A stretch of DNA of 54,137 nucleotides from the NCBI GenBank assembly GCA_020852965.1, contig JADYZV010000108.1, positions 1-54,137 on the forward strand, given 5' to 3'. Position 1 is the first letter of the stretch. Every line of letters starts with the position of its first letter. Below, piece after piece: positions 1-54,137 of this stretch. The notes beneath the pieces were generated by a model that was not told where the DNA came from, searched no databases, and saw nothing but the letters and a program-made list of their open reading frames with translations. A program made the position numbers and the translations under genes. The DNA is from Pirellulaceae bacterium (GTDB lineage: Bacteria; Planctomycetota; Planctomycetia; Pirellulales; Pirellulaceae).

Positions 1-109
1 AAGCAAGCATTGGGACACTCCATTTTGATACTAGACTCAATCCGTTCCCATGCATCCTTCGCGAAACTCTTGCCTAAGACAAGCCCCACGCTAATATTCT
101 CATACAATT

Positions 110-1024
110 TTGATGCGATTGCCGTGTGGCGCGGGCCCCATTGGATGTGAGATGGCGCAGACGTTCGCGCAGCTTGGGGCGGAGGTATATGTGGTCGAAT
201 CGGAACACGGCATTCTGCCGCGCGAAGACCGCGATGCTGCCGAGATCGTACAGTCGTCAATGCTTCGCGACGGTGTCAAACTCCTTTGTTGCGGCAAGAA
301 ATTGGTCATCAAAAACGACAATGGAATACGATTGTCTGTCGAGTCTCACGGAACCGTTTACGACGAGCCGGTAAATCAGCTACTCGTATCCGTGGGACGA
401 GCTCCCAACGTCGACCAGCTCAACCTAGAGGCAGTCGGAGCCGAGTTTCACCAGAAAGGTGTCACAGTTAACGATCGCTTGCAAACTACCAATCCAATGA
501 TCTACGCGGCGGGCGACGTCTGTTCGCCATATCAATTCACGCACGCAGCCGACTTCATGGCGCGGATCGTCATTCAGAATGCTCTCTTTAAGGGGCGAAA
601 GAAGTCGAGTTCGTTGGTGATCCCCTGGTCTACCTATACCACTCCTGAAATCGCGCACGTCGGTCTCTACGAACATCAGGCAAAGGAGCAGAACATCGAA
701 ACCGACACCTACGTCCAAAAGTTTCACGAGGTGGACCGAGCCATCCTGGAGAGTGAAGAAAACGGCTTTGTCAAGATTCTCGTTAAGAAGGGGACCGACC
801 AGATCGTCGGTGCAACCATCGTCGCGCGCTCAGCGGGCGACTTGATATCGGAAGTGACTCTGGCGATGAATAGCCGAATCGGCCTCGGGACCATTGCGTC
901 TACGATTCACCCGTATCCGACGCAAGCGGATGCCATCCGAAAGCTCGGAGATCAATTTAATCGAACGAAGCTAACTCCCTTGGTGAAGTCATTATTTAAC
1001 AAGTGGCTTGCGTGGACGAGGTAA
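110..1024 (+). pseudogene. 5'-truncated MerA/dihydrolipoamide-dehydrogenase-type flavoprotein
   Basis: The reading frame encodes the C-terminal ~300 residues of a class I pyridine-nucleotide disulfide oxidoreductase. It opens inside the NAD(P)-binding Rossmann motif (GAGPIGCEMAQ, residues ~7-17), continues through the second FAD contact 'IYAAGDVC' (~150-157), and has a complete dimerisation domain ending 'FNKWLAWTR'. Family members are ~450-550 residues and start with an FAD-binding domain carrying the redox-active CxxxxC pair. That half is absent, and the 110 bases upstream do not encode it. The remnant cannot be catalytic. The tail resembles the mercuric-reductase-like branch, but the substrate cannot be inferred. 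Confidence 0.8.
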
Positions 1025-1093
1025 TCGCTTGAGGCAATGCGAATGGCTGACATCTAAAATCCTGTGATGATTGTCTTTTCCAAAATCGGTTGC

Positions 1094-1264
1094 AGCCGTC
1101 AAAAACGGCAATTGCAATCGACTCAACATGTTGATAACACAAGCCATCGGGGCCCTGGAAAGGGCAAACGGGCACTACTTGCCGTTTGATTGTCTGGCAA
1201 ATACGCTGCGGCTTGATGTCGGTCCCCAGGTCTGTTCGTCGTGACTCGCGCTTTCGCCAGGCGC
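1094..1264 (-). repeat. Inverted copy of a DinB gene 3' end plus downstream DNA
   Basis: These 171 bases are an inverted, diverged copy of 31052-31222, with no net length difference. The copy carries the last ~30 codons of the DinB-family gene at 30566-31141 (in frame to its stop) and ~80 bases of downstream sequence. The rest of the DinB gene is missing here. Joined upstream on the minus strand (about 1407-1265) is an unrelated open frame containing 'TSGQDNEYIGWADAKHED', which I do not recognise. Confidence 0.85.
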
Positions 1265-1649
1265 GAGGGCCAACCGATTATAAACTTCTCCGCAAGTTCC
1301 ATCGCGTCCTCATGCTTCGCATCCGCCCAGCCAATATACTCGTTGTCCTGACCACTCGTATAACTGCCAAAGCAGCGGTGTGCCGTCGGAAAGTCGAACG
1401 TGGTCATCGCTCAACGCGTTGACGTCGCAGCATGCTAGCGCGAAAGTGGGCAATTTAGAGTTCGCCCCGCTGATGAATGAACCAACCAGCTATTTGCCGC
1501 AGGTGATGTGCTTTCCAGCGATCGCTTAAAAAAAGTCTTAGCCAATCCACGAAACAATCGAAAATTCCGAACGATGTCGATTTGGTCGCTCCGTAATCGA
1601 CTACTCCTAAACCGAACATTCGAACCCTTTCAATTTGGAGAGACTGAAC
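1265..1649. other. Intergenic, mostly gene debris
   Basis: No intact gene is supported here. A minus-strand open frame to about 1407 may be a fragment of an unrecognised gene fused to the DinB tail. The last ~60 bases lead into the DUF1579 gene and supply its ribosome-binding site near 1636-1640. Confidence 0.4.
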
Positions 1650-2207
1650 GTGAAAACATTGCTGTTGACCGCCTTGATTCTGAGCCTGAATTGCTACCAT
1701 GAAGCGGCTTTTGGGCAAGCAGCCCCAGCCGTGCCTAAGCCGACTCAAGAACACCACTGGCTCCAGAAGTTCATCGGAGAATGGACAACCGAGTCGAAGG
1801 CAACCATGGGGCCGGACCAGCCGCCGATGCAGTGTAGGGGAACCTTGACCTCACGCAAGCTTGGTGAATTCTGGGTACTCAATGAAATGAAGGGCGAATG
1901 GTCAGGTGAGCCGATGACCGGCATGCAGACGATCGGTTATGACGAAGCTAGAAAGAAGTATGTCGGAACTTGGGTTGATTCGATGACAGCCTTTATGTGG
2001 CATTACGAAGGCAACGTCGATCCGTCCGGCAAGATGTTAACGCTCGACGCGGATGGACCGAACTTCACGGGGGATGGCAAGTTGACGAAGTTTCAAGACA
2101 TCTACGAGTTCAAGTCGGCTGATGAAATCCTGATGACGTCGCGGATGCTCGGCGCAGATGGAAAATGGGTAACATTCATGTCGGGAACCGCGAAACGAGT
2201 CAATTAG
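1650..2207 (+). CDS. Secreted DUF1579-family protein
   Basis: A 185-residue protein of the DUF1579 family. It has a hydrophobic signal peptide (KTLLLTALILSLN at the start, cleavage probably near FGQAA), then the family signature 'HHWLQKFIGEWTTESKA' and the later 'MQTIGYDEARKKYVGTWVD'. DUF1579 proteins form a lipocalin-like barrel of unknown function. I chose the GTG at 1650 over the upstream TTG because GGAG at ~1637-1640 is well spaced and the signal peptide then begins properly. It lies 28 bases upstream of a VOC gene, so the two may be co-transcribed. Confidence 0.8.
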   Translation: MKTLLLTALILSLNCYHEAAFGQAAPAVPKPTQEHHWLQKFIGEWTTESKATMGPDQPPMQCRGTLTSRKLGEFWVLNEMKGEWSGEPMTGMQTIGYDEARKKYVGTWVDSMTAFMWHYEGNVDPSGKMLTLDADGPNFTGDGKLTKFQDIYEFKSADEILMTSRMLGADGKWVTFMSGTAKRVN

Positions 2208-2235
2208 CCGGTATCGCGAGAGGAAATAGATAGAG

Positions 2236-2718
2236 ATGAAACCAGCAAAGAACACAATCTGTCTTTGGTACGATCGCGATGCCGTGGAGGCGGCGAAATT
2301 TTACGCCGAGACATTTCCGAATTCTTCGGTTGGCGCGATGCACCGGGCACCGAGCGACAACCCATCCAGCAAAGAAGACGATGTGTTGACGGTCGAGTTT
2401 ACCGTGATGAGCATTCCTTGCATCGGGCTCAATGGCGGACCGGGTGTTGAGCACAATTGGGCGTTCTCGTTTCAGGTTGCAACAGACGACCAAACCGAAA
2501 CCGATCGCTACTGGAACGCCATCGTTGCGAGTGGTGGCCAGGAGAGCCAGTGCGGCTGGTGCAAGGACCGATGGGGAGTGAATTGGCAGATTACGCCAAC
2601 CATCCTGACGAAAGCATTTACCGGCTCAGATCGAGCCGCCGCCAAACGCGCCTTCGATGCCATGATGACGATGAAAAAGATTGACATCGAAGCTATCGAG
2701 GCAGCGATTCGTGGTTGA
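2236..2718 (+). CDS. VOC-superfamily protein (3-dmu-9_3-mt / PhnB-like)
   Basis: This 160-residue protein has the vicinal-oxygen-chelate pattern of the '3-demethylubiquinone-9 3-methyltransferase' family. Markers are 'CLWYDRDAVEAAKFYAETFP', 'GLNGGPGVEHNWAFSFQV', and the late 'CGWCKDRWGVNWQITP' motif. Despite the family name, members are seldom methyltransferases, so the reaction is unknown. A ribosome-binding site (AGGAAA, ~2220) precedes the ATG. It follows the DUF1579 gene closely in the same direction. Confidence 0.85.
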   Translation: MKPAKNTICLWYDRDAVEAAKFYAETFPNSSVGAMHRAPSDNPSSKEDDVLTVEFTVMSIPCIGLNGGPGVEHNWAFSFQVATDDQTETDRYWNAIVASGGQESQCGWCKDRWGVNWQITPTILTKAFTGSDRAAAKRAFDAMMTMKKIDIEAIEAAIRG

Positions 2719-3071
2719 GGATGATCGTAGCCTAGATGCGATTGTTTAAGAATTGCCCGCAAATGCTTAAGGTCATATTGGGTGGCAGGCGACCGGTCGT
2801 ACCGCATTGCGGATAATCGGACGCAGTAGGAGAAAAGTAAGCTTAAACAAGGCAGTGCATTTTCGGCGTATTCTCGTTATCTTCCAATTTTCGATAGGGT
2901 GGTGAGTTGGCTTTTTGGGATGTAAGGCCTGCGATAGGAAGCCGAGCATACAAATGCAAGAATTCAGTAGAATCTGCCATCGGAGTTATTTAATGAATCG
3001 TCGCACCCGATCGAAAGTAGAAGCTGAAAGAGCGATGCCCGAAAATGCTACCAAAAGGATGGTGACCTCTT
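2719..3071. other. Intergenic with a wide inverted repeat
   Basis: TTGTTTAAG (about 2742-2750) is matched by CTTAAACAA (about 2841-2849). Inside is a second complementary pair, CCGCAAATGC and GCATTGCGG, with one bulged A. The element could fold into a ~108-base structure. It does not show the RYYYAAC...GTTRRRY core of integron attC sites. The short open frames here look non-coding. Confidence 0.45.
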
Positions 3072-4085
3072 ATGCAAAAATGGATCTTTTGCATCTTACT
3101 GGCTGTGTCGACGTTCAGGAGCGCCTGCTTGAACGGGAGTGAATGCGATCCACTCACGCAGCGGCGAGAGGTTCAATGTGAACTACCGGATTCCCGGCTT
3201 CTGCTGAACAAGATTACCAACGATCGCCTTAGCCGTGCATTGGATGAGGCGAATCAAAAGAGAACTTGCGATCGCAAAGACCTTGAGCGAATACTCCTCA
3301 AGTACTTGGGCAATGCATCGGTGGGTGGAATTGAAATACCGATTGGCCCGCATGAATTCGAAATTAACCGTGGCAAGGCCAGGTACATTCGCGAAGGAAT
3401 TCGTCGGCAGTCGATCTGTTCACTTGGAATCAAGAAACGAGAGTCGATCTTCAAAGACCTGACGGTGCGGGAGTCTGCTGCGACTTTTGTGTCGCTTGGC
3501 GCACTAGTGCGAATTGATAATCTTGCCATCAGCTCCGATAAATTCACACACTTCTTCGCCCAAGGACACGACTACTTGGAAGTCTACCGCAGCAAGGGAA
3601 GCGTATGCGCTGCATTGCGTTGGGGAAAAGAAACTGAGCTGGGAAGAAAGGGCATGGAGTCAACGGGGGTGATGTCGTATGGCGACCTTTGCGCCAACTA
3701 CGCTGGGCTGAACTTCTGGCTTACACTCACTGACCCTCTGGATGGTCACATTGCCTACTGCAACGGAAAGTGGATACAAACACGTTGCTTTGACTGGGCA
3801 GCCTATATCACTCCAGGTTGGGACGAAGGTATCAATGTTCCCTGCTATAAGCCCGGGGCGATCCGCCACAAGATCCAATCTCGGATCGGTCAGTTGGTAG
3901 CTGAAGGGGCAATCCCACACTGCCCTCCCCTCGATCGGCATCGGCTGGAAGATCTTACGAAGTTCTATGAACCAGAGCTTCTGCCATGGCTGATCAACCC
4001 AATCAGCCTTGCGTACGTCGCCCCATCGATGAACGCAAATCTGTCGATGGAACGTGAAACTGAATTGATGGGTGCTTCTGACTGA
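3072..4085 (+). CDS. Secreted hypothetical protein
   Basis: This 337-residue protein starts with a signal-peptide-like segment (MQKWIFCILLAVSTFRSA) and is otherwise soluble. It includes 'SYGDLCANYAGLNFWLTLTD' in the middle and aromatic-rich segments with several cysteines. I cannot name a family. An AAGGA sequence lies ~13 bases before the ATG. Its end approaches the convergent DUF3500 gene by 36 bases. Confidence 0.65.
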   Translation: MQKWIFCILLAVSTFRSACLNGSECDPLTQRREVQCELPDSRLLLNKITNDRLSRALDEANQKRTCDRKDLERILLKYLGNASVGGIEIPIGPHEFEINRGKARYIREGIRRQSICSLGIKKRESIFKDLTVRESAATFVSLGALVRIDNLAISSDKFTHFFAQGHDYLEVYRSKGSVCAALRWGKETELGRKGMESTGVMSYGDLCANYAGLNFWLTLTDPLDGHIAYCNGKWIQTRCFDWAAYITPGWDEGINVPCYKPGAIRHKIQSRIGQLVAEGAIPHCPPLDRHRLEDLTKFYEPELLPWLINPISLAYVAPSMNANLSMERETELMGASD

Positions 4086-4121
4086 AAAGCCGCCCGGGTA
4101 ATATCAGCGATACACAAGGGC

Positions 4122-5177
4122 TTACTCGCCCTCAAGCTGTCTTCCGTAAGCATTTGTCGGATCGCGGTATATTGTGTGGATATGATTGGCTTGCTGGTCT
4201 TGAGCTGCGTATTCAATCAACAGCGTTGGGCCTTGGATCGAGTAATCGATGGCGTCACCGTTGGTTGTGCCTCCTCGCCAACCAAACTTCATTTCTGAAA
4301 ACTCTTTCTTCAAAGCGTTCATCCGTAGCTGAGCTTGCTCCGGAGGCAGGATTCCAACCCACTGTACAATGAGCTGTTCCAACAATATGAGCTGTGATGC
4401 CGTAAAGGTGTCACACGATACTCCATTGAGCTTCGGAATTTGATCGTTGCCTGGTCCGGCTGCCAAATTGCCTTTTGCATTCGACAAGATGGCTGAGTGC
4501 TGCTGAACTTCATTGAGGCTACCGACCAGCTCGAAAGCGACATCGTTCTCTGCTGCCAAGGGACGGATTTCCTTTTCGCCAATCTTGAATTTGACAGGCT
4601 GAGCTCCAGTGTGACTGGGTGCTAAGGTGATCTTGTCACCGTGCATGGACAAGTTCAATCCGAGATGGTGTCCGTCTAGTTGAAACCCCCAAGGCTCCGA
4701 GGCTGATGGTTCGCCAAATAGCACAACAAAGAAGTCCTCTGTGCCGAATCCAGGGCGAGGATTTCCATCCTCAAGCAGCTGATCGTCGGCCAGCATCACG
4801 TGGCAAATCTTGTCGTATCCTTCCTGGCTGAGCAGCGTTGCCAGCAAGTCGCAAAACGCCTTCATCTGCGTTTCGTCGCATTTGCCAAGAGCTAGCCCTC
4901 CATTGCCTGAACGCTGCGGCAGGTTCGTCCACTTTTTGCGTTCGGCACTTTTCAACTCCTCAAGCACTTGGTCGCGTTGAGATTCCTCGAGCGTTGTCAC
5001 GAAAGCCAGAGCTGCATCAGCCATCGCGGCAGCCGAGTGACTGCGAACCTGCGGTGAATAGGTTCCCACGATACGACTGGACTCGGAAACGTAGCTCGCA
5101 TGCTGATGGCCTTCATGAGCCATCGCATGACACGGAGTGAAAGCTATGGCGACAAGTAGCAGGACTTTTTTGTACAC
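4122..5177 (-). CDS. Exported DUF3500-family protein
   Basis: Reading from GTG at 5177, the 351-residue product has a signal peptide (YKKVLLLVAIAFTPCHAMA), a His-rich start (HEGHQHA), and DUF3500 hallmarks such as 'GFGTEDFFVVLFGEPSASEP' and 'WGFQLDGHHLGLNLS'. DUF3500 proteins are periplasmic or extracellular, with no established biochemistry. The longer frame to 5252 would put 25 extra residues before the signal peptide, so the internal start is preferred. Confidence 0.75.
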   Translation of the reverse strand: MYKKVLLLVAIAFTPCHAMAHEGHQHASYVSESSRIVGTYSPQVRSHSAAAMADAALAFVTTLEESQRDQVLEELKSAERKKWTNLPQRSGNGGLALGKCDETQMKAFCDLLATLLSQEGYDKICHVMLADDQLLEDGNPRPGFGTEDFFVVLFGEPSASEPWGFQLDGHHLGLNLSMHGDKITLAPSHTGAQPVKFKIGEKEIRPLAAENDVAFELVGSLNEVQQHSAILSNAKGNLAAGPGNDQIPKLNGVSCDTFTASQLILLEQLIVQWVGILPPEQAQLRMNALKKEFSEMKFGWRGGTTNGDAIDYSIQGPTLLIEYAAQDQQANHIHTIYRDPTNAYGRQLEGE

Positions 5178-5318
5178 GATATTCCCTGTTCCCGTTAATA
5201 TGCCTGCGATGCTGTTCCAGCGCTGGACCTCCAGCGAGAGCGCATCATACAAAAAATTTCAGGCAACTGAAAGCCATGAGTCGTCTCATCGGTTGCACTT
5301 GAAAACAATCGCGGCATC

Positions 5319-5966
5319 TCATGGAGATCGATCTAAAAAAGCATCGAGCGTTGTGCCTTTTGGCAAATCCAACATGCCATGGGCTGTCAAACGATCCAGT
5401 TCTTGGTAGCGGATGTCGACCATCGATGTCACCTTTCTAAATGCATCCTCGACTTGCTCATTCGCAGATTGCTGAGTTTGCGAGTTTTCGGACAGCAGCT
5501 TCTTGAATAGCCTTTCATGCCCTGGATCAGTTGAAATCCGTACATGATCTAGTTCGTGCAATACCAGCCGGTTCGTCCAAAACGTCTCTCGATCTGGAAG
5601 CTCGCGGAACCAAACGATGTGATCGCAGGTGAGCCCGCGGCGACCCAAGCGGATTGTCGTCACCAGTTGCTGACGATTGCCTCGTCGCTGCACACTACTT
5701 TGGGTACGAAAGTCAAAGTTCATTTGGTAGACGGTTAGTGCGCCCAGGCGACGTCCGTTTGGCATCGTCATCGACGAAGGCTTCTCCTGCGGGCCGTAAC
5801 AAAATCGAACATCCGTTTGTCTAAGCAGTTCCGCGATTCTGGAGGGGGTGGGAGGAAGTTCGGAGAGTTCGAGCGTGCCGGATTGAGCTGCCGCGTTTGG
5901 CAAGTTGACAAGGCAAATGGCCACCATCCCCGATAACCAAATCGATTTGAAACGGCGTTTTGACAT
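5319..5966 (-). CDS. Exported protein with HExxH metal-binding motif
   Basis: This 215-residue protein has an N-terminal signal peptide (residues ~6-28, ending NAAAQ). It carries 'VLHELDHVRIST', which has the HExxH geometry of zinc peptidases (DUF922-like or gluzincin-like). A possible third ligand is the nearby H in 'DPGHERLF'. Proteolytic activity is inferred only from this motif. It is oriented like its DUF3500 neighbour but separated from it by ~140 bases. Confidence 0.6.
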   Translation of the reverse strand: MSKRRFKSIWLSGMVAICLVNLPNAAAQSGTLELSELPPTPSRIAELLRQTDVRFCYGPQEKPSSMTMPNGRRLGALTVYQMNFDFRTQSSVQRRGNRQQLVTTIRLGRRGLTCDHIVWFRELPDRETFWTNRLVLHELDHVRISTDPGHERLFKKLLSENSQTQQSANEQVEDAFRKVTSMVDIRYQELDRLTAHGMLDLPKGTTLDAFLDRSP

Positions 5967-6352
5967 TCTCTGTCACTTGGTTCGTGGAAGGAACAGTGCA
6001 CTTTCGATAAACAGCGATCCGTCTATGACGGAGATTGCTGCGGCGAGAACTCGGCGGCTTTCCAGTTGTTCGAAACCGCGTAGGCGGCGTGTTGTGCGGC
6101 GTTTCATCTGACGGCCCCAACTCTTGAGAAATTCAAGGCGAGTTAGTCTCGCCTCTTTACTTTATGAGGACAATTTGTAGCAAAGCCAGTCACAGTCCTA
6201 ACCACGATGTGTCACGATTGGGCCAAAAAATCGTCCTTAAGCATTGTGGAAAGAAATATGTGGAGTTTTCTTTCGCAATCCATACTTTTCTTGGCCCTCT
6301 TCGCATACTCAGCACGCATGAACTAGCGGAACCAAAGAAAAAGGACCGATTG
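5967..6352. other. Divergent promoter region
   Basis: This 386-base interval separates the leftward HExxH gene from the rightward sigma-factor operon and should hold both promoters. An in-frame extension of the sigma gene reaches back to 6164, but its sequence does not resemble a sigma-factor N-terminus. I see no convincing palindrome. Confidence 0.4.
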
Positions 6353-7009
6353 ATGGAAGCCATATCCGATTCGTCGCAAACCGACCGCCCCATCGCTGAA
6401 GCCATTGACTCGGCGCGGGACGGGAATACGCAGACGCTGGGGAAACTTCTGCAGCTCTATCGCAATTACCTCAGCGTGCTGGCAACGACGCAACTTGGTC
6501 GCCAATTGCGACGACGGATGAGCACGTCCGATTTGGTGCAAGAAACGATGTTGGCGGCGCACCGCGACTTTGGCGATTTTCGTGGCGGTAGCGAAGGCGA
6601 GCTGCTGGCCTGGCTCCGGCAGATTCTAAGTAACTGTCTCAGTCATGCGGTCCAAAAGAACATTCACGCCAAGAAGCGGGACATGCGCCGCGAAGTTGCC
6701 ATCGATTTCGTCGCAAAGAACCTCGACAACAGCGTCACTCCCATGTGCAACCTCCTACCGGACAACGCTGCGACACCGAGTCAGATCGTGGGGCGGCGAG
6801 AACTCGCGGCTGAGCTTTCCAGCCAACTGGCCAAACTCAAGCCGAGCTACCGCGACGTGATTGTCTATCGCAATCTGCAAGGCTTGTCGTTTGAAGAAGT
6901 TGCCGACCGTATGGAAATCAAGTCGGGCGCGGCACGTATGCTGTGGACGCGTGCGATGGCCAAGTTCAAGGAGGTGTGTGACCTCAGCGATTCGGGAGAC
7001 CGACGATGA
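6353..7009 (+). CDS. ECF-type RNA polymerase sigma factor
   Basis: This 218-residue sigma-70 family protein has region 2 around 'MSTSDLVQETMLAAHRDFGDFRG' (about residues 55-80) and region 4 around 'YRDVIVYRNLQGLSFEEVADRM' (about 170-190). It lacks regions 1 and 3, so it is an extracytoplasmic-function type. The ATG at 6353 has AAGGA seven bases upstream. Its stop overlaps the kinase start (ATGA), a pairing typical of planctomycete sigma/kinase modules. The kinase probably controls the sigma factor's activity; this is inferred from context. Confidence 0.9.
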   Translation: MEAISDSSQTDRPIAEAIDSARDGNTQTLGKLLQLYRNYLSVLATTQLGRQLRRRMSTSDLVQETMLAAHRDFGDFRGGSEGELLAWLRQILSNCLSHAVQKNIHAKKRDMRREVAIDFVAKNLDNSVTPMCNLLPDNAATPSQIVGRRELAAELSSQLAKLKPSYRDVIVYRNLQGLSFEEVADRMEIKSGAARMLWTRAMAKFKEVCDLSDSGDRR

Positions 7010-9528
7010 TTTCTCTTTCTAATCGAAACCACTGGAACAACGACGAAAGTGACGAACCGCTGGCGATGCGGAACTTGACGGATACCCAGAAAGACAAACT
7101 GGGCACGTTGCTCGAAAAATACATGACGGCGCTTGAATCCGGGATGCCGCCATCGGTGGGCTCGCTGACGCGATCATGTCCCGAATTGCGCGACGCGTTG
7201 CAAGCATGTGTTGAAGGTTTGGAAGGCTTGCATCGCATGGCCGCTGGCGAAAGCACCGTCGAGGCGCTCTCGACACACGACCCACGACGCCTCGGCGACT
7301 TTGAGCTTCACAAAGAAATCGGCCGCGGCGGTATGGGGGTTGTCTATCGGGCCACTCAGACGTCGCTTCACCGAACCGTCGCGATCAAGTTGCTGCCGCT
7401 CACTTCGGTGCTCGATTCACGTCAGCTTACCCGCTTTCAACACGAGGCCGAAGCGGCCGCGAGTTTACAACACCCTAACATCGTGCCCGTCTACGCAGTT
7501 GGCTGCGAGCGAGGAATTCATTTCTACGCAATGCAGTTCATCCAAGGGAGTGCGATGGGCGCGGCAACCGTAGAGGCTAGAGATGTTCGAGAGTCCAATT
7601 CGGATTCGTCACAAGTCTCGGCGACTTCCGATTGGCGTACTGCTGTCGCTCAAGCCGCGCAAGTTGCCGATGGCCTGCATGCTGCTCACAAACTCGGCGT
7701 CATTCACCGCGACATAAAACCGTCGAATTTGATTGTCGATCATAACGGCAAGCCCTGGATCACCGATTTCGGGTTGGCTCGAATCCAGAGCAACGTCTCA
7801 CTGACGCAGTCCGGCGACGTGATCGGCACGATGCGTTATATGAGTCCCGAACAGTCGCGCGGCGAGTCCGCGATCGTGGACGGTCGCACCGATGTCTACT
7901 CGCTCGGCACGACGCTCTACGAAATGCTCGCCGGCACACCTGCGCACGACGGTGAGGATGCCCGGTCGATTCTGCGACAAATCGAAGAAGACGTGGTTCC
8001 GCTGCGAAGACATTGCCCAGGATTGCCACGCGATCTAGAAACCGTAGTCGCCAAGGCGATGGCCACTCATCGCGACGGCCGTTACGAAACTGCCCATGAC
8101 TTCGCTAGCGACCTCCGCCGGGTACTCGCCGATGAGCCAACCGTTGCGCGACCGCCGACGTGGCTCGATCGCAGTGTTCGCTTGGCGACGAAGTTTCGCG
8201 CTACTGTTGCTGCAGCAACGGTCGTCGGCGTCCTGGCACTTGCAGGTTTCGCGATCAGCAACGCGCGACTAGCCGCCGCGAACCGGCTTTCTAATTCCCG
8301 TGCCTCGCTCGCGAAAGATAACGAAGATATTGCACGCGAAGCAATCGACAATCTGGGAACGCAGATGGCAGAGTTGCTTGGCGACATCCCCGCTGCCAAT
8401 TCGGTGCGCCACCGCTTGCTCACCGAAACGCTAGACTACTACCAGCGTTTGGCGACAAACACCGACTTGCTCGGCACTCCGAACCACGATCGACAACTTG
8501 ATCTCGCCAACATCCACGGCAAGATCGGAAGCTTCCAAAGTGAACTGGGCATGCGCGCTGACGCAAGGCGATCGCTTGAGGAGTCGCAGCGACGATACGA
8601 AACCATTGCCGAAAAATTCCCAGAGGACGCAGCCTTACTGCTCCAATGGTCGATCAGCCAGAATAACCTTGCTGAGGCATTGGCAGATAGTGGTGACTTC
8701 GTTTCGGCGGCGGAATGGTTTGCCAAAGCGATCGCTCTTCAGAATCGTTTAAATACCGATTCAGACGAAATTGTGATAACGGAACTGGCGACGACGCTCA
8801 ACAACCTCGGAAGGATGCTCACCGACTCAGAGAACGCAAGTGAAGCCGAGATCGTCTTTCAACGAGCCATCAACTTGCTTGGCAATTCCTTAGCGCACGG
8901 CAACCTGCGCTCGATCATCCAGTCCAACCTCGCTGGACTGCTCGTCCGACGTGATAACATACGAGCCACAGAAATCGCGCGTCAATCACTGGTTGCTCAA
9001 TTGGAACAACTCGAAGCAGTCCCGAGCGATGCCAAGGCGGCGACACGAGTGGTTCTCACGCTCAACACGTTGGCCAGTGCGCAAGCCGGTCAGTCGCAGC
9101 ATCGAGAAGCCATCGAGTCGCTTCGCAGTGCCATCGACATCAGCGGACAATTGCGAAGACGCTGGCCAGATCAAGGAAGCTATCGCCGCGACCTCGGAAT
9201 CAGCCTCAATCAACTCGGACTAAGTCTCTCTGCGATTGGTCAGACCGACCGAGCCGCGGATGCCTTTGAGCGATCCAGTCAGCAAGCTAGAGAGTTGTTG
9301 AAAGCGTACGGCGACGACGCGCAGCTTCACAGCATGCTCGGCTCAACGCTCAACAATCTTGCCTTTCTGAAAAAGCAACTCGGCGACTACTTGACCGCCA
9401 GGTCGCTTTACACCGAAGCGATTGAGCACCAGCGACACGCAGTGAAGCTGGCGCCGCAAGTGCCACGGTATCAAGTCTATCTAAGCAAACACGAGCACAA
9501 TCTGCAAAACCTTCGAGGTGACTCATGA
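7006..9528 (+). CDS. Membrane Ser/Thr protein kinase with TPR region
   Basis: This 840-residue Hanks-type kinase has a ~95-residue leader, then the glycine loop 'IGRGGMGVVYRA', catalytic loop 'HRDIKPSN' (about 233-240), 'TDFGLAR' (about 251-257), and the APE-like 'MSPEQSRGE'. One transmembrane helix lies at ~398-418. The rest is an extracytoplasmic helical TPR-like region with repeats such as 'LNNLGRML' and 'LNQLGLSLSAIG'. This layout suggests a receptor kinase. It overlaps the upstream sigma gene and the downstream surface-protein gene by 4 bases each, implying translational coupling. Confidence 0.92.
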   Translation: MISLSNRNHWNNDESDEPLAMRNLTDTQKDKLGTLLEKYMTALESGMPPSVGSLTRSCPELRDALQACVEGLEGLHRMAAGESTVEALSTHDPRRLGDFELHKEIGRGGMGVVYRATQTSLHRTVAIKLLPLTSVLDSRQLTRFQHEAEAAASLQHPNIVPVYAVGCERGIHFYAMQFIQGSAMGAATVEARDVRESNSDSSQVSATSDWRTAVAQAAQVADGLHAAHKLGVIHRDIKPSNLIVDHNGKPWITDFGLARIQSNVSLTQSGDVIGTMRYMSPEQSRGESAIVDGRTDVYSLGTTLYEMLAGTPAHDGEDARSILRQIEEDVVPLRRHCPGLPRDLETVVAKAMATHRDGRYETAHDFASDLRRVLADEPTVARPPTWLDRSVRLATKFRATVAAATVVGVLALAGFAISNARLAAANRLSNSRASLAKDNEDIAREAIDNLGTQMAELLGDIPAANSVRHRLLTETLDYYQRLATNTDLLGTPNHDRQLDLANIHGKIGSFQSELGMRADARRSLEESQRRYETIAEKFPEDAALLLQWSISQNNLAEALADSGDFVSAAEWFAKAIALQNRLNTDSDEIVITELATTLNNLGRMLTDSENASEAEIVFQRAINLLGNSLAHGNLRSIIQSNLAGLLVRRDNIRATEIARQSLVAQLEQLEAVPSDAKAATRVVLTLNTLASAQAGQSQHREAIESLRSAIDISGQLRRRWPDQGSYRRDLGISLNQLGLSLSAIGQTDRAADAFERSSQQARELLKAYGDDAQLHSMLGSTLNNLAFLKKQLGDYLTARSLYTEAIEHQRHAVKLAPQVPRYQVYLSKHEHNLQNLRGDS

Positions 9529-10598
9529 GCGACATTGGTAGCGCCCGAATACTGCGATTTGAACGTTTCGAATCTCGTTTACTATTAGCGGGCGAGGTAT
9601 TCGAATTCGCATCGGATCACGGCAATTTGGATTCGGAGCAGTTGCTTCCGATCAACCAGCAGGAATTCGTGCGAGCCAACACTGCCCAACCGAAAGAACT
9701 CGCTCAGAACGCGCCACGAACCCGAGCTGAGCCTGCTGAAAACGCATCCCCGCCGTCCGTCAACTTGCGAATCGAGTCTGCTCCATTACAAGCTTCCTCT
9801 CCCCTTTCTCTGACAGCGTCACCGCCATCGCAAGCTGAGCTGCGGCAGCCAAATATAGTCGACGCGGCCATCGGCGCTCTCGCGAACGAAACCTCATCCG
9901 AGGTTGACTCTGAATCGACACTCGATCAGCTAACGGATGTAGTCTCAATCATTCAGGCAGAAGCAACCTCACAAATCGTCGGCACGGAGTCACTGACGGC
10001 TCAGCAAGAAAACACTCGCGGGACATCGCTCAGCGACCGTCCTTCGCTTGTCGACGATAGCTACATCGACCTGGCACCAATCGACCCGTTCGAGTCGCTG
10101 ACCGAAGACAGCGACCCGTGGCAACTTGAATCGCGAACAATCCCATTACTCAAGCAAATCCACGAGCGGCCCATTAGGGAGCAACTATTGGGGGATCGAG
10201 CCGAGTTGCTTGACCCATGGATGCAGGGTTGGCTCGGTGGGACCGGCGGAATGATCGCATTGGAGCATATCGTTTTGCCCGAGAATCCGTTCCCTCACGA
10301 TGCTGGGATAGTGAACGCAGGTCTACAGTCAACCGTTGCCTTACACCGTTCATTGAATCTCGCTGCTGGCATTGTGACTCCGGCACTTTCAGGGCAAGTG
10401 CTCGACGCCATCATGGCTTCGCTAGAAAAAATGTCCGCATCGGAGGTGCAGCCAGTCATAGAGCCGTCGCCGATTCGCATTCCAAGAGTAGTCTACCCGA
10501 CCGCTGCCTTCGTCGCCACGACCATCGCCATCACCGTCGCCGCACGCCGCAAATACAAGCATCCACAATCGGATCTAAAATTTACCAACGGCCCATGA
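9525..10598 (+). CDS. Planctomycete surface protein with C-terminal membrane anchor
   Basis: This 357-residue protein opens with 'ILRFERFESRLLLAGE', the N-terminal Planc_extracel-type motif found on exported planctomycete proteins. A long low-complexity Ser/Thr/Glu-rich ectodomain follows. The end has a hydrophobic helix (YPTAAFVATTIAITVAA, about 326-342) and a basic tail (RRKYKH), so it is probably anchored in a membrane. It is the third gene of the coupled sigma/kinase/surface-protein operon, making it a candidate sensor or kinase substrate. Confidence 0.75.
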   Translation: MSDIGSARILRFERFESRLLLAGEVFEFASDHGNLDSEQLLPINQQEFVRANTAQPKELAQNAPRTRAEPAENASPPSVNLRIESAPLQASSPLSLTASPPSQAELRQPNIVDAAIGALANETSSEVDSESTLDQLTDVVSIIQAEATSQIVGTESLTAQQENTRGTSLSDRPSLVDDSYIDLAPIDPFESLTEDSDPWQLESRTIPLLKQIHERPIREQLLGDRAELLDPWMQGWLGGTGGMIALEHIVLPENPFPHDAGIVNAGLQSTVALHRSLNLAAGIVTPALSGQVLDAIMASLEKMSASEVQPVIEPSPIRIPRVVYPTAAFVATTIAITVAARRKYKHPQSDLKFTNGP

Positions 10599-10792
10599 TA
10601 TCGCGATGCTAGAAATGTCACGTTGTCTTGTGTCGGCCTGGAACCTAATGACACATGCATCGCGAGGGCCGTCACAGAGAGTGTCATCCGAGTCCAGTTC
10701 GACCGTTTATCAGATCTCGACTTAAAGACCGTCTCGGTCATGTATGCAGGCGGTTCGGAAGTTTACACTGCCACTACCCCTCAACCTTAATG

Positions 10793-10919
10793 TTTAATCT
10801 AGAAAAACGTCTGGTGCTTTGTCTAGATTAAAAAGTGGGGTTGGCAGCGCAGAGAGTAGAACGATTGTCCCAATCGTTTCTCAAGCGATTGGGACAATCG
10901 CTCTACTCCCCCAACCCCA
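10793..10919. repeat. Two strong hairpins upstream of csrA-1
   Basis: Hairpin one pairs TTTAATCTAGA (10793-10803) with TCTAGATTAAA (10822-10832). Hairpin two pairs CGATTGTCCCAATCG (10862-10876) with CGATTGGGACAATCG (10886-10900), extended by GTAGA/CTCTAC-type flanks and closed by TGGGGTTGG / CCAACCCCA. The second looks like a dispersed planctomycete palindromic element. Both lie between the surface-protein gene and csrA-1 and may act as a terminator or leader structure. Confidence 0.7.
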
Positions 10920-10977
10920 AAATTAAAGTTGGATGAAGCACTAATCAACATTTTCCAATGTACCGAAGGATTCTACG

Positions 10978-11178
10978 ATGCTTGTTCTCAGCCGCAAAGA
11001 AAATGAAACGATCTGTATCGGCGACCAGATTACGATCCATATCAGCCATATTAAAGGTTCAAGAGTTCGCGTTGGAATCGAAGCTCCCAGCGATGTCTCG
11101 ATCATGCGAGGCGAATTGGAGAACTGGGCGAGCGAAATCGATTTGCCATTGCCAGCGTCCATCACAGAGCACGCGTAG
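10978..11178 (+). CDS. csrA: CsrA translational regulator, copy 1
   Basis: This 66-residue CsrA/RsmA homologue starts 'MLVLSRKENETICIGDQI' and has the RNA-binding 'VRVGIEAPSDVSIMRGE' strand-loop, with the conserved arginine (R of MRGE). CsrA dimers bind GGA loops in mRNA leaders. It is the most diverged of three csrA genes in the window. AAGGA lies upstream of the ATG. Confidence 0.95.
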   Translation: MLVLSRKENETICIGDQITIHISHIKGSRVRVGIEAPSDVSIMRGELENWASEIDLPLPASITEHA

Positions 11179-11532
11179 CGATCCTCTCAACTAGGTTTTC
11201 ACGGAGTAGACGCAACTGTATCCGACCTTGGCCCAACCCGGCTGGAACGATACATTACTCTTTCAGCTCGGCGATGATATTCGCGGCATCCTGTGATTCG
11301 ATCAATGTGCCGATCCGCAAATGCCACCCATGTACGGCTGCCACATTATGGACCACCAAGACAATCGAATGATGGGGCAATACTCAGTGGTCAAAGAACC
11401 CAATCAACTGAACCTGCTAAACGATGACCCCTCCGTCGTTATTTTCATCATGGGATTGGCTCCCGATACTGCCGAATCAAACGGCGGCAAACACTAAAGC
11501 TTCTGCAAACCATCGAAACAACGAGGACAAGG
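11179..11532. other. Intergenic with a possible 58-codon ORF
   Basis: An ATG at 11321 opens a 58-codon frame ending at 11497 (begins MPPMYGCHIMDHQDNRMMG, contains 'DDPSVVIFIMGLAPDT'). Amino-acid use is protein-like, but there is no clear ribosome-binding site and I recognise no family. It may be a gene remnant. Nothing else is evident. Confidence 0.3.
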
Positions 11533-11736
11533 ATGTATCGTAAGACTTTCTATCAATTAACCACTCTATTGATCGCCAACTTTTCAGCCCTGGGATGCAA
11601 TCCCGGTTCGCTTCCGTCCGCCTCCAATACTGGTATCGGGCAGTTTGAAGGCAGTGTCATTGCTCAGCGGAGCGACAACGGACGAGAGATGAACCTTCAG
11701 CAACCGATCAGCTTCGTTGATTCTGCCAACATCTGA
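11533..11736 (+). CDS. Small lipoprotein
   Basis: This 67-residue product has a lipoprotein signal peptide: basic start (MYRK), hydrophobic core, and lipobox 'SALGC' near residue 22. The short mature part has no known domain. Its TGA overlaps the next ATG by one base (TGATG), so the downstream large membrane protein is probably translationally coupled to it. It may be a shortened remnant of a larger secreted protein. Confidence 0.6.
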   Translation: MYRKTFYQLTTLLIANFSALGCNPGSLPSASNTGIGQFEGSVIAQRSDNGREMNLQQPISFVDSANI

Positions 11737-13478
11737 TGAAAGGATTCGTGGACAACAGCGGCCGAGCACTATCTTCGGTAGAGTTGCGAAAGACTGTCCG
11801 TGGCGATTCGACCAGGATCGATGATTGGGGCGACACAGGCTTCACCGGCGATCTCGTCATACCGGTCGCGTTGATAAATACACTTGAACTTGAGCCATCA
11901 GGCAGTGTGGATACAATCTTCGCAAATGGATCACAGATCGCGTTAAGCACGTACAGTCGTTTAATTGGATGGTTTGGCAGGACCAAGAAGCTGGAAGCTA
12001 TCGCCAACGAAGGCGAGTGTCCATTGCTTAGAGATAATCACAACCAAGAGCCTGGCGCGAATCCCATCCATTGCTGGAAACGAGTCGTGAAGGCTATCAA
12101 TCCGCTCGCGCGTCTGGGCTTTACCCGCTTTGGTTTGCTTTGCGTCGCGACCACTGCACAAATACTGACGATCTTTCTCACGTGGCCACTTTGGCAAGTT
12201 CGCGGCAACCACCTTCCCAACCTTCCGCTCATTGAATTCTTGAGTTTCGACTACGGAACAATCGTTTTGGCATCTACCATTTTGGTCTTGTTGATGCCGC
12301 ACAAGGGGATTTGGATCAACTTGGGCGTATTTGCAATCGCTTCTGTATCAGATCAGATGCGACTACAGCCACAGTTTCTCGCCAACTGGGTGTTAATGTT
12401 TGCGACTGTTTCTCCAAACGGCACACGAGTCGGGAGGCTGCTGCTGATCTCACTTTGGTTTTGGGCTGGCCTGCACAAATTCATTTCTCCTGACTGGTTC
12501 ACGCAAACTTCTTGGGTTCTAACGAGCGAGGCTGGATTCTCTCCCGAAAATCCTCACTACTTGTTTGCTGTCGCAGCCATTGTTTCCGAAGTCGGCTTGG
12601 GAATCCTTGCATTTCTCAAACCTCGCTGGGCTGCGATTGCTTGCCCATTTCTACATGTCGGGATTGTCATTTTCCTTTCACCATTATTCCGAGGTTTGAA
12701 TTATTCGGTCATTCCGTGGAACCTGTCGACTGCCGTAGTCGGTTGCTGGATTCTGTGGGTAGAGAGTGAGAGGGCCAAATGGAACCTGTGGGAATATTGT
12801 CTGTTAGCTATTTTAATGACCGCGCCTGCCGGGTTTTATCTTGGCATTGTGGATCATGGTTATGCTCACGTGCTCTACTCGGACAATCTTCCCCGCGGGC
12901 ACATTACCCAATCAGACGGCGAGCACTATGAAATTGTCGGTTGGGAAGAATTGGCAGTTCCCTTTCCAAACGAAAGACGCCTGCTAAAGCAGTATTTCGA
13001 AACGGTTTCACAACCAGGCGACAAACTACATATTTGCGATCCAAGGCCATTCTTGGATGATCAGTTCTTTGTGATGACCGATTCAAATTCAAAGGAAATC
13101 GACAAACAGCAGTTCTTCGGTCAACAAGACAATGTCGCTCCCGGGGTCGGCATCGATAGCATGCGCAGTGTGTACTGGTTAAGAAACGCCAAGGTCAGAA
13201 TGTTGGCGCGCAAAAATCACGACATGGTTTACGCAGTTGAGTTTAACGCCAGAAATTACTCGACGGAATTACTGCGATTGGCGACCGAATTGCCAAATCT
13301 GGAGCAGATACAGTTAAAGGGGACGCAGGTTTCCGACAAGGACCTGAAGTTGCTTCACCGCCTACATCGACTCGAAGGAATCGGCGTCGAGGACACCAGT
13401 ATCTCGCTCCAAACGTTGGTCGATTTGATACGTTCTGTGCCATCAATCAAAATACTTGAAACGGACCATTCGCTTTAG
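11736..13478 (+). CDS. Chimeric protein: aspartic-protease-like start, multipass membrane core, LRR tail
   Basis: Residues ~25-80 include 'WGDTGFTGDLVIP', the DTG active-site signature of small retropepsin-like (clan AA) aspartic proteases, but only about half of that domain is present. Residues ~120-380 form about eight hydrophobic segments resembling DoxX/HTTM-type membrane proteins ('LLLISLWFWAGLHKFISPDWF'). The last ~80 residues are leucine-rich-repeat-like ('LPNLEQIQLKGTQVSDKDLK'). The mix of a partial protease fold and a membrane protein suggests a gene fusion by rearrangement. Function is unknown. Confidence 0.55.
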   Translation: MKGFVDNSGRALSSVELRKTVRGDSTRIDDWGDTGFTGDLVIPVALINTLELEPSGSVDTIFANGSQIALSTYSRLIGWFGRTKKLEAIANEGECPLLRDNHNQEPGANPIHCWKRVVKAINPLARLGFTRFGLLCVATTAQILTIFLTWPLWQVRGNHLPNLPLIEFLSFDYGTIVLASTILVLLMPHKGIWINLGVFAIASVSDQMRLQPQFLANWVLMFATVSPNGTRVGRLLLISLWFWAGLHKFISPDWFTQTSWVLTSEAGFSPENPHYLFAVAAIVSEVGLGILAFLKPRWAAIACPFLHVGIVIFLSPLFRGLNYSVIPWNLSTAVVGCWILWVESERAKWNLWEYCLLAILMTAPAGFYLGIVDHGYAHVLYSDNLPRGHITQSDGEHYEIVGWEELAVPFPNERRLLKQYFETVSQPGDKLHICDPRPFLDDQFFVMTDSNSKEIDKQQFFGQQDNVAPGVGIDSMRSVYWLRNAKVRMLARKNHDMVYAVEFNARNYSTELLRLATELPNLEQIQLKGTQVSDKDLKLLHRLHRLEGIGVEDTSISLQTLVDLIRSVPSIKILETDHSL

Positions 13479-13583
13479 TTTGCAGGATCGTGGCACAAAA
13501 GGGAACAGCCACCAAAGGCGCTCACAGACAGGATGCCAATGCCACGTTAAAAACTGTTCGACGATAGATCGCGTCTGGTCCAA
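13479..13583. other. Short intergenic stretch
   Basis: No feature is seen between the chimeric membrane gene and the DUF6940 tail. It is part of the 526-base interval 13479-14004 that otherwise holds gene debris. Confidence 0.4.
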
Positions 13584-13737
13584 TCATGGCTTATCATTAT
13601 ACGGCGCGTAACCATAGTATTTCGGTTGCGCGTCGAGACGCACGTGCAGCCACGCCACTCCCATTCCAGCCGTACTGAGCCAGACCGGAAACTCCGTCAA
13701 TCTCCGATCACTCAATCGTTCATCCATCGCGTTGGAG
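13584..13737 (-). pseudogene. 3' end of a DUF6940-like gene
   Basis: This minus-strand stretch is nearly identical to the 3' part of the gene at 34235-34804 (shared 'RLTEFPVWLSTAGMGVAWLH'). The fragment keeps what looks like the native end, 'QPKYYGYAPYNDKP'. The full-length gene instead stops at a TAG where this copy has a TAC tyrosine codon. Only the C-terminal ~50 codons are present, so it is a remnant. Confidence 0.8.
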
Positions 13738-13744
13738 ATTCCCG

Positions 13745-13882
13745 TTACTCATGTATTCTCTCCTTGGTCACGACGTAGCTCGCGGCCAAACAAACTGCCG
13801 CCCCGAAAGCTTCGACGACCGCCAAGCCAATGTGCATGGTCGAAAAACCATCGAAGTTTAGCCCGCCGCATCGGAAATCGCC
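13745..13882 (-). pseudogene. 3' end of a DUF4345-like membrane-protein gene
   Basis: The last ~45 codons match the C-terminus of the gene at 25202-25597 (shared 'GLAVVEAFGAAVCL' and 'YVVTKER'). The N-terminal two thirds is absent. It abuts the DUF6940 tail in the same orientation, so two unrelated gene tails are stitched together. Confidence 0.8.
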
Positions 13883-14004
13883 CAACACAACAATTTCGAT
13901 GAAATAGGCTTCTTAACAAGTCACGATGATTTGCGGTTTTGATAGAATGGATCGTGGCTCGAAACCGGTCTTCTTAAAGTATGTGGTAACCAACAGGAGG
14001 AAGT

Positions 14005-14460
14005 GTGCAATCACTGGAAGAAGAGCTTCGAGAGCTGGTTACTCTCTTTAATCAAGAGAAGATCGACTACGCATTGTGTGGTGGGATGGCAGTTGCGATC
14101 CATGGCTATCCAAGATTCACCAAGGATATCGACTTCGTGATTCCAGCCGAGTCGTTAGATCTTGCTCGAATGGTGTCTGCCAGGGCCGGCTATCTCGATG
14201 AATCTGGACGAATACCGTTTGATGATTCTGATGTATACCGAATCATCAAGACGGCGGGGCATGACTTCAGGATCTTGGATTTGTTGGTACCAAAGAGAAC
14301 CGATACCCTTGCGTGGCAACAACGGCAGTGGTTCGATTGGAATGGCGTTCCTATTTGCACAGTTTCCGTGGAAGGGCTCATCGAAATGAAGCGAGCTGCA
14401 GGGCGAGACATAGATCTGATTGACATCAAGAACCTTGGATTTGATTCAAATGAGCAATAG
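14005..14460 (+). CDS. Minimal nucleotidyltransferase (AbiEii/DUF1814-like)
   Basis: This 151-residue protein has the nucleotidyltransferase core 'ALCGGMAVAIHGYPRFTKDIDFVI' region: the GG motif near residue 26 and the DxD metal ligands (DID, about 40-42). The later 'DLLVPKRTDTLAWQQRQ' and 'IEMKRAAGRDIDLIDI' fit the DUF1814/AbiEii-like group that acts in toxin-antitoxin or addiction modules. A strong AGGAGGA precedes the GTG start. It overlaps the next small gene by 11 bases, so they form a pair. A 5'-truncated copy lies at 41955-42045. Confidence 0.8.
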   Translation: MQSLEEELRELVTLFNQEKIDYALCGGMAVAIHGYPRFTKDIDFVIPAESLDLARMVSARAGYLDESGRIPFDDSDVYRIIKTAGHDFRILDLLVPKRTDTLAWQQRQWFDWNGVPICTVSVEGLIEMKRAAGRDIDLIDIKNLGFDSNEQ

Positions 14461-14890
14461 AAAGCGTAGTCATCTAATTCCGAAAAGAGCATTCGCAGTG
14501 GACATGTCGGGTGAGGCGATTGCGCAGAGGTTACGCGAGGCAGCAGAACTCAACGAACTCGGCCTGTCGCTGGCCAGAGCCAAGCCAATTCCTTCCCCAA
14601 GCGGGCAAACTCTTGGTGATGCGGTCCAGGAAGATCGACCATCTGTCGTTGATGGGAAATCTACACCTGGCAAACAGCCATAGGTCGACAATGAGCGGGT
14701 TCTGCATGGAAATGAGAATGCTCGCGTCAGAGATGACTATCGACGTGTACATTTTCGCCGACGCAATTGGGCTCTTTCGATCGTAGCTACATACAAAGTC
14801 GCATTAACCACTACGTTCATAAAATAGGCACCCGCGAATCGGAAGGCCGAGACGCGGGTGTTGAGTTTGTTTCGGCAGGCAAGCTGCATG
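14373..14890 (+). repeat. Segmental duplication copy A (inverse of ~41583-42045)
   Basis: This segment covers the end of the nucleotidyltransferase gene, the partner gene, and DNA through 'CACCCGCGAATCGGAAGGCC'. It is an inverted relative of 42045-41583, which includes the terminator of the TROVE gene. Copy A keeps an intact nucleotidyltransferase but no TROVE gene. Copy B keeps TROVE but only the tail of the nucleotidyltransferase. The two differ by small indels. Confidence 0.8.
14450..14683 (+). CDS. Small partner protein of the nucleotidyltransferase
   Basis: This 77-residue protein starts at the ATG overlapping the upstream gene. Its central helix is 'AIAQRLREAAELNELGLSLA', and the tail is polar. 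A close homologue is encoded at 41732-41965 in the inverted duplicate, and it is open in both copies, which supports it being a real gene. The overlap and size suggest the second component of a toxin-antitoxin-like pair. No known antitoxin fold is recognised. Confidence 0.6.
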   Translation: MSNRKRSHLIPKRAFAVDMSGEAIAQRLREAAELNELGLSLARAKPIPSPSGQTLGDAVQEDRPSVVDGKSTPGKQP

Positions 14891-14977
14891 TCGCACTAAC
14901 TACAGTTCGATCGCTGCAACTGCCACCAAGGGCAATCACAGGCTGGCATCCAGCTGAAGACGAATAGACTGAACATC

Positions 14978-15301
14978 TTGTTTGCCTCAGTCGACCTAAT
15001 GGGCGACCAATGCTGGATCACAATACATAGGGACGAAGACATAAACTTGTTAGTTCTAACGTTCAAGAATGCTGCCAGTTTGAATACCGCCCGAATGAAT
15101 CTCTGGCTGGGTTTGGTCAAGACACAACAGATTGCTCTCAATCCACTGGACGAGATGTCTGTTGATTCCATGGAAAAACTCTACAAATCAATTGGGACCA
15201 AACGAGTCCTTCCGACTGGAGTGCCACCAATGGTAAAGGTGCCGAATCGAAATCTGAACTTTGGTGATCGACGGGTCGTCCTGCTCGAAGAACTAGATTG
15301 A
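14978..15301 (+). CDS. Hypothetical protein
   Basis: A 107-codon frame from TTG with protein-like composition ('HRDEDINLLVLTFKNAASLN', 'LNFGDRRVVLLEELD'). No signal peptide, membrane segment or family is recognised. There is no clear ribosome-binding site and the true start may be internal. It may be a fragment of a longer gene. Confidence 0.4.
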   Translation: MFASVDLMGDQCWITIHRDEDINLLVLTFKNAASLNTARMNLWLGLVKTQQIALNPLDEMSVDSMEKLYKSIGTKRVLPTGVPPMVKVPNRNLNFGDRRVVLLEELD

Positions 15302-15364
15302 CCTAGCCAATTCGACAGATTGGGACACAAATCCGTCCGTGCTGCGGCAGTTATTTGCATTGGG

Positions 15365-15545
15365 AAGATTCAATCCAGCTCCGCAAAAGTACTCGTCGCG
15401 ATTGGAGCCATCAAAAACGGCCCGATCGCAGACAGCATTTCTTGAATCGTTGCCCGCTGCCACACGGACATGGATTGTTGCTGCCTAGTTTTTCTTCGAG
15501 TCGCTTGTCGCGGTGGACAATTTGCACGCCTTCAGCATGAAGCCG
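15365..15545 (-). pseudogene. SEC-C motif gene fragment
   Basis: On the minus strand, ending at 15411, the frame encodes '[16 protein letters not shown]' followed by the zinc-binding SEC-C motif '[16 protein letters not shown]' and RSGRF. It matches the C-terminal ~44 residues of the SEC-C mini-protein at 39104-39271, and the similarity continues ~45 bases past the stop. Just upstream lies half of the palindromic element seen at 38971 and 39851 (GAGCGATGGGGCGCTAGCC, about 15558-15576). Confidence 0.75.
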
Positions 15546-15643
15546 GCTCAATTCACTGAGCGATGGGGCGCTAGCCCTCGGTGTAAGTTTTCTAGTTGAC
15601 CGTCGATGTTGAAACACCGGTGGGTGAAGAGCGCAACCCGAAC

Positions 15644-15731
15644 TGAGCTTTGTCGCTGCCGTGATTTGCGAAATGAAGTTCCGCTGGCACGCTCCACGAA
15701 CCGGGATCTCCATGAATCTCATGAATCCAAT
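15644..15731 (-). pseudogene. 88-bp internal fragment of a sulfatase gene
   Basis: These 88 bases match 20983-21070, inside the sulfatase gene, at over 90% identity. They encode '[20 protein letters not shown]' and a few more residues in the same frame. The flanks do not match, so this is an isolated internal gene scrap. Confidence 0.85.
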
Positions 15732-15791
15732 GGAAACGGCTGTGCGCACTGACCGACGTTAGTCTGAGTCGACATCTGAGGGTGCTAAGCG

Positions 15792-16139
15792 ATGCGGGGT
15801 TGGGCTCTGGATTTGTCCCGTGCTAATTTCGTTTCTGTTCGTTGCGTGGGGCTATCGTACCATGCGTTCAAAAGGCGCATGAGGCCGGCAGGTCGAAGCC
15901 TCGCCATTTCCACGCTAGGCGCTGCGTTGGGTTTGCTTACATTCCTTCAGTCAACGATTTTCGTCTTGATGAGAGGTAGTGCCGACGCATTGCCGTGCTA
16001 CACACCAGAGGGCTTCTGGCGGTGGCTATTTGTACCCAGCTATTTGTTGATGGCTTGCGGTGTGGGGATGGCTGTTGAGCAATACTCGACCGCGTCGAAG
16101 TGTATTGCGGATACCAATTGTAAGCGGGAGCGGAAGTAG
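15792..16139 (+). CDS. Small membrane protein
   Basis: A 115-codon frame with two hydrophobic segments, 'STLGAALGLLTFLQSTIFVL' (about 41-60) and 'WLFVPSYLLMACGVGMAVE' (about 78-96), separated by an external loop with a cysteine. There is no recognised family. The N-terminal ~30 residues look unlike a natural start, so translation may begin internally near 15881. Confidence 0.45.
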   Translation: MRGWALDLSRANFVSVRCVGLSYHAFKRRMRPAGRSLAISTLGAALGLLTFLQSTIFVLMRGSADALPCYTPEGFWRWLFVPSYLLMACGVGMAVEQYSTASKCIADTNCKRERK

Positions 16140-16162
16140 AATGTTCTGAGTGCGTGCGATGG

Positions 16163-16552
16163 CTATCCGTCAATCGGCTGGTGGAAGTAGTAGCACAAAC
16201 CATCTGGCGCGACGACAAAGAAGACTTGCAGCTTTTTACCGTCACGTTCGTCGACGCGCCAATTCCCGAGTCTCACCCCCTTGGCTTCCAACTCCGCTTT
16301 CGCTCGATGGATGTCGCTCACTAAAATGGCAGCGCCCTCGTTTCCTGGGTCAAGTCCATTCACCGCAAATCCAATTTTCACTCCATCTCTCTCGAGTACC
16401 ACAGAAGGAACTGGGGCATCATTGCGATCGACTTCGGTGAGACCAAAATTATCGCTGTACCATTTTGACGCCAAATCAACGTCGGTTACCGGTAGTGCCA
16501 AAACATCCTCGCCATACGGGAAGGCTGCTTCGAAAAGTCTTTGGTGCTTCAT
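16163..16552 (-). CDS. Glyoxalase/VOC-family protein
   Basis: This 129-residue VOC-fold protein has 'VLALPVTDVDLASKWYSDNF' at the start, the central 'VVLERDGVKIGFAVNG', and the final 'FFVVAPDGLCYYFHQ'. The layout is that of single-domain glyoxalase/bleomycin-resistance-like proteins. Substrate unknown. Confidence 0.85.
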   Translation of the reverse strand: MKHQRLFEAAFPYGEDVLALPVTDVDLASKWYSDNFGLTEVDRNDAPVPSVVLERDGVKIGFAVNGLDPGNEGAAILVSDIHRAKAELEAKGVRLGNWRVDERDGKKLQVFFVVAPDGLCYYFHQPIDG

Positions 16553-16893
16553 TTTTAATCCGACCTGTGGCAGACGAAACGGACGCTAGTGCTAATCAAG
16601 TTTAGCGACAATCGGATCTCCAATATAGCAGTTCAATCGATTGACGATGCACCCGATCCGGAGTGGACTTGCAAGCTACAGAACAGGATTGGAAGCTGGT
16701 ATCCTCGTAACCTAGCATCCGCGATTGAGGGCGGCTTCTCGAGCAGCCTGCACCGCTGGATGCAGAAGGCCGACCAGAAACTCCAATGAGTTTCAACCAG
16801 CAGCTCGACGAGTGTCAATCCTCCTTCTCAACTCATTGCTCGCCCTGCCAAATACGAGAATCGTCGAATCTCACCCACCTCACGATTAATTCA
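16553..16893. other. Intergenic
   Basis: A 66-codon plus-strand frame (16589-16789, 'LIKFSDNRISNIAVQSIDDA') is possible but has no ribosome-binding site or recognised family. I see no repeats or strong hairpins. Confidence 0.35.
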
Positions 16894-17730
16894 TCATCTT
16901 GCTTCGGCTAACAGCTTTTGTGCGGCAGCGGCGACTTCCGGGTTTTCGTCCTGTTCGAGATTCCCAATGATGCCCGGGAGATTGCTTTTGGAAAACACCC
17001 ATTCGCGAGGCATTCTCTTCAGCAGAATAACTTTATGTTGATCCGCGACCGCGTCGTCCTCCAGCAATTTTTCAATACTTGGAAAAATCCCGTTTGCGAA
17101 CGGGTCGTATGCGTCGAGGTTGAAGAGTCGCTCGATCGACTGAGGGAGGTTCTCTCTGTTCCCAAGATAATTCGAGAACGAACGCACCGTATGAGGCCAT
17201 CCGTTCATGAATTCACAGACCAGGATCGCAGCGTCCGTTTTCGGAGTCGTCAGGTATTCATCGGTTTCGAGGTCCACAATATGGGGTTCCACTCGCACAA
17301 TTATCAGCTTTCGTTCGTCGCCAATTCCCTGAAGCCCCCTGAAGTCCCTGCGTACAACGTCGAAACCACGTGGAAGGTCAAGAGCCCTTCCCGCGACACC
17401 GGTACCGTCGACCAATTTGGCCACAAATCCGCCAGGATGTGATTCCGTTTTCAGGATCGGTCCGTTCTCACCGGGCTTTGTATGCAGACGATACTGGAGA
17501 TTCAAACGATAGCGCCGTCCAGGTACAGGATTTACTACCAAGCCGTCGCACGAAACTGTCAAACCGATATCTGTGGCCCGAGTTGCATTATAGATGCTGA
17601 TATTCGTGCGAGCTGTGGTCTGTATGTCAGGGTTTGGCTGAGAACGCTCGTCCTCGGATTTCGCTATGGGACCATTCACGATCATCACGCCCAATGTGAG
17701 GGCCACGCACGTCAACCTGAGATCAGACAT
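16894..17730 (-). CDS. Secreted hypothetical protein
   Basis: Reading from the ATG at 17730 (AGGTGG just upstream; an alternative GTG lies nine bases earlier), the protein has 278 residues. It has a signal peptide (LTCVALTLGVMIVNGPIAKS). The body includes 'RALDLPRGFDVVRRDFRGLQ' and a C-terminal HEAT-like helical stretch ('LEQDENPEVAAAAQKLLAEA'). The family is not recognised. Confidence 0.6.
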   Translation of the reverse strand: MSDLRLTCVALTLGVMIVNGPIAKSEDERSQPNPDIQTTARTNISIYNATRATDIGLTVSCDGLVVNPVPGRRYRLNLQYRLHTKPGENGPILKTESHPGGFVAKLVDGTGVAGRALDLPRGFDVVRRDFRGLQGIGDERKLIIVRVEPHIVDLETDEYLTTPKTDAAILVCEFMNGWPHTVRSFSNYLGNRENLPQSIERLFNLDAYDPFANGIFPSIEKLLEDDAVADQHKVILLKRMPREWVFSKSNLPGIIGNLEQDENPEVAAAAQKLLAEAR

Positions 17731-18237
17731 GAAATCCACCTGCTGAGGAAAATTAGCGTAAGTCGAAGAGAGAGCTGCGCTCTTATTCTAATAAGCTGGC
17801 GGACAATCGACCAGCCTCCATTGTCGGACTGGCCTGCCGTGACCGACTTCACGGAATGGAATTCTTTGCATGGTCAAACTCCCCTTCTGATCCCGATCAG
17901 CAAGGCAGGGGACGCTGTGCGAACCGGCGGGGTGCTGGCGCGAGTGAACGCCGATGAAACAAACATCCCACCGTACGTGGATGATTGGTTGAGGCTCATT
18001 AGCCTGATCTCCTTGCCTGTAAGCACGATTTCAACTGCTTTGAAGAGGTCGGTCTGTTTGCTACTTGCCCGGCCGAGAAATTGATCCGTCACTCCACTGC
18101 AGGTGCCATAAACGATGAAAAACCAATGGAAATATTGACTACTTGTGTGACCAAAGGTGTCACACTCGTAGCCTAAAATGGAATAGTGTGGCAAGGTTAC
18201 ATCGTAGCATCGAGCAGTATTGAGGAGTAGAACGCAA
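17731..18237. other. Intergenic with a possible leftward ORF
   Basis: A minus-strand frame ends at 17874 and has protein-like sequence ('LPHYSILGYECDTFGHTSSQ', 'LFKAVEIVLTGKEIRLMSLN'). No good start is visible before it would run into the gene at 18238. It could be a 5'-damaged gene. No other structure is evident. Confidence 0.35.
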
Positions 18238-18834
18238 ATGCACAATACGAACGAGATCAAGGATCGTCGTATCGAGCAGTTCAGGCAACTGCTCGCGAAA
18301 ATGCATGACCGTGCCCACAACGAGGCTGAGGGCGCTTGCTACATCCGCTTTGATGAATCCGATAAAGATAATAGCTCGCAGCCTGCAGCACTTGAAGCGA
18401 TTAGGTCACCTGCTGTGGAGTTGGTCACTTCCGTATCGAGTTCGCTCGATTCACCACATCATTTTCCATTTACGAATTGTGGCGACTCAGCCGATCAATT
18501 TGGAGGTCCAATTGACGGATTCTCGACCGACGCCTGGAGGCCTTCAAATCGCGATTGCCCACGATTTGGGCAGTTTGCAGCGTTGGAGTTCACACTGCAG
18601 ATCGATATTCCAAAGTCTGTGCTGTTTCAAGCTGAGAGCCAGCGATTGTTTCGCGACCGATCGGGATTATTCTACTTGCACGAGCGACCGCAGCACGTCA
18701 CGTCCCGGAACGAAATTGAGCGATTCGATCCGGCCCTAAAGTTCTACATTTATGGCGACGAACGTTCAGCCGCCGAGGACGTAGGCTACTTGGGGATGCA
18801 AATCAAGCTTGGAGAACTTTTTCAGCGACGGTAG
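18238..18834 (+). CDS. Hypothetical protein
   Basis: A 198-residue soluble protein. The ATG at 18238 has GAGGAG ~12 bases upstream. It starts with a charged helix ('IKDRRIEQFRQLLAKMHDRA') and ends with 'DVGYLGMQIKLGELFQRR'. No domain is recognised. Confidence 0.5.
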   Translation: MHNTNEIKDRRIEQFRQLLAKMHDRAHNEAEGACYIRFDESDKDNSSQPAALEAIRSPAVELVTSVSSSLDSPHHFPFTNCGDSADQFGGPIDGFSTDAWRPSNRDCPRFGQFAALEFTLQIDIPKSVLFQAESQRLFRDRSGLFYLHERPQHVTSRNEIERFDPALKFYIYGDERSAAEDVGYLGMQIKLGELFQRR

Positions 18835-18969
18835 ATTGAACGCGTCGCGTTCAGGGGCGTAGATCCAAGACCGCTCGAGGAATACCGACCCGATAAACAG
18901 CTTTGGCGTAATGCCACGTTTGAGTTGTTTCATTTGGAACACCCGCTGACTTGAACTAATCGGATATAC

Positions 18970-19587
18970 TTGAAACTCATCTACACTATCCCCGATGCTG
19001 AGGAACTTGGAATGGCATGGCGACCGGATCACTTAGTCAAGACTGGTGAACTCGACAATACGCAGTTGGGCTGGACCATGGGTTGGTTAGAACTGGATGG
19101 GATAGACGAACGATTGCAACTTAAGCTGGCTGGCAACTGCCATCCAGATCTCGCCGGTTGGAAGTTCCGTATCCACCGCATCGAACCCGAACTGGAAAAT
19201 GACTTCGGCGGAGATGAGCCGCCCGATTACTCCGGTATTAGCCGCAACCAATCCGGCCACGTCGGCGATATCACGGCCGATCAGATGATTAAGCATTTTG
19301 AAATCTCTACTGAGGAATTGGTTCAACGGCTTCGTGCTGGCGAGAAGCCACCGTTCACTTGGAGAAAGTGCCTGTACTTAGAGTGGTACAGCAACCACAA
19401 CGGCCGCATCGTCATCCAAAGCACGCGATTGGAAGTCGAGCGGCTGGGAACAAGGGCGTTCGAGTTAACCGAAGCCGAGTGGCAAGAACAGGCTCGTCAG
19501 AACGCCGGGGAGATGAGTCACTTCATGCACCAACTCGGCGATGCGTTGGAAAACGCAACGTCGGGTGAGGACGAAGATGAGGATTGA
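18970..19587 (+). CDS. Hypothetical acidic-tailed protein
   Basis: A frame of 205 codons from TTG; an ATG at 19012 behind GAGGAA is an alternative start giving 191 residues. Features are 'KLAGNCHPDLAGWKFRIHRI', 'FTWRKCLYLEWYSNHNGRI', and a terminal run of alternating Glu/Asp. The last four codons and stop belong to the 174-bp repeat, which also occurs at 23934 without the rest of this gene. The family is not recognised. Confidence 0.6.
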   Translation: MKLIYTIPDAEELGMAWRPDHLVKTGELDNTQLGWTMGWLELDGIDERLQLKLAGNCHPDLAGWKFRIHRIEPELENDFGGDEPPDYSGISRNQSGHVGDITADQMIKHFEISTEELVQRLRAGEKPPFTWRKCLYLEWYSNHNGRIVIQSTRLEVERLGTRAFELTEAEWQEQARQNAGEMSHFMHQLGDALENATSGEDEDED

Positions 19588-19746
19588 GGGCGGCGTGAAT
19601 GATTAGGCAGCTCCAGTGGCACGCAGTTGCTCTTGGAACAAGCTCCTAAACCTACGATCTTTAGCGTAGCGTGCTGAGTCCATCTGGTTCTTGAAATAGT
19701 CGAGGCTGTCGATCCAATCTTGAGTCGCCTTCACGAAAGAGTAGCC
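19573..19746. repeat. 174-bp direct repeat, copy A
   Basis: This is nearly identical to 23934-24107. It contains the end of the acidic-tailed gene and, on the other strand, the last ~48 codons of the 280-residue gene whose intact copy sits at 23964-24806. Here that second gene is cut off at 19746. Beyond it (to ~19845, minus strand) is an unrelated N-terminal scrap, 'MTNRRYVIDDADEFALLEDA'. Confidence 0.9.
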
Positions 19747-19979
19747 CAGCTTCCATTTCTGAGATTCCCTGACGTATGGCACCGGCGTCTTCGAGGAGCG
19801 CAAATTCGTCGGCATCGTCGATCACGTACCGACGGTTGGTCATCGGATCAATGACGGTCCTTCAAAGGCGGAGTTTCGCAGGAAGAAATCGCTGCCAAAT
19901 TCAAATTCCTAGAACACAACAATTGACAGGAGCACCAAGAGTTCATTGTCTTTCCAACCATTGTGTGCAAACACCGGAT

Positions 19980-21506
19980 CTATTTGGGTTGTAGCTGCCA
20001 GCCAGGAGCGACTAAAGGTTGGGCCTCGGCAAGTAGCTTGGCGTGGAATTCAATCGCGCTGCGTTGTTGGGGATCATTGGCAAGGTTCCGCGTCTCGTCG
20101 GAGGCGCTCTGGTGATCGTATAGTTCGAGATCGGTTGTGAGGCCAGTCTTCCAATCTCGCCATTCAGTGTAGCGATGCGTTTGGGTGCGAATGCTGTATC
20201 CCATATGCGTCGGCTGCTGGTCGGGTTCGCGGTCATAATAGGCGGGCCGGGGATGCTGAGTTAATGCAAAGTCGCGCGCACTAGCTTTTGAATCTTCTAA
20301 CAGAGGAGTGAGGCGTTTGCCCTCGATCCCGTCAGGGGGTGGGAGCTGGCATAGGTCTGCAAGCGTAGGGTAAAGGTCAAGCAGCTCCGCTAGTGAGTCG
20401 GTTGACTTTCCAGCCGATTCCATATTGGGCACCGAGATGATCAGTGGCACACGGGCATCGAGTTCAAAGTTCGACGTTTTGGCAAATAGACTTTGCTCGC
20501 CAAGGTGATAGCCGTGATCCGACCAAAATACAATGATCGTCGTGCGGTCGAGCTTCAGTCGCTCGAGTTCATCAAGCACTTTGCCAACTTGCGCATCCAT
20601 ATAACTGATGTTTGCTAAGTAGCCGTGCCGCAATTCGCGTATCCATTCGGGCGTGGGCTGCGTTTGGCTTTTACTATTTCCGAGGATTTCGCGGCTGTCG
20701 TGCCAGGCGATCTGAGGTGCATCGAGGGGCCATTCTGGATGTGTCGGCAGGGAGATTTGTTCCCGCTGATAAAGATCCCAATATTTCTTGGGAGCATTGA
20801 AGGGGGAGTGTGGTTTCCAAAAACCAACGGCGAGAAAGAAGGGCTCTTGCGTGGAGGCTCGCTCCTGCAACGCCTCGATCGCTAGCTTGGCAACGCGGCC
20901 ATCGAAGTAGGCCTCGTCGGGCACATCGCGACACTCGCATTTGGGCGAATTCGTGCTGCTTGCGGGCAACGCTCCTGCGACTTGAGCTTTGTCGCTGCCG
21001 TGATTTGCGAAATGAAGTTCCGCTGGCACGCTCCACGAATCGGGATCTCCATGAATTTGATGAATCCAATTGTGATAGATCTTGCCGACGTTTTGCGTAA
21101 AGTAGCCGTGCTGTTTGAAGTACTGAGGCAGCGTGACCACGTCGGGCATCTGAGTTCGAAAATGGGTCGACAAGTTCCAGATTCGAAGAGTGTCGAGTCG
21201 ACGCCCGGTCATGAGCGACGCACGCGCTGGATTACAAACGGCCTGCTGGCAATAAGCGTTGTTAAATACGAGCCCCCGCCCGGCCAGTTGGTCGAGGTTC
21301 GGTGTTCTGACCAGCGAGTGTCCATAGCAACCAAGATCATTGCGCAAGTCATCGGCGGCGATGAAAAGCACATTGAATGGATCAGCCGCCACCAGGCAGG
21401 TCGAACTTGCGAAGGCAATGACGATTGATATCCAACCTGCCGCCCTCAATAATGGGAAACGGTGGGCTAGAACATGGTGACTTCGCTTCTCTGGGCTGTC
21501 TTGCAT
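19980..21506 (-). CDS. Exported type I sulfatase (iduronate-2-sulfatase-like)
   Basis: This 508-residue arylsulfatase-family enzyme has a membrane-export signal (WISIVIAFASSTCLVA), 'NVLFIAADDLRNDLGCYGH' with the metal-binding Asp pair, and the catalytic 'CNPARASLMTGRR', where Cys (C-x-P-x-R) becomes formylglycine. 'FWSDHGYHLGEQSLFAK' supplies further calcium and sulfate ligands. The sequence matches the iduronate-2-sulfatase/choline-sulfatase-like subgroup of marine planctomycetes, which desulfates algal glycans. An 88-bp internal scrap is duplicated at 15644. Confidence 0.92.
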   Translation of the reverse strand: MQDSPEKRSHHVLAHRFPLLRAAGWISIVIAFASSTCLVAADPFNVLFIAADDLRNDLGCYGHSLVRTPNLDQLAGRGLVFNNAYCQQAVCNPARASLMTGRRLDTLRIWNLSTHFRTQMPDVVTLPQYFKQHGYFTQNVGKIYHNWIHQIHGDPDSWSVPAELHFANHGSDKAQVAGALPASSTNSPKCECRDVPDEAYFDGRVAKLAIEALQERASTQEPFFLAVGFWKPHSPFNAPKKYWDLYQREQISLPTHPEWPLDAPQIAWHDSREILGNSKSQTQPTPEWIRELRHGYLANISYMDAQVGKVLDELERLKLDRTTIIVFWSDHGYHLGEQSLFAKTSNFELDARVPLIISVPNMESAGKSTDSLAELLDLYPTLADLCQLPPPDGIEGKRLTPLLEDSKASARDFALTQHPRPAYYDREPDQQPTHMGYSIRTQTHRYTEWRDWKTGLTTDLELYDHQSASDETRNLANDPQQRSAIEFHAKLLAEAQPLVAPGWQLQPK

Positions 21507-21810
21507 TTCGATTTAGTGCTTCATGTTATTGACGACTTGCAATACTCAAACACTTGCACAGTATAGCTGCAGCACCAGCAAGGATTGCAGCTCAATCGAG
21601 AGCGGGTCGCCAAAATGCGGACATTCGACTTTTCGTAAGGTCAGCAATTGCGATACAAGTCCGGTTGACTTATGGAGGCGATTGTATTGCATTGCAATAC
21701 AAAGTGTGGTTGTCGCGAGGGTATCCAGTTACGAAGGTCGTACGAGCCGCAGAGATGGGGATGTGCTTTTGTGTCAGGGATGGCTGGCATCAGAAAGTCG
21801 AGTCTGAGTC
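21507..21810. other. Intergenic
   Basis: 304 bases lie between the leftward sulfatase and the rightward radical-SAM fragment. Overlapping frames in all directions look non-coding, and no hairpin or repeat is evident. It probably holds the sulfatase promoter. Confidence 0.35.
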
Positions 21811-22044
21811 ATGAAATTCAAGTTCATTTTGCCTGCGCTTACGGAAGCCGAAAGTCCATTCTGGCGGCCCATCAAATACTCGTTGTTTCCGCCGCTTGGT
21901 TTGGCAACGCTGGCCGGAATGCTGTCGTCAGATGATGAAGCAGAGATTGTTGATCAGCATGTTGAGCGACTGACCATGGATGACTATCCTGACATTGTCG
22001 CGATCTTGCTGGATGTAATGAACCCATACCCTGCGAAGATTTGA
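21811..22044 (+). pseudogene. N-terminal stub of a B12-binding radical SAM gene
   Basis: The first ~65 codons ('MKFKFILPALTEAESPFWRP', 'FPPLGLATLAGMLSSDDEAE') are typical of the N-terminal B12-binding domain of hopanoid-type radical SAM proteins (~450-600 residues). The frame is then diverted at ~22005 into DNA shared with the ferredoxin fragment at 31592-31750 (19 identical bases, 22008-22026) and stops. The catalytic radical-SAM part is missing. Confidence 0.75.
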
Positions 22045-22310
22045 GTCAACTGTGATCAAAGTTGTCACAGCCCCAGTTGATAGTAATAGTGTTGGGACGC
22101 GGCAGACCGACAACAACACTTCGCCGCAGCAGTCAGACTCCAGGAAGAATCAAAATGCTAGTTCCAAGTCGCGAAGTGGGTGAAAAGCTGGTTATCGATG
22201 GCAACATCACTGTGGAAGTTGTCCGAATCCAGGGCGACCGGATTACTCTCGGTCTCGTCGCCCCTGCGGACGTAAAGATTCTGCATGGCGAGTTAAATCA
22301 GAAACCGGCT
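22034..22310 (+). repeat. csrA-containing repeat, copy 1 (leader plus coding part)
   Basis: About 275 bases are shared with 32671-32947, covering ~120 bases of leader and most of csrA. The leader contains TTGTCA (about 22065-22070), then sixteen bases, then TAATAG, plausible -35/-10 elements. 'GTTGGGACGCGGCA' and 'CGCCGCAGC' follow and are conserved in both copies. Conservation of non-coding leader DNA suggests the copies moved with their promoter. Confidence 0.7.
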
Positions 22311-22355
22311 AAGTCCGCAACAACGGGATCGACGGTGTTCGAGCCACTACGCTAG
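22155..22355 (+). CDS. csrA: CsrA translational regulator, copy 2
   Basis: A 66-residue CsrA: 'MLVPSREVGEKLVIDGNI' and 'RITLGLVAPADVKILHGE'. The usual RNA-contacting 'RGE' arginine near residue 44 is His here (HGE) and LSRK is replaced by PSRE, so RNA binding may be altered. AGGAAG precedes the ATG. It is closely related to copy 3 at 32795. Confidence 0.92.
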   Translation: MLVPSREVGEKLVIDGNITVEVVRIQGDRITLGLVAPADVKILHGELNQKPAKSATTGSTVFEPLR

Positions 22356-22546
22356 GTGGCTTGGTAGTGAGCTTCGGATTCTTATGGACTGACCTTATCT
22401 GCTACACGGTTGGTATCGCTGCGGGAGCAACAATGGAGCATTGGCTGATTGCTGTTTCAAAGCGGAATGGACGAATGAACTGAGTTACCATAAATTGTCG
22501 TATATGACGGACGCGGGCGGCCGTTGAGCTAATTGAGGCGCCCTCC

Positions 22547-22930
22547 ATGGGATCAGGCACACTTGCGAGTATAGGCATGACAGCGCATCGCGACTGGAAC
22601 GAAAGTTACCGTGAAGGGAATTTACCTTGGGATACAGGAAAGCCTTCCTCGGAATTGCAACGCGTTGCGAGTCGCAAGGCTATTCGACCATGTCGCGCGC
22701 TTGAGCTAGGTTGCGGTACCGGAACAAATAGCGTCCGGTTGGCTCAGCAGGGATTTGGTGTGACTGGCGTCGACGTAGCGCCTTTAGCCATCGAGCAGGC
22801 GGAAAAACGAGCTCAGACTGCCGGTGTCCAAGTGCAGTACATCGTCAGCGATTTGTTTCAATTGTCCAAGGTCGGGGAGCCCTACGAGTTCTTTTTTGAT
22901 CGCGGTTGCTACCATACCATTCGTCGAAAA
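22547..22930 (+). pseudogene. Truncated SAM methyltransferase (TehB/thiopurine-like)
   Basis: The frame encodes the N-terminal ~125 residues of a class I methyltransferase: 'SYREGNLPWDTGKPSSEL', the SAM-binding 'ALELGCGTGTNSVRLAQQG', and 'FFFDRGCYHTI'. At ~22930 it runs into the 3'-truncated kptA gene from the other strand, and the catalytic second half is absent. A convergent deletion joined the two genes. Confidence 0.75.
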
Positions 22931-22934
22931 ACGC

Positions 22935-23249
22935 CGGGCGGTTACCATGGTAGAGCAACTCTGGTGGTTTGGTGGGCTGCAAGTTCAATTCAACGTCGGC
23001 GACTGAATGACCTTGATTGGCTCGTATCCGCAAGCCATCCTCGCTCAACGCGAATCGCTGCTTGTCGTTTGTTGCGACCACATCGTGCACCAATTCGAGC
23101 GACAAACGGTTGCCCCGTGCGTTCGCGTTGGCGATAAGTTCATCGATCGGCAGCCAGCCTTCGGCGTCAAGCTGCATGCCAACCACTTCGGGGCGATGCC
23201 TGAGAACTAAGCTCAGGAATTTGCTGGTCGAAACAAGATGTTTGTTCAT
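22935..23249 (-). pseudogene. kptA: 3'-truncated RNA 2'-phosphotransferase (KptA/Tpt1)
   Basis: The first ~105 residues match KptA: 'STSKFLSLVLRHRPEVVGM', 'LDAEGWLPIDELIANANARG', 'LVHDVVATNDKQRFALSEDG', and 'RANQGHSVADVELNL'. The frame is cut just after 'PPELLYHG', the start of the NAD+-binding half. KptA removes internal 2'-phosphates left by RNA ligation. The catalytic C-terminal half is missing, so this copy should be inactive. Its ATG overlaps the stop of an upstream methyltransferase remnant (ATGA), showing a former operon. Confidence 0.85.
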
Positions 23250-23505
23250 TCCACCGCGCCAAATGCAGCAAAGCAAGAATTCTTGTGGAGTAGTTCGACA
23301 TGCGTAAAGCCAACGCGACGAAGCAAATCCAGTTGATAAGTCACGGGCCGAGGCGAATCCTCTTTGTCAATTTACTCAAACACTTTATCACGATTGTCGC
23401 CGACTGGCCAGTTTCCAGGTTGCTAAAGCGTTCGACATCGCCGTCGAATCGCTGACGGATTTCTTCGATGGTCGACTTATCTTCCAGTCGCGATGGTTCT
23501 GCCAT
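23246..23505 (-). pseudogene. Internally deleted SAM methyltransferase upstream of kptA
   Basis: It starts 'STIEEIRQRFDGDVERFSNL' and 'ETGQSAT', typical of planctomycete class I methyltransferases, then breaks. The segment before the stop encodes 'LLRRVGFTHVELLHKNSCFA' and 'AFGAVE', a typical C-terminus of the same family. The SAM-binding middle (~150 residues) is deleted. Its stop overlaps the kptA start. Confidence 0.7.
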
Positions 23506-23601
23506 AATCTCAGAGTAGTACCTTTAGTGTCGAATTTACTTTGCCGCTTCATCGAAACATCGCACCTAATTCAGCAGTGACACTTCAGATCACTATTGGG
23601 T

Positions 23602-23933
23602 TCACCCATGCCACGACGCCTGAATAAAGTCGTGCCACTCAAACTCATTGGCCAGCTTTCTCTCTGCGGCGAACTCCAGATGCAAAATGCGGCGATGGCA
23701 GGTCGTGTTCGGCGCCGAAGCACCACTGCAGTGCGAGATGAGTGGTCGCATGGCGAGCACATCGCCGACAGAGGCATAGATTGTGACCGCTTCGCCAATT
23801 CCCAAACCTTCGCTGGTGCTCGAAACGTGCGACCCCGGAACGACTCGCAGCGGCCCGTTTTCGTCCGTGACTTTGTCGAGACGAATCCGCAAGGTGAGCA
23901 TCTGCCGTAATACATCGTCGCATGCGACAACAT
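23602..23933 (-). pseudogene. C-terminal fragment of a phytanoyl-CoA dioxygenase-like gene
   Basis: The frame encodes 'RIRLDKVTDENGPLRVVPGS' and 'SHCSGASAPNTTCHRRILHL', the C-terminal part of the PhyH-type Fe(II)/2-oxoglutarate dioxygenase fold, including a distal H and R that bind iron and 2-oxoglutarate. The N-terminal HxD part is missing. The coding match ends exactly where the 174-bp repeat begins (23934). Confidence 0.75.
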
Positions 23934-24107
23934 GAAGATGAGGATTGAGGGCGGCGTGAATGATTAGGCAGCTCCAGTGGCACGCAGTTGCTCTTGGAAC
24001 GAGCTCCAAAATCTACGATCTTTAGCGTAGCGTGCTGGGTCCATCTGGTTCTTGAAATAGTCGAGGCTGTCGATCCAATCTTGAATGACCTTCTTGAAAG
24101 AGTAGCC
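23934..24107. repeat. 174-bp direct repeat, copy B
   Basis: Partner of 19573-19746. In this copy the 280-residue gene on the minus strand is complete, while only the last four codons of the acidic-tailed gene survive, fused to the dioxygenase fragment. Together the copies show an ancestral convergent pair that was duplicated and lost reciprocally. Confidence 0.9.
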
Positions 24108-24806
24108 ATCCGCAGTCAGCGGATTGATCCAGTCAGGATCATCGAAATCGCGTTCAGACACCGTTCCGTCGGGAGCGACCGTCATGTTGGCAAATCGATT
24201 TGGCGTGATCATTTGAAGCTCGTAGGTCATTCGATCCCCTTCAGGCATATCTGCCGTCGCCGCATCCCACGCCCGCGTCACTTCAGGAGGTGTCGTGCTG
24301 TCGGGAAATTTAATCCCATAGGCAGTTCCCGATCGAGTGAATCCGTCGCCGTTCAGGTCGACTTGAGCGGCGGGTGGAATTAACAGATTGAGCGCACCTT
24401 CCTCTGTCAACGAATCGACATTGATCGGCTCGGCCAGCCAATGTGAGTTCTTTACGCTTTTGAGTTCGGCCTCGGTCAACCCTTTGAGAAACGGCTTAGG
24501 GGCAACATACGCACCCTGTTCGTAAGCTTTCATCAAGACATTGCCGAATGTTTCACCTAGATTCTTAGGCGCCTCGGAACTGGCGTAACGCCCTCCCGTT
24601 CGCTCGGTCTGATACCACCGGTCCCACGACTGTTGGACTCGCTCTTGCAGCGGTTCGGCGGATTCGGCGACTTCAGCCGACACGTAACCTTGTCGGCCCG
24701 CTTCACGCAGCACTTCGCTGAACACATTCTGGATATTCTTGTCTTGAGCACGGCGAGTTTGCTGAAGTGTCATCACTTCAGGTTGTTGACTTTCGATTCT
24801 CACCAA
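23964..24806 (-). CDS. Hypothetical planctomycete protein (280 aa)
   Basis: A 280-residue soluble protein with 'AQVDLNGDGFTRSGTAYGI' (an EF-hand-like DxNxDG loop near residues 148-153), 'TRAWDAATADMPEGDRMTYE', and a C-terminal 'WIDSLDYFKNQMDPARYAKD'. I do not recognise the family. A truncated duplicate of its 3' end lies at 19603-19746. Confidence 0.6.
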   Translation of the reverse strand: MVRIESQQPEVMTLQQTRRAQDKNIQNVFSEVLREAGRQGYVSAEVAESAEPLQERVQQSWDRWYQTERTGGRYASSEAPKNLGETFGNVLMKAYEQGAYVAPKPFLKGLTEAELKSVKNSHWLAEPINVDSLTEEGALNLLIPPAAQVDLNGDGFTRSGTAYGIKFPDSTTPPEVTRAWDAATADMPEGDRMTYELQMITPNRFANMTVAPDGTVSERDFDDPDWINPLTADGYSFKKVIQDWIDSLDYFKNQMDPARYAKDRRFWSSFQEQLRATGAA

Positions 24807-24893
24807 GCAGCTCCATCACTTCAGCTAGAAACTCTCTTGGCATCGGCTTTGCCGCCATGTTTGCTTGAACTCAAAGAACCTGATTGTCCCGAT

Positions 24894-25195
24894 TGTCAGG
24901 TCTGCTCAGCCATTTCACGCTCCATTACGAAATTGGTGAGACCGACGCCGCGGCAGTCAACGATCTGCTCTTTGATGACGACATATCTACGCGAGATGAA
25001 GAAAGGTTTGGCTGTGATACTGACCTGCGTGTGAATGCGAGAAACGTTATGTTCCAATGCAGCCAATTCAATCGCGTCCAACAGCATCGACGCAATGCGA
25101 CGTCGCTGGTGATCAGCCGAAACGAACAGGCGATCCAGGTAACCCGCGAGAGTCAGGTCGGCGAATACGAAGTGCAGAATCCATCGCGTTGCAGA
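24894..25195 (-). pseudogene. 5'-truncated GNAT acetyltransferase
   Basis: The frame encodes 'GYLDRLFVSADHQRRRIASM' followed by 'LLDAIELAALEHNVSRIHTQ' and 'GLTNFVMER', the acetyl-CoA-binding β4-α3 region (Q/RxxGxG-like HQRRRI) and the C-terminus of a GNAT enzyme. The first half is absent, with the DUF4345-like gene ending immediately upstream. Confidence 0.65.
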
Positions 25196-25201
25196 TACCC
25201 T

Positions 25202-25597
25202 TCAATCACCTGATCTCTCCTTAGTCACTACATAGCACGCGACTAAACAAACTGCGGCCCCAAAAGCTTCGACGACCGCCAAGCCAACGTGCATGGCCGA
25301 AAAATCATCGACGACTAGACCACAGCAACGTCCGATGGCTGAGCCGGCCAACGGCAGTCCGCCAACCAATAGCCCGGCAAAGAGCTCGTTGCGCCTCCAG
25401 AGCACTAGCATAGCTACGGCAATCCCCATTTCGATTCCGCCATAAAACGCACGAATCTCCGTCAACATCGCAGGTGTCGATGACTCTATGCCAAATGTCG
25501 TCAGCAAGGCTGCAGGAGTGCTACCCAACCAGATTGCGAATCCGGCATAGATGGCGGCCGTAATGAGAAGAGCCATGGTAGGGAATTGTGTTTTCAT
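25202..25597 (-). CDS. DUF4345-like small membrane protein
   Basis: A 131-residue protein with four hydrophobic segments ('MALLITAAIYAGFAIWLG', 'GGIEMGIAVAMLVLW', 'GLLVGGLPLAGSAIG', 'VVEAFGAAVCLVACYVV') and the conserved 'EIRAFYGGIEMG' of DUF4345-type proteins. Function unknown. Its last 45 codons are duplicated at 13745-13882. Confidence 0.75.
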   Translation of the reverse strand: MKTQFPTMALLITAAIYAGFAIWLGSTPAALLTTFGIESSTPAMLTEIRAFYGGIEMGIAVAMLVLWRRNELFAGLLVGGLPLAGSAIGRCCGLVVDDFSAMHVGLAVVEAFGAAVCLVACYVVTKERSGD

Positions 25598-25819
25598 CCC
25601 GACGATTGTACCCGTTTGTCTCGAAATTGCAGTGTATGATCAAGTGCTCTTGAAGCCACCACTCCGTCTCGCGAAGTGCTGCGATAATATCGTCCAGCAC
25701 CGGGCTGACGAAAACCGTGTTTTATCGTTGGGTCTGGAGTAGCGATCACTGCTCGGCGACGCTCCCTGGTGGCATCCTAAATCAACGCCTAACGCAAAAA
25801 CAATGATGCGATTCATTGC
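25598..25819. other. Intergenic
   Basis: This interval holds the promoter of the leftward DUF4345-like gene and the end of the DUF2071 gene. No repeat or RNA is recognised. Confidence 0.35.
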
Positions 25820-26557
25820 CTATTGGTCACAGCGAGTGACCATCCATACATGGACCTTGATCGGCTGAGCAAAAAGGAGATGCGGTCGGCCAACCAAATC
25901 GATACCCAAAGGAGTGCACATCGTGTTTTGGCGTTCTTCGCAACTGGCTGGCGATAGTGACCACGGAGCATGGTCGATCTCGCCTCGGTACAAGCGACCT
26001 TGGCGGTCGGCGCTGTAGAGGCAATAGCGCGCCGTCAACCAATGCTCGAGCGTGCCTGGCAGAGCATGGGAGGTTTCACCGATCGCTCGATAGCTGGCGT
26101 CAAACGTTGCTGGCCGCTCACCTCGATGGTTTCGTTCACTCCGGTAGGTGATACCTCCTGAATCGTCTTTGTCGAGCGACATGGCTGCGTCCATATATGG
26201 CAGATTGAATGTGGCTCGTGCAGCGCGGACAGCGATCCTACTCGCGGCATCAAGGGAGAAGAACCAAACGCCAGGCTTGCCGGCATAGGTCACGTAAGTG
26301 CGAACATTCAATTCCAAGAAGCGGCTCAGTTTCGGAATCGACGGACAGCATCTCGGTGCAACATCCGACATCAAGAACGGAACCACTCCGATCCAGGCTT
26401 TGTCTTCGCGAATATCGAGCGAGAGTCCTTGGGGAAGCAACGGTGCCAAAACCCTCGGATCGACAGGCCAATGCGCGAATAGCAACTCTGACCAAGTCAT
26501 TCCCATGATCCAGGGTTGTTTTGGCAAATCCCAAGTGCGATCAGTTGTTGCGGTCAT
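25820..26557 (-). CDS. DUF2071 (acetoacetate-decarboxylase-like fold) protein
   Basis: This 245-residue protein has the DUF2071 pattern: 'ELLFAHWPVDPRVLAPLLPQ', 'DKAWIGVVPFLMSDV', 'FLELNVRTYVTYAGKPGVWF', 'FSLDAAS', and 'LTARYCLYSADRQGRLYRGE'. The family adopts an acetoacetate-decarboxylase-like β-barrel. The reaction is unknown. It appears full length. Confidence 0.85.
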   Translation of the reverse strand: MTATTDRTWDLPKQPWIMGMTWSELLFAHWPVDPRVLAPLLPQGLSLDIREDKAWIGVVPFLMSDVAPRCCPSIPKLSRFLELNVRTYVTYAGKPGVWFFSLDAASRIAVRAARATFNLPYMDAAMSLDKDDSGGITYRSERNHRGERPATFDASYRAIGETSHALPGTLEHWLTARYCLYSADRQGRLYRGEIDHAPWSLSPASCEERQNTMCTPLGIDLVGRPHLLFAQPIKVHVWMVTRCDQ

Positions 26558-26611
26558 ACAGATCCCTCAATACCGACTCGAGTTCGGGGTACTGAAATGG
26601 GAACTCACCTT

Positions 26612-26808
26612 CAGCCAAACTGGTGACGGAAAGGAAGCGGCACGCATGGCCGCGTCTAGCGCTCGCGTCGATTCAACTCGCGAACGACCGATTTCGTCCT
26701 GATGATCGAGCGTCTTAATGCAGTTGACGGTTCGTCCGGCCAAGTTCACGACTGCGTCGGCACCGTCGATTATCTTTGACCAATCGCCAAGGGTTCTAGC
26801 AATTTCTA
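26612..26808 (-). pseudogene. Internal fragment of a TIGR01777-type epimerase
   Basis: The frame encodes '[20 protein letters not shown]' and '[20 protein letters not shown]', the distinctive 'NLAGRSVN' region of TIGR01777/SulA-like NAD-dependent epimerases. Both the Rossmann glycine motif upstream and the C-terminal half are missing. It is wedged between the DUF2071 and RidA genes. Confidence 0.7.
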
Positions 26809-26809
26809 G

Positions 26810-27256
26810 CTACGCATCGGTAGCTATTTCGAAAATTGCTTCGACTTCCACGGCGACGCCTGTTGGTAAAGATGCGAACCCAAGCGCGCTGCGAGCGTGA
26901 TAGCCGTCGCCGTCTTTTCCGTAGATTTCGTGAAACAAATCCGAAGCTCCATTGATCACCAGATGCTGATCGGTGAAACCTGGCGCTGAATACACGCAGC
27001 CCAGCAGCTTAACCACCTTCAGTCCGTCAAGTGTCCCGTGCGCGTTGCAGACTGAGCGCAGGATCTTCTCGGCGCACTCGCGAGCCGCAGTGTAGCCGTC
27101 CTCCACGGCCAAATTGTCTCCCAGAATACCCTGGATGTTGCTGACGTGCCCGGAGGTGATCAGTTGGTTTCCGCTTTTAATACACAGATTGAGGTAGCCT
27201 TTTTCCTGAGGGCTGAGGTCGATTCCAAGTTTCTTAGCGTTCTGTAGTGCTGACAT
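26810..27256 (-). CDS. RidA/YjgF-family protein
   Basis: This 148-residue protein starts at 'MSALQNAKKLGIDLSPQEKG'. The family core is 'GNQLITSGHVSNIQG' and 'VVKLLGCVYSAPGFTDQHLV', with 'ARSALGFASLPTGVAVEVEA' at the end. The R of 'ARSALG' matches the Arg that binds imine/enamine substrates, and the terminal E matches the catalytic Glu. RidA proteins hydrolyse reactive 2-aminoacrylate-type enamines; this belongs to the longer YjgF-like clade. A frame extension to 27475 lacks homologous features. Confidence 0.85.
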   Translation of the reverse strand: MSALQNAKKLGIDLSPQEKGYLNLCIKSGNQLITSGHVSNIQGILGDNLAVEDGYTAARECAEKILRSVCNAHGTLDGLKVVKLLGCVYSAPGFTDQHLVINGASDLFHEIYGKDGDGYHARSALGFASLPTGVAVEVEAIFEIATDA

Positions 27257-27711
27257 ATGAGTACCATCCCTAAACAAGCGAGTGGAGAGAGAAGCGAGCG
27301 AAAAGCAGGTGGGATCGAGCTCAGGCTGGCCGATAACTATCTTGGTGACCATTTTTACGGTGACCGGGATGATGGCAATCGGCTTAGACTGATTCCTGCG
27401 ATATTCCTCAAAATAATCTAGCGATGAGATAGGTTCATGGCAACCATTTGCCGAGACACAACGTTGAATCTGCATTGTAACAAAATTGGCTTTTCGTTGA
27501 CATAGACAAAGCCCTGGCCTCAGCTATTTCCTTCGCAACTATTGACAGAGCGAGACATACCTGTATTATACAGCTATGTAGCGACTGCAGAGAATTTGTG
27601 TTCCCATTTCACGCGACCATTGAGCAAACGCCAGTTTTTAACTCACATAAACCCAATGATTTGCCTCCATCGGTAAAACGACAGTCTCGGGGGCTTCGCA
27701 CGGAGATAGAC

Positions 27712-28164
27712 ATGCACTTTGACTCCGAGTCTTCGCCTGGATTCGCAATCGGGCGAGTTGCCTATCTGATTCGTTCCGGCATGGCGGCTGTGCTGAAGAG
27801 TGCCCGTTGGCAGTTTTCGCCAGAGGAAACGCAGACACTGATAACTTTGTTGGATGCCCGTGAGCCGCTAAGCATGAATGAATTGGCATCACGGATGATT
27901 CGTGATCCGACGACCGTTAAGCGGCAGTTGGATAGACTCGTTGAACATGAATTTGTTGAGCGAAGCGTATCGAGTGAAGACGCTCGCATCGTGAGAATTG
28001 AATTGACTCGCCGCGGCGAGCAGAAACTTCAGGCGGCCCTCCCTTTGTTGGACGCCCTGCGGAAGACGGCGTTAAAGGGCATCTCGAAGTCGGAGCTGGA
28101 GGCGACGCAAAACGTTCTGCGAAAGATGCAGAAGAATCTAACCAAACACATCTTTGAGGATTAG
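27712..28164 (+). CDS. MarR-family transcription regulator
   Basis: This 150-residue winged-helix protein has 'FSPEETQTLITLLDAREPLS', recognition helix 'ASRMIRDPTTVKRQLDRLVE', and wing 'VERSVSSEDARIVRIELTRRG'. GGAG precedes the ATG at 27712. It ends four bases before the metallo-hydrolase gene, so it probably regulates that gene and itself. The region 27540-27700 should contain its operator. Confidence 0.88.
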   Translation: MHFDSESSPGFAIGRVAYLIRSGMAAVLKSARWQFSPEETQTLITLLDAREPLSMNELASRMIRDPTTVKRQLDRLVEHEFVERSVSSEDARIVRIELTRRGEQKLQAALPLLDALRKTALKGISKSELEATQNVLRKMQKNLTKHIFED

Positions 28165-28168
28165 TCTC

Positions 28169-29512
28169 ATGAACAAAACTATCATCTCACTCTGCCTTCT
28201 GCTACTCGGTCCCAGTTCAATTTTGGCCCAGGAAGCGACTGACGCTACGCAGCGACTAAGAAACCAGAACGCCCAATTCACCGAGCGAATCATCAAGGTT
28301 GCTGACAACGTCTACGTCGCCGTTGGGTATAGCGTGTCGAACGTTTCGATGATTGTTGGCGATGACGGCGTCGTCATCATTGACACCGGGTTGTCTCTCG
28401 AAGACGCCGAGCGGATCGCGGCGGAGTTTCGTAAACTCACCGACAAGCCTGTGAAGGCGATCGTCTTCACGCACTCGCACGGCGATCACACCGGCGGGGC
28501 TTCGGCCTTTTTGGGCGATACGCGCCCGCAAATCTGGGCGCACGAAAACTTTGGGAGCGAAGCGAATCCGTTGCAGGCGGCTGGGCTCACGGTCCAAACC
28601 GCACGAGGTGCACGGCAAGCTGGGTTCAAGCTGCCGCCGGAGCAGCGGATCAACAATGGAGTTGCTCCCGTCCGTTACCCAAAGCAAGTAGGCCGAGCTT
28701 TTGTGACCTACAATGCAACGAAGCCGACAAATTTTCTCGAGGGCGAACGGCAAACGATCAGCATTGCCGGCATCGAACTGGAACTTGTCTCATCGCCTGG
28801 TGAGACGAACGATCAGCTCTTTGCTTGGTATCCATCTGGAAAGGTTCTCTTCGCCGGCGACAATTTTTATCGTTCGTTTCCAAACTTGTACGCAATTCGC
28901 GGAACTCCCAATCGCAGCGTTCGGTTGTGGGCCGAAAGCCTTGAGAAGCTTGCCGCCTATGATGCTGAGGCTCTCGTTGGCGGACATACGAATCCGATAA
29001 CGGGCGCTGGTGAAGTCGAACAAGTTCTGACCGATTATCACGCCGCCGTTCAGTTCATTCATGACAGGACGGTCGAAGGAATGAACAAGGGACTTACTCC
29101 CGATGAACTAGTCGAGCATGTACAACTTCCCGAAGACTTCGCCAGCAAGGATTACTTGCAACCGTTCTACGGGCACCCGGAGTGGGGAGTGCGCACGGTT
29201 TTCAGCGAATACCTCGGCTGGTTCGACGGCAATCCATCCAATCTGTTCCGTCTCTCACCAAAGGCAGAAGCGGAACGCGTCGCGAAACTGGCGGGAGGAG
29301 CAGACAAACTATTGGAATCCGCCCGCGCAGCGCTGGCCTCAGACGACAATCAATGGGCCGCGCAGCTTGCCGATCACCTGCTTGCAATCGACGCGGGCGA
29401 CAATAACGCAAAACAAATCAAGGCGGACGCTTTGACCAAACTCGCCAGCAACATGGTCAACGCAACCGCCCGCAACTACTACCTCACCGTCGCCCGCGAG
29501 CTAAGGGAGTAG
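28169..29512 (+). CDS. Exported alkylsulfatase-type metallo-β-lactamase-fold hydrolase
   Basis: This 447-residue protein has a signal peptide (IISLCLLLLGPSSILAQ) and the metal motif 'THSHGDHTGG' (HxHxDH), with further ligands in 'LFAGDNFYRSFPNLY' and 'GGHTNP'. It follows the SdsA1/BDS1 alkylsulfatase pattern, including the helical dimerisation segment 'YLGWFDGNPSNLF'. It ends without the C-terminal SCP2-like domain of full SdsA1 enzymes (~650 residues). GAGGA lies upstream of the ATG. It follows the MarR gene. Confidence 0.85.
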   Translation: MNKTIISLCLLLLGPSSILAQEATDATQRLRNQNAQFTERIIKVADNVYVAVGYSVSNVSMIVGDDGVVIIDTGLSLEDAERIAAEFRKLTDKPVKAIVFTHSHGDHTGGASAFLGDTRPQIWAHENFGSEANPLQAAGLTVQTARGARQAGFKLPPEQRINNGVAPVRYPKQVGRAFVTYNATKPTNFLEGERQTISIAGIELELVSSPGETNDQLFAWYPSGKVLFAGDNFYRSFPNLYAIRGTPNRSVRLWAESLEKLAAYDAEALVGGHTNPITGAGEVEQVLTDYHAAVQFIHDRTVEGMNKGLTPDELVEHVQLPEDFASKDYLQPFYGHPEWGVRTVFSEYLGWFDGNPSNLFRLSPKAEAERVAKLAGGADKLLESARAALASDDNQWAAQLADHLLAIDAGDNNAKQIKADALTKLASNMVNATARNYYLTVARELRE

Positions 29513-29712
29513 CGGTGCTTCGTCCACTACCAAGATAACTTAATCACTAACCAAGAAGCGGAGACCAGCGTTATGAAAGCGATGCTCATCAACGCCTAGC
29601 ATCGGTTGCACTTCCGAACCTGCGAGCTCGTTTTTTTGCCCAATAGAGAAGACCCGGTGTCCCGGTGCGTGTCGGTAAGAGTAGATTACCAGTCCATATG
29701 TGGAGACGAAAA

Positions 29713-30489
29713 GTGACCAAAACTGACTGGAATGCGAGTCACTACCTGCGCTATGGTGACGAACGAACGCAACCGTCTATCGATCTCGTCGCGAAGATCC
29801 GCGTGGAATCGCCGAGTACCGTTGTCGATCTGGGATGTGGTCCTGGGAACAGCACTCAAGTCTTGCGTGCGCGATGGCCGTCCGCCGACATTTGCGGAAT
29901 AGACAACTCTCCGGCGATGATTGATGCTGCCAGTGCTGCCTTTCCGGACGGAACCTGGAAGCTGGCCGACCTATCACGCTTCGGAGACGACCATTCATTC
30001 GATGTAGTCTTTTCCAACGCTGCGATTCAGTGGAGCCATGATCATCGTCGCTTGCTCCCCAAACTGTTTTCGCTGGTGAAAGCGCGAGGAGCGTTGTCCT
30101 TCCAGATTCCAAGCAGTACTTACGCAACTGTTCGCACTCTGGTCCATGAAGTTGCAGAAGATTCGGTATGGCGTGACCGAATGGGCGGCCCGTTTGCGGA
30201 ATTAACCATGGAATCGCCTGCTGCCTACTACGACATCCTCGCACCGCTTGCGACTAAACTGGACATCTGGGAGACGGAATACTTTCACGTCATGCAAAAC
30301 CCTGACGCGATCATTGACTGGATCGCCAGTACCGGTCTGCGTCCTTTCCTAAACGTCCTTGCCGAGGAGGCCGAACGCAATGCGTTTGTCGCTCACTTGC
30401 GCGAACGAGTCCACGCAGCCTATCGGCCTCAGGTCGATGGAAAGGTGCTGTTTCCGTTCCGCAGAACATTCGTTGTGGCGTATCGGTAA
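29713..30489 (+). CDS. tam: Trans-aconitate 2-methyltransferase-like enzyme
   Basis: A protein of 258 residues from GTG at 29713 (GGAG seven bases upstream; ATG at 29698 is an alternative). It has 'WNASHYLRYGDERTQPSIDL', the SAM motif 'VVDLGCGPGNSTQVL', 'DVVFSNAAIQWSHDH', and the C-terminal 'HAAYRPQVDGKVLFPFRRTF', diagnostic of Tam. Tam methylates trans-aconitate, an inhibitory by-product of the citric-acid cycle. It appears complete. Confidence 0.88.
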   Translation: MTKTDWNASHYLRYGDERTQPSIDLVAKIRVESPSTVVDLGCGPGNSTQVLRARWPSADICGIDNSPAMIDAASAAFPDGTWKLADLSRFGDDHSFDVVFSNAAIQWSHDHRRLLPKLFSLVKARGALSFQIPSSTYATVRTLVHEVAEDSVWRDRMGGPFAELTMESPAAYYDILAPLATKLDIWETEYFHVMQNPDAIIDWIASTGLRPFLNVLAEEAERNAFVAHLRERVHAAYRPQVDGKVLFPFRRTFVVAYR

Positions 30490-30565
30490 GCAGGGACTGA
30501 TAAGAAATCGCAATTCTAGTCTTAGAAAATTGTCGCCCCAGCAATTCCAGTCAGGAGCAGCAAGA

Positions 30566-31141
30566 ATGAATACCGAAGCGAATGATAGATGGCTCGCAGC
30601 GGCACTTGAAACAGCAACTTCCTATCGTCGCATGATTGACGGAATCATCGAACAACTGACGCCGGACGAGTTAGTAGCTCGGCCAGCGAAGGGCGTGAAC
30701 TCGGTTGCAGTTATACTTCGTCATCTCGGCGGCAACCTAGAAAGTCGCTGGACTGATTTCCTGACATCTGACGGCGAAAAGCCTGATAGGAATCGAGACG
30801 TTGAATTTGGTGATTGGCAGGCAGACATTCCGTCGCTGATCTCGTATTTTGAGCGCGGGTGGAATGCGCTCATCTGCTCCCTCCGTGCACTCGATTCAGA
30901 TTCTTTGAATCAGACCGTGCTGATCCGAGGCGAACCACACTCTGTACCGCAAGCGATCAATCGCACGTTGACACACATTTCCTACCATGTCGGGCAAATG
31001 GCCATTATCGCTCGACAGGTTCATGCGGGCGAATGGAAATGGCTGACCATCGCGCCTGGCGAAAGCGGAAGTCACAACGAACAGACCTGGGGAACAAGAT
31101 CAAGCCGCAGCGTCTTTGCCAGACAATCAAACGGCGAGTAG
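30566..31141 (+). CDS. DinB-like (DUF1572) four-helix protein
   Basis: This 191-residue protein has 'TPDELVARPAKGVNSVAVIL' and 'RHLGGNLESRWTDFLTSDGE', and a final metal-site helix 'HISYHVGQMAIIARQ'. Three histidines, in 'RHL', 'THIS' and 'YHVGQ', form the DinB metal site. AGGAG precedes the ATG. DUF1572 proteins are related to bacillithiol-dependent S-transferases, but the activity here is unknown. Its last 30 codons and 80 downstream bases are duplicated, inverted, at 1094-1264. Confidence 0.85.
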   Translation: MNTEANDRWLAAALETATSYRRMIDGIIEQLTPDELVARPAKGVNSVAVILRHLGGNLESRWTDFLTSDGEKPDRNRDVEFGDWQADIPSLISYFERGWNALICSLRALDSDSLNQTVLIRGEPHSVPQAINRTLTHISYHVGQMAIIARQVHAGEWKWLTIAPGESGSHNEQTWGTRSSRSVFARQSNGE

Positions 31142-31222
31142 TGCCCGTTTGCCATTTCCAGGGACTCGATGCCTTGTGCAATAAACATGTTGAATCGATT
31201 GCAACTGCCATTTTCGACGGCT
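31052..31222 (+). repeat. 171-bp repeat partner of 1094-1264
   Basis: This is the intact-gene copy of the DinB-tail repeat. Its right edge coincides with the beginning of the nitrilase fragment, indicating a recombination junction. Confidence 0.85.
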
Positions 31223-31438
31223 ACTTTGTGCCGGGCGGCAGAAAATGGTTGTTACTTTGCCACCGTAAATAACGCGATTCCCGGCGCTTCGACCACTTCG
31301 GCAATCATTCGTCCCGATGGTTCGCTGCTGACTCATCAGCCGTATGGCCAGCACGGTCTGTTATTTGGAGATATCAATCCTTCGGAAGCCACTGGCTATC
31401 TTGCCAACCGATTGCGCCCCACGACCGGATCCACATAG
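31223..31438 (+). pseudogene. C-terminal fragment of a carbon-nitrogen hydrolase
   Basis: 'CRAAENGCYFATVNNAIPGA', 'STTSAIIRPDGSLL' and 'GQHGLLFGDINPSEATGYLA' match the C-terminal third of nitrilase-superfamily hydrolases. The catalytic Glu and Lys belong to the missing part, and the Cys region is also absent. The frame runs on from the DinB repeat. Confidence 0.7.
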
Positions 31439-31591
31439 AGGCACTCCGCAAACGCACGGGCATCTGTTAAGCGAGAACTCATTACCACGCATCCATTTGA
31501 CCGGACTGAACTCAGGACAATAGTCTAGCAAAGTTAGTTCGCGCAGTTTGTTAACTCGGAAGTCAACCTTCTGCGTGACAGATTGCATGCG

Positions 31592-31750
31592 TCAGTAGGC
31601 CGAGGGATAGATCTTTGTTCTATCGCGATTTAGCTGGATGTAATGAACCCATTCTTTGGGGACGTCGTCCTGGTAGAAGATTGCTTCCACCGGACATTCC
31701 GGTACGCAAGCTCCGCAATCAATGCACTCGTCAGGATCTATCACCAGCAT
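31592..31750 (-). pseudogene. C-terminal half of an FdxA-type ferredoxin
   Basis: The 52-codon frame encodes 'MLVIDPDECIDCGACVPECP' and 'VEAIFYQDDVPKEWVHYIQL', the second half of a 7Fe-type ferredoxin, with the C-x2-C-x2-C-x3-C-P cluster motif intact. The first half (CxxCxxxxxC) is missing because a kinase gene fragment is joined at 31746-31750 from the other strand. A 19-base piece of the same region is also present at 22008-22026. Confidence 0.8.
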
Positions 31751-32577
31751 ACGGTCAATTCATCTTGAGACACATGATCGGCCAAGGTGCATTTGGCAAA
31801 GTCTATGAAGCAGTAACCCAAACCGATGGCTCTGCGGTTGCTGTAAAGTTTCTGAAACGCGAATTTTGGCAGAATTCGAAGTCGCGATCGATGTTTTTAC
31901 GCGAAGTCGACCAGGCTTCGAAAGTTAGTCACCCAAACGTCGTTCGATATTTAGGCTGGGGAAGCTCTCCCCATGGTGGTCCATTCATTATCCAGCAGTT
32001 TATCGATGGCCAGCCATTGAGTCAGTTGCGAGGCTCCTCGCCTGAACAATTTCGCGAATGGCTTCAAGAAATTTGCGACGCATTGAATGCCATCCATCAA
32101 CAAGGGATCATTCACGGCGATCTTACTCCCAACAACATTCTTATCGACAGATCGAATCAAGCCTATCTGTCCGACTTCGGCTTCTCGCAAAGCTACCGAG
32201 TTGGACCTCACGCATCCGTTCCTCCCCGACACTCGGATGATGAGTCTCCAACGGACAGACCTGCTATAGCAGCGGGCACGTTCGGCTTTCTTGCTCCCGA
32301 GCAACTTTTATCGTCGTTCGGCGTCATCGGACCGGCAACCGACTTCTTTGCACTCGGAGCCACCGCATACTGGTACGCCTTCGGTCGAGCGATTTACGCG
32401 GGTTCATCGCAAACTGACTTTTGGCAGTCAATGCTTGATGAGTCAACTATCGCGATGCCCAGCAACGAAAACGATTGGCTACACCCGTTCATTCAGAACT
32501 GTCTAATCAAATCTGTCAGCCAGCGACCGCAGTCAATTGAAGAGCTCCGGGATCTAATTGCGATTCCCCGTGACTAG
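31746..32577 (+). pseudogene. 5'-truncated Ser/Thr kinase-like gene
   Basis: The kinase sequence begins abruptly at 'YGQFILRHMIGQGAFGKVYE' and continues with 'VAVKFLKREFW', an atypical catalytic loop 'IHGDLTPNNILID' (Asp kept, HRD changed to HGD), 'LSDFGFSQ', and 'APEQLLSS'. The domain is complete to its end (~275 residues). Upstream codons (open from 31615) are antisense to the ferredoxin remnant, so the natural N-terminus is lost. Whether a fused product is made is uncertain. Confidence 0.65.
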
Positions 32578-32670
32578 AGGCGGAAATCCCTACTTCCTTG
32601 TCGATCCCTGGGGCTGCCCCCGCTTATGCCAGCTCGAGCGGGGCTACGACTTACTAAAAAAACTAAGTTT

Positions 32671-32947
32671 CTGCGAAGATTTGAGTTACCCGTGACCAAA
32701 GTTGTCACAGCCCTGGCTGATAGTAATAGTGTTGGGACGCGGCAAACCGACAACAACAATTCGCCGCAGCAATCAGACTCAAGGAAGAATTCAAATGCTA
32801 GTTCTAAGTCGCAAAGTGGGTGAGAAGCTGGTTATCGACGGCAACATCAGTGTGGAAGTCGTCAAGATCCAGGGCAACCGGATCACTCTCGGTCTCGTTG
32901 CCCCTGCGGACGTGAAGATTCTGCGTGGCGAGTTGAATCAGAACCAG
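32671..32947 (+). repeat. csrA-containing repeat, copy 2
   Basis: Partner of 22034-22310: same leader with TTGTCA (32702-32707), sixteen bases, TAATAG, then 'GTTGGGACGCGGCA', and most of the csrA coding region. Divergence is mostly single-base changes. The upstream 90 bases (32578-32670) are unrelated and hold a GC-rich palindromic stretch. Confidence 0.7.
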
Positions 32948-33007
32948 CTTCAATCGCCGAGTTCGGAGAAGGTTGTTCGGCCCTTGTCGCTGCTGCAAGC
33001 GTCGTAG
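32795..33007 (+). CDS. csrA: CsrA translational regulator, copy 3
   Basis: A 70-residue CsrA with canonical residues: 'MLVLSRKVGEKLVIDGNI' and 'RITLGLVAPADVKILRGE', with the RNA-binding Arg retained. AAGGAAG precedes the ATG. Its leader is conserved with copy 2, so both probably respond to the same promoter signal. Confidence 0.95.
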   Translation: MLVLSRKVGEKLVIDGNISVEVVKIQGNRITLGLVAPADVKILRGELNQNQLQSPSSEKVVRPLSLLQAS

Positions 33008-33024
33008 CGCGACACGTAGGCTGA

Positions 33025-33177
33025 CTACCCGCGGCCACCTTCACAACAAGTTTCGCAAATAGTGTGGCAGCGGGAGCATTGAAGCTTAGCGCGGATCTCA
33101 ATCAACGATCCGCCACAAACGGGGCAGGCGGGACGCCTGGGTTCGTCGTTCTGTGTTTTGTCCTTTTGTTCAGGCAT
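33025..33177 (-). CDS. 50-residue zinc-ribbon protein
   Basis: A short frame encodes 'MPEQKDKTQNDEPRRPACPV' then 'CGGSLIEIRAKLQCSRCHTI' and 'CETCCEGG'. The cysteine spacing (CPVCGG...CSRCH, then CETCC) is that of a small zinc ribbon. The sequence is too ordered to be chance. It converges on csrA-3 with a 17-base gap. Role unknown; the partner could be nucleic acid or protein. Confidence 0.7.
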   Translation of the reverse strand: MPEQKDKTQNDEPRRPACPVCGGSLIEIRAKLQCSRCHTICETCCEGGRG

Positions 33178-33234
33178 TCCATAATTTCTAGTTTGTGAGT
33201 TGTGTGCTTAAAATTTTAGTGCCAATGAATCGGG

Positions 33235-34116
33235 CTAATTGCCGTTCTTGATAAGGAAAGAGTATTCTGCGAAATGGCCGGTAACTTCTTCATAGCCAAG
33301 TTTATCAGCTAACTGTGCAGAACCTTCCTCTCGAAGCCAATCGATGGTTTCACGGGCATCTTCGTGGTAGTTCACTAGTAATAGAAGCTTCTTTTTACTG
33401 GTGACCTCGACCATGGGAACGAACTTTTGCATCGAAGCGCGAATCGCACCACGCAGTTCTATTTGCTGCTGTTGGACCAACTGAGGAATAATCCTAACAA
33501 CGCAATCCGCGTTTCCACTGTGGAATCGACTGAGGAATGTTTGCACTGGGAAAACTTGCACCAGCTCGTTCCCAATGGCCGCTTCATCGCCCGCTTTTTC
33601 AGAGCGCGCCAAGTCCTGGCTCAGATCGATACGCGACCAAAAATCGCCACGCTGTGTACTACTGCGCCAGTAGACGTGTTTGAACCCACAACGATTGCGT
33701 CCGAACCCCTCTAGCAGCCAAGTCAGTATATTGGAATCATTCGGTCCACAATCTGTTACATGAAACTCCGCCACGCTCTGCTTGTCGACTCGCAACTTGC
33801 GCAATTCGCTCGACAACTTGTCCCAATCCAACTTGTGCGGGTCCAACAGACCTTCCGGCGTAAACATAGACTGACCGTCAACAATCACGTAGGCTTTATG
33901 GTCTTCCCTGTGGTGGCTGGTGGTTGAACCAAGAAGGTAGTCCTGTAGTTCAGTCTTGTGGTATGCGTAAACAACATAGTTCTCGCCGCGGACTACTTCG
34001 GCTTCTGCAGCAGTCTTTTCGATTTCCTTAGCTAACGCTTCAGGGAGCGGAACGAAATGGCTCTGGAGTAGAAGCCATAGGAATACGACGACTAGCAGTT
34101 GTGAATGAAGGTTCAT
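33235..34116 (-). CDS. Secreted hypothetical protein
   Basis: This 293-residue protein has a signal peptide (LLVVVFLWLLLQSHFVPLPE, near the start). The mature part contains 'DYLLGSTTSHHREDHKAYVI', 'EFHVTDCGPNDSNILTWLLE', and 'KKKLLLLVNYHEDARETIDW'. It has no recognised family and appears complete. Confidence 0.65.
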   Translation of the reverse strand: MNLHSQLLVVVFLWLLLQSHFVPLPEALAKEIEKTAAEAEVVRGENYVVYAYHKTELQDYLLGSTTSHHREDHKAYVIVDGQSMFTPEGLLDPHKLDWDKLSSELRKLRVDKQSVAEFHVTDCGPNDSNILTWLLEGFGRNRCGFKHVYWRSSTQRGDFWSRIDLSQDLARSEKAGDEAAIGNELVQVFPVQTFLSRFHSGNADCVVRIIPQLVQQQQIELRGAIRASMQKFVPMVEVTSKKKLLLLVNYHEDARETIDWLREEGSAQLADKLGYEEVTGHFAEYSFLIKNGN

Positions 34117-34234
34117 ACGAATCCATTGATCGACTTACGGGTTGTGTCGGTGTTTAATAGACTGTTTGCAGCTTCGATTGTAGAGGTATCTGACTAGCTT
34201 GTCATCTATCACAAAATACTCACGGTGCAACAGC

Positions 34235-34804
34235 ATGCTTGAAACTCAAACTACTACTGAGTCCGGAGGACGGATTGCCAAGTTTGCACTGCGAGAGGCG
34301 GGCCAAGCGCTTAGTTATCGAGTGGTCATTCAGCGTTGGCAACAGTGCGAAGAGTTTCGGACCTTCTTTATCAACTTGTTGGTCGACATTCCCTATGTTG
34401 CCTATCGTTGGGAGGTGCCGGCAGTCACGTCTGCTACGGCGGAGCGCGCGTTCGAATTTGTACTTCTCGACTATCCGAGACTCGAGCGTCATTTTGATGT
34501 ATCCACCTTTAGTCAATATTTTGACGATGGCGATGTGGTAACCTTTCCCAACCTGCGTGGCGACGCGCCGTTGGTTGTTCCCTGCCCGAGGAACGACGTG
34601 TCCGATCACTCTATTTATGCGCATCTGGCGGCATTTGTGCGACGCGCGCCGACTAGTCAAGTGCATGCGTTTTGGCAAGCAGTTGGAAAAGCGTTGGATG
34701 AGCGAATGAGTGGTCGGAGATTGACGGAGTTTCCGGTCTGGCTCAGTACGGCTGGAATGGGAGTGGCGTGGCTGCACGTGCGTCTCGACACGCAACCGAA
34801 ATAG
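34235..34804 (+). CDS. DUF6940-like protein, probably slightly shortened
   Basis: The ATG at 34235 gives 189 residues (an in-frame upstream TTG at 34199 is less likely). Features are 'ALSYRVVIQRWQQCEEFRTF', 'PYVAYRWEVPAVTSATAERA' and 'FVRRAPTSQVHAFWQAVGKA', like the DUF6940 family. The tail ends 'LDTQPK' at a TAG. In the duplicate at 13584 the reading continues 'PKYYGYAPY', so about ten terminal residues appear to be lost here by a point mutation. Confidence 0.7.
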   Translation: MLETQTTTESGGRIAKFALREAGQALSYRVVIQRWQQCEEFRTFFINLLVDIPYVAYRWEVPAVTSATAERAFEFVLLDYPRLERHFDVSTFSQYFDDGDVVTFPNLRGDAPLVVPCPRNDVSDHSIYAHLAAFVRRAPTSQVHAFWQAVGKALDERMSGRRLTEFPVWLSTAGMGVAWLHVRLDTQPK

Positions 34805-34859
34805 AATGGTTACGCGCCGTACAAAGCGAAGCCGTGATCGGACTAGTCGCGAGCTATCT

Positions 34860-35264
34860 TCACTCAACCGCCAATAGCACCAAGACGCAGCTTCCGTCAT
34901 CAATGACGTTGAGTCCTGCTTCGCGAGCTAGCTTGCTGCCTTGCGAATCTTCAGCGCCGGGCTGCATCCAGACGTGCTTAACGCCAGCGGCGATGGCTTG
35001 CTGGACGACGTCGCGTGTAACAAGAGGCGGAGTGACGATCGAAAGAGCTTCGGGAACTTCCGGTAGATCAGCGATCGAGGCATAGGCGGTATGGCCTTCG
35101 ACTTCAGGTACTGAGGGATTTAACGGATACACGGTGCGTCCCGACGCGAGCAGGGCTCGGAAGACCTTGTTGCCATATTTAGAGCGATCGGTTGATGCAC
35201 CAGCCACGGCGAACGTTTGGGCAGCCAAGAATTCAGCCGTCGAAGATTCTGCATTTTTGTTCAC
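34860..35264 (-). CDS. CoA-binding domain protein (YccU-like)
   Basis: This 134-residue Rossmann-fold CoA_binding_2 protein has 'AAQTFAVAGASTDRSKYGNK', 'YPLNPSVPEVEGHTAYASIA', and 'GVKHVWMQPGAEDS'. It resembles YccU/HmgCoA-type single-domain CoA-binding proteins and is complete. Function beyond CoA binding is not established. Confidence 0.88.
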   Translation of the reverse strand: MNKNAESSTAEFLAAQTFAVAGASTDRSKYGNKVFRALLASGRTVYPLNPSVPEVEGHTAYASIADLPEVPEALSIVTPPLVTRDVVQQAIAAGVKHVWMQPGAEDSQGSKLAREAGLNVIDDGSCVLVLLAVE

Positions 35265-35624
35265 GATGATAGGTACTTTCCTGTTATTTGTGCGTTCAAT
35301 GGAATGGAGCGATCTATTGTGGTGTCTCTGTTTTCGTAAAAGCGAATTATATTGCGAACCAATGCACCAGCTTAGCGTCTATAACTGTGAGCACGCGGGA
35401 ATGAAGCGTGCGATGGAATCTAAAAACTAAATCAAGTATCGGAACTGGACAAATGACTTCAATACGGCCCCTGTCCCCAAGGTCAACACTGACCGAACGT
35501 TATCAAGATTCACGGAGAGGTATCGTGCCAGCAAACGCGAATATGTCCACGTGCAATTTTGATTTAGGGCAACCTAAACGTAGGTGACACTCGGCCGATT
35601 GAAGCCTTCGGACTCTCGTTGGTT
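35265..35624. other. Intergenic before a strong terminator
   Basis: No protein gene is convincing here. The stretch 35440-35624 ends directly in a textbook terminator, so a short non-coding transcript is possible, but I cannot define its start. The right part contains 'GGGCAACCTAAACGTAGG' and 'CGGCCGATTGAAGCC'. Confidence 0.35.
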
Positions 35625-35660
35625 AACCCGGTGTCGCCCCTGAGCAACACCGGGTTTTTT
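35625..35660 (+). terminator. Rho-independent terminator
   Basis: AACCCGGTGT (35625-35634) pairs perfectly with ACACCGGGTT (35647-35656) across a 12-base loop, followed by a run of six T residues in all. It isolates the tRNA-like cluster downstream from upstream transcription. Confidence 0.9.
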
Positions 35661-35921
35661 CGTGCCTATTTTTAGGCGTGAGGCCTGAGTAATGAGGGGT
35701 TGAGGTTACGCAGGGCCGGTACGCTTGCAGATCGACTTGACTACTTGGCGCAGACCTCTGAAACTGAATTGACGGCGATGTCAGAAGAAAGCTTGAAAGT
35801 ACTGAGCGGACTGATCCGATCTCTTCGATCTGATTCCAGACCGCTGTTGCTTCGACTTCGCACGATAGGCCTTGTGCAAAAACACTCAGGCCTCAGGTCT
35901 CAGGCCTCTGGCCTTTCCAAC
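35661..35921. other. Possible truncated ORF and GGCCTCAGG repeats
   Basis: A plus-strand frame from TTG 35700 reads 'LADRLDYLAQTSETELTAMS' and 'EESLKVLSGLIRSLR', protein-like for ~58 codons, then runs into the tRNA-Trp-like sequence. It may be a 3'-truncated gene. Bases 35886-35913 contain three near-copies of CAGGCCTCAGG or CAGGCCTCTGG. Confidence 0.35.
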
Positions 35922-35991
35922 AGGAATGTTCGCCTGGGAGCGGACTCGGCCTCCAAAACCGATGGACGGTGTTCGAATCACCGCATTCCTG
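35922..35991 (+). tRNA. tRNA-Trp(CCA)-like RNA with reduced D-arm
   Basis: AGGAATG (35922-35928) pairs with CATTCCT (35984-35990) as a perfect 7-bp acceptor stem. The T-arm is CGGTG-TTCGAAT-CACCG (perfect). The anticodon loop CTCCAAA carries CCA (Trp); its stem is TCGGC/ACCGA with one C·A mismatch next to the loop. Only ~12 bases form the D-arm (CGC/GCG around a 6-base loop). No CCA tail is encoded. The 70-base length and odd D-arm suggest a divergent or mimic tRNA rather than a housekeeping one. Confidence 0.65.
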
Positions 35992-36007
35992 CTTATATGC
36001 AGGCGTT

Positions 36008-36100
36008 TGATCGATGTAGTTCCGGCGGCGCAGGTTGCCCTGTCAATCGGCAGTTGGCGCATTGCGTTCCGTGTACGGGTTCTGAAAGCGACATCGATTG
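36008..36100 (+). ncRNA. Possible structured RNA with 10-bp closing stem
   Basis: TGATCGATGT (36008-36017) pairs with ACATCGATTG (36091-36100). Inside are CCGTGTACGG and a CTGTCAA loop-like sequence reminiscent of a tRNA-Asp anticodon loop, but no T-arm consensus. The 3' strand overlaps the position where the next tRNA-like element should have its 5' acceptor strand. It may be a degenerate tRNA-like element. Confidence 0.35.
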
Positions 36101-36172
36101 AAGTAGCTCAGTGGGTAGAGCATCAGGCTACTGACCTGACGGTCACGGGTTCGACTCCCGTCTGACGCACCA
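36097..36172 (+). tRNA. tRNA-like sequence lacking a matching 5' acceptor strand
   Basis: It has a canonical D-arm (GCTC-AGTGGGTA-GAGC), anticodon stem TCAGG/CCTGA with loop CTACTGA (nominal anticodon ACT), T-arm ACGGG-TTCGACT-CCCGT, 3' acceptor CTGACGC, A, and an encoded CCA. The seven bases before position 8 (ATTGAAG) do not pair with CTGACGC, so the acceptor stem cannot form. This could be a tRNA whose 5' end was exchanged by recombination or a tRNA-mimic. An ACT anticodon in a short-variable-arm tRNA is also abnormal. Confidence 0.6.
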
Positions 36173-36784
36173 AGTTGGCTGAAAACCAACCCGGGCGCGA
36201 AACCGTCCAACACAGAAGCTGGCGGGCAACGATTGTTTAGCTCGATCGGCTGCGTGCTGGCGAGTTGTAGACTGGAACATTAACGAATCGGTGAAAGCCG
36301 CTGCGTGGATCGGAAGGTAGACGATGAGCTGGCCGCAGCAACACATGACTTCACCTTGTAGGTTTGCCGAGGCGTTGCAACGTTGATAAAGGCGGATCGC
36401 AACTAATGTGCTGAGGCTGTAGGGCATTGTTCCTACCGCGTCTGTCACCAGAGTTCGAACCAATCTTGTCGAAAAAGCTCTGACAAAGCCTTCCTCCGTA
36501 GTAGTCGCGTGTGATGGACGAACAATTCGTTGCCTCAAGGCGACTGGTAATCATAACCCGCCGCGTAAGTAAGGAAGTTTGAGATGTAAGCAAAGTTGAA
36601 TGCACGATCTCACTCGCACCTCCGTTCATAAACACCTGGCTGGTTCAAGCTCGCCTTGCTGACTTGGCGGGTTATGATGTTCTACGATCCTTGCTGACGC
36701 GGCGGGTTTCGATTGCGTGAGGAAACTGGTGAATAATCTACTCCTGAGTAGAGTCATTGAACGTAACTAGAACAGGAGATAGAA
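36173..36784. promoter_or_regulatory. Long leader region before slipin with a 13-bp inverted repeat
   Basis: There are 612 bases without a convincing ORF. ATCATAACCCGCC (36550-36562) is perfectly complementary to GGCGGGTTATGAT (36666-36678), and a third related sequence, GCGGCGGGTTT, follows at ~36699-36709. Nearer the gene, CTACTCCTGAGTAG forms a small palindrome, and AGGAGA serves the slipin ATG. No sigma-54 (GG-N10-GC) promoter, as used for rtc operons, was found. The region could contain further unrecognised tRNA-like RNA. Confidence 0.45.
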
Positions 36785-37900
36785 ATGTTTAAGAGAATTG
36801 TGATTCGCAGCTACGAAGTTGGCTTGAAGTTTCACGAAGGCGAATTCAAGCGGCTCGTAGGCGCTGGCACGCACTGGATCTTTGATCCTTTGAACAAGAT
36901 TCACGTTCGTGTGGTCTCGAAGCGGGATCCATGGCTGGCCGATGACCAGCTCGATGTCATCGTTAGGTCGGGTGCATTGGCTGGAAAGGCTGAAGTGCTG
37001 GATTTGAAGGACTACCAGCGAGCGCTCGTGTGGATCGATGGGCGGTTCGCTCGGATTCTTGGCGCCGGACTGTACACGTACTGGACTGGTGTTCGCGAAG
37101 TGCGAGTGGACGTTGTCGACTCGCGAGACGTACGATTCGAGCACAAGGATTTGAAGTCGATCGTGCGTGCGGCGGAAGCTGCTCGATTGTTGGACATCTG
37201 CAAGGTTGATCGCGACCACGTGGGAGTTCTGTTCCTCGACGGTCGCTTTGTAGCACAACTCGAACCGGGTCTGTACGCATACTGGAAGGATGCAGCCGAC
37301 CCACGCGTTGTCGAACTCGATATGCGGGAGTCACAGATTGACGTCAGTGGTCAGGAGATCATGACGCTTGACAAGGTGACGCTCCGCATGAACGCGATCG
37401 TAACCTACGCGATCAAGGACGCTCGTCGCGCCGTGAGCGCTTCGAGCGATGTTCGACAGTCGCTGTACCGCGAGGTGCAGTTGGCGTTGCGAGCGGTGAT
37501 CGGTGGACGTGAACTCGATAGTTTTCTGACCGGCAAGGACGATGTGGCTCAGGAACTTGAGCAGCAAGTGCGCGAGCAGGCGAGTGTGTTGGGTCTGGAA
37601 GTCAGCTCGGTAGGTATCAAGGACGTGATTCTACCTGGCGACATGAAGGACCTAATGAACAAGGTAACGGAAGCCAAGAAGGCGGCCGAAGCCAACTTGA
37701 TCGCACGCCGCGAGGAAACCGCTGCGATGCGCAGCCAAGCCAACACCGCCAAGCTGTTGGCAGACAACCCAACACTGATGCGACTTCGAGAACTGGAAGT
37801 ACTCGAGAAGATCGCAACGGCGGGCAAGTTGAACATTGTACTCGGCCCAAGTACTTCCGAAGCTGGGGGACTTGCCGATCGCGTTGTGAACTTGCTATAA
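36785..37900 (+). CDS. Slipin / SPFH (band 7) protein
   Basis: This 371-residue SPFH protein has two N-terminal repeats of a 'LVWIDGRFARILGAGLYTYW' / 'VLFLDGRFVAQLEPGLYAYW' type. The band-7 domain (~180-290) includes 'VTLRMNAIVTYAIKDARRAV', 'VQLALRAVIGGRELDSFLT', and 'VSSVGIKDVILPGDMKDLMN', and a coiled coil carries 'EAKKAAEANLIARREETAAM'. There is no N-terminal transmembrane helix, so it may be cytosolic or peripheral. Slipins of this kind are repeatedly found with RtcB RNA ligase and Ro60 genes. A good terminator follows. Confidence 0.9.
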   Translation: MFKRIVIRSYEVGLKFHEGEFKRLVGAGTHWIFDPLNKIHVRVVSKRDPWLADDQLDVIVRSGALAGKAEVLDLKDYQRALVWIDGRFARILGAGLYTYWTGVREVRVDVVDSRDVRFEHKDLKSIVRAAEAARLLDICKVDRDHVGVLFLDGRFVAQLEPGLYAYWKDAADPRVVELDMRESQIDVSGQEIMTLDKVTLRMNAIVTYAIKDARRAVSASSDVRQSLYREVQLALRAVIGGRELDSFLTGKDDVAQELEQQVREQASVLGLEVSSVGIKDVILPGDMKDLMNKVTEAKKAAEANLIARREETAAMRSQANTAKLLADNPTLMRLRELEVLEKIATAGKLNIVLGPSTSEAGGLADRVVNLL

Positions 37901-37905
37901 ACTGA

Positions 37906-37947
37906 GGCGTCTGCCGGTTGTATTCCGACCGGCGGGCGCCCTCGTTT
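37906..37947 (+). terminator. Terminator after slipin
   Basis: GGCGTCTGCCGGT (37906-37918) pairs over 13 positions, with two G·T wobbles, with ACCGGCGGGCGCC (37928-37940). CTCGTTTTGTT follows. The next gene starts 20 bases later, so termination may be partial. Confidence 0.7.
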
Positions 37948-37967
37948 TGTTCTCTAATTTGAACGAT

Positions 37968-38648
37968 ATGTCCTACCGTCTATCTCAATCTGAATTCCGA
38001 GCCAAGCATCTTTCCAGTTATGATGCTGCGTCCGTCGAGCAATATGAAGCCTGGACGCGGCAGATTGGCGAATCTGATGAACTTGCCGTTCTAGCCGACA
38101 TTGCTCAAGTGTTTGAATTTGCAGAGGGTATGTCAGGACTGGACGCAGGCGCCGGAACAGGAGCAATGTGCCGCATACTGAGGCGAATTGGTGGGCTTGA
38201 ATTGTCAGCGCTTGAGCCTTCGTCGCTGATGTTGGAGAGGTTGATCAACAAACCCGAATTGAATTCCGTACGTACGTGCCAGGGATTCTGCGACTCGCCG
38301 AACGATCAGTCACTTTTTCCATCGGACTACTTTGACGTGATTATATCGCGGCAATTAGCCAATGGGCTCTACGACCCGCTAGCGGCCATGGCGAATTGGC
38401 GGCATTGGTTGAAGCCCCTGGGAACTGTGCTGATAATCGATGGATTCTACAGTCGGAGTGCTTGGGCCAGCCTCGACACGGACTTCGCGGACTGTTTGCC
38501 ACTGGCTGCCAACCAATCGCTGGTAACAGTGCCCTACTTGCTAGAGATCGCCGGGTTCACGGTAACGCACGCAGGGATGATGCAAGCGACTAACGCATTA
38601 CTGAGCACGCGCACCGCAAAATATCTGGTTGTGGCAAAAGTAGATTGA
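37968..38648 (+). CDS. Class I SAM-dependent methyltransferase
   Basis: A protein of 226 residues from ATG at 37968. The SAM motif is 'GMSGLDAGAGTGAMCRIL', followed by 'ELSALEPSSLMLERLI', 'FDVIISRQLANGLYDPLAAM', and 'LKPLGTVLIIDGFYSRS'. The start has no strong ribosome-binding site. Substrate unknown; its position between slipin and the Ro60/Y-RNA genes makes an RNA or RNA-end substrate an attractive guess, not a conclusion. Confidence 0.8.
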   Translation: MSYRLSQSEFRAKHLSSYDAASVEQYEAWTRQIGESDELAVLADIAQVFEFAEGMSGLDAGAGTGAMCRILRRIGGLELSALEPSSLMLERLINKPELNSVRTCQGFCDSPNDQSLFPSDYFDVIISRQLANGLYDPLAAMANWRHWLKPLGTVLIIDGFYSRSAWASLDTDFADCLPLAANQSLVTVPYLLEIAGFTVTHAGMMQATNALLSTRTAKYLVVAKVD

Positions 38649-38761
38649 ACGACCAAGGCTTCAAATTGCTTGAATTCTCAGCATACGAGCCCTCCTAGAG
38701 AACTACTGTGAACCTTTCGCTTGCAACCTTACTCCTTATACCTTGCTGCTTACTGCTATAT

Positions 38762-38835
38762 GCCGACGTGGCTCGACTAAGAAAGGCGTCCGCCTTGTAA
38801 GCGGATCCATGCTGGTGCGAATCCAGTCGTCGGCT
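38762..38835 (+). tRNA. tRNA-Thr(TGT)-like RNA preceding the Y-RNA modules
   Basis: The acceptor stem GCCGACG/CGTCGGC (7 bp) and anticodon stem TCCGC/GCGGA (5 bp) are perfect. The loop CTTGTAA carries TGT (Thr). T-stem GCTGG/CCAGT has one G·T. Departures from a working tRNA are a D-arm with only ~3 pairs and no GG in its loop, T-loop TGCGAAT instead of TTCGAAT, and no encoded CCA. It ends three bases before Y-RNA-like module a. The acceptor stem is typical of bacterial tRNA-Thr(TGT), so it probably descends from one and now acts as a tRNA-like domain. Confidence 0.75.
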
Positions 38836-38838
38836 CTT

Positions 38839-38911
38839 GCATTTGAACTGCCTGTTCGGATTACATCAATCAAAACCGAAAGTATCTGAACAAACCACTT
38901 CGTTCATCTGC
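38839..38911 (+). ncRNA. Y-RNA-like module a
   Basis: Lower stem TGAAC (38844-38848) / GTTCA (38902-38906), extended outward by GCA/TGC. The internal loop has TGCCT on the 5' side and AAACCACTTC on the 3' side. Upper stem GTTCGGAT (38854-38861) / ATCTGAAC (38884-38891) has one G·T. The apical loop is about 22 bases and A-rich. The geometry (short 5' loop, longer 3' loop with CACUUC) matches the lower part of vertebrate Y RNAs, where Ro60 binds. Shared with modules b, c and d. Confidence 0.75.
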
Positions 38912-38919
38912 ATTGTTAC

Positions 38920-38953
38920 GACTCGCCGCGATGGGGAACTGTCGCGGCGAGTC
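38920..38953 (+). terminator. 12-bp perfect hairpin after module a
   Basis: GACTCGCCGCGA (38920-38931) pairs with TCGCGGCGAGTC (38942-38953) around a 10-base loop. Only ATTTACC follows, with no long T run, so termination is possible but not assured. It could also define the 3' end of the tRNA-like/Y-a transcript. Confidence 0.6.
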
Positions 38954-38970
38954 ATTTACCTCAATCTGTT

Positions 38971-39044
38971 GTGAGCGATTTGGCGCTAGCCCTCGGTTCT
39001 GTTGGTCTGTTATAAGAACCGGCGGATAGCGCCGAACCGCTCAG
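38971..39044 (+). repeat. Palindromic element 1 in the leader of the SEC-C gene
   Basis: It begins GTGAGCGATTTGGCGCTAGC and ends CCGCTCAG. Nested pairings are TGAGCG/CGCTCA, GGCGCTA/TAGCGCC and GGTTCT/AGAACC. A second copy occupies 39851-39927 just before the TROVE start, and a half copy is at ~15556-15590. Both full copies end shortly before a ribosome-binding site. The family looks like a dispersed planctomycete repeat that may have been co-opted as a 5'-UTR structure. Confidence 0.75.
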
Positions 39045-39063
39045 TTTAAATAGGAGCTCTATC

Positions 39064-39111
39064 ATGCGCGCAAATAATCTCCAAGATTCGTTTTTTCGAA
39101 CCGATGAGTAA
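39064..39111 (+). CDS. 15-codon leader peptide overlapping the SEC-C gene
   Basis: An ATG preceded by AGGAG (39052-39056) encodes [15 protein letters not shown] and stops at TAA within the first codons of the SEC-C ORF (GATGAGTAA). The overlap could couple translation. The short length makes this tentative, and it might be the degraded start of a lost gene. Confidence 0.35.
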
Positions 39112-39271
39112 ACGACGTCGAGGCTTCCCATCAGAATCGAACGTCAAACGCGGAGTCCGCATCGTTCACGGCGACAAGCTGCTCGAGGAAAAGCTCGGGC
39201 GCAATGATCCGTGTCCCTGTGGCAGCGGACAACGGTTCAAGAAATGCTGTCTGCGATCGGGACGTTTTTGA
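39104..39271 (+). CDS. SEC-C zinc-motif mini-protein
   Basis: This 55-residue protein has a basic start ([17 protein letters not shown]), a linker '[14 protein letters not shown]', and the SEC-C motif '[16 protein letters not shown]' with three Cys and one His-equivalent position. SEC-C motifs occur at the end of SecA and in small regulators, where they bind zinc and ribosomes or other proteins. It lies between Y-RNA modules a and b. A copy of its C-terminal half sits inverted at 15365-15545. Confidence 0.75.
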
Positions 39272-39327
39272 TGGCTCCAATCGCGACGAGTACTTTTAGG
39301 GAAAAGGATTGAATCACTCAATACAAA

Positions 39328-39508
39328 CCTGAACTGCAGGTCGGGACTCCATGAGGGTCCTAAGGTAGCGATGTCGGGCGACCGACTAGTGAATGGCGTG
39401 CAAGTCTCCTTGGAGATAAACTCGCCTGTCAACGGTCGAGCAACTTGATTGCTCGAAGACGGACGGCCCTAATGCCGAGAGGCGACTCTCGACCACACTT
39501 CGTTCAGG
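39328..39508 (+). ncRNA. Y-RNA-like module b with 23S-rRNA-like apical domain
   Basis: Lower stem CCTGAAC (39328-39334) / GTTCAGG (39502-39508), plus one A-T. Internal loop TGCAG (5') and CACACTTC (3'). Upper stem GTCGGGA (39340-39346) / TCTCGAC (39487-39493), 7 bp with a G·T at the same position as in modules a and d. The ~140-base apex contains a contracted 23S rRNA domain IV sequence (39356-39463). A 181-base RNA is predicted. The 3' upper strand could alternatively pair with 39612-39620. Confidence 0.75.
39356..39463 (+). ncRNA. 23S rRNA domain IV-like insert
   Basis: Blocks in the order found in bacterial 23S rRNA: GGTCCTAAGGTAGCGA (39356-39371), GTCGGG...CCGAC (39373-39386), GAATGGCGT (39391-39399), GTCTCC..GGAGA (39404-39416), AACTCGC (39419-39425), AAGACGGA (39456-39463). 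In E. coli these run from just after helix 69 to about A2058. The spacers are shortened: the AAATTCCT stretch is gone and a CGAGCAA/TTGCTCG hairpin replaces a longer segment. About 108 bases replace ~135. It is too reduced to be a functional rRNA gene. Confidence 0.8.
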
Positions 39509-39520
39509 TAACAAAATACG

Positions 39521-39640
39521 GCGACTGCCGGTTCGGAATCCATGCGTCACCAAAGTAGCGACCAGTGAGCCTGGGGATTGTGGCAACATGATCTGCGGGT
39601 TCGATTCCCGCTCGAGAGTCTGACCACCACTTCGTCGATC
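39521..39640 (+). ncRNA. Y-RNA-like module c with tRNA T-arm
   Basis: Lower stem CGAC (39522-39525) / GTCG (39634-39637); internal loop TGCCG (5') and CACCACTTC (3'); upper stem GTTCGGA (39531-39537) with TCTGAC (39619-39624), requiring one bulged T. The apical part includes a perfect T-arm, GCGGG-TTCGATT-CCCGC (39595-39611), directly followed by TCGAGAGTC. That 9-mer is complementary to GACTCTCGA (39484-39492), which would give a tRNA-like acceptor stacked on the T-arm, competing with module b. The fold is therefore ambiguous. Confidence 0.6.
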
Positions 39641-39651
39641 TTTTCATCTTC

Positions 39652-39689
39652 GCTGAACCAGAGATATACATGACTGTCTCTATCTTCAG
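39652..39689 (+). ncRNA. Hairpin between modules c and d
   Basis: GCTGAA pairs with TTCAGC, with an inner AGAGA/TCTCT helix, around 39652-39689. It may be the 3' end of module c or an independent spacer. There is no T run. Confidence 0.35.
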
Positions 39690-39761
39690 CAATACAAGAA
39701 CACAAGTGCAAAGAAGGGACGCTGCTTGGTCGAGTGATCATCGCGGCGAATATCCAAGAAC

Positions 39762-39846
39762 TTAGTTCGACTGCCGGTTGGGATTACATCGCCTGTTAAA
39801 CGGTTGGGTGAAAGCCCACATTCTCAACTACCCTTCGTCGAACTAA
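39762..39846 (+). ncRNA. Y-RNA-like module d
   Basis: This is the best-formed module. Lower stem TTAGTTCGAC (39762-39771) / GTCGAACTAA (39837-39846), 10 bp perfect. Internal loop TGCCG and TACCCTTC. Upper stem GTTGGGA (39777-39783) / TCTCAAC (39822-39828) has the conserved G·T. The apical loop contains a TGGG-TGAAAG-CCCA hairpin. TTTTG follows, which may aid 3'-end formation. It lies 95 bases before the TROVE start codon, so it may also be part of that gene's leader. Confidence 0.8.
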
Positions 39847-39850
39847 TTTT

Positions 39851-39927
39851 GTGAGCGACAAGGCGCTAGCCGTTGGTTCTTCAGGCGTTGTATTGCCAGA
39901 ACCGGACGCTAGCGCGTTTCCGCTCAG
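39851..39927 (+). repeat. Palindromic element 2 in the TROVE leader
   Basis: Second copy of the element at 38971: it begins GTGAGCGACAAGGCGCTAGC and ends CCGCTCAG, with GGCGCTAGC/GCTAGCGC and GGTTCT/AGAACC pairings. The TROVE frame is open through it from a GTG at 39851, but the repeat is better read as a leader structure. Confidence 0.75.
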
Positions 39928-39940
39928 TCTGGAGGAATCC

Positions 39941-41578
39941 ATGGTTAACATGTCATTATTCGCAAGCAAGACTGCGCGATTGCCACGAGCCGACGCAGTT
40001 AACGAAGCCGGTGGTCGAGCTTACAAGCTCGAGCCGAAGCATGCGTTGGCACAAGTCGCTGCGACGGGAACGTTAGGCGACGCATTCTACTCAACTGCGG
40101 GAACGCAGCTTGACGAAGTCCTGAAGTTGATTGGGCAAATCGATGACGACCAGTACTTGGCGAAGCTAGCGGTCTACGCACGGCAAAAGGCGGCGATGAA
40201 GGACATGCCAGCCGCGTTGCTGGTAGCATTGTCCGTTCGTAATACCGAGTTGATGCACCGCGTGTTTGATCGCGTCATCGATAACGGTCGCGTGCTGCGA
40301 ACCACGTTCCAGATGATTCGATCTGGCCAGTTCAAGAGCAAGAGCGGAACGGTGCGAACGGGACTTTCGAGCTCCGTACAGCGTGCGTTCCAACGATGGT
40401 TGAACGAAGCCTCAGTGGCTAAGTTGCTATCGGCGTCGATCGGTAACGACCCGAGCCTGCGAGACGTCCTACGAATGGCGCGACCAACTCCTAAGGATGA
40501 CGAGCGTCGAGCTTTGTTCGGTTGGTTGACGGATAAGCCTGAAGACAAGTGGACGCCAGCCACGGCAGCCAACTTGCCTGGGCAAGTCCAGGCCTTGCAG
40601 GCATTTCGAGCTGCTGTCGACGAAGCAACTCAGCTCCTGGTCATGGGCGAACTCGAAGGCGTTCGCTGGGATATGCTTGCCGATTCGGCCAAGGGTCCAA
40701 GCGTATGGGCTGCGATCGCTCGGAAGATGGGACCGCAGGCGCTGCGTATGAACTTGAATACGCTGTTGCGTCATGATGTGTTGGCGACGACCGAATCGGT
40801 CAACTACATCGCTGATCGCATCGCCGACAAAGCAGAAGTACGACATTCTCGTCAGTTTCCGTACCAGTATTTTGCTGCATACGTAAACGCCGACGACAAG
40901 GTACCGCAAAAGATCAAGACTGCGCTGCACAAGGCAGCCGAGATCGCCTGTGGTAACGTACCTGAATTGCCGGGACCGGTTGTGATTGGTCTGGATACGT
41001 CTGGATCGATGAGCTGCTCGGTAACGGGATTCCGTGGCCGCGGAGCTACTTCGAAGATGCGCTGCGTCGACGTCGCCGCCCTGTTTGCCGCAGCCATCCT
41101 GCGACGCAACCCGGATTCGATTGTGATTCCGTTCGACACTCGAGCTTACGATGCCAAGATGGATCCAAGTGATTCGATCTTGAGCATTGCCGAGCGACTT
41201 AGCAAGTACGGAGGCGGTGGAACCAACTGTGCTCTGCCGATAGAAGCTGCCAATGTGCTGCACCGTGGACGCAAGTTCGCTGGTGTGGTCCTCGTCAGCG
41301 ACAACGAGAGCTGGGTTGGAACGGGCCGTCACGGCTCAACCGGGGTGATGACAGCCTGGGAAGCCTTCGTAGCCAACCAACGCAAGTTGGCCGGCCGCGA
41401 CGCGAACCCAAAGCTTGTTTGCATCGACATCCAGCCGTATCAGACAACGCAAGCTTGCGAGCGAGCTGACATCATGAACATCGGTGGCTTCAGTGACGCC
41501 GTGTTCAACGTCATCAGCGCGTTCCTCGCTGACAACAACCAGCGCTTCGTCGCCGAAGTCGAAGCGATCGAACTGTAA
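39941..41578 (+). CDS. rsr: Ro60/Rsr-type TROVE-vWA RNA-binding protein
   Basis: A protein of 545 residues from ATG at 39941, with GGAGGA at 39931-39936. The TROVE part (HEAT-repeat ring, residues ~1-330) starts '[20 protein letters not shown]' then '[20 protein letters not shown]'. The vWA part has the MIDAS 'GLDTSGSM' (DTSGS ~352-356) and later '[15 protein letters not shown]' and 'VLVSDNESW'. Ro60 proteins hold misfolded RNA in the ring and bind Y RNA on the outside. In Deinococcus, Rsr acts with exonucleases in 23S rRNA maturation and RNA decay. Four Y-like RNA modules are encoded just upstream. Confidence 0.93.
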
Positions 41579-41585
41579 ATCGTGG

Positions 41586-41656
41586 GACAGGCAGCTTGCC
41601 TGTCGAAGCAAACTCAACACCCGCGTCTCGGCCCTCCGATTCGCGGGTGTTATTTT
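41586..41656 (+). terminator. Tandem hairpins and terminator after TROVE
   Basis: GACAGGCA/TGCCTGTC (within 41586-41604) forms a first hairpin. AACACCCGCG (41616-41625) / CGCGGGTGTT (41642-41651) followed by ATTTTAT is a good terminator. The same terminator, reversed, occurs at ~14826-14862 without a TROVE gene. Confidence 0.75.
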
Positions 41657-41731
41657 ATGCGCTTCGTGGATGAAGCGACTTTGGAAGTAGGTACGCTCGA
41701 TAGTGCCCGACTGCTTCGGCCAAAATGCCAG

Positions 41732-41965
41732 CTATGGCTGTTTGCCACATGAAGATTTCCCATCAACGACAGAAGGTCGATCTTCGTGGACCGCATTACT
41801 AAGGGTTTGCCCGCTTGGGGAACGAATTGGCTTGGCTCTGGCCAGCGACAGGCCGAGTTCGTTGAGTTCTGCTGCCTCACGTAACCTCTGGGCAATCGCC
41901 TCGCTCGACATGTCCACCGCAAGTGCACTTTTCGGATTTGGACGATTAGGTTCACTATTGCTCAT
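41732..41965 (-). CDS. Duplicate of the nucleotidyltransferase partner protein
   Basis: A 77-residue homologue of the protein at 14450-14683 (shared 'AEAIAQRLREAAELNELGLS'-type helix and 'EDRPSVVDGKS'). The frame is intact, but its upstream nucleotidyltransferase is reduced to a tail, so it is an orphan. Being unbroken despite partner loss hints at selection or recent duplication. Confidence 0.55.
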   Translation of the reverse strand: MSNSEPNRPNPKSALAVDMSSEAIAQRLREAAELNELGLSLARAKPIRSPSGQTLSNAVHEDRPSVVDGKSSCGKQP

Positions 41966-42045
41966 TTGGTTCAAATCCAAGGTTCTTGATGTCAATTAGG
42001 TCAATGTCTCGCCCAGCAGTACGCTTCGTTTCGATGAGCCATTGA
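41955..42045 (-). pseudogene. Tail of a nucleotidyltransferase gene
   Basis: The last ~27 codons ('LIETKRTAGRDIDLIDIKNL') match the end of the gene at 14005-14460. The catalytic GG/DxD region is absent. Confidence 0.8.
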
Positions 42046-42181
42046 ATTGGTGCAACCATGTCTATTGGTTTCGATGATTGTAGTAAAATAGACCAAGTGA
42101 CCGGCCATCTAAATCTACTGTGAGCCGGAGTAACATGTTTGACCATCCCCTTCGACATAGATTCTGACGAGCCACCGAACT

Positions 42182-42529
42182 ATGCGTGAGCATCCTGACC
42201 GCATTCCTATTGAAAAATGTCGGCATGGCTGGCTGTACAAAATCTATTCGCGAAACTTGAATCTTGGCGTTTGCCGAGAGTCGGATCACGGGTTTGTCGG
42301 GATCAGGCGTAAGTTCACACTGCGTTACCTGTTCGCTGAATTTCATTGGGACACGGGAGAACCCTACGGAACAGCGAATCCGCTTGAAGCCATTTGCGAG
42401 TGCCCAATCAGCTCTCTGAATGAATACTATCCCAGCGCACCGAATGTTTATCCCGCGCAGAATCAAGAACTATTCGATTGGATTGAGCTACAAGCGAAGT
42501 TGCTCGGAGTCACTCCAGAGAGTTGCTAG
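42182..42529 (+). CDS. Hypothetical protein (phage-associated type)
   Basis: This 115-residue protein begins 'MREHPDRIPIEKCRHGWLYK' and contains 'YLFAEFHWDTGEPYGTANPL'. I have an impression of similar proteins in diverse bacteria and mobile elements, with no assigned function. It appears complete. Confidence 0.65.
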   Translation: MREHPDRIPIEKCRHGWLYKIYSRNLNLGVCRESDHGFVGIRRKFTLRYLFAEFHWDTGEPYGTANPLEAICECPISSLNEYYPSAPNVYPAQNQELFDWIELQAKLLGVTPESC

Positions 42530-42797
42530 CGATCGTCTAGCTTGGCAGCGACGTAACGCTCACAGGGTTCGTCGACAGACGCTTCCTTCAGATTGTTCAT
42601 GACATCACTCGGCGGTGAGCAACACATGGCTACAGCACGAAGCGCCAGTCCTTTGATTCGTGCATGGAGGCCAAATCCAGCCATGCCTCACCGCTGAACT
42701 ATGGTCGACGCTGTCACCCCCCCACCTCTACTAACGGCCCTAAGGATTCTTGTCCCATAATTACTGGAAAATGTCGTGAATTACCGATTTTAGGAGG
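42530..42797. other. Intergenic
   Basis: No gene is supported here. A CCCCCCCACC-type stretch lies near 42717-42726. The AbiEi promoter region follows. Confidence 0.4.
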
Positions 42798-42880
42798 TTT
42801 ACTTCGGAGTAAATAGTCGCATTCTAGTAAACTTGCCTTGCGGTTGTTTACTTGATATGCCATATTTACTCCGTAGTAAA
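42798..42880. promoter_or_regulatory. Operator array of the AbiE-type operon
   Basis: Two palindromes, TTTACTTCGGAGTAAA (42798-42813) and TTTACTCCGTAGTAAA (42865-42880), share TTTACT-N4-AGTAAA arms. Between them lie single half-sites AGTAAA (42826-42831) and TTTACT (42847-42852). AbiEi antitoxins are known to bind inverted repeats upstream of their operon and repress it cooperatively, which fits this spacing. The right palindrome lies inside a longer open frame, arguing for the downstream start of abiEi. Confidence 0.75.
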
Positions 42881-42901
42881 GTTGTTGTTTCCGGTGAATC
42901 C

Positions 42902-44002
42902 ATGGAAAAGTCCCCACAAGAATTCGATCGTCTGCTCACGCAAGTGCTCTCAGAAGTGGGGGCTTTTCAGGTAGTGGTCCCGCACCGGAAAGACGCGGAA
43001 TACGATTTTCGTGTTGTGAAACCGGATGGCTCGGAATTCGAAGTCGACGTCAAAGAGTTCAAGCGTATTACGCCAGCGACTGCCGAGTCGGCTTGTATGA
43101 CGCTGAAGCGACACAGTGAAGCTACCGGGGCGCAGCCGATGATCTATGCCGCTATCGTGTCTGATCGGACTTCGGAAATTGCTGCCAGGCATGGAGTTTC
43201 GTGGCTGGACTATGCAGGAAACTGCCGCTTGGTTTTTCCCAAGCACGGAATCTTTGTGCGTCAAAGCGGAATCGACAATCCGTTTGGCAAGCAGCTCCCG
43301 AAAGTCCTCAACGTTTTTTCTACGAAGTCCAGTCGCGTTGTCCGCGCGATGCTTCAGGAGCCAACGCGTGGTTGGCAACTTAATGAATTAGCTGGCCATC
43401 CCGATGTGCGTGTCAGCCCCGGCCTGATGTCGCGCATCAAGCGATCCCTGGTCGAGGGAGGTTATGCGTTGATGCTAGAAGGACAACTGTACTTGAAACG
43501 CCCCGATGACCTGTTCAAGGATTGGGTAGAGCACTACCAAACTCACAAACCCAAAGAATGGGGGTTCTACATGCGTGGTGAGCCGGAGCAGGTGGAGCAG
43601 CAAGTTGCGACGTGGTGTTCAGAAACAGGCAATGAGCATGCGCTTTCACGTTTCTCTGCTGCCTGGCGATTGGCACCGGAGGTACGGTACAACGTGGTAA
43701 GCTTTTTGGTTACCACGAGAGCAACACTTGCCGAACCAATGCTCAAGCTCTTCAAACAGTATGGTGCTCGAAAAGTCGAATCAGGTGCCAATCTGATTCT
43801 ACAGATCGCAGACGATGAGAGCTACTTGAGCAATCGAGTTGGAGATGCATTGAAGACAACTTCACCATTGCAGACATACCTCGACTTAATGGCGATGGAT
43901 GGTCGAGGTGAAGAGGCTGCGGTGGCCATCTATGATAAGTACTTTAAGCTGAAATTCGCGGAGGCGTCCGAGTTGGCGATGGAGAATCATGAAGGAAACT
44001 GA
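42902..44002 (+). CDS. AbiEi-like type IV antitoxin / transcription repressor
   Basis: A protein of 366 residues from ATG at 42902. The N-terminal part includes 'AARHGVSWLDYAGNCRLVFP' and a winged-helix stretch 'LQEPTRGWQLNELAGHPDVR' with 'LMSRIKRSLVEGGYALM'. The C-terminal part is the effector domain ('DALKTTSPLQTYLDLMAMDG', 'EEAAVAIYDKYF') typical of the AbiEi_3-like group that precedes AbiEii nucleotidyltransferases. It overlaps the next gene by 14 bases. Confidence 0.8.
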   Translation: MEKSPQEFDRLLTQVLSEVGAFQVVVPHRKDAEYDFRVVKPDGSEFEVDVKEFKRITPATAESACMTLKRHSEATGAQPMIYAAIVSDRTSEIAARHGVSWLDYAGNCRLVFPKHGIFVRQSGIDNPFGKQLPKVLNVFSTKSSRVVRAMLQEPTRGWQLNELAGHPDVRVSPGLMSRIKRSLVEGGYALMLEGQLYLKRPDDLFKDWVEHYQTHKPKEWGFYMRGEPEQVEQQVATWCSETGNEHALSRFSAAWRLAPEVRYNVVSFLVTTRATLAEPMLKLFKQYGARKVESGANLILQIADDESYLSNRVGDALKTTSPLQTYLDLMAMDGRGEEAAVAIYDKYFKLKFAEASELAMENHEGN

Positions 44003-44771
44003 AGCAGCACGTGCTGTCTTGCTCGAGGTTCTCAATGCGCTCGGCGCGATGCGTGATGAATTGATCATTGTAGGTGGATGGGTTCCAGATCTGCTGTATC
44101 CAACGCATAAACACATGGGATCGTTGGATGTCGACTTGGCCGTATCGCCGAAAGCATTGGGTGGGGATGCGTACTCATCGATTCGAGAGCGTCTGACCCA
44201 AATCGGTTACACGATGCGAGAGTCGCCTACTCGATTCTTCAAGCAATTTCCTGGCCTTGCTAATCCAATAAAGATCGATCTCATTACTGGCCAGTACGTT
44301 TCTGAACACAAGCAGGATTCCATCCTGGTTGACGAGCTTCGCATCAACGCACTTCGCGGCATCGACCTGGCTTTCGAGTCATCCGAGGAGATTACGATTG
44401 AAGGAAGAATGCCAGATGGTTCCGTTAACCAAGTGACCGCGCGTTTGGTCGCCCCTGAGGCGTACATCTTGATCAAGGCGATTGCGCTGGACGAACGGAC
44501 CAAAGACAAGGACGCCTACGATATCGCGTTTGTTATGAACCATTACAAACCCTCACTTGCTGATCTGGCGAAGAAGGTGCATGGGATAGCTGGAGCGGGA
44601 ATTGGCAAGGAAGCATTGGAATTGCTCCGTACCAAGTTCCGCACGTTTGACTCTGTCGGTCCAGTGTGGGCTGGTAGGGCAGCAACCACTGCAGGGCAAG
44701 ACCGCGACATGTTTCAGCGTGCAGCCTATGAAGATGCAGCGGATCTTTTCCGCTCGCTTGACGCACTGTGA
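43989..44771 (+). CDS. AbiEii-like nucleotidyltransferase toxin
   Basis: This 260-residue protein has 'LIIVGGWVPDLLYP' (GG motif, residue ~18) and 'GSLDVDLAVSPKAL' (DxD metal ligands), the nucleotidyltransferase core. A later helical segment includes 'PEAYILIKAIALDERTKDKD' and 'AYDIAFVMNHY', with the conserved KxKD. AbiEii-type toxins transfer nucleotides to tRNA acceptors or similar targets and cause abortive infection. It overlaps the AbiEi gene. Confidence 0.8.
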   Translation: MKETEAARAVLLEVLNALGAMRDELIIVGGWVPDLLYPTHKHMGSLDVDLAVSPKALGGDAYSSIRERLTQIGYTMRESPTRFFKQFPGLANPIKIDLITGQYVSEHKQDSILVDELRINALRGIDLAFESSEEITIEGRMPDGSVNQVTARLVAPEAYILIKAIALDERTKDKDAYDIAFVMNHYKPSLADLAKKVHGIAGAGIGKEALELLRTKFRTFDSVGPVWAGRAATTAGQDRDMFQRAAYEDAADLFRSLDAL

Positions 44772-44859
44772 ACGCTGAGTTGGATCAACGGCCTGCACCA
44801 ACGCCCAGCTCCCATGACTGTATTGAACTACATAATCGGGAAGTGGTGCAGCGTGTCGT

Positions 44860-45351
44860 TCATGAGCAATTCTCAGAAATATACTCGGCCGCGCGTTGTT
44901 CGGCTTCGTCGTGGTTAAGGACAGTTCCATCAGGTGCGACCACCAGGGTTTCCATAAAAATGGATACAGCCCTCGGAATGACGTGAGTGTTCTTTAAGAA
45001 CGCATAGGACCGACCGTCGCGACTGTCGTCTGGTCCAAATTCACCACTTATTGCACTATGGAGGAAGGAGTTTACTGCATCGCATACGCCGCGGCCTATG
45101 CGGACGGAGTTTGGGTGAAGCTGGCCGTCTCGTGCCGCGTCGAGTTCCTTAGCAATCGAAACCGCGTCTTGATTGCCTCTGCCAAGCGATAGCATGTAAT
45201 CCAATTCGTGGTGGCTTCCATCTCCGCCGAGACTTTTTAGCCAATCACTTTGGTCTGCTCGGCCTACAGCGTGCGAGAGGTGCAGCAGGTGGCCAAGTTC
45301 TTCGGCAGTTAGCTCGCGGATGGAAGGCCGGTACCGCCAGTTCCGTCTCAT
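44860..45351 (-). CDS. Hypothetical protein
   Basis: A 163-residue protein with 'RELTAEELGHLLHLSHAVGR', 'LDYMLSLGRGNQDAVSIAKE' and 'AVSIFMETLVVAPDGTVLNH'. No family is recognised. It is convergent with the AbiEii-like gene. Confidence 0.5.
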   Translation of the reverse strand: MRRNWRYRPSIRELTAEELGHLLHLSHAVGRADQSDWLKSLGGDGSHHELDYMLSLGRGNQDAVSIAKELDAARDGQLHPNSVRIGRGVCDAVNSFLHSAISGEFGPDDSRDGRSYAFLKNTHVIPRAVSIFMETLVVAPDGTVLNHDEAEQRAAEYISENCS

Positions 45352-45433
45352 GACTCACCTTTCATTTAGTAACTAGGTTTTAAGAGTAAGCCGGAAACAC
45401 CAACGGCGCGTCCAGGTAAACAGAGTGATGAAC

Positions 45434-45588
45434 TTACAGCTTTTGAGCAGTGGCCATGGGCAGGAACATTCGATGGGGGATTCTCGGAAGTGATATATAG
45501 CCGAACCTCGCATAGAAATTGGTTGCAGCCTCGACCTTTGAATCGAATTATTCTTTTTTCTGAGCGGCTGGAATACGAAATCGCTCAT
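45434..45588 (-). pseudogene. Internally deleted GNAT toxin (TacT-type)
   Basis: The ATG overlaps the antitoxin stop (ATGA). The first ~18 codons (MSDFVFQPLRKKNN) resemble the toxin N-terminus. After 'SIQR' the frame is displaced, and the final stretch (other frame) encodes 'VEAATNFYARFGYISLPRIP' and 'HRMFLPMATAQKL', a GNAT-toxin C-terminus. The acetyl-CoA-binding middle (~120 residues) is missing. Confidence 0.7.
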
Positions 45589-45875
45589 TTGCTTTCGACT
45601 CGCTGACGGTGTTCAGTTAGTGCACTGCGGAGCTTCTTATTTGGCTTTTTCGGCGATAGAAGAACATCCACTAAGACGCGGCTCTGCTCCTTATCCAGGT
45701 GTATACGCTCGTATTCTTCGACCACCTTCTTGGCTGCAGCTTCGACATGCGCAACGACAAAATCTGATACTGTCTGCCCTGAATAAGCCGAAGCTCGCTC
45801 GATCAGATCTTTCTGCTCCTTGGAAACACGCGATTCCAACCGTGCCGACTTAGTGGATGGCTTTGAAGTTGCCAT
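45585..45875 (-). CDS. TacA/DUF1778-family antitoxin
   Basis: This 96-residue ribbon-helix-helix antitoxin has 'ARLESRVSKEQKDLIERASA', 'YSGQTVSDFVVAHVEAAAKK', and a C-terminal toxin-neutralising tail ending 'TEHRQRVESK'. AGGAG lies seven bases before the ATG at 45875. Its toxin is deleted, so this is an orphan antitoxin. Confidence 0.82.
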   Translation of the reverse strand: MATSKPSTKSARLESRVSKEQKDLIERASAYSGQTVSDFVVAHVEAAAKKVVEEYERIHLDKEQSRVLVDVLLSPKKPNKKLRSALTEHRQRVESK

Positions 45876-46190
45876 ACGATTGCTCCTTTTCATTTCCAGC
45901 CAGTGTACGGCATATGTACGTAGATTGCATACTTTGCTACGGAGGCTTGTACGCGGCCAGAACGACGCCGATTTGTGGGGCAAAAATGGGGCAGTATTGG
46001 CAATTCAAGCCCAATTCAGGCTCAATACGACGGCCCTAGCAAAATGCTACAAATCGCGTAAAATGCAAGGAAATCAACACAAAATCGGCGTTTGCCCAAC
46101 CCAAGTCCAAAGTGGATTAGCTACCTTCGAGTCCTACCGGAGGAGCTCATTTTCAAGTCGCTCGAAGCGAACTTAACCCTTGAAAACACC
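45876..46190. other. Antitoxin promoter region and spacer
   Basis: GTACGGCATATGTACG (about 45905-45920) contains a GTAC-N8-GTAC repeat that may be the RHH operator. The remainder to 46190 has no convincing ORF. It lies on the boundary of the recombinase gene and may contain the attachment site, which I cannot identify. Confidence 0.4.
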
Positions 46191-46225
46191 AGGACTTAGA
46201 GCAAACTGCTCCAAGTCCTTTTTTT
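46191..46225 (+). terminator. Rho-independent terminator upstream of the recombinase
   Basis: AGGACTT (46191-46197) pairs with AAGTCCT (46213-46219), with inner GAGCA/TGCTC pairs, followed by seven T residues. It would stop rightward transcription, but no rightward gene is seen just upstream. A leftover tRNA/tmRNA-like or att-proximal terminator is possible. Confidence 0.75.
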
Positions 46226-46400
46226 GTGAAAAAATCGAATCAGTGACAGTTCAGTGACAAGCGTTGGATTCCCAGTGACTCCGCGTTGTCTCTGACCCCC
46301 GCAGATTGGATTTCTGTTGCATGGCCGTTGCTCGGGCGTGGCTAACTTTTCTGCCGAGGCACTCCTATTCTTCAAGTACCCCGAAGAAGGAGCCTCCACC

Positions 46401-47645
46401 ATGGCATCTCTCCAACGCGATCCCAGCGGCACATTCCACATCTGCTTCCGTTACGGCGGACTCAGGTTCAAACGCTCCCTCAAGACGACAGACCAACGCA
46501 AAGCCTCCGCTGCCTCCGTCCGCGTCGCCGAGAATATCCGGCTGGCCGAAAACGGGCGACTGGTGCTACCCGATGACGCCGACATACCCACCTTCCTGCT
46601 TTCCGACGGCAAGGTAACGAGCCAGCCAAGAAAGCTCAGCACCATCACCCTGGGCGAATTATTCGAAGTCTACCAAGAGCGGATTCCGGCAGGCGCTCTG
46701 GAGCCCTCAACCCTCAAATCCGCCGGTGTCCACATGCGCCATTTTGTGCGCTTGATCGGTCCCAAGAAGACCCTGCGGTCACTGACCAACAGCGAACTTC
46801 AGGAGTACATCACCATCCGCTCCAAAGAAAAGGGAAAACGCGGTAATGTCAGCGGCACGACCATCCGTAAAGAACTCGCCACCCTAGGCTCGCTCTGGAA
46901 CTGGGCTATCTCGCAAGAGTTGGTCGAAAAGCCCTTTCCGCGACGTGGTCTCGTTTTCCCCAAACGCGACGACAAGCCACCGTTTCAAACCTGGCAGCAG
47001 ATCGAACACCAGATCAAGCGCGGCCAAATGACCGTCGAACAGGCCGATCCCTTGTGGGACTGCCTATACCTCAATACCACAGAACTCGACGAACTACTCG
47101 CACACATTGAGAAATCGTCCGGCTACTCGTTCCTCTACCCCATGAGCCTACTTGCAGCACATACCGGCATGCGGCGCAGCGAACTTTGTCGATCGCGAGA
47201 CACCGACATCGACTTGCAAGCTGGCACCATTCTCGTCCAGGAGCGCAAACGCAACAAATCCTCCCGCACCTCGCGGCTGTTACCCATTTCCAAGCGTCTC
47301 AAAGTCGTGCTCGCCGAATGGCTCGACACGAAGCCCGCCAGTCCCTTCACGTTTCCTGAAGACCATCGCTATTGCCGCCAACGCAAGGTGCAAGACGACG
47401 AGGGCTGCGTTGCTCCCGATGAAGCCACTCACCATCTATCGATGGTCCTTGCCAATACCAAATGGAAAAACATTCGCGGCTGGCACATTTTCCGCCATAG
47501 TTTCATTTCTAACTGTGCCACCAAAGGCATCGACCAGCGTTTCATTGACACCTGGGTCGGCCACCAGACCGACGAACAACGCCGCCGCTACAGGCACTTG
47601 TTCCCGGATTCGCAAAAAAAGGCTCTGGATTCAGTGTTCACCTAA
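46401..47645 (+). CDS. Tyrosine recombinase / integrase
   Basis: A protein of 414 residues from ATG at 46401 (AAGGAG upstream). It has an arm-type N-terminus ('LQRDPSGTFHICFRYGGLRF'), a SAM-like core-binding domain (~90-190), and a catalytic domain with 'AAHTGMRRSELC' (Arg I), 'HIFRHSFIS' (H-x-x-R), and 'VGHQTDEQRRRYRHLF' (His/Tyr). The active-site residues appear complete. It lies at the start of the HsdM/NACHT defence segment and may have mobilised it. Confidence 0.9.
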   Translation: MASLQRDPSGTFHICFRYGGLRFKRSLKTTDQRKASAASVRVAENIRLAENGRLVLPDDADIPTFLLSDGKVTSQPRKLSTITLGELFEVYQERIPAGALEPSTLKSAGVHMRHFVRLIGPKKTLRSLTNSELQEYITIRSKEKGKRGNVSGTTIRKELATLGSLWNWAISQELVEKPFPRRGLVFPKRDDKPPFQTWQQIEHQIKRGQMTVEQADPLWDCLYLNTTELDELLAHIEKSSGYSFLYPMSLLAAHTGMRRSELCRSRDTDIDLQAGTILVQERKRNKSSRTSRLLPISKRLKVVLAEWLDTKPASPFTFPEDHRYCRQRKVQDDEGCVAPDEATHHLSMVLANTKWKNIRGWHIFRHSFISNCATKGIDQRFIDTWVGHQTDEQRRRYRHLFPDSQKKALDSVFT

Positions 47646-48255
47646 TGGATTTTCAATGCACACACAGAAGTCTACGAAACCTACCCGGCGAGTTCGTGTC
47701 CCGTAGAATTGCGGACGCTATCTCGAGCGCAGCAGGTGAATGGACTGTAGCTAACGCGCTCAGGCCACGCCCTCGCCACGCCCTCCTTATTCATTTGGAA
47801 AACTACAGGTCGGGTGATTGATGGCAGTGGAGCTGGCGTGGTCAAAATGATATCGCAAATGCTAAGGTCTTTCTCAACTCCTTGAGTTTAGGCGGCCATT
47901 TGGAAAGAGCGGTTAGTCCAACGTTTGTCCAACCGATAGCCGCTGGGTCAGCTGAAAAGGTTCCTTCGGTGTCTGCTCCGCTAGGCGGGGGACCGGAGCG
48001 CCCAAATCTAGACACTGGCGCGAGTTTGCAGGCTGAATTCAGCATCGGCTCCAATTGGAAGCCGATGCATCCGCTGGCAAGTTGTTTAACTTTGAACCTT
48101 CGTCGGTGCCTTAGACTATCATTCAACGGTAAGTTCTCAGTCCACGCCTCATGAGCGCGTACCGTGACACGGAGGAACGCGTTTGATGGCCTTTACGCGG
48201 CTAGATTCTGACGCGTGATTTTGGGATGATGTGGATGACCAAGGTTACAGCGTAG
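47646..48255. other. Intergenic
   Basis: 610 bases with frames open on both strands near 47842-48154, none with recognisable family features. Neither hairpins nor repeats stand out. Confidence 0.4.
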
Positions 48256-48441
48256 ATGCGAGGCCAAGGAACCGCTGCCTTCCGCGACTGGACGATCGCA
48301 GTGCTCTTCATCGACGCCCGCAAGCTGGGCTACATGGTGGACCGACTCCTCCGGGCCTTCGCCGACGAAGACACCGAGAAGATCGTCAGCACCTTTCATG
48401 CGTGGAATTTCACGAGTCCGATAAACTGTAGGCAGCAATAG
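48256..48441 (+). pseudogene. Type I restriction-modification HsdM fragment
   Basis: 'VLFIDARKLGYMVDRLLRAF' and 'EDTEKIVSTFHAW' match the segment after the catalytic NPPF region of HsdM adenine methylases. The SAM-binding and catalytic parts are missing. It shows that a type I R-M locus once stood next to the NACHT gene. Confidence 0.75.
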
Positions 48442-48470
48442 CAAATTTCGATCGGAAATGAGAATTCAGG

Positions 48471-51400
48471 ATGTCCTCTTCTATCCCCGACTGGCTTACG
48501 GAAAACCCCGATACATCATTGGCTCCGCCTGTGGGTACTCGGCTTCAAGAGCTTCCATTCAATCAATTGACTTGGAAGAACTTTGAGCGATTGTGTTTTC
48601 GTTTAGCAAGCTCCGACACAGAGATTGAGCATTGCCAGCTATACGGCAACCAAGGTGATGCACAAGAAGGAATCGACATTTTTGGGAGAAAGTCTGTTTC
48701 CAGCAAATACACCGTTCACCAATGCAAACGAGTAAAGGACTTTGGGCCGCAGAAAATCAAGGACGCAATTTCAGCATTCATATCGGGCGAATGGTTAACG
48801 CGAACCGAGAAATTCATTCTTTGCACACAGGAGAGCCTGCAAAGCAAAAAACGCACTGACGAAGTAGAATCCCAAGCAGCGCGACTCGCTAAGTCCAATG
48901 TGGTTCTCACAGTCTGGGACGCACCGAAGTTGAACTCTCTAATGAAAGTGCATCCCAAGTTAGTAGATGATTTTTTTGGGCGGGCTTGGGTTTCTTGTTT
49001 TTGCGGATCCGAGATTGCGAGTTCGCTCGGGCAAAGTGTTAGCCCAGAACGACGTGTCGCGTTCCAAGAGTGGGTCCGCAAAACAAACGAGTCGTATTCG
49101 GTTCCGGGGTTGGGCATCGAGATGTCGATCGCTGACTCGTGGATCGAAATACGGACTATGGATGATTCAAAGGATCGAAGGCAATCCGCAAAGTCCTTTG
49201 AGAAAGAGCTCAAGACTTACAATGAGTGGTTCCGTTTGGCAGATTCCACGACAAGCTTCGATAAGTTTAGTGCTCACGAGCTGCCAAAATATTCCAATAG
49301 GTGCGTCGTAATCGGTGGACCCGGCAGCGGGAAAAGCACCCTTTGCAAACGGATTGCGTATGACGCCGCTGAAAAAGGAGCGATTGTTGCGTTGGTTGGA
49401 CTAAAACGGCTTCAGCAACAAATGGCCCAAGGTGCGACTTTTGAAACCGCGATCCTGAATGAAGCAACAGATGGATTCGATTTGTCGCAAAGTGAAAGGG
49501 AATGGCTTGGGCGAAACATCGACATATTGATAGCGGATGGACTAGATGAATGTGATCCCGAACGACAGGACGTTTCGAATAGATTGCGGAAGTGGTTAGA
49601 GGGACACGCAAATACAAGGGTGCTAGCTACTACACGCCCAGTTGGACACCACCCAAGCCTTCTTGCCGGATTCGATTCATTTGAATTACTTCCTCTGGAT
49701 GAGTTAGCGATCAAAACTCATTCACTAAAGTTGTTCGAGAAGGCGATGGATAAAGAGGAACTTCCAGCAACTCGATGGTCGCAGTTTGTAGACGACGTCA
49801 CATCTGACAAGTCGAGCGGAAAGTCGATGGCCTCGAGAAATCCGTTGCTTCTAGGTTTTCTCGTTCGGCTGTCAGTTGACGGACTTGAGATTGGAAAGAA
49901 CAGAGTCGCATTGTACGGCCAAATCTTCGGACTCATGTCAAAAACGACATCTTCAAATCCACCCGGTCGACCAAACATAACACCCGAACATGCGAATCTC
50001 TCAATTGACTTGGCTGCGTTTCTAATGATCAAGCATCCAATGATTCAGCTGGATGAATTGGTAGCTGCGGCAAGCAAGCTCAAAGGCTCAAGCCATGACC
50101 CCCGTGAATTTCGCGCTTCATTAACATTTTGGGAAAACACTCGGGCGATTGAGCGGATTACCGCTGGTCATCTGAATGCAATCGTTTTCGTACATCCCGC
50201 ACTTGGCGAGTTTTCTGCTGCAAGATACATTTGCACCTTGGATTCACGGGAGTTTCAGACTTGGTTTGTCGAGTCGCGCAGAAAGCCTAATTGGCGACAA
50301 TCAATCTTGCTCGCATGTCAGATCGACGACAACAGATTGATTTCCCAGTTGATTGAGCATGACGATGTCGACGACCCGTGTTCTATCGAGGCAGTAATCG
50401 CTGCGGAAGCCTTAGCGGAGTCGACTGTCCAACCAACAACAATTATTGAAAGTGTCACGAAAGCGTTGGCCGCCAGACTGAAGTCGTCAAATCCATTCAT
50501 TTGCTTGGAGGCGGCTCAGGCTCAATTCCAAATAGCACACCACATTCAAGGCGAAGCCTTTTTCCTGAGCGAAGAGCTGCTTAATCACGAGCACGAATGG
50601 ACAAGGCTTGGCGCGCTGGCGTTGACTGTTAGGTCATCCCACTTTGATGACCACGTGGAGTTGTTTGAGCGGTGGCTTCAAGAATTCAAATACTCGTCAG
50701 GTTTTTCGCTCGGAAAATGGACGAAGGAACATGACCGATCAATGCCCGAACAAGCTGGAGAACTACAACACCAAGTCATCGAGGTCGGTGTCCCAAAACT
50801 ACTCAAGTATCGAAATCGTGACGAAATCGAAGATTACTTTAGAAACGGGCGAGATTTCGCAGATGTATCAGGAACCATGCTCTCCGCGATTACCGAAGCA
50901 TTGAGCAAAGCGGGATTCAAAGAACTCGCTCAAGAACTTCACCAGAGGGTTAGGGAGACGCCGTTTGACACAAACCTATTTGAGAATACGAATAGTGACC
51001 CCGCACTGATCGAAGCAATTACGTTGGCCGCTCGCTTTGACAAAGTCGAGCCTATTGAAGGCAGTGTGGATGACCTTCAGTTGATTAAGGCCATCGTTAA
51101 GTCGCTGCGAATGGGTGAGTTCCCGGCTCGAGACGGTTATTACCTGAAAAAGAGAATTCATTTTGACAATGTAGTCGAGGTCATAAAAGGCGTTATTGGT
51201 TGCCTTTCACTCGACTTGTCGGAATTGAAAAACGAGATTGCTATTGCAAACTTCAATTTGGAGAACTCCAGTAATCTCCACTCGCTATATTCGAGATCAT
51301 CTCCGCGAGACGCTAATTGGAATCTAGCCCCTGATATTGGACTTGACGCGAAACTGCTGGGCGAAGCACTGGAATACCCACATGGCGCAGTTGCATATGG

Positions 51401-52292
51401 AGCAGCACTCTTGCTCGAGGGTGGCGCTGCGGGCGACAAGCTGGAGTCTATCCTCGAAGCTACCCTTGCCAATGGCTCATGGAAGGCAGTTCGATTCGCA
51501 AGTTTTCTATCAGAGGATCATTATGGAGGGCGGTCCAAAGAGGTAGCACTTGAGCGATTGCGATCTGAGATTCGTCCCGGCTACGAGTATTTGGTTGCGA
51601 TGCTCCTCAAGAATGGGGCGACAGATGAATGGGATTTGCTCCGCGAGGATATTCCCAGATGGCTTGTGCACGAAGACCCATACTTTGTGTCGCACGTTGC
51701 CGAGTGCCTCGCAAAGCACGGGGAGAATATTCCTGAATACGTCGCCGAAGTTCTCAGCGCAATCTTCAATTTTTGGACGGAGAAAGGCACATGGTGCCGA
51801 AAACACAAGATTCCCACGCAAGGGGACTCATGTCCCGAGTGCAACTTGGTTTTGCCATGCCCGCGTGAGAGCCTCTTGCGGTTGTTGTTTCAGGCAAAAC
51901 TCATCTCTTCGAGTGAACTGCTGCCATATTTGAACGACAAACAGAGTGATGTGACACGGGTAGCGAAAGAGCTGTTTCTTCAGGATGCCGCTCGGAATCC
52001 AGCTTTGGTGGGCGAGGCATTGGAGCAAATTCTTGTTGATGGTGTGCCTATCAGTTTTCTCCACGAACTTTCCGAGTTGTCTTCGGACATTCTGAGTCGA
52101 AGCAAATGTCACTTTGAAAAACTTCTAGTCTCAGAAAATGGAACGTTTCGGCGGGCAGCACTCAATAACTTGGGTAGTACTTGGTTGCCACGAGACGAAG
52201 CGGTCGTTTGGGCAAAGAGATTTTTAGATGCCACTAGCCCAACCGAAAGAGTCGCCGCGACCAAAGTCCTTAGACTATTAGAAAACTCTTGA
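48471..52292 (+). CDS. REase-NACHT-HEAT defence NTPase
   Basis: A 1273-residue protein. The N-terminal Mrr/PD-(D/E)xK-like nuclease (residues ~30-150) has 'GIDIFGR' (D69) and 'HQCKRV' (QxK, 84-86). The NACHT-type STAND NTPase has Walker A 'GGPGSGKST' (282-290) and Walker B 'DILIADGLDECD' (351-362). The rest (~500-1260) is helical HEAT-like repeats with a Cys/His cluster ('CRKHKIPTQGDSCPEC'). This is the layout of bacterial NACHT anti-phage proteins, in which the repeat region senses a phage product and the nuclease degrades DNA. Confidence 0.85.
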   Translation: MSSSIPDWLTENPDTSLAPPVGTRLQELPFNQLTWKNFERLCFRLASSDTEIEHCQLYGNQGDAQEGIDIFGRKSVSSKYTVHQCKRVKDFGPQKIKDAISAFISGEWLTRTEKFILCTQESLQSKKRTDEVESQAARLAKSNVVLTVWDAPKLNSLMKVHPKLVDDFFGRAWVSCFCGSEIASSLGQSVSPERRVAFQEWVRKTNESYSVPGLGIEMSIADSWIEIRTMDDSKDRRQSAKSFEKELKTYNEWFRLADSTTSFDKFSAHELPKYSNRCVVIGGPGSGKSTLCKRIAYDAAEKGAIVALVGLKRLQQQMAQGATFETAILNEATDGFDLSQSEREWLGRNIDILIADGLDECDPERQDVSNRLRKWLEGHANTRVLATTRPVGHHPSLLAGFDSFELLPLDELAIKTHSLKLFEKAMDKEELPATRWSQFVDDVTSDKSSGKSMASRNPLLLGFLVRLSVDGLEIGKNRVALYGQIFGLMSKTTSSNPPGRPNITPEHANLSIDLAAFLMIKHPMIQLDELVAAASKLKGSSHDPREFRASLTFWENTRAIERITAGHLNAIVFVHPALGEFSAARYICTLDSREFQTWFVESRRKPNWRQSILLACQIDDNRLISQLIEHDDVDDPCSIEAVIAAEALAESTVQPTTIIESVTKALAARLKSSNPFICLEAAQAQFQIAHHIQGEAFFLSEELLNHEHEWTRLGALALTVRSSHFDDHVELFERWLQEFKYSSGFSLGKWTKEHDRSMPEQAGELQHQVIEVGVPKLLKYRNRDEIEDYFRNGRDFADVSGTMLSAITEALSKAGFKELAQELHQRVRETPFDTNLFENTNSDPALIEAITLAARFDKVEPIEGSVDDLQLIKAIVKSLRMGEFPARDGYYLKKRIHFDNVVEVIKGVIGCLSLDLSELKNEIAIANFNLENSSNLHSLYSRSSPRDANWNLAPDIGLDAKLLGEALEYPHGAVAYGAALLLEGGAAGDKLESILEATLANGSWKAVRFASFLSEDHYGGRSKEVALERLRSEIRPGYEYLVAMLLKNGATDEWDLLREDIPRWLVHEDPYFVSHVAECLAKHGENIPEYVAEVLSAIFNFWTEKGTWCRKHKIPTQGDSCPECNLVLPCPRESLLRLLFQAKLISSSELLPYLNDKQSDVTRVAKELFLQDAARNPALVGEALEQILVDGVPISFLHELSELSSDILSRSKCHFEKLLVSENGTFRRAALNNLGSTWLPRDEAVVWAKRFLDATSPTERVAATKVLRLLENS

Positions 52293-52370
52293 ACAGCTAG
52301 CGTTGAGCCGCTATTGAAAATATTAATTGGGGCAAACTATTTCCGTAAATTCGATGGCCACGAAAGCTAA

Positions 52371-53693
52371 CTAAGAAAGTTTTTGCCAAAGGAACGCAAT
52401 ACTTTTTCGCTTAGCGCGGAATTCTGCGATGGTCGGCATCGCAGTGCCGACAGCACCCAATGCGGCTGTCGGCAGCATGAACGTGACAGGAAGGTCCGGA
52501 AACTTAAGGCACATTGTTGCGACCGCTGCTGCTGCTAGGCTACCACTCTTGGCAATTGTGCCGCAGCATTTAGCCCACGCCTGATCAAGTGCCTCGACCT
52601 GAGGACGAATCTTCGCGTCATATTCGCGTTTTGCGGCTGCCGCAAAGTTGTCACTGTCGTAAAGTGCTGCCGCCATCGCAAAGAGCGAGGCCTGAAAATC
52701 TTCAATCCGATTCTTGTTCTCGCGGCGAAATCTATGCACCGCAATCGGATCATTGACCTTGAGCGGAGGTGCACATGCAGTTAAAAGATTTGCTGGATTG
52801 GCTACGGCACCTTCAAGCGAACCTGACTGGCCGAATGACAACAGATTGGCTTCAAAGCCTGATTCGGTCGCGTAATGAGCCCCTAGTTTTTCGGCTGCAT
52901 CGAGCTCTACGCTAACCTCCCGCAACAGCGAAAGCGTGGTCTGATTGATGCTTTGCTCCACCCAAGCACTAAACTTGTCGTAGCTTGGCGTCTTTCTTTT
53001 TCGACTGTCTAGATTAACAGCAAACTCAAAACGTCCGTCCGGTTTCATCTCGCAATCTGTAAGCTGCCAGATCTGACCAAGCTTTCGGTTGTCATTTGCA
53101 AAACTGACCGAGATGCAGTCGACTGGTTCATCGACTTCCTTCTCGTAGATCACAATGGGACCACCCGCCATTTCGCCAGGACGAACGACTGCGTTCTCGT
53201 GTGCAAACTGCAATACAGCGTCAGGGAGGCATGAACGAAAGCGATCCTCCGAGAATGTCAACGGCACTTCCTCTTTGTCATGTTTGGCTGATAGGCAGAG
53301 CGGTATCAGTACGCCACTATCGATAAGCGGTTTTAACTCGTTCATGCTGGAAATAATCGTCGCGAGTTGTTCACGGTTGACCCTGACATCCCCAAACGAA
53401 AACTTGCTCGTGGTTCTTGCGAGGCGGGCAATCGGATCATCAAAGAAAACGCGATCATATGCGATCGCAGACGCAAGAAAATTGGGGCTACTCAATTCGG
53501 TAGAGAGAGAGGATCGCAATGTAGCCAGCCCAACCCCGGAAGCTCCGACATGATCCTGGCGTTTTAATGCTTTTGTCTTGTACTCGATCAAGACACTTAA
53601 TAGCTCATCGTCTGGGAGCTTCTGTAGCCTTTTTGAAGGCTGACCGTGTCGATCGACTAGGCCGTTTAGGCTTCCGAGCGAAAAATACTTCAT
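52371..53693 (-). CDS. Hypothetical protein convergent with the NACHT gene
   Basis: A protein of 440 residues from ATG at 53693 (GAGGT upstream; the frame is open to 53729). It is soluble except for a C-terminal segment 'FMLPTAALGAVGTAMP' (about 410-425). Other features are 'SFGDVRVNREQLATIISSMN' and 'DEPVDCISVSFANDNRKLGQ'. No family is recognised. Its place beside a NACHT gene makes a defence role possible but unproven. Confidence 0.6.
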   Translation of the reverse strand: MKYFSLGSLNGLVDRHGQPSKRLQKLPDDELLSVLIEYKTKALKRQDHVGASGVGLATLRSSLSTELSSPNFLASAIAYDRVFFDDPIARLARTTSKFSFGDVRVNREQLATIISSMNELKPLIDSGVLIPLCLSAKHDKEEVPLTFSEDRFRSCLPDAVLQFAHENAVVRPGEMAGGPIVIYEKEVDEPVDCISVSFANDNRKLGQIWQLTDCEMKPDGRFEFAVNLDSRKRKTPSYDKFSAWVEQSINQTTLSLLREVSVELDAAEKLGAHYATESGFEANLLSFGQSGSLEGAVANPANLLTACAPPLKVNDPIAVHRFRRENKNRIEDFQASLFAMAAALYDSDNFAAAAKREYDAKIRPQVEALDQAWAKCCGTIAKSGSLAAAAVATMCLKFPDLPVTFMLPTAALGAVGTAMPTIAEFRAKRKSIAFLWQKLS

Positions 53694-54011
53694 TAGTACC
53701 TCAATTGTGTTTGAAAACCGACCTTCCATACTTCATGGCAGAAAACGCAGGTGAGAAGGGCGCGGAGTCTTGCATTCTTTGGATCCATCTCTATCTATTC
53801 GTCTTTCCGATAATGTCGAGCATTGTAAACACCCGTGTTATTTGTTTATGCTCTGACCTAGGCTAAGTGAATGGCTCAAGCATTTGTAATTCCCTCAAAA
53901 GAGGCCAAACTCATTATCTCCGGGAAAGGCAAAACGACTAGTCTTGCCCCAAGCCACAAAGTGCTGCTTTATCGGCTACCCTCGCGCAGGATGTCGGATG
54001 CTCCCGGGGGG
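53694..54011. other. Intergenic before a probable IS end
   Basis: A 52-codon frame from 53871 to 54029 (starts MAQAFVIPSKEAKL) may be the stub of a gene interrupted by the insertion sequence. The evidence is weak. The rest contains the promoter region of the leftward hypothetical gene. Confidence 0.3.
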
Positions 54012-54075
54012 TGTCATTTTGCGCTTTAAACGGGACCATCATTTTGCGCTTCAAACGACACCAGTTTTGGTCGTT
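54012..54075. mobile_element. Probable insertion-sequence terminal repeats
   Basis: TCATTTTGCGCTTTAAACGG (54015-54034) is followed at once by TCATTTTGCGCTTCAAACG. Tandem transposase-binding repeats of this type occur at ends of IS21-family elements. The transposase would lie beyond the window edge. The assignment rests only on the repeats. Confidence 0.45.
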
Positions 54076-54137
54076 TGTTGAATAAGCTTCGATTTGGTAT
54101 CGTTTGCCCGCCTTGGTCTACTCTATTCTTCGGCAGG

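Follow-up and report, generated by a model that had tools for sequence, protein, structure and literature searches.

Sequence Evidence for a Circularly Permuted 23S rRNA Junction in the Head of a Planctomycete Y-RNA-Like Unit beside Ro60

Introduction

The described systems closest to the locus reported here are the bacterial Y RNAs and their Ro60-family protein, Rsr. According to the available excerpts of two papers (PMC8394870, PMC4726728), the Y RNA YrlA mimics tRNA: its basal stem tethers Rsr, whereas its tRNA-like domain serves tRNA modification enzymes as a substrate and is also the part bound by PNPase. As far as the same excerpts go, Rsr of Deinococcus has a role in rRNA maturation and rRNA decay, and a Y RNA tethers PNPase in that genus (PMC8394870, PMC4726728). 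The choice of RNA clients by Ro60, and the reason for the existence of Y RNAs, form a long-standing question.

Copies of ribosomal RNA sites occur in a different setting as well. Ribosomal-protein leaders copy an rRNA site and thereby control the ribosomal-protein mRNA, and rRNA mimicry in such leaders was reportedly treated by Meyer in 2018.

Here we describe a Y-RNA-like unit of a member of the Pirellulaceae whose head appears to copy part of 23S rRNA domain IV in circularly permuted order. A Y-RNA head that copies 23S, an rRNA linked to Rsr, makes client mimicry directly testable.

Results and Discussion

Organization of the Locus

The window, by which we mean the whole 54,137-nucleotide stretch that was analyzed, is contig G000:C108 (JADYZV010000108.1) of an 8.37-Mb genome. 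Its relevant features are collected in Table 1. Helices are named H67 to H71, and 23S positions are given in E. coli numbering.

Table 1. Features of the Y-like array, the 23S-like unit, and the neighboring genes in the window
Feature	Position	Strand	Basis or remark
tRNA-Thr gene	38762-38836		Directly 5′ of the short Y-like unit
Short Y-like unit without client-like head	38842-38917	+	Array scan ran past the 3′ end; end set by eye
Whole Y-RNA-like unit with 23S-mimic head; second of the Y units in its array	39327-39509	+	Pairing ends, ends resembling those of other units, relatives
Outer stem, 5′ strand (putative Ro60-binding)	39327-39334	+	Pairs with 39502-39509; 8/8 standard pairs; in relatives pairing kept, sequence different
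Second stem, 5′ strand	39339-39346	+	Pairs with 39487-39494; 8/8 standard, including one G-U; aligned relatives differ
H69 3′ strand, AGGGTC	39354-39359	+	Pairs with 39465-39470; covarying pairs; permuted-23S model
GGTCCTAAGGTAGCGA, identical to 23S	39356-39371	+	Exact match; head profile versus 23S
H71 hairpin, GTCGG-GCGA-CCGAC	39373-39386	+	Profile, covariation
GAATGGCG, H71/H67 linker and H67 3′ strand (GGCG, 39395-39398)	39391-39398	+	Profile, covariation, permuted model
New closing hairpin linking both H67 strands	39404-39417	+	Hairpin kept in relatives; versus 23S within shuffles, so no 23S origin by these tests
H67 5′ strand, CGCCT	39423-39427	+	Permuted model lays window GCCTG on 23S GCCTG
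H68 equivalent	39428-39464	+	GTC/GAC base pairs (39428-39430 with 39462-39464) and shortened hairpin 39436-39456
H69 5′ strand GGCCCT and loop AA	39465-39472	+	Covariation, permutation scan, permuted model; absent from the sequence-only reading
Second stem, 3′ strand	39487-39494	+	Pairs with 39339-39346
Outer stem, 3′ strand	39502-39509	+	Pairs with 39327-39334
Third Y-like unit, head with T arm	39525-39635	+	Missed by the array scan; placed by eye
Short Y-like unit immediately 5′ of Ro60	39764-39844	+	Array scan
Ro60/Rsr gene	39941-41578	+	TROVE and Ro60 vWA domains; neighbor of the array kept in relatives

An earlier reading of this DNA, made from the sequence alone, had placed a Y-RNA-like hairpin beside a Ro60 gene, and both parts of that description are borne out. 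The two ends of the unit are joined in a long stem (8 + 8 pairs) interrupted by an internal loop, as in a bacterial Y RNA in the broad sense, and Pfam recognizes in the product of the neighboring gene the TROVE domain (PF05731, 2.3e-12) and the Ro60 vWA domain (PF25045, 1.6e-14). Consensus scans of the window returned no promoter and two terminator-like sites, both on the minus strand, versus 1.4 expected.

Several other elements were observed nearby. Two similar long hairpins (gagcg..gcgctagcc..ggttct / agaacc..ctagcgc..cgctca; 38969-39044 and 39851-39925) lie just 5′ of a SEC-C gene and of Ro60, respectively, and are also found at the syntenic locus of G009. Downstream of Ro60 (42833-44771) is a pair of genes for an AbiEi-like antitoxin and a nucleotidyltransferase (Pfam AbiEi_2 and NTP_transf_8), likely a type IV toxin-antitoxin system. 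The same genome contains further Ro60-like fragments of 82-88% identity (G000:C69, 674-2365; G000:C193, 11262-11738), which suggests a second or broken copy.

Similarity of the Head to 23S rRNA

Because no LSU rRNA was matched in the assembly to which the window belongs, the 23S rRNAs of relatives were used for host comparison. The sequence-only reading had listed six 23S rRNA blocks occurring in order. All of the strings are present at 39356-39463, but only blocks 1-3 are supported as 23S sequence, blocks 4-6 scoring within shuffles. GGTCCTAAGGTAGCGA, at about positions 1921-1936 of E. coli 23S, has a single exact copy in the window, where dinucleotide shuffles average 0.27 matches at up to three mismatches.

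A profile of 12 aligned heads (that of the window and 11 from relatives) was compared with three planctomycete 23S rRNAs. The 5′ part of the head (39351-39398: H69 3′ strand, H70 linker, H71, and H67 3′ strand) scored 49.7-54.9 bits against shuffle maxima of 23.7-27.0 (12 shuffles each), and we regard its homology to planctomycete 23S, as judged from these alignments, as real. The middle hairpin (blocks 4-5) reached 12.9-16.0 bits in the three rRNAs, with shuffle maxima of 17.2-17.8, and is not supported by this comparison; when it was forced onto seven rRNAs downstream or upstream of H67, 8-94 and 17-150 of 150 shuffles, respectively, reached its score. Over the whole 23S, the profile of the 3′ part scored near the null maximum, and in two of three rRNAs it aligned best immediately 5′ of H69. 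Single 3′ halves (seven sequences against three rRNAs) fell mostly within shuffles, 9-182 of 200 of which reached the score, and in 6 of the 21 tests they aligned best near positions 1901-1914.

The order of the parts was addressed by scoring all circular permutations of the 23S segment running from H67 to H67. For all 15 rRNAs the best break fell within the H69 loop, at 50.0-66.9 bits, whereas native order scored -0.6 to 12.5 bits and the best-scoring break at any other site 30.9-51.8 bits; the H69 position was partly given beforehand because the head profile starts there. Alone, the 3′ half outscored dinucleotide-shuffled 23S tails in six of six rRNAs (0/300 each). When the shuffled tails kept the H69 strand that pairing forces, the true score was reached 4, 0, 3, 0, 1, and 13 times in 300 in the six rRNAs; sliding segments of 23S reached it in 11 of 927 cases for one rRNA and in 0 of 927 for another.

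Two covariance models were then compared: R2, built from ten permuted planctomycete 23S segments with no Y RNA included, and R3, a native-order control with the letters of R2 in 23S order. The window gave the best R2 match of all sources, full length, at 41.8 bits (rough E value 1.1e-9) and with no non-standard pair marked; R3 gave 18.9 bits. R2 matched 28 of 30 Y sources and R3 matched 21, L018 and L161 being matched by neither, and R2 scored higher in 27 of the 28 sources, with a tie in L169. In 23 of the 30 sources, the R2 match was at least 115 nt long and extended over the complete head. Partial matches of 41-100 nt were obtained in L025, L158, L168, L169, and L163, the last two in the 5′ part only, and because of this limited coverage these sources say little or nothing for permutation. 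In the R2 alignments of the window, L020, L155, and L157, the H67 5′ strand, the H68 base, and the linker all lie on their 23S counterparts. As controls, R3 scored 181-193 bits on three of its own source 23S genes, each of which R2 matched in two pieces of 64-78 bits, and a model of the Y heads (R1, below) reached only 20-24 bits on eight true 23S genes.

These scores also bear on the idea that only the 5′ part, a linear fragment from the H69 3′ strand to the H67 3′ strand, derives from 23S, the 3′ part being 23S-like merely through the need to pair. Such an origin would fit the near-background scores of 3′ halves in whole-23S searches, an H69 5′ strand imposed by pairing, and the alignment of just the 5′ part of L163 and L169 by the permuted model. 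We nevertheless hold it to be quite improbable: even with the forced strand kept, just 0-13 of 300 shuffles match the observed score, the permuted model covers the whole head in most sources and places the H67 5′ strand, H68 base, and linker correctly in four alignments, and the U-G wobble of 23S H69 is retained in 16 of 28 distinct rows though other pairs would serve.

We therefore read the head, on sequence grounds, as a shortened, circularly permuted H67-H68-H69-H71 junction of 23S domain IV. Its path would lead from the H69 3′ strand to H71 and H67, through a new hairpin that reseals the structure, and back by way of H67 and H68 to the H69 5′ strand. The ring of helices would be opened in the H69 loop, and the Ro60-type stem would therefore stand in place of that loop. 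If permuted H67-H71 mimics are defined as a class having all junction helices in permuted order, the window unit and the majority of its relatives belong to it, membership of L163 and L169 not being supported by R2. The contracted domain IV of the sequence-only reading was thus correct as to shortening and 23S likeness, and incomplete in that the junction is, by the R2 and R3 scores, also circularly permuted.

Rfam LSU models, RF02541 among them, matched nothing in the window at the gathering threshold or at E values up to 1, an outcome that had been named beforehand as counting against LSU similarity. A permuted, shortened copy of 23S could escape these models. Having neither an RF02541 match nor the native helix order, the unit falls outside the LSU rRNA family.

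Some divergent forms were noted. In 23S units of L163/L198 (Rhodopirellula JC639) and L169 (G586), the 5′ end retains H69 loop sequence and the unit terminates in GRTAAGAGCGGC, closer to the 23S GGTAAACGGC; here the cut may lie inside the H69 stem, not the loop. A 23S-like permuted element of a Gemmataceae genome (L025, 1307-1463) retains UGUAACUAUGACGG and is without an obvious Y stem. A search for its relatives matched 121 of 392 genomes, yet these matches cover just 28-36 nt at the H69 motif, the result to be expected from true 23S genes; no further element of this type was recognized among the matches inspected, one of which was the Y unit of G586.

Pairing, Covariation, and Folding

R1, a covariance model of the 12 heads, was used to examine pairing in 30 sequences (28 distinct). 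Its structure was paired in 94.6% of 643 cells, with changes on both sides in 14 of 23 pairs and a covariation of 0.413 versus 0.160 in shuffles (0/500), values to be read with the caveat that the alignment had been fitted to this structure; in slid versions of the structure, paired cells drop to 20-45%. The H69 stem occurs as AGGGTC/GGCCCT (the window), ACGGTC/GGCCGT, AGGAGC/GCTCCT, AGGAGC/GTTCTT, and ACGGGC/GTCCGT.

These pairing data, together with the kept position of the array beside Ro60 and the wide distribution described below, make it, unless the covariation is an artifact of the alignment, exceedingly improbable that the head is a decayed rRNA pseudogene or the relic of an insertion, even though a short, intergenic, rRNA-like string is what such a relic would leave.

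Compared with 23S, H71 of the mimic lacks the 7-nt apical loop, and the UUCCU-containing stretch that precedes H71 is missing. AACTCGC contains the strand that pairs with GGCG in H67 and is not conserved in relatives, whereas AAGACGGA persists in them mainly as CGGA or ACGGA and aligns, in permuted order, with the 23S H68/H69 linker (AAACGGC). GUGCC was considered as the 5′ strand of H67 and rejected; CGCCU fits.

In the lowest-energy fold of the window RNA (-71.5 kcal/mol), the H69 3′ strand pairs with an upstream GGACTC; with the H69 stem enforced, the energy is -69.8 kcal/mol, 1.7 kcal/mol costlier than the GGACTC hairpin. Compared with 200 shuffles, the unit has the more stable fold (z = -2.73); for a 341-nt stretch there is no such advantage over its shuffles (z = -1.06).

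Distribution and Linkage to Ro60

A 351-nt query matched 12 of 60 kin genomes, that of the window included, and the head was the part most often matched. The match in G027 is to the neighboring unit only, so that the 23S-type part is found in 11 of the 60, in some of them cut by contig ends. At least 28 genomes, that of the window among them, were matched by R1: at least 22 of the 396 searched in the order and at least 10 of 392 in the phylum, four being common to both. The counts are lower bounds because nine candidates were scored per genome. The hairpin with its 23S-like head thus recurs in other genomes. In named genomes, ATGANGGTCCTAAGGTAGCGA occurs at 118 loci or more. When 127 loci among the matches listed were sorted by their upstream letters, 115 were of 23S type and 12 of Y type; L025 and L027, sorted as 23S type, turned out on reading to be Y-like or unusual. 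Searches of viral contigs (with one pattern), phages, and plasmids did not find the 23S-mimic unit.

A Ro60 match is present in 28 of 29 genomes with the 23S unit, although G332 and G004 contain no more than fragments; among 21 genomes without the unit, which were hand-picked and not random, 5 have a match. As expected of a Y RNA in the broad sense, the unit stands beside Ro60: in 24 of the 29 genomes, the gene directly follows the unit on the same strand, with 0.44-2.05 kb between them (the G033 unit counted here is an interrupted one). The exceptions are G004, G106, and G341, with Ro60 on another contig; G332, with distant remnants; and G320, with no Ro60 and a degenerate unit. G009, of the same genus as the window, has Ro60 and Y units at the syntenic locus without the 23S unit, and in G007, G041, G123, and G140 Ro60 likewise occurs with no 23S unit in the stretch searched; R1 gave no match at E values up to 1 in the stretches around five Ro60 genes lacking the unit. 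The unit is therefore not essential to Ro60.

In G033 (6.627 Mb; L195, 3027-4664), an inserted element splits a 23S unit, and AGGTAGCG is present at each of the two junctions; other loci of this genome contain intact units.

As an alternative, the array may serve as a 5′ leader on the Ro60 mRNA, in which the 23S-like head would bind a ribosomal protein or another factor and so control expression of Ro60. In favor of this, 0.4 kb separates the unit from the Ro60 gene downstream, the consensus scan placed no terminator-like site in that interval, and leaders that mimic rRNA are known. However, further units stand between the 23S unit and Ro60; the ends of the 23S unit match those of the other units; and at two further loci of G033 a 23S unit occurs without a full Ro60 gene alongside. 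A leader thus seems to us distinctly unlikely.

The exact H69 pattern is found in the 23S of 17 of 30 genomes. In 15 genomes a C-G to G-C swap in H69 could be scored in both host 23S and Y RNA (G009, without a unit, and G096, which was unclear, were left out); the two had the same variant in 14 and differed in G391. This agreement counts as one event, not 14, because the G variant forms one clade in the 23S tree (100/100).

Arrays of Units with Different Heads

The 23S-type unit is part of a tandem array of Y-like units 5′ of Ro60, in which it is often second after a short unit. Nine array loci that were scanned have 2 to 36 tRNA or tmRNA genes close by, in long clusters in most cases; the window has a single tRNA gene (Thr) directly upstream. 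The ends RACTGCC..GG..TaCA and CTTCGTY recur in 17 23S-type, 27 tRNA-type, and 50 other units, a likeness partly imposed by the unit finder, which demanded part of it.

In L172 (8098-10279), L186 (9209-10039), and L200 (2703-3592), the arrays 5′ of Ro60 comprise as many as about nine or ten Y-like units; they include several cut-open tRNA heads, one of them Leu-like and one Lys-like with the anticodon arm retained. Units of the tRNA type are ordered T arm, acceptor, D arm, and by our reading of the sequences their heads appear to be opened in or beside the anticodon arm. Two units of K23_9 (L172) score above shuffles as tRNA (Leu-like, 36 versus 25; Lys-like, 44 versus 25), whereas the 23S unit of the same genome (L147/L172) shows no tRNA similarity above shuffles (20, versus 27 in shuffles). 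Against Rfam YrlA, two tRNA-type units of K23_9 gave E values of 6e-8 and 9e-8 (44.3 and 43.8 bits), below the cut-off of 69. Among 118 units compared with rRNA, long runs of shared 13-mers occur in the 23S type only; in the others such matches are isolated, with two at most.

In a third type of head (39525-39635 in the window; L172, 8351-8474), CCAGTGAG.CTGGGG is combined with a T arm and a long hairpin. It directly follows the 23S unit in the window and in K23_9, and a weak tRNA-Sec match of 23.7 bits lies inside the K23_9 unit.

Similar stems with unrelated heads within arrays suggest to us that the 23S head is a swappable module. The sequence-only reading had named conserved stems with unrelated loops as a finding against it; this is indeed what the arrays contain, and G009 has no 23S unit, but the conservation of the 23S module where it is present is not undone by unrelated heads on similar stems.

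A Possible Role in Client Recognition

We propose that the permuted-23S Y RNA is displayed by Ro60 as a client mimic, serving as a gate of the Ro60 ring or as an adapter to large subunits, a role that we consider somewhat probable. By analogy with the tethering by YrlA and its PNPase-binding tRNA-like domain, the 23S head would be a shape copy displayed by Ro60. Ro60 would bind the terminal stem and show the 23S core outside its ring, where it might be recognized by the factors that normally act on this part of 23S, such as a helicase, assembly or recycling factors, or a PNPase-type nuclease like the partner known from Deinococcus. As a gate, the core would keep the ring closed until true misfolded or broken 23S outcompetes it; as an adapter, it would direct Ro60 to large subunits that are immature or damaged. 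The array could then be a set of client-specific adapters, with 23S one client among them. The fragment runs in the same sense as rRNA instead of being complementary to it, which makes the guide function that had also been suggested unlikely. The modified 23S positions 1939 and 1962 fall in stretches that are cut away or changed in the mimic, which argues against the mimic being a substrate of the enzymes concerned.

More broadly, and with confidence that stops a little short of an even chance, planctomycete genomes may hold a library of Ro60 client mimics at the ends of tRNA clusters, comprising several tRNAs and the 23S H67-H71 core, each opened at an exposed loop into which a Ro60-binding stem has been spliced; exchangeable Y RNAs would in this way address one Ro60 to several clients.

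The loops missing from the mimics also admit an explanation as an uncuttable decoy, in which mimics without the sites of stress endonucleases (the anticodon loop in many tRNA mimics; the H70 loop with UUCCU and, mostly, the closed H69 loop in the 23S mimic) would occupy the nucleases, or offer cut ends for repair, without being cleaved. According to the excerpts available of one study, MazF-mt3 and MazF-mt6 cleave 23S at UUCCU in helix/loop 70 (PMC5408214). UUCCU precedes H71 in 15 of 15 planctomycete 23S rRNAs and in 0 of 30 mimics; however, any trimmed mimic would lose loops too, and a given 5-mer is usually missing from a 120-nt RNA. Moreover, L163 has TCCTT at the place of UUCCU, within a stem, the divergent L163, L169, and L025 retain H69 loop sequence, and one tRNA-type unit keeps a Lys-like anticodon arm. 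We judge the decoy to be unlikely.

If display of the 23S core by Ro60 is correct, Y-RNA mimicry extends from tRNA to rRNA, and a four-way junction of the ribosome would fold naturally outside the ribosome after circular permutation.

Comparison with Known Systems

A literature search, including the accessible portions of PMC8394870, PMC4726728, PMC11109978, and PMC7790460, returned no report of a Y RNA that mimics rRNA; the founding papers on bacterial Y RNAs lie outside its scope, and priority is not claimed.

With YrlA (RF02553), the window unit shares a terminal stem, an internal loop, a second stem, a cut-open client RNA as its head, and the Ro60/Rsr neighbor. The head itself sets them apart: that of YrlA is tRNA-like, with D and T arms, whereas the window unit has, in place of a tRNA-like head, what we read as 23S H67-H71, and the RF02553 model gave no match at E values up to 1 in window positions 38900-39900. 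The Y RNA/Rsr/PNPase system (RYPER) of Deinococcus likewise joins a Ro60-family protein to a Y RNA, with rRNA a known client of Rsr, but no rRNA-like head is described for the Deinococcus Y RNA in the excerpts of PMC4726728 and PMC8394870.

Ribosomal-protein leaders resemble the unit in being RNA copies of an rRNA site. Theirs, however, controls a ribosomal-protein mRNA, whereas the copy in the window stands in a Y stem beside Ro60 and appears to be circularly permuted. No ribosomal-protein gene directly follows the unit, the next large gene on its 3′ side being Ro60. Helices 67-71 of 23S rRNA itself (RF02541) share both sequence and helix set with the window head, which differs from them in its permuted order, its trimmed loops, and the new hairpin joining the strands of H67.
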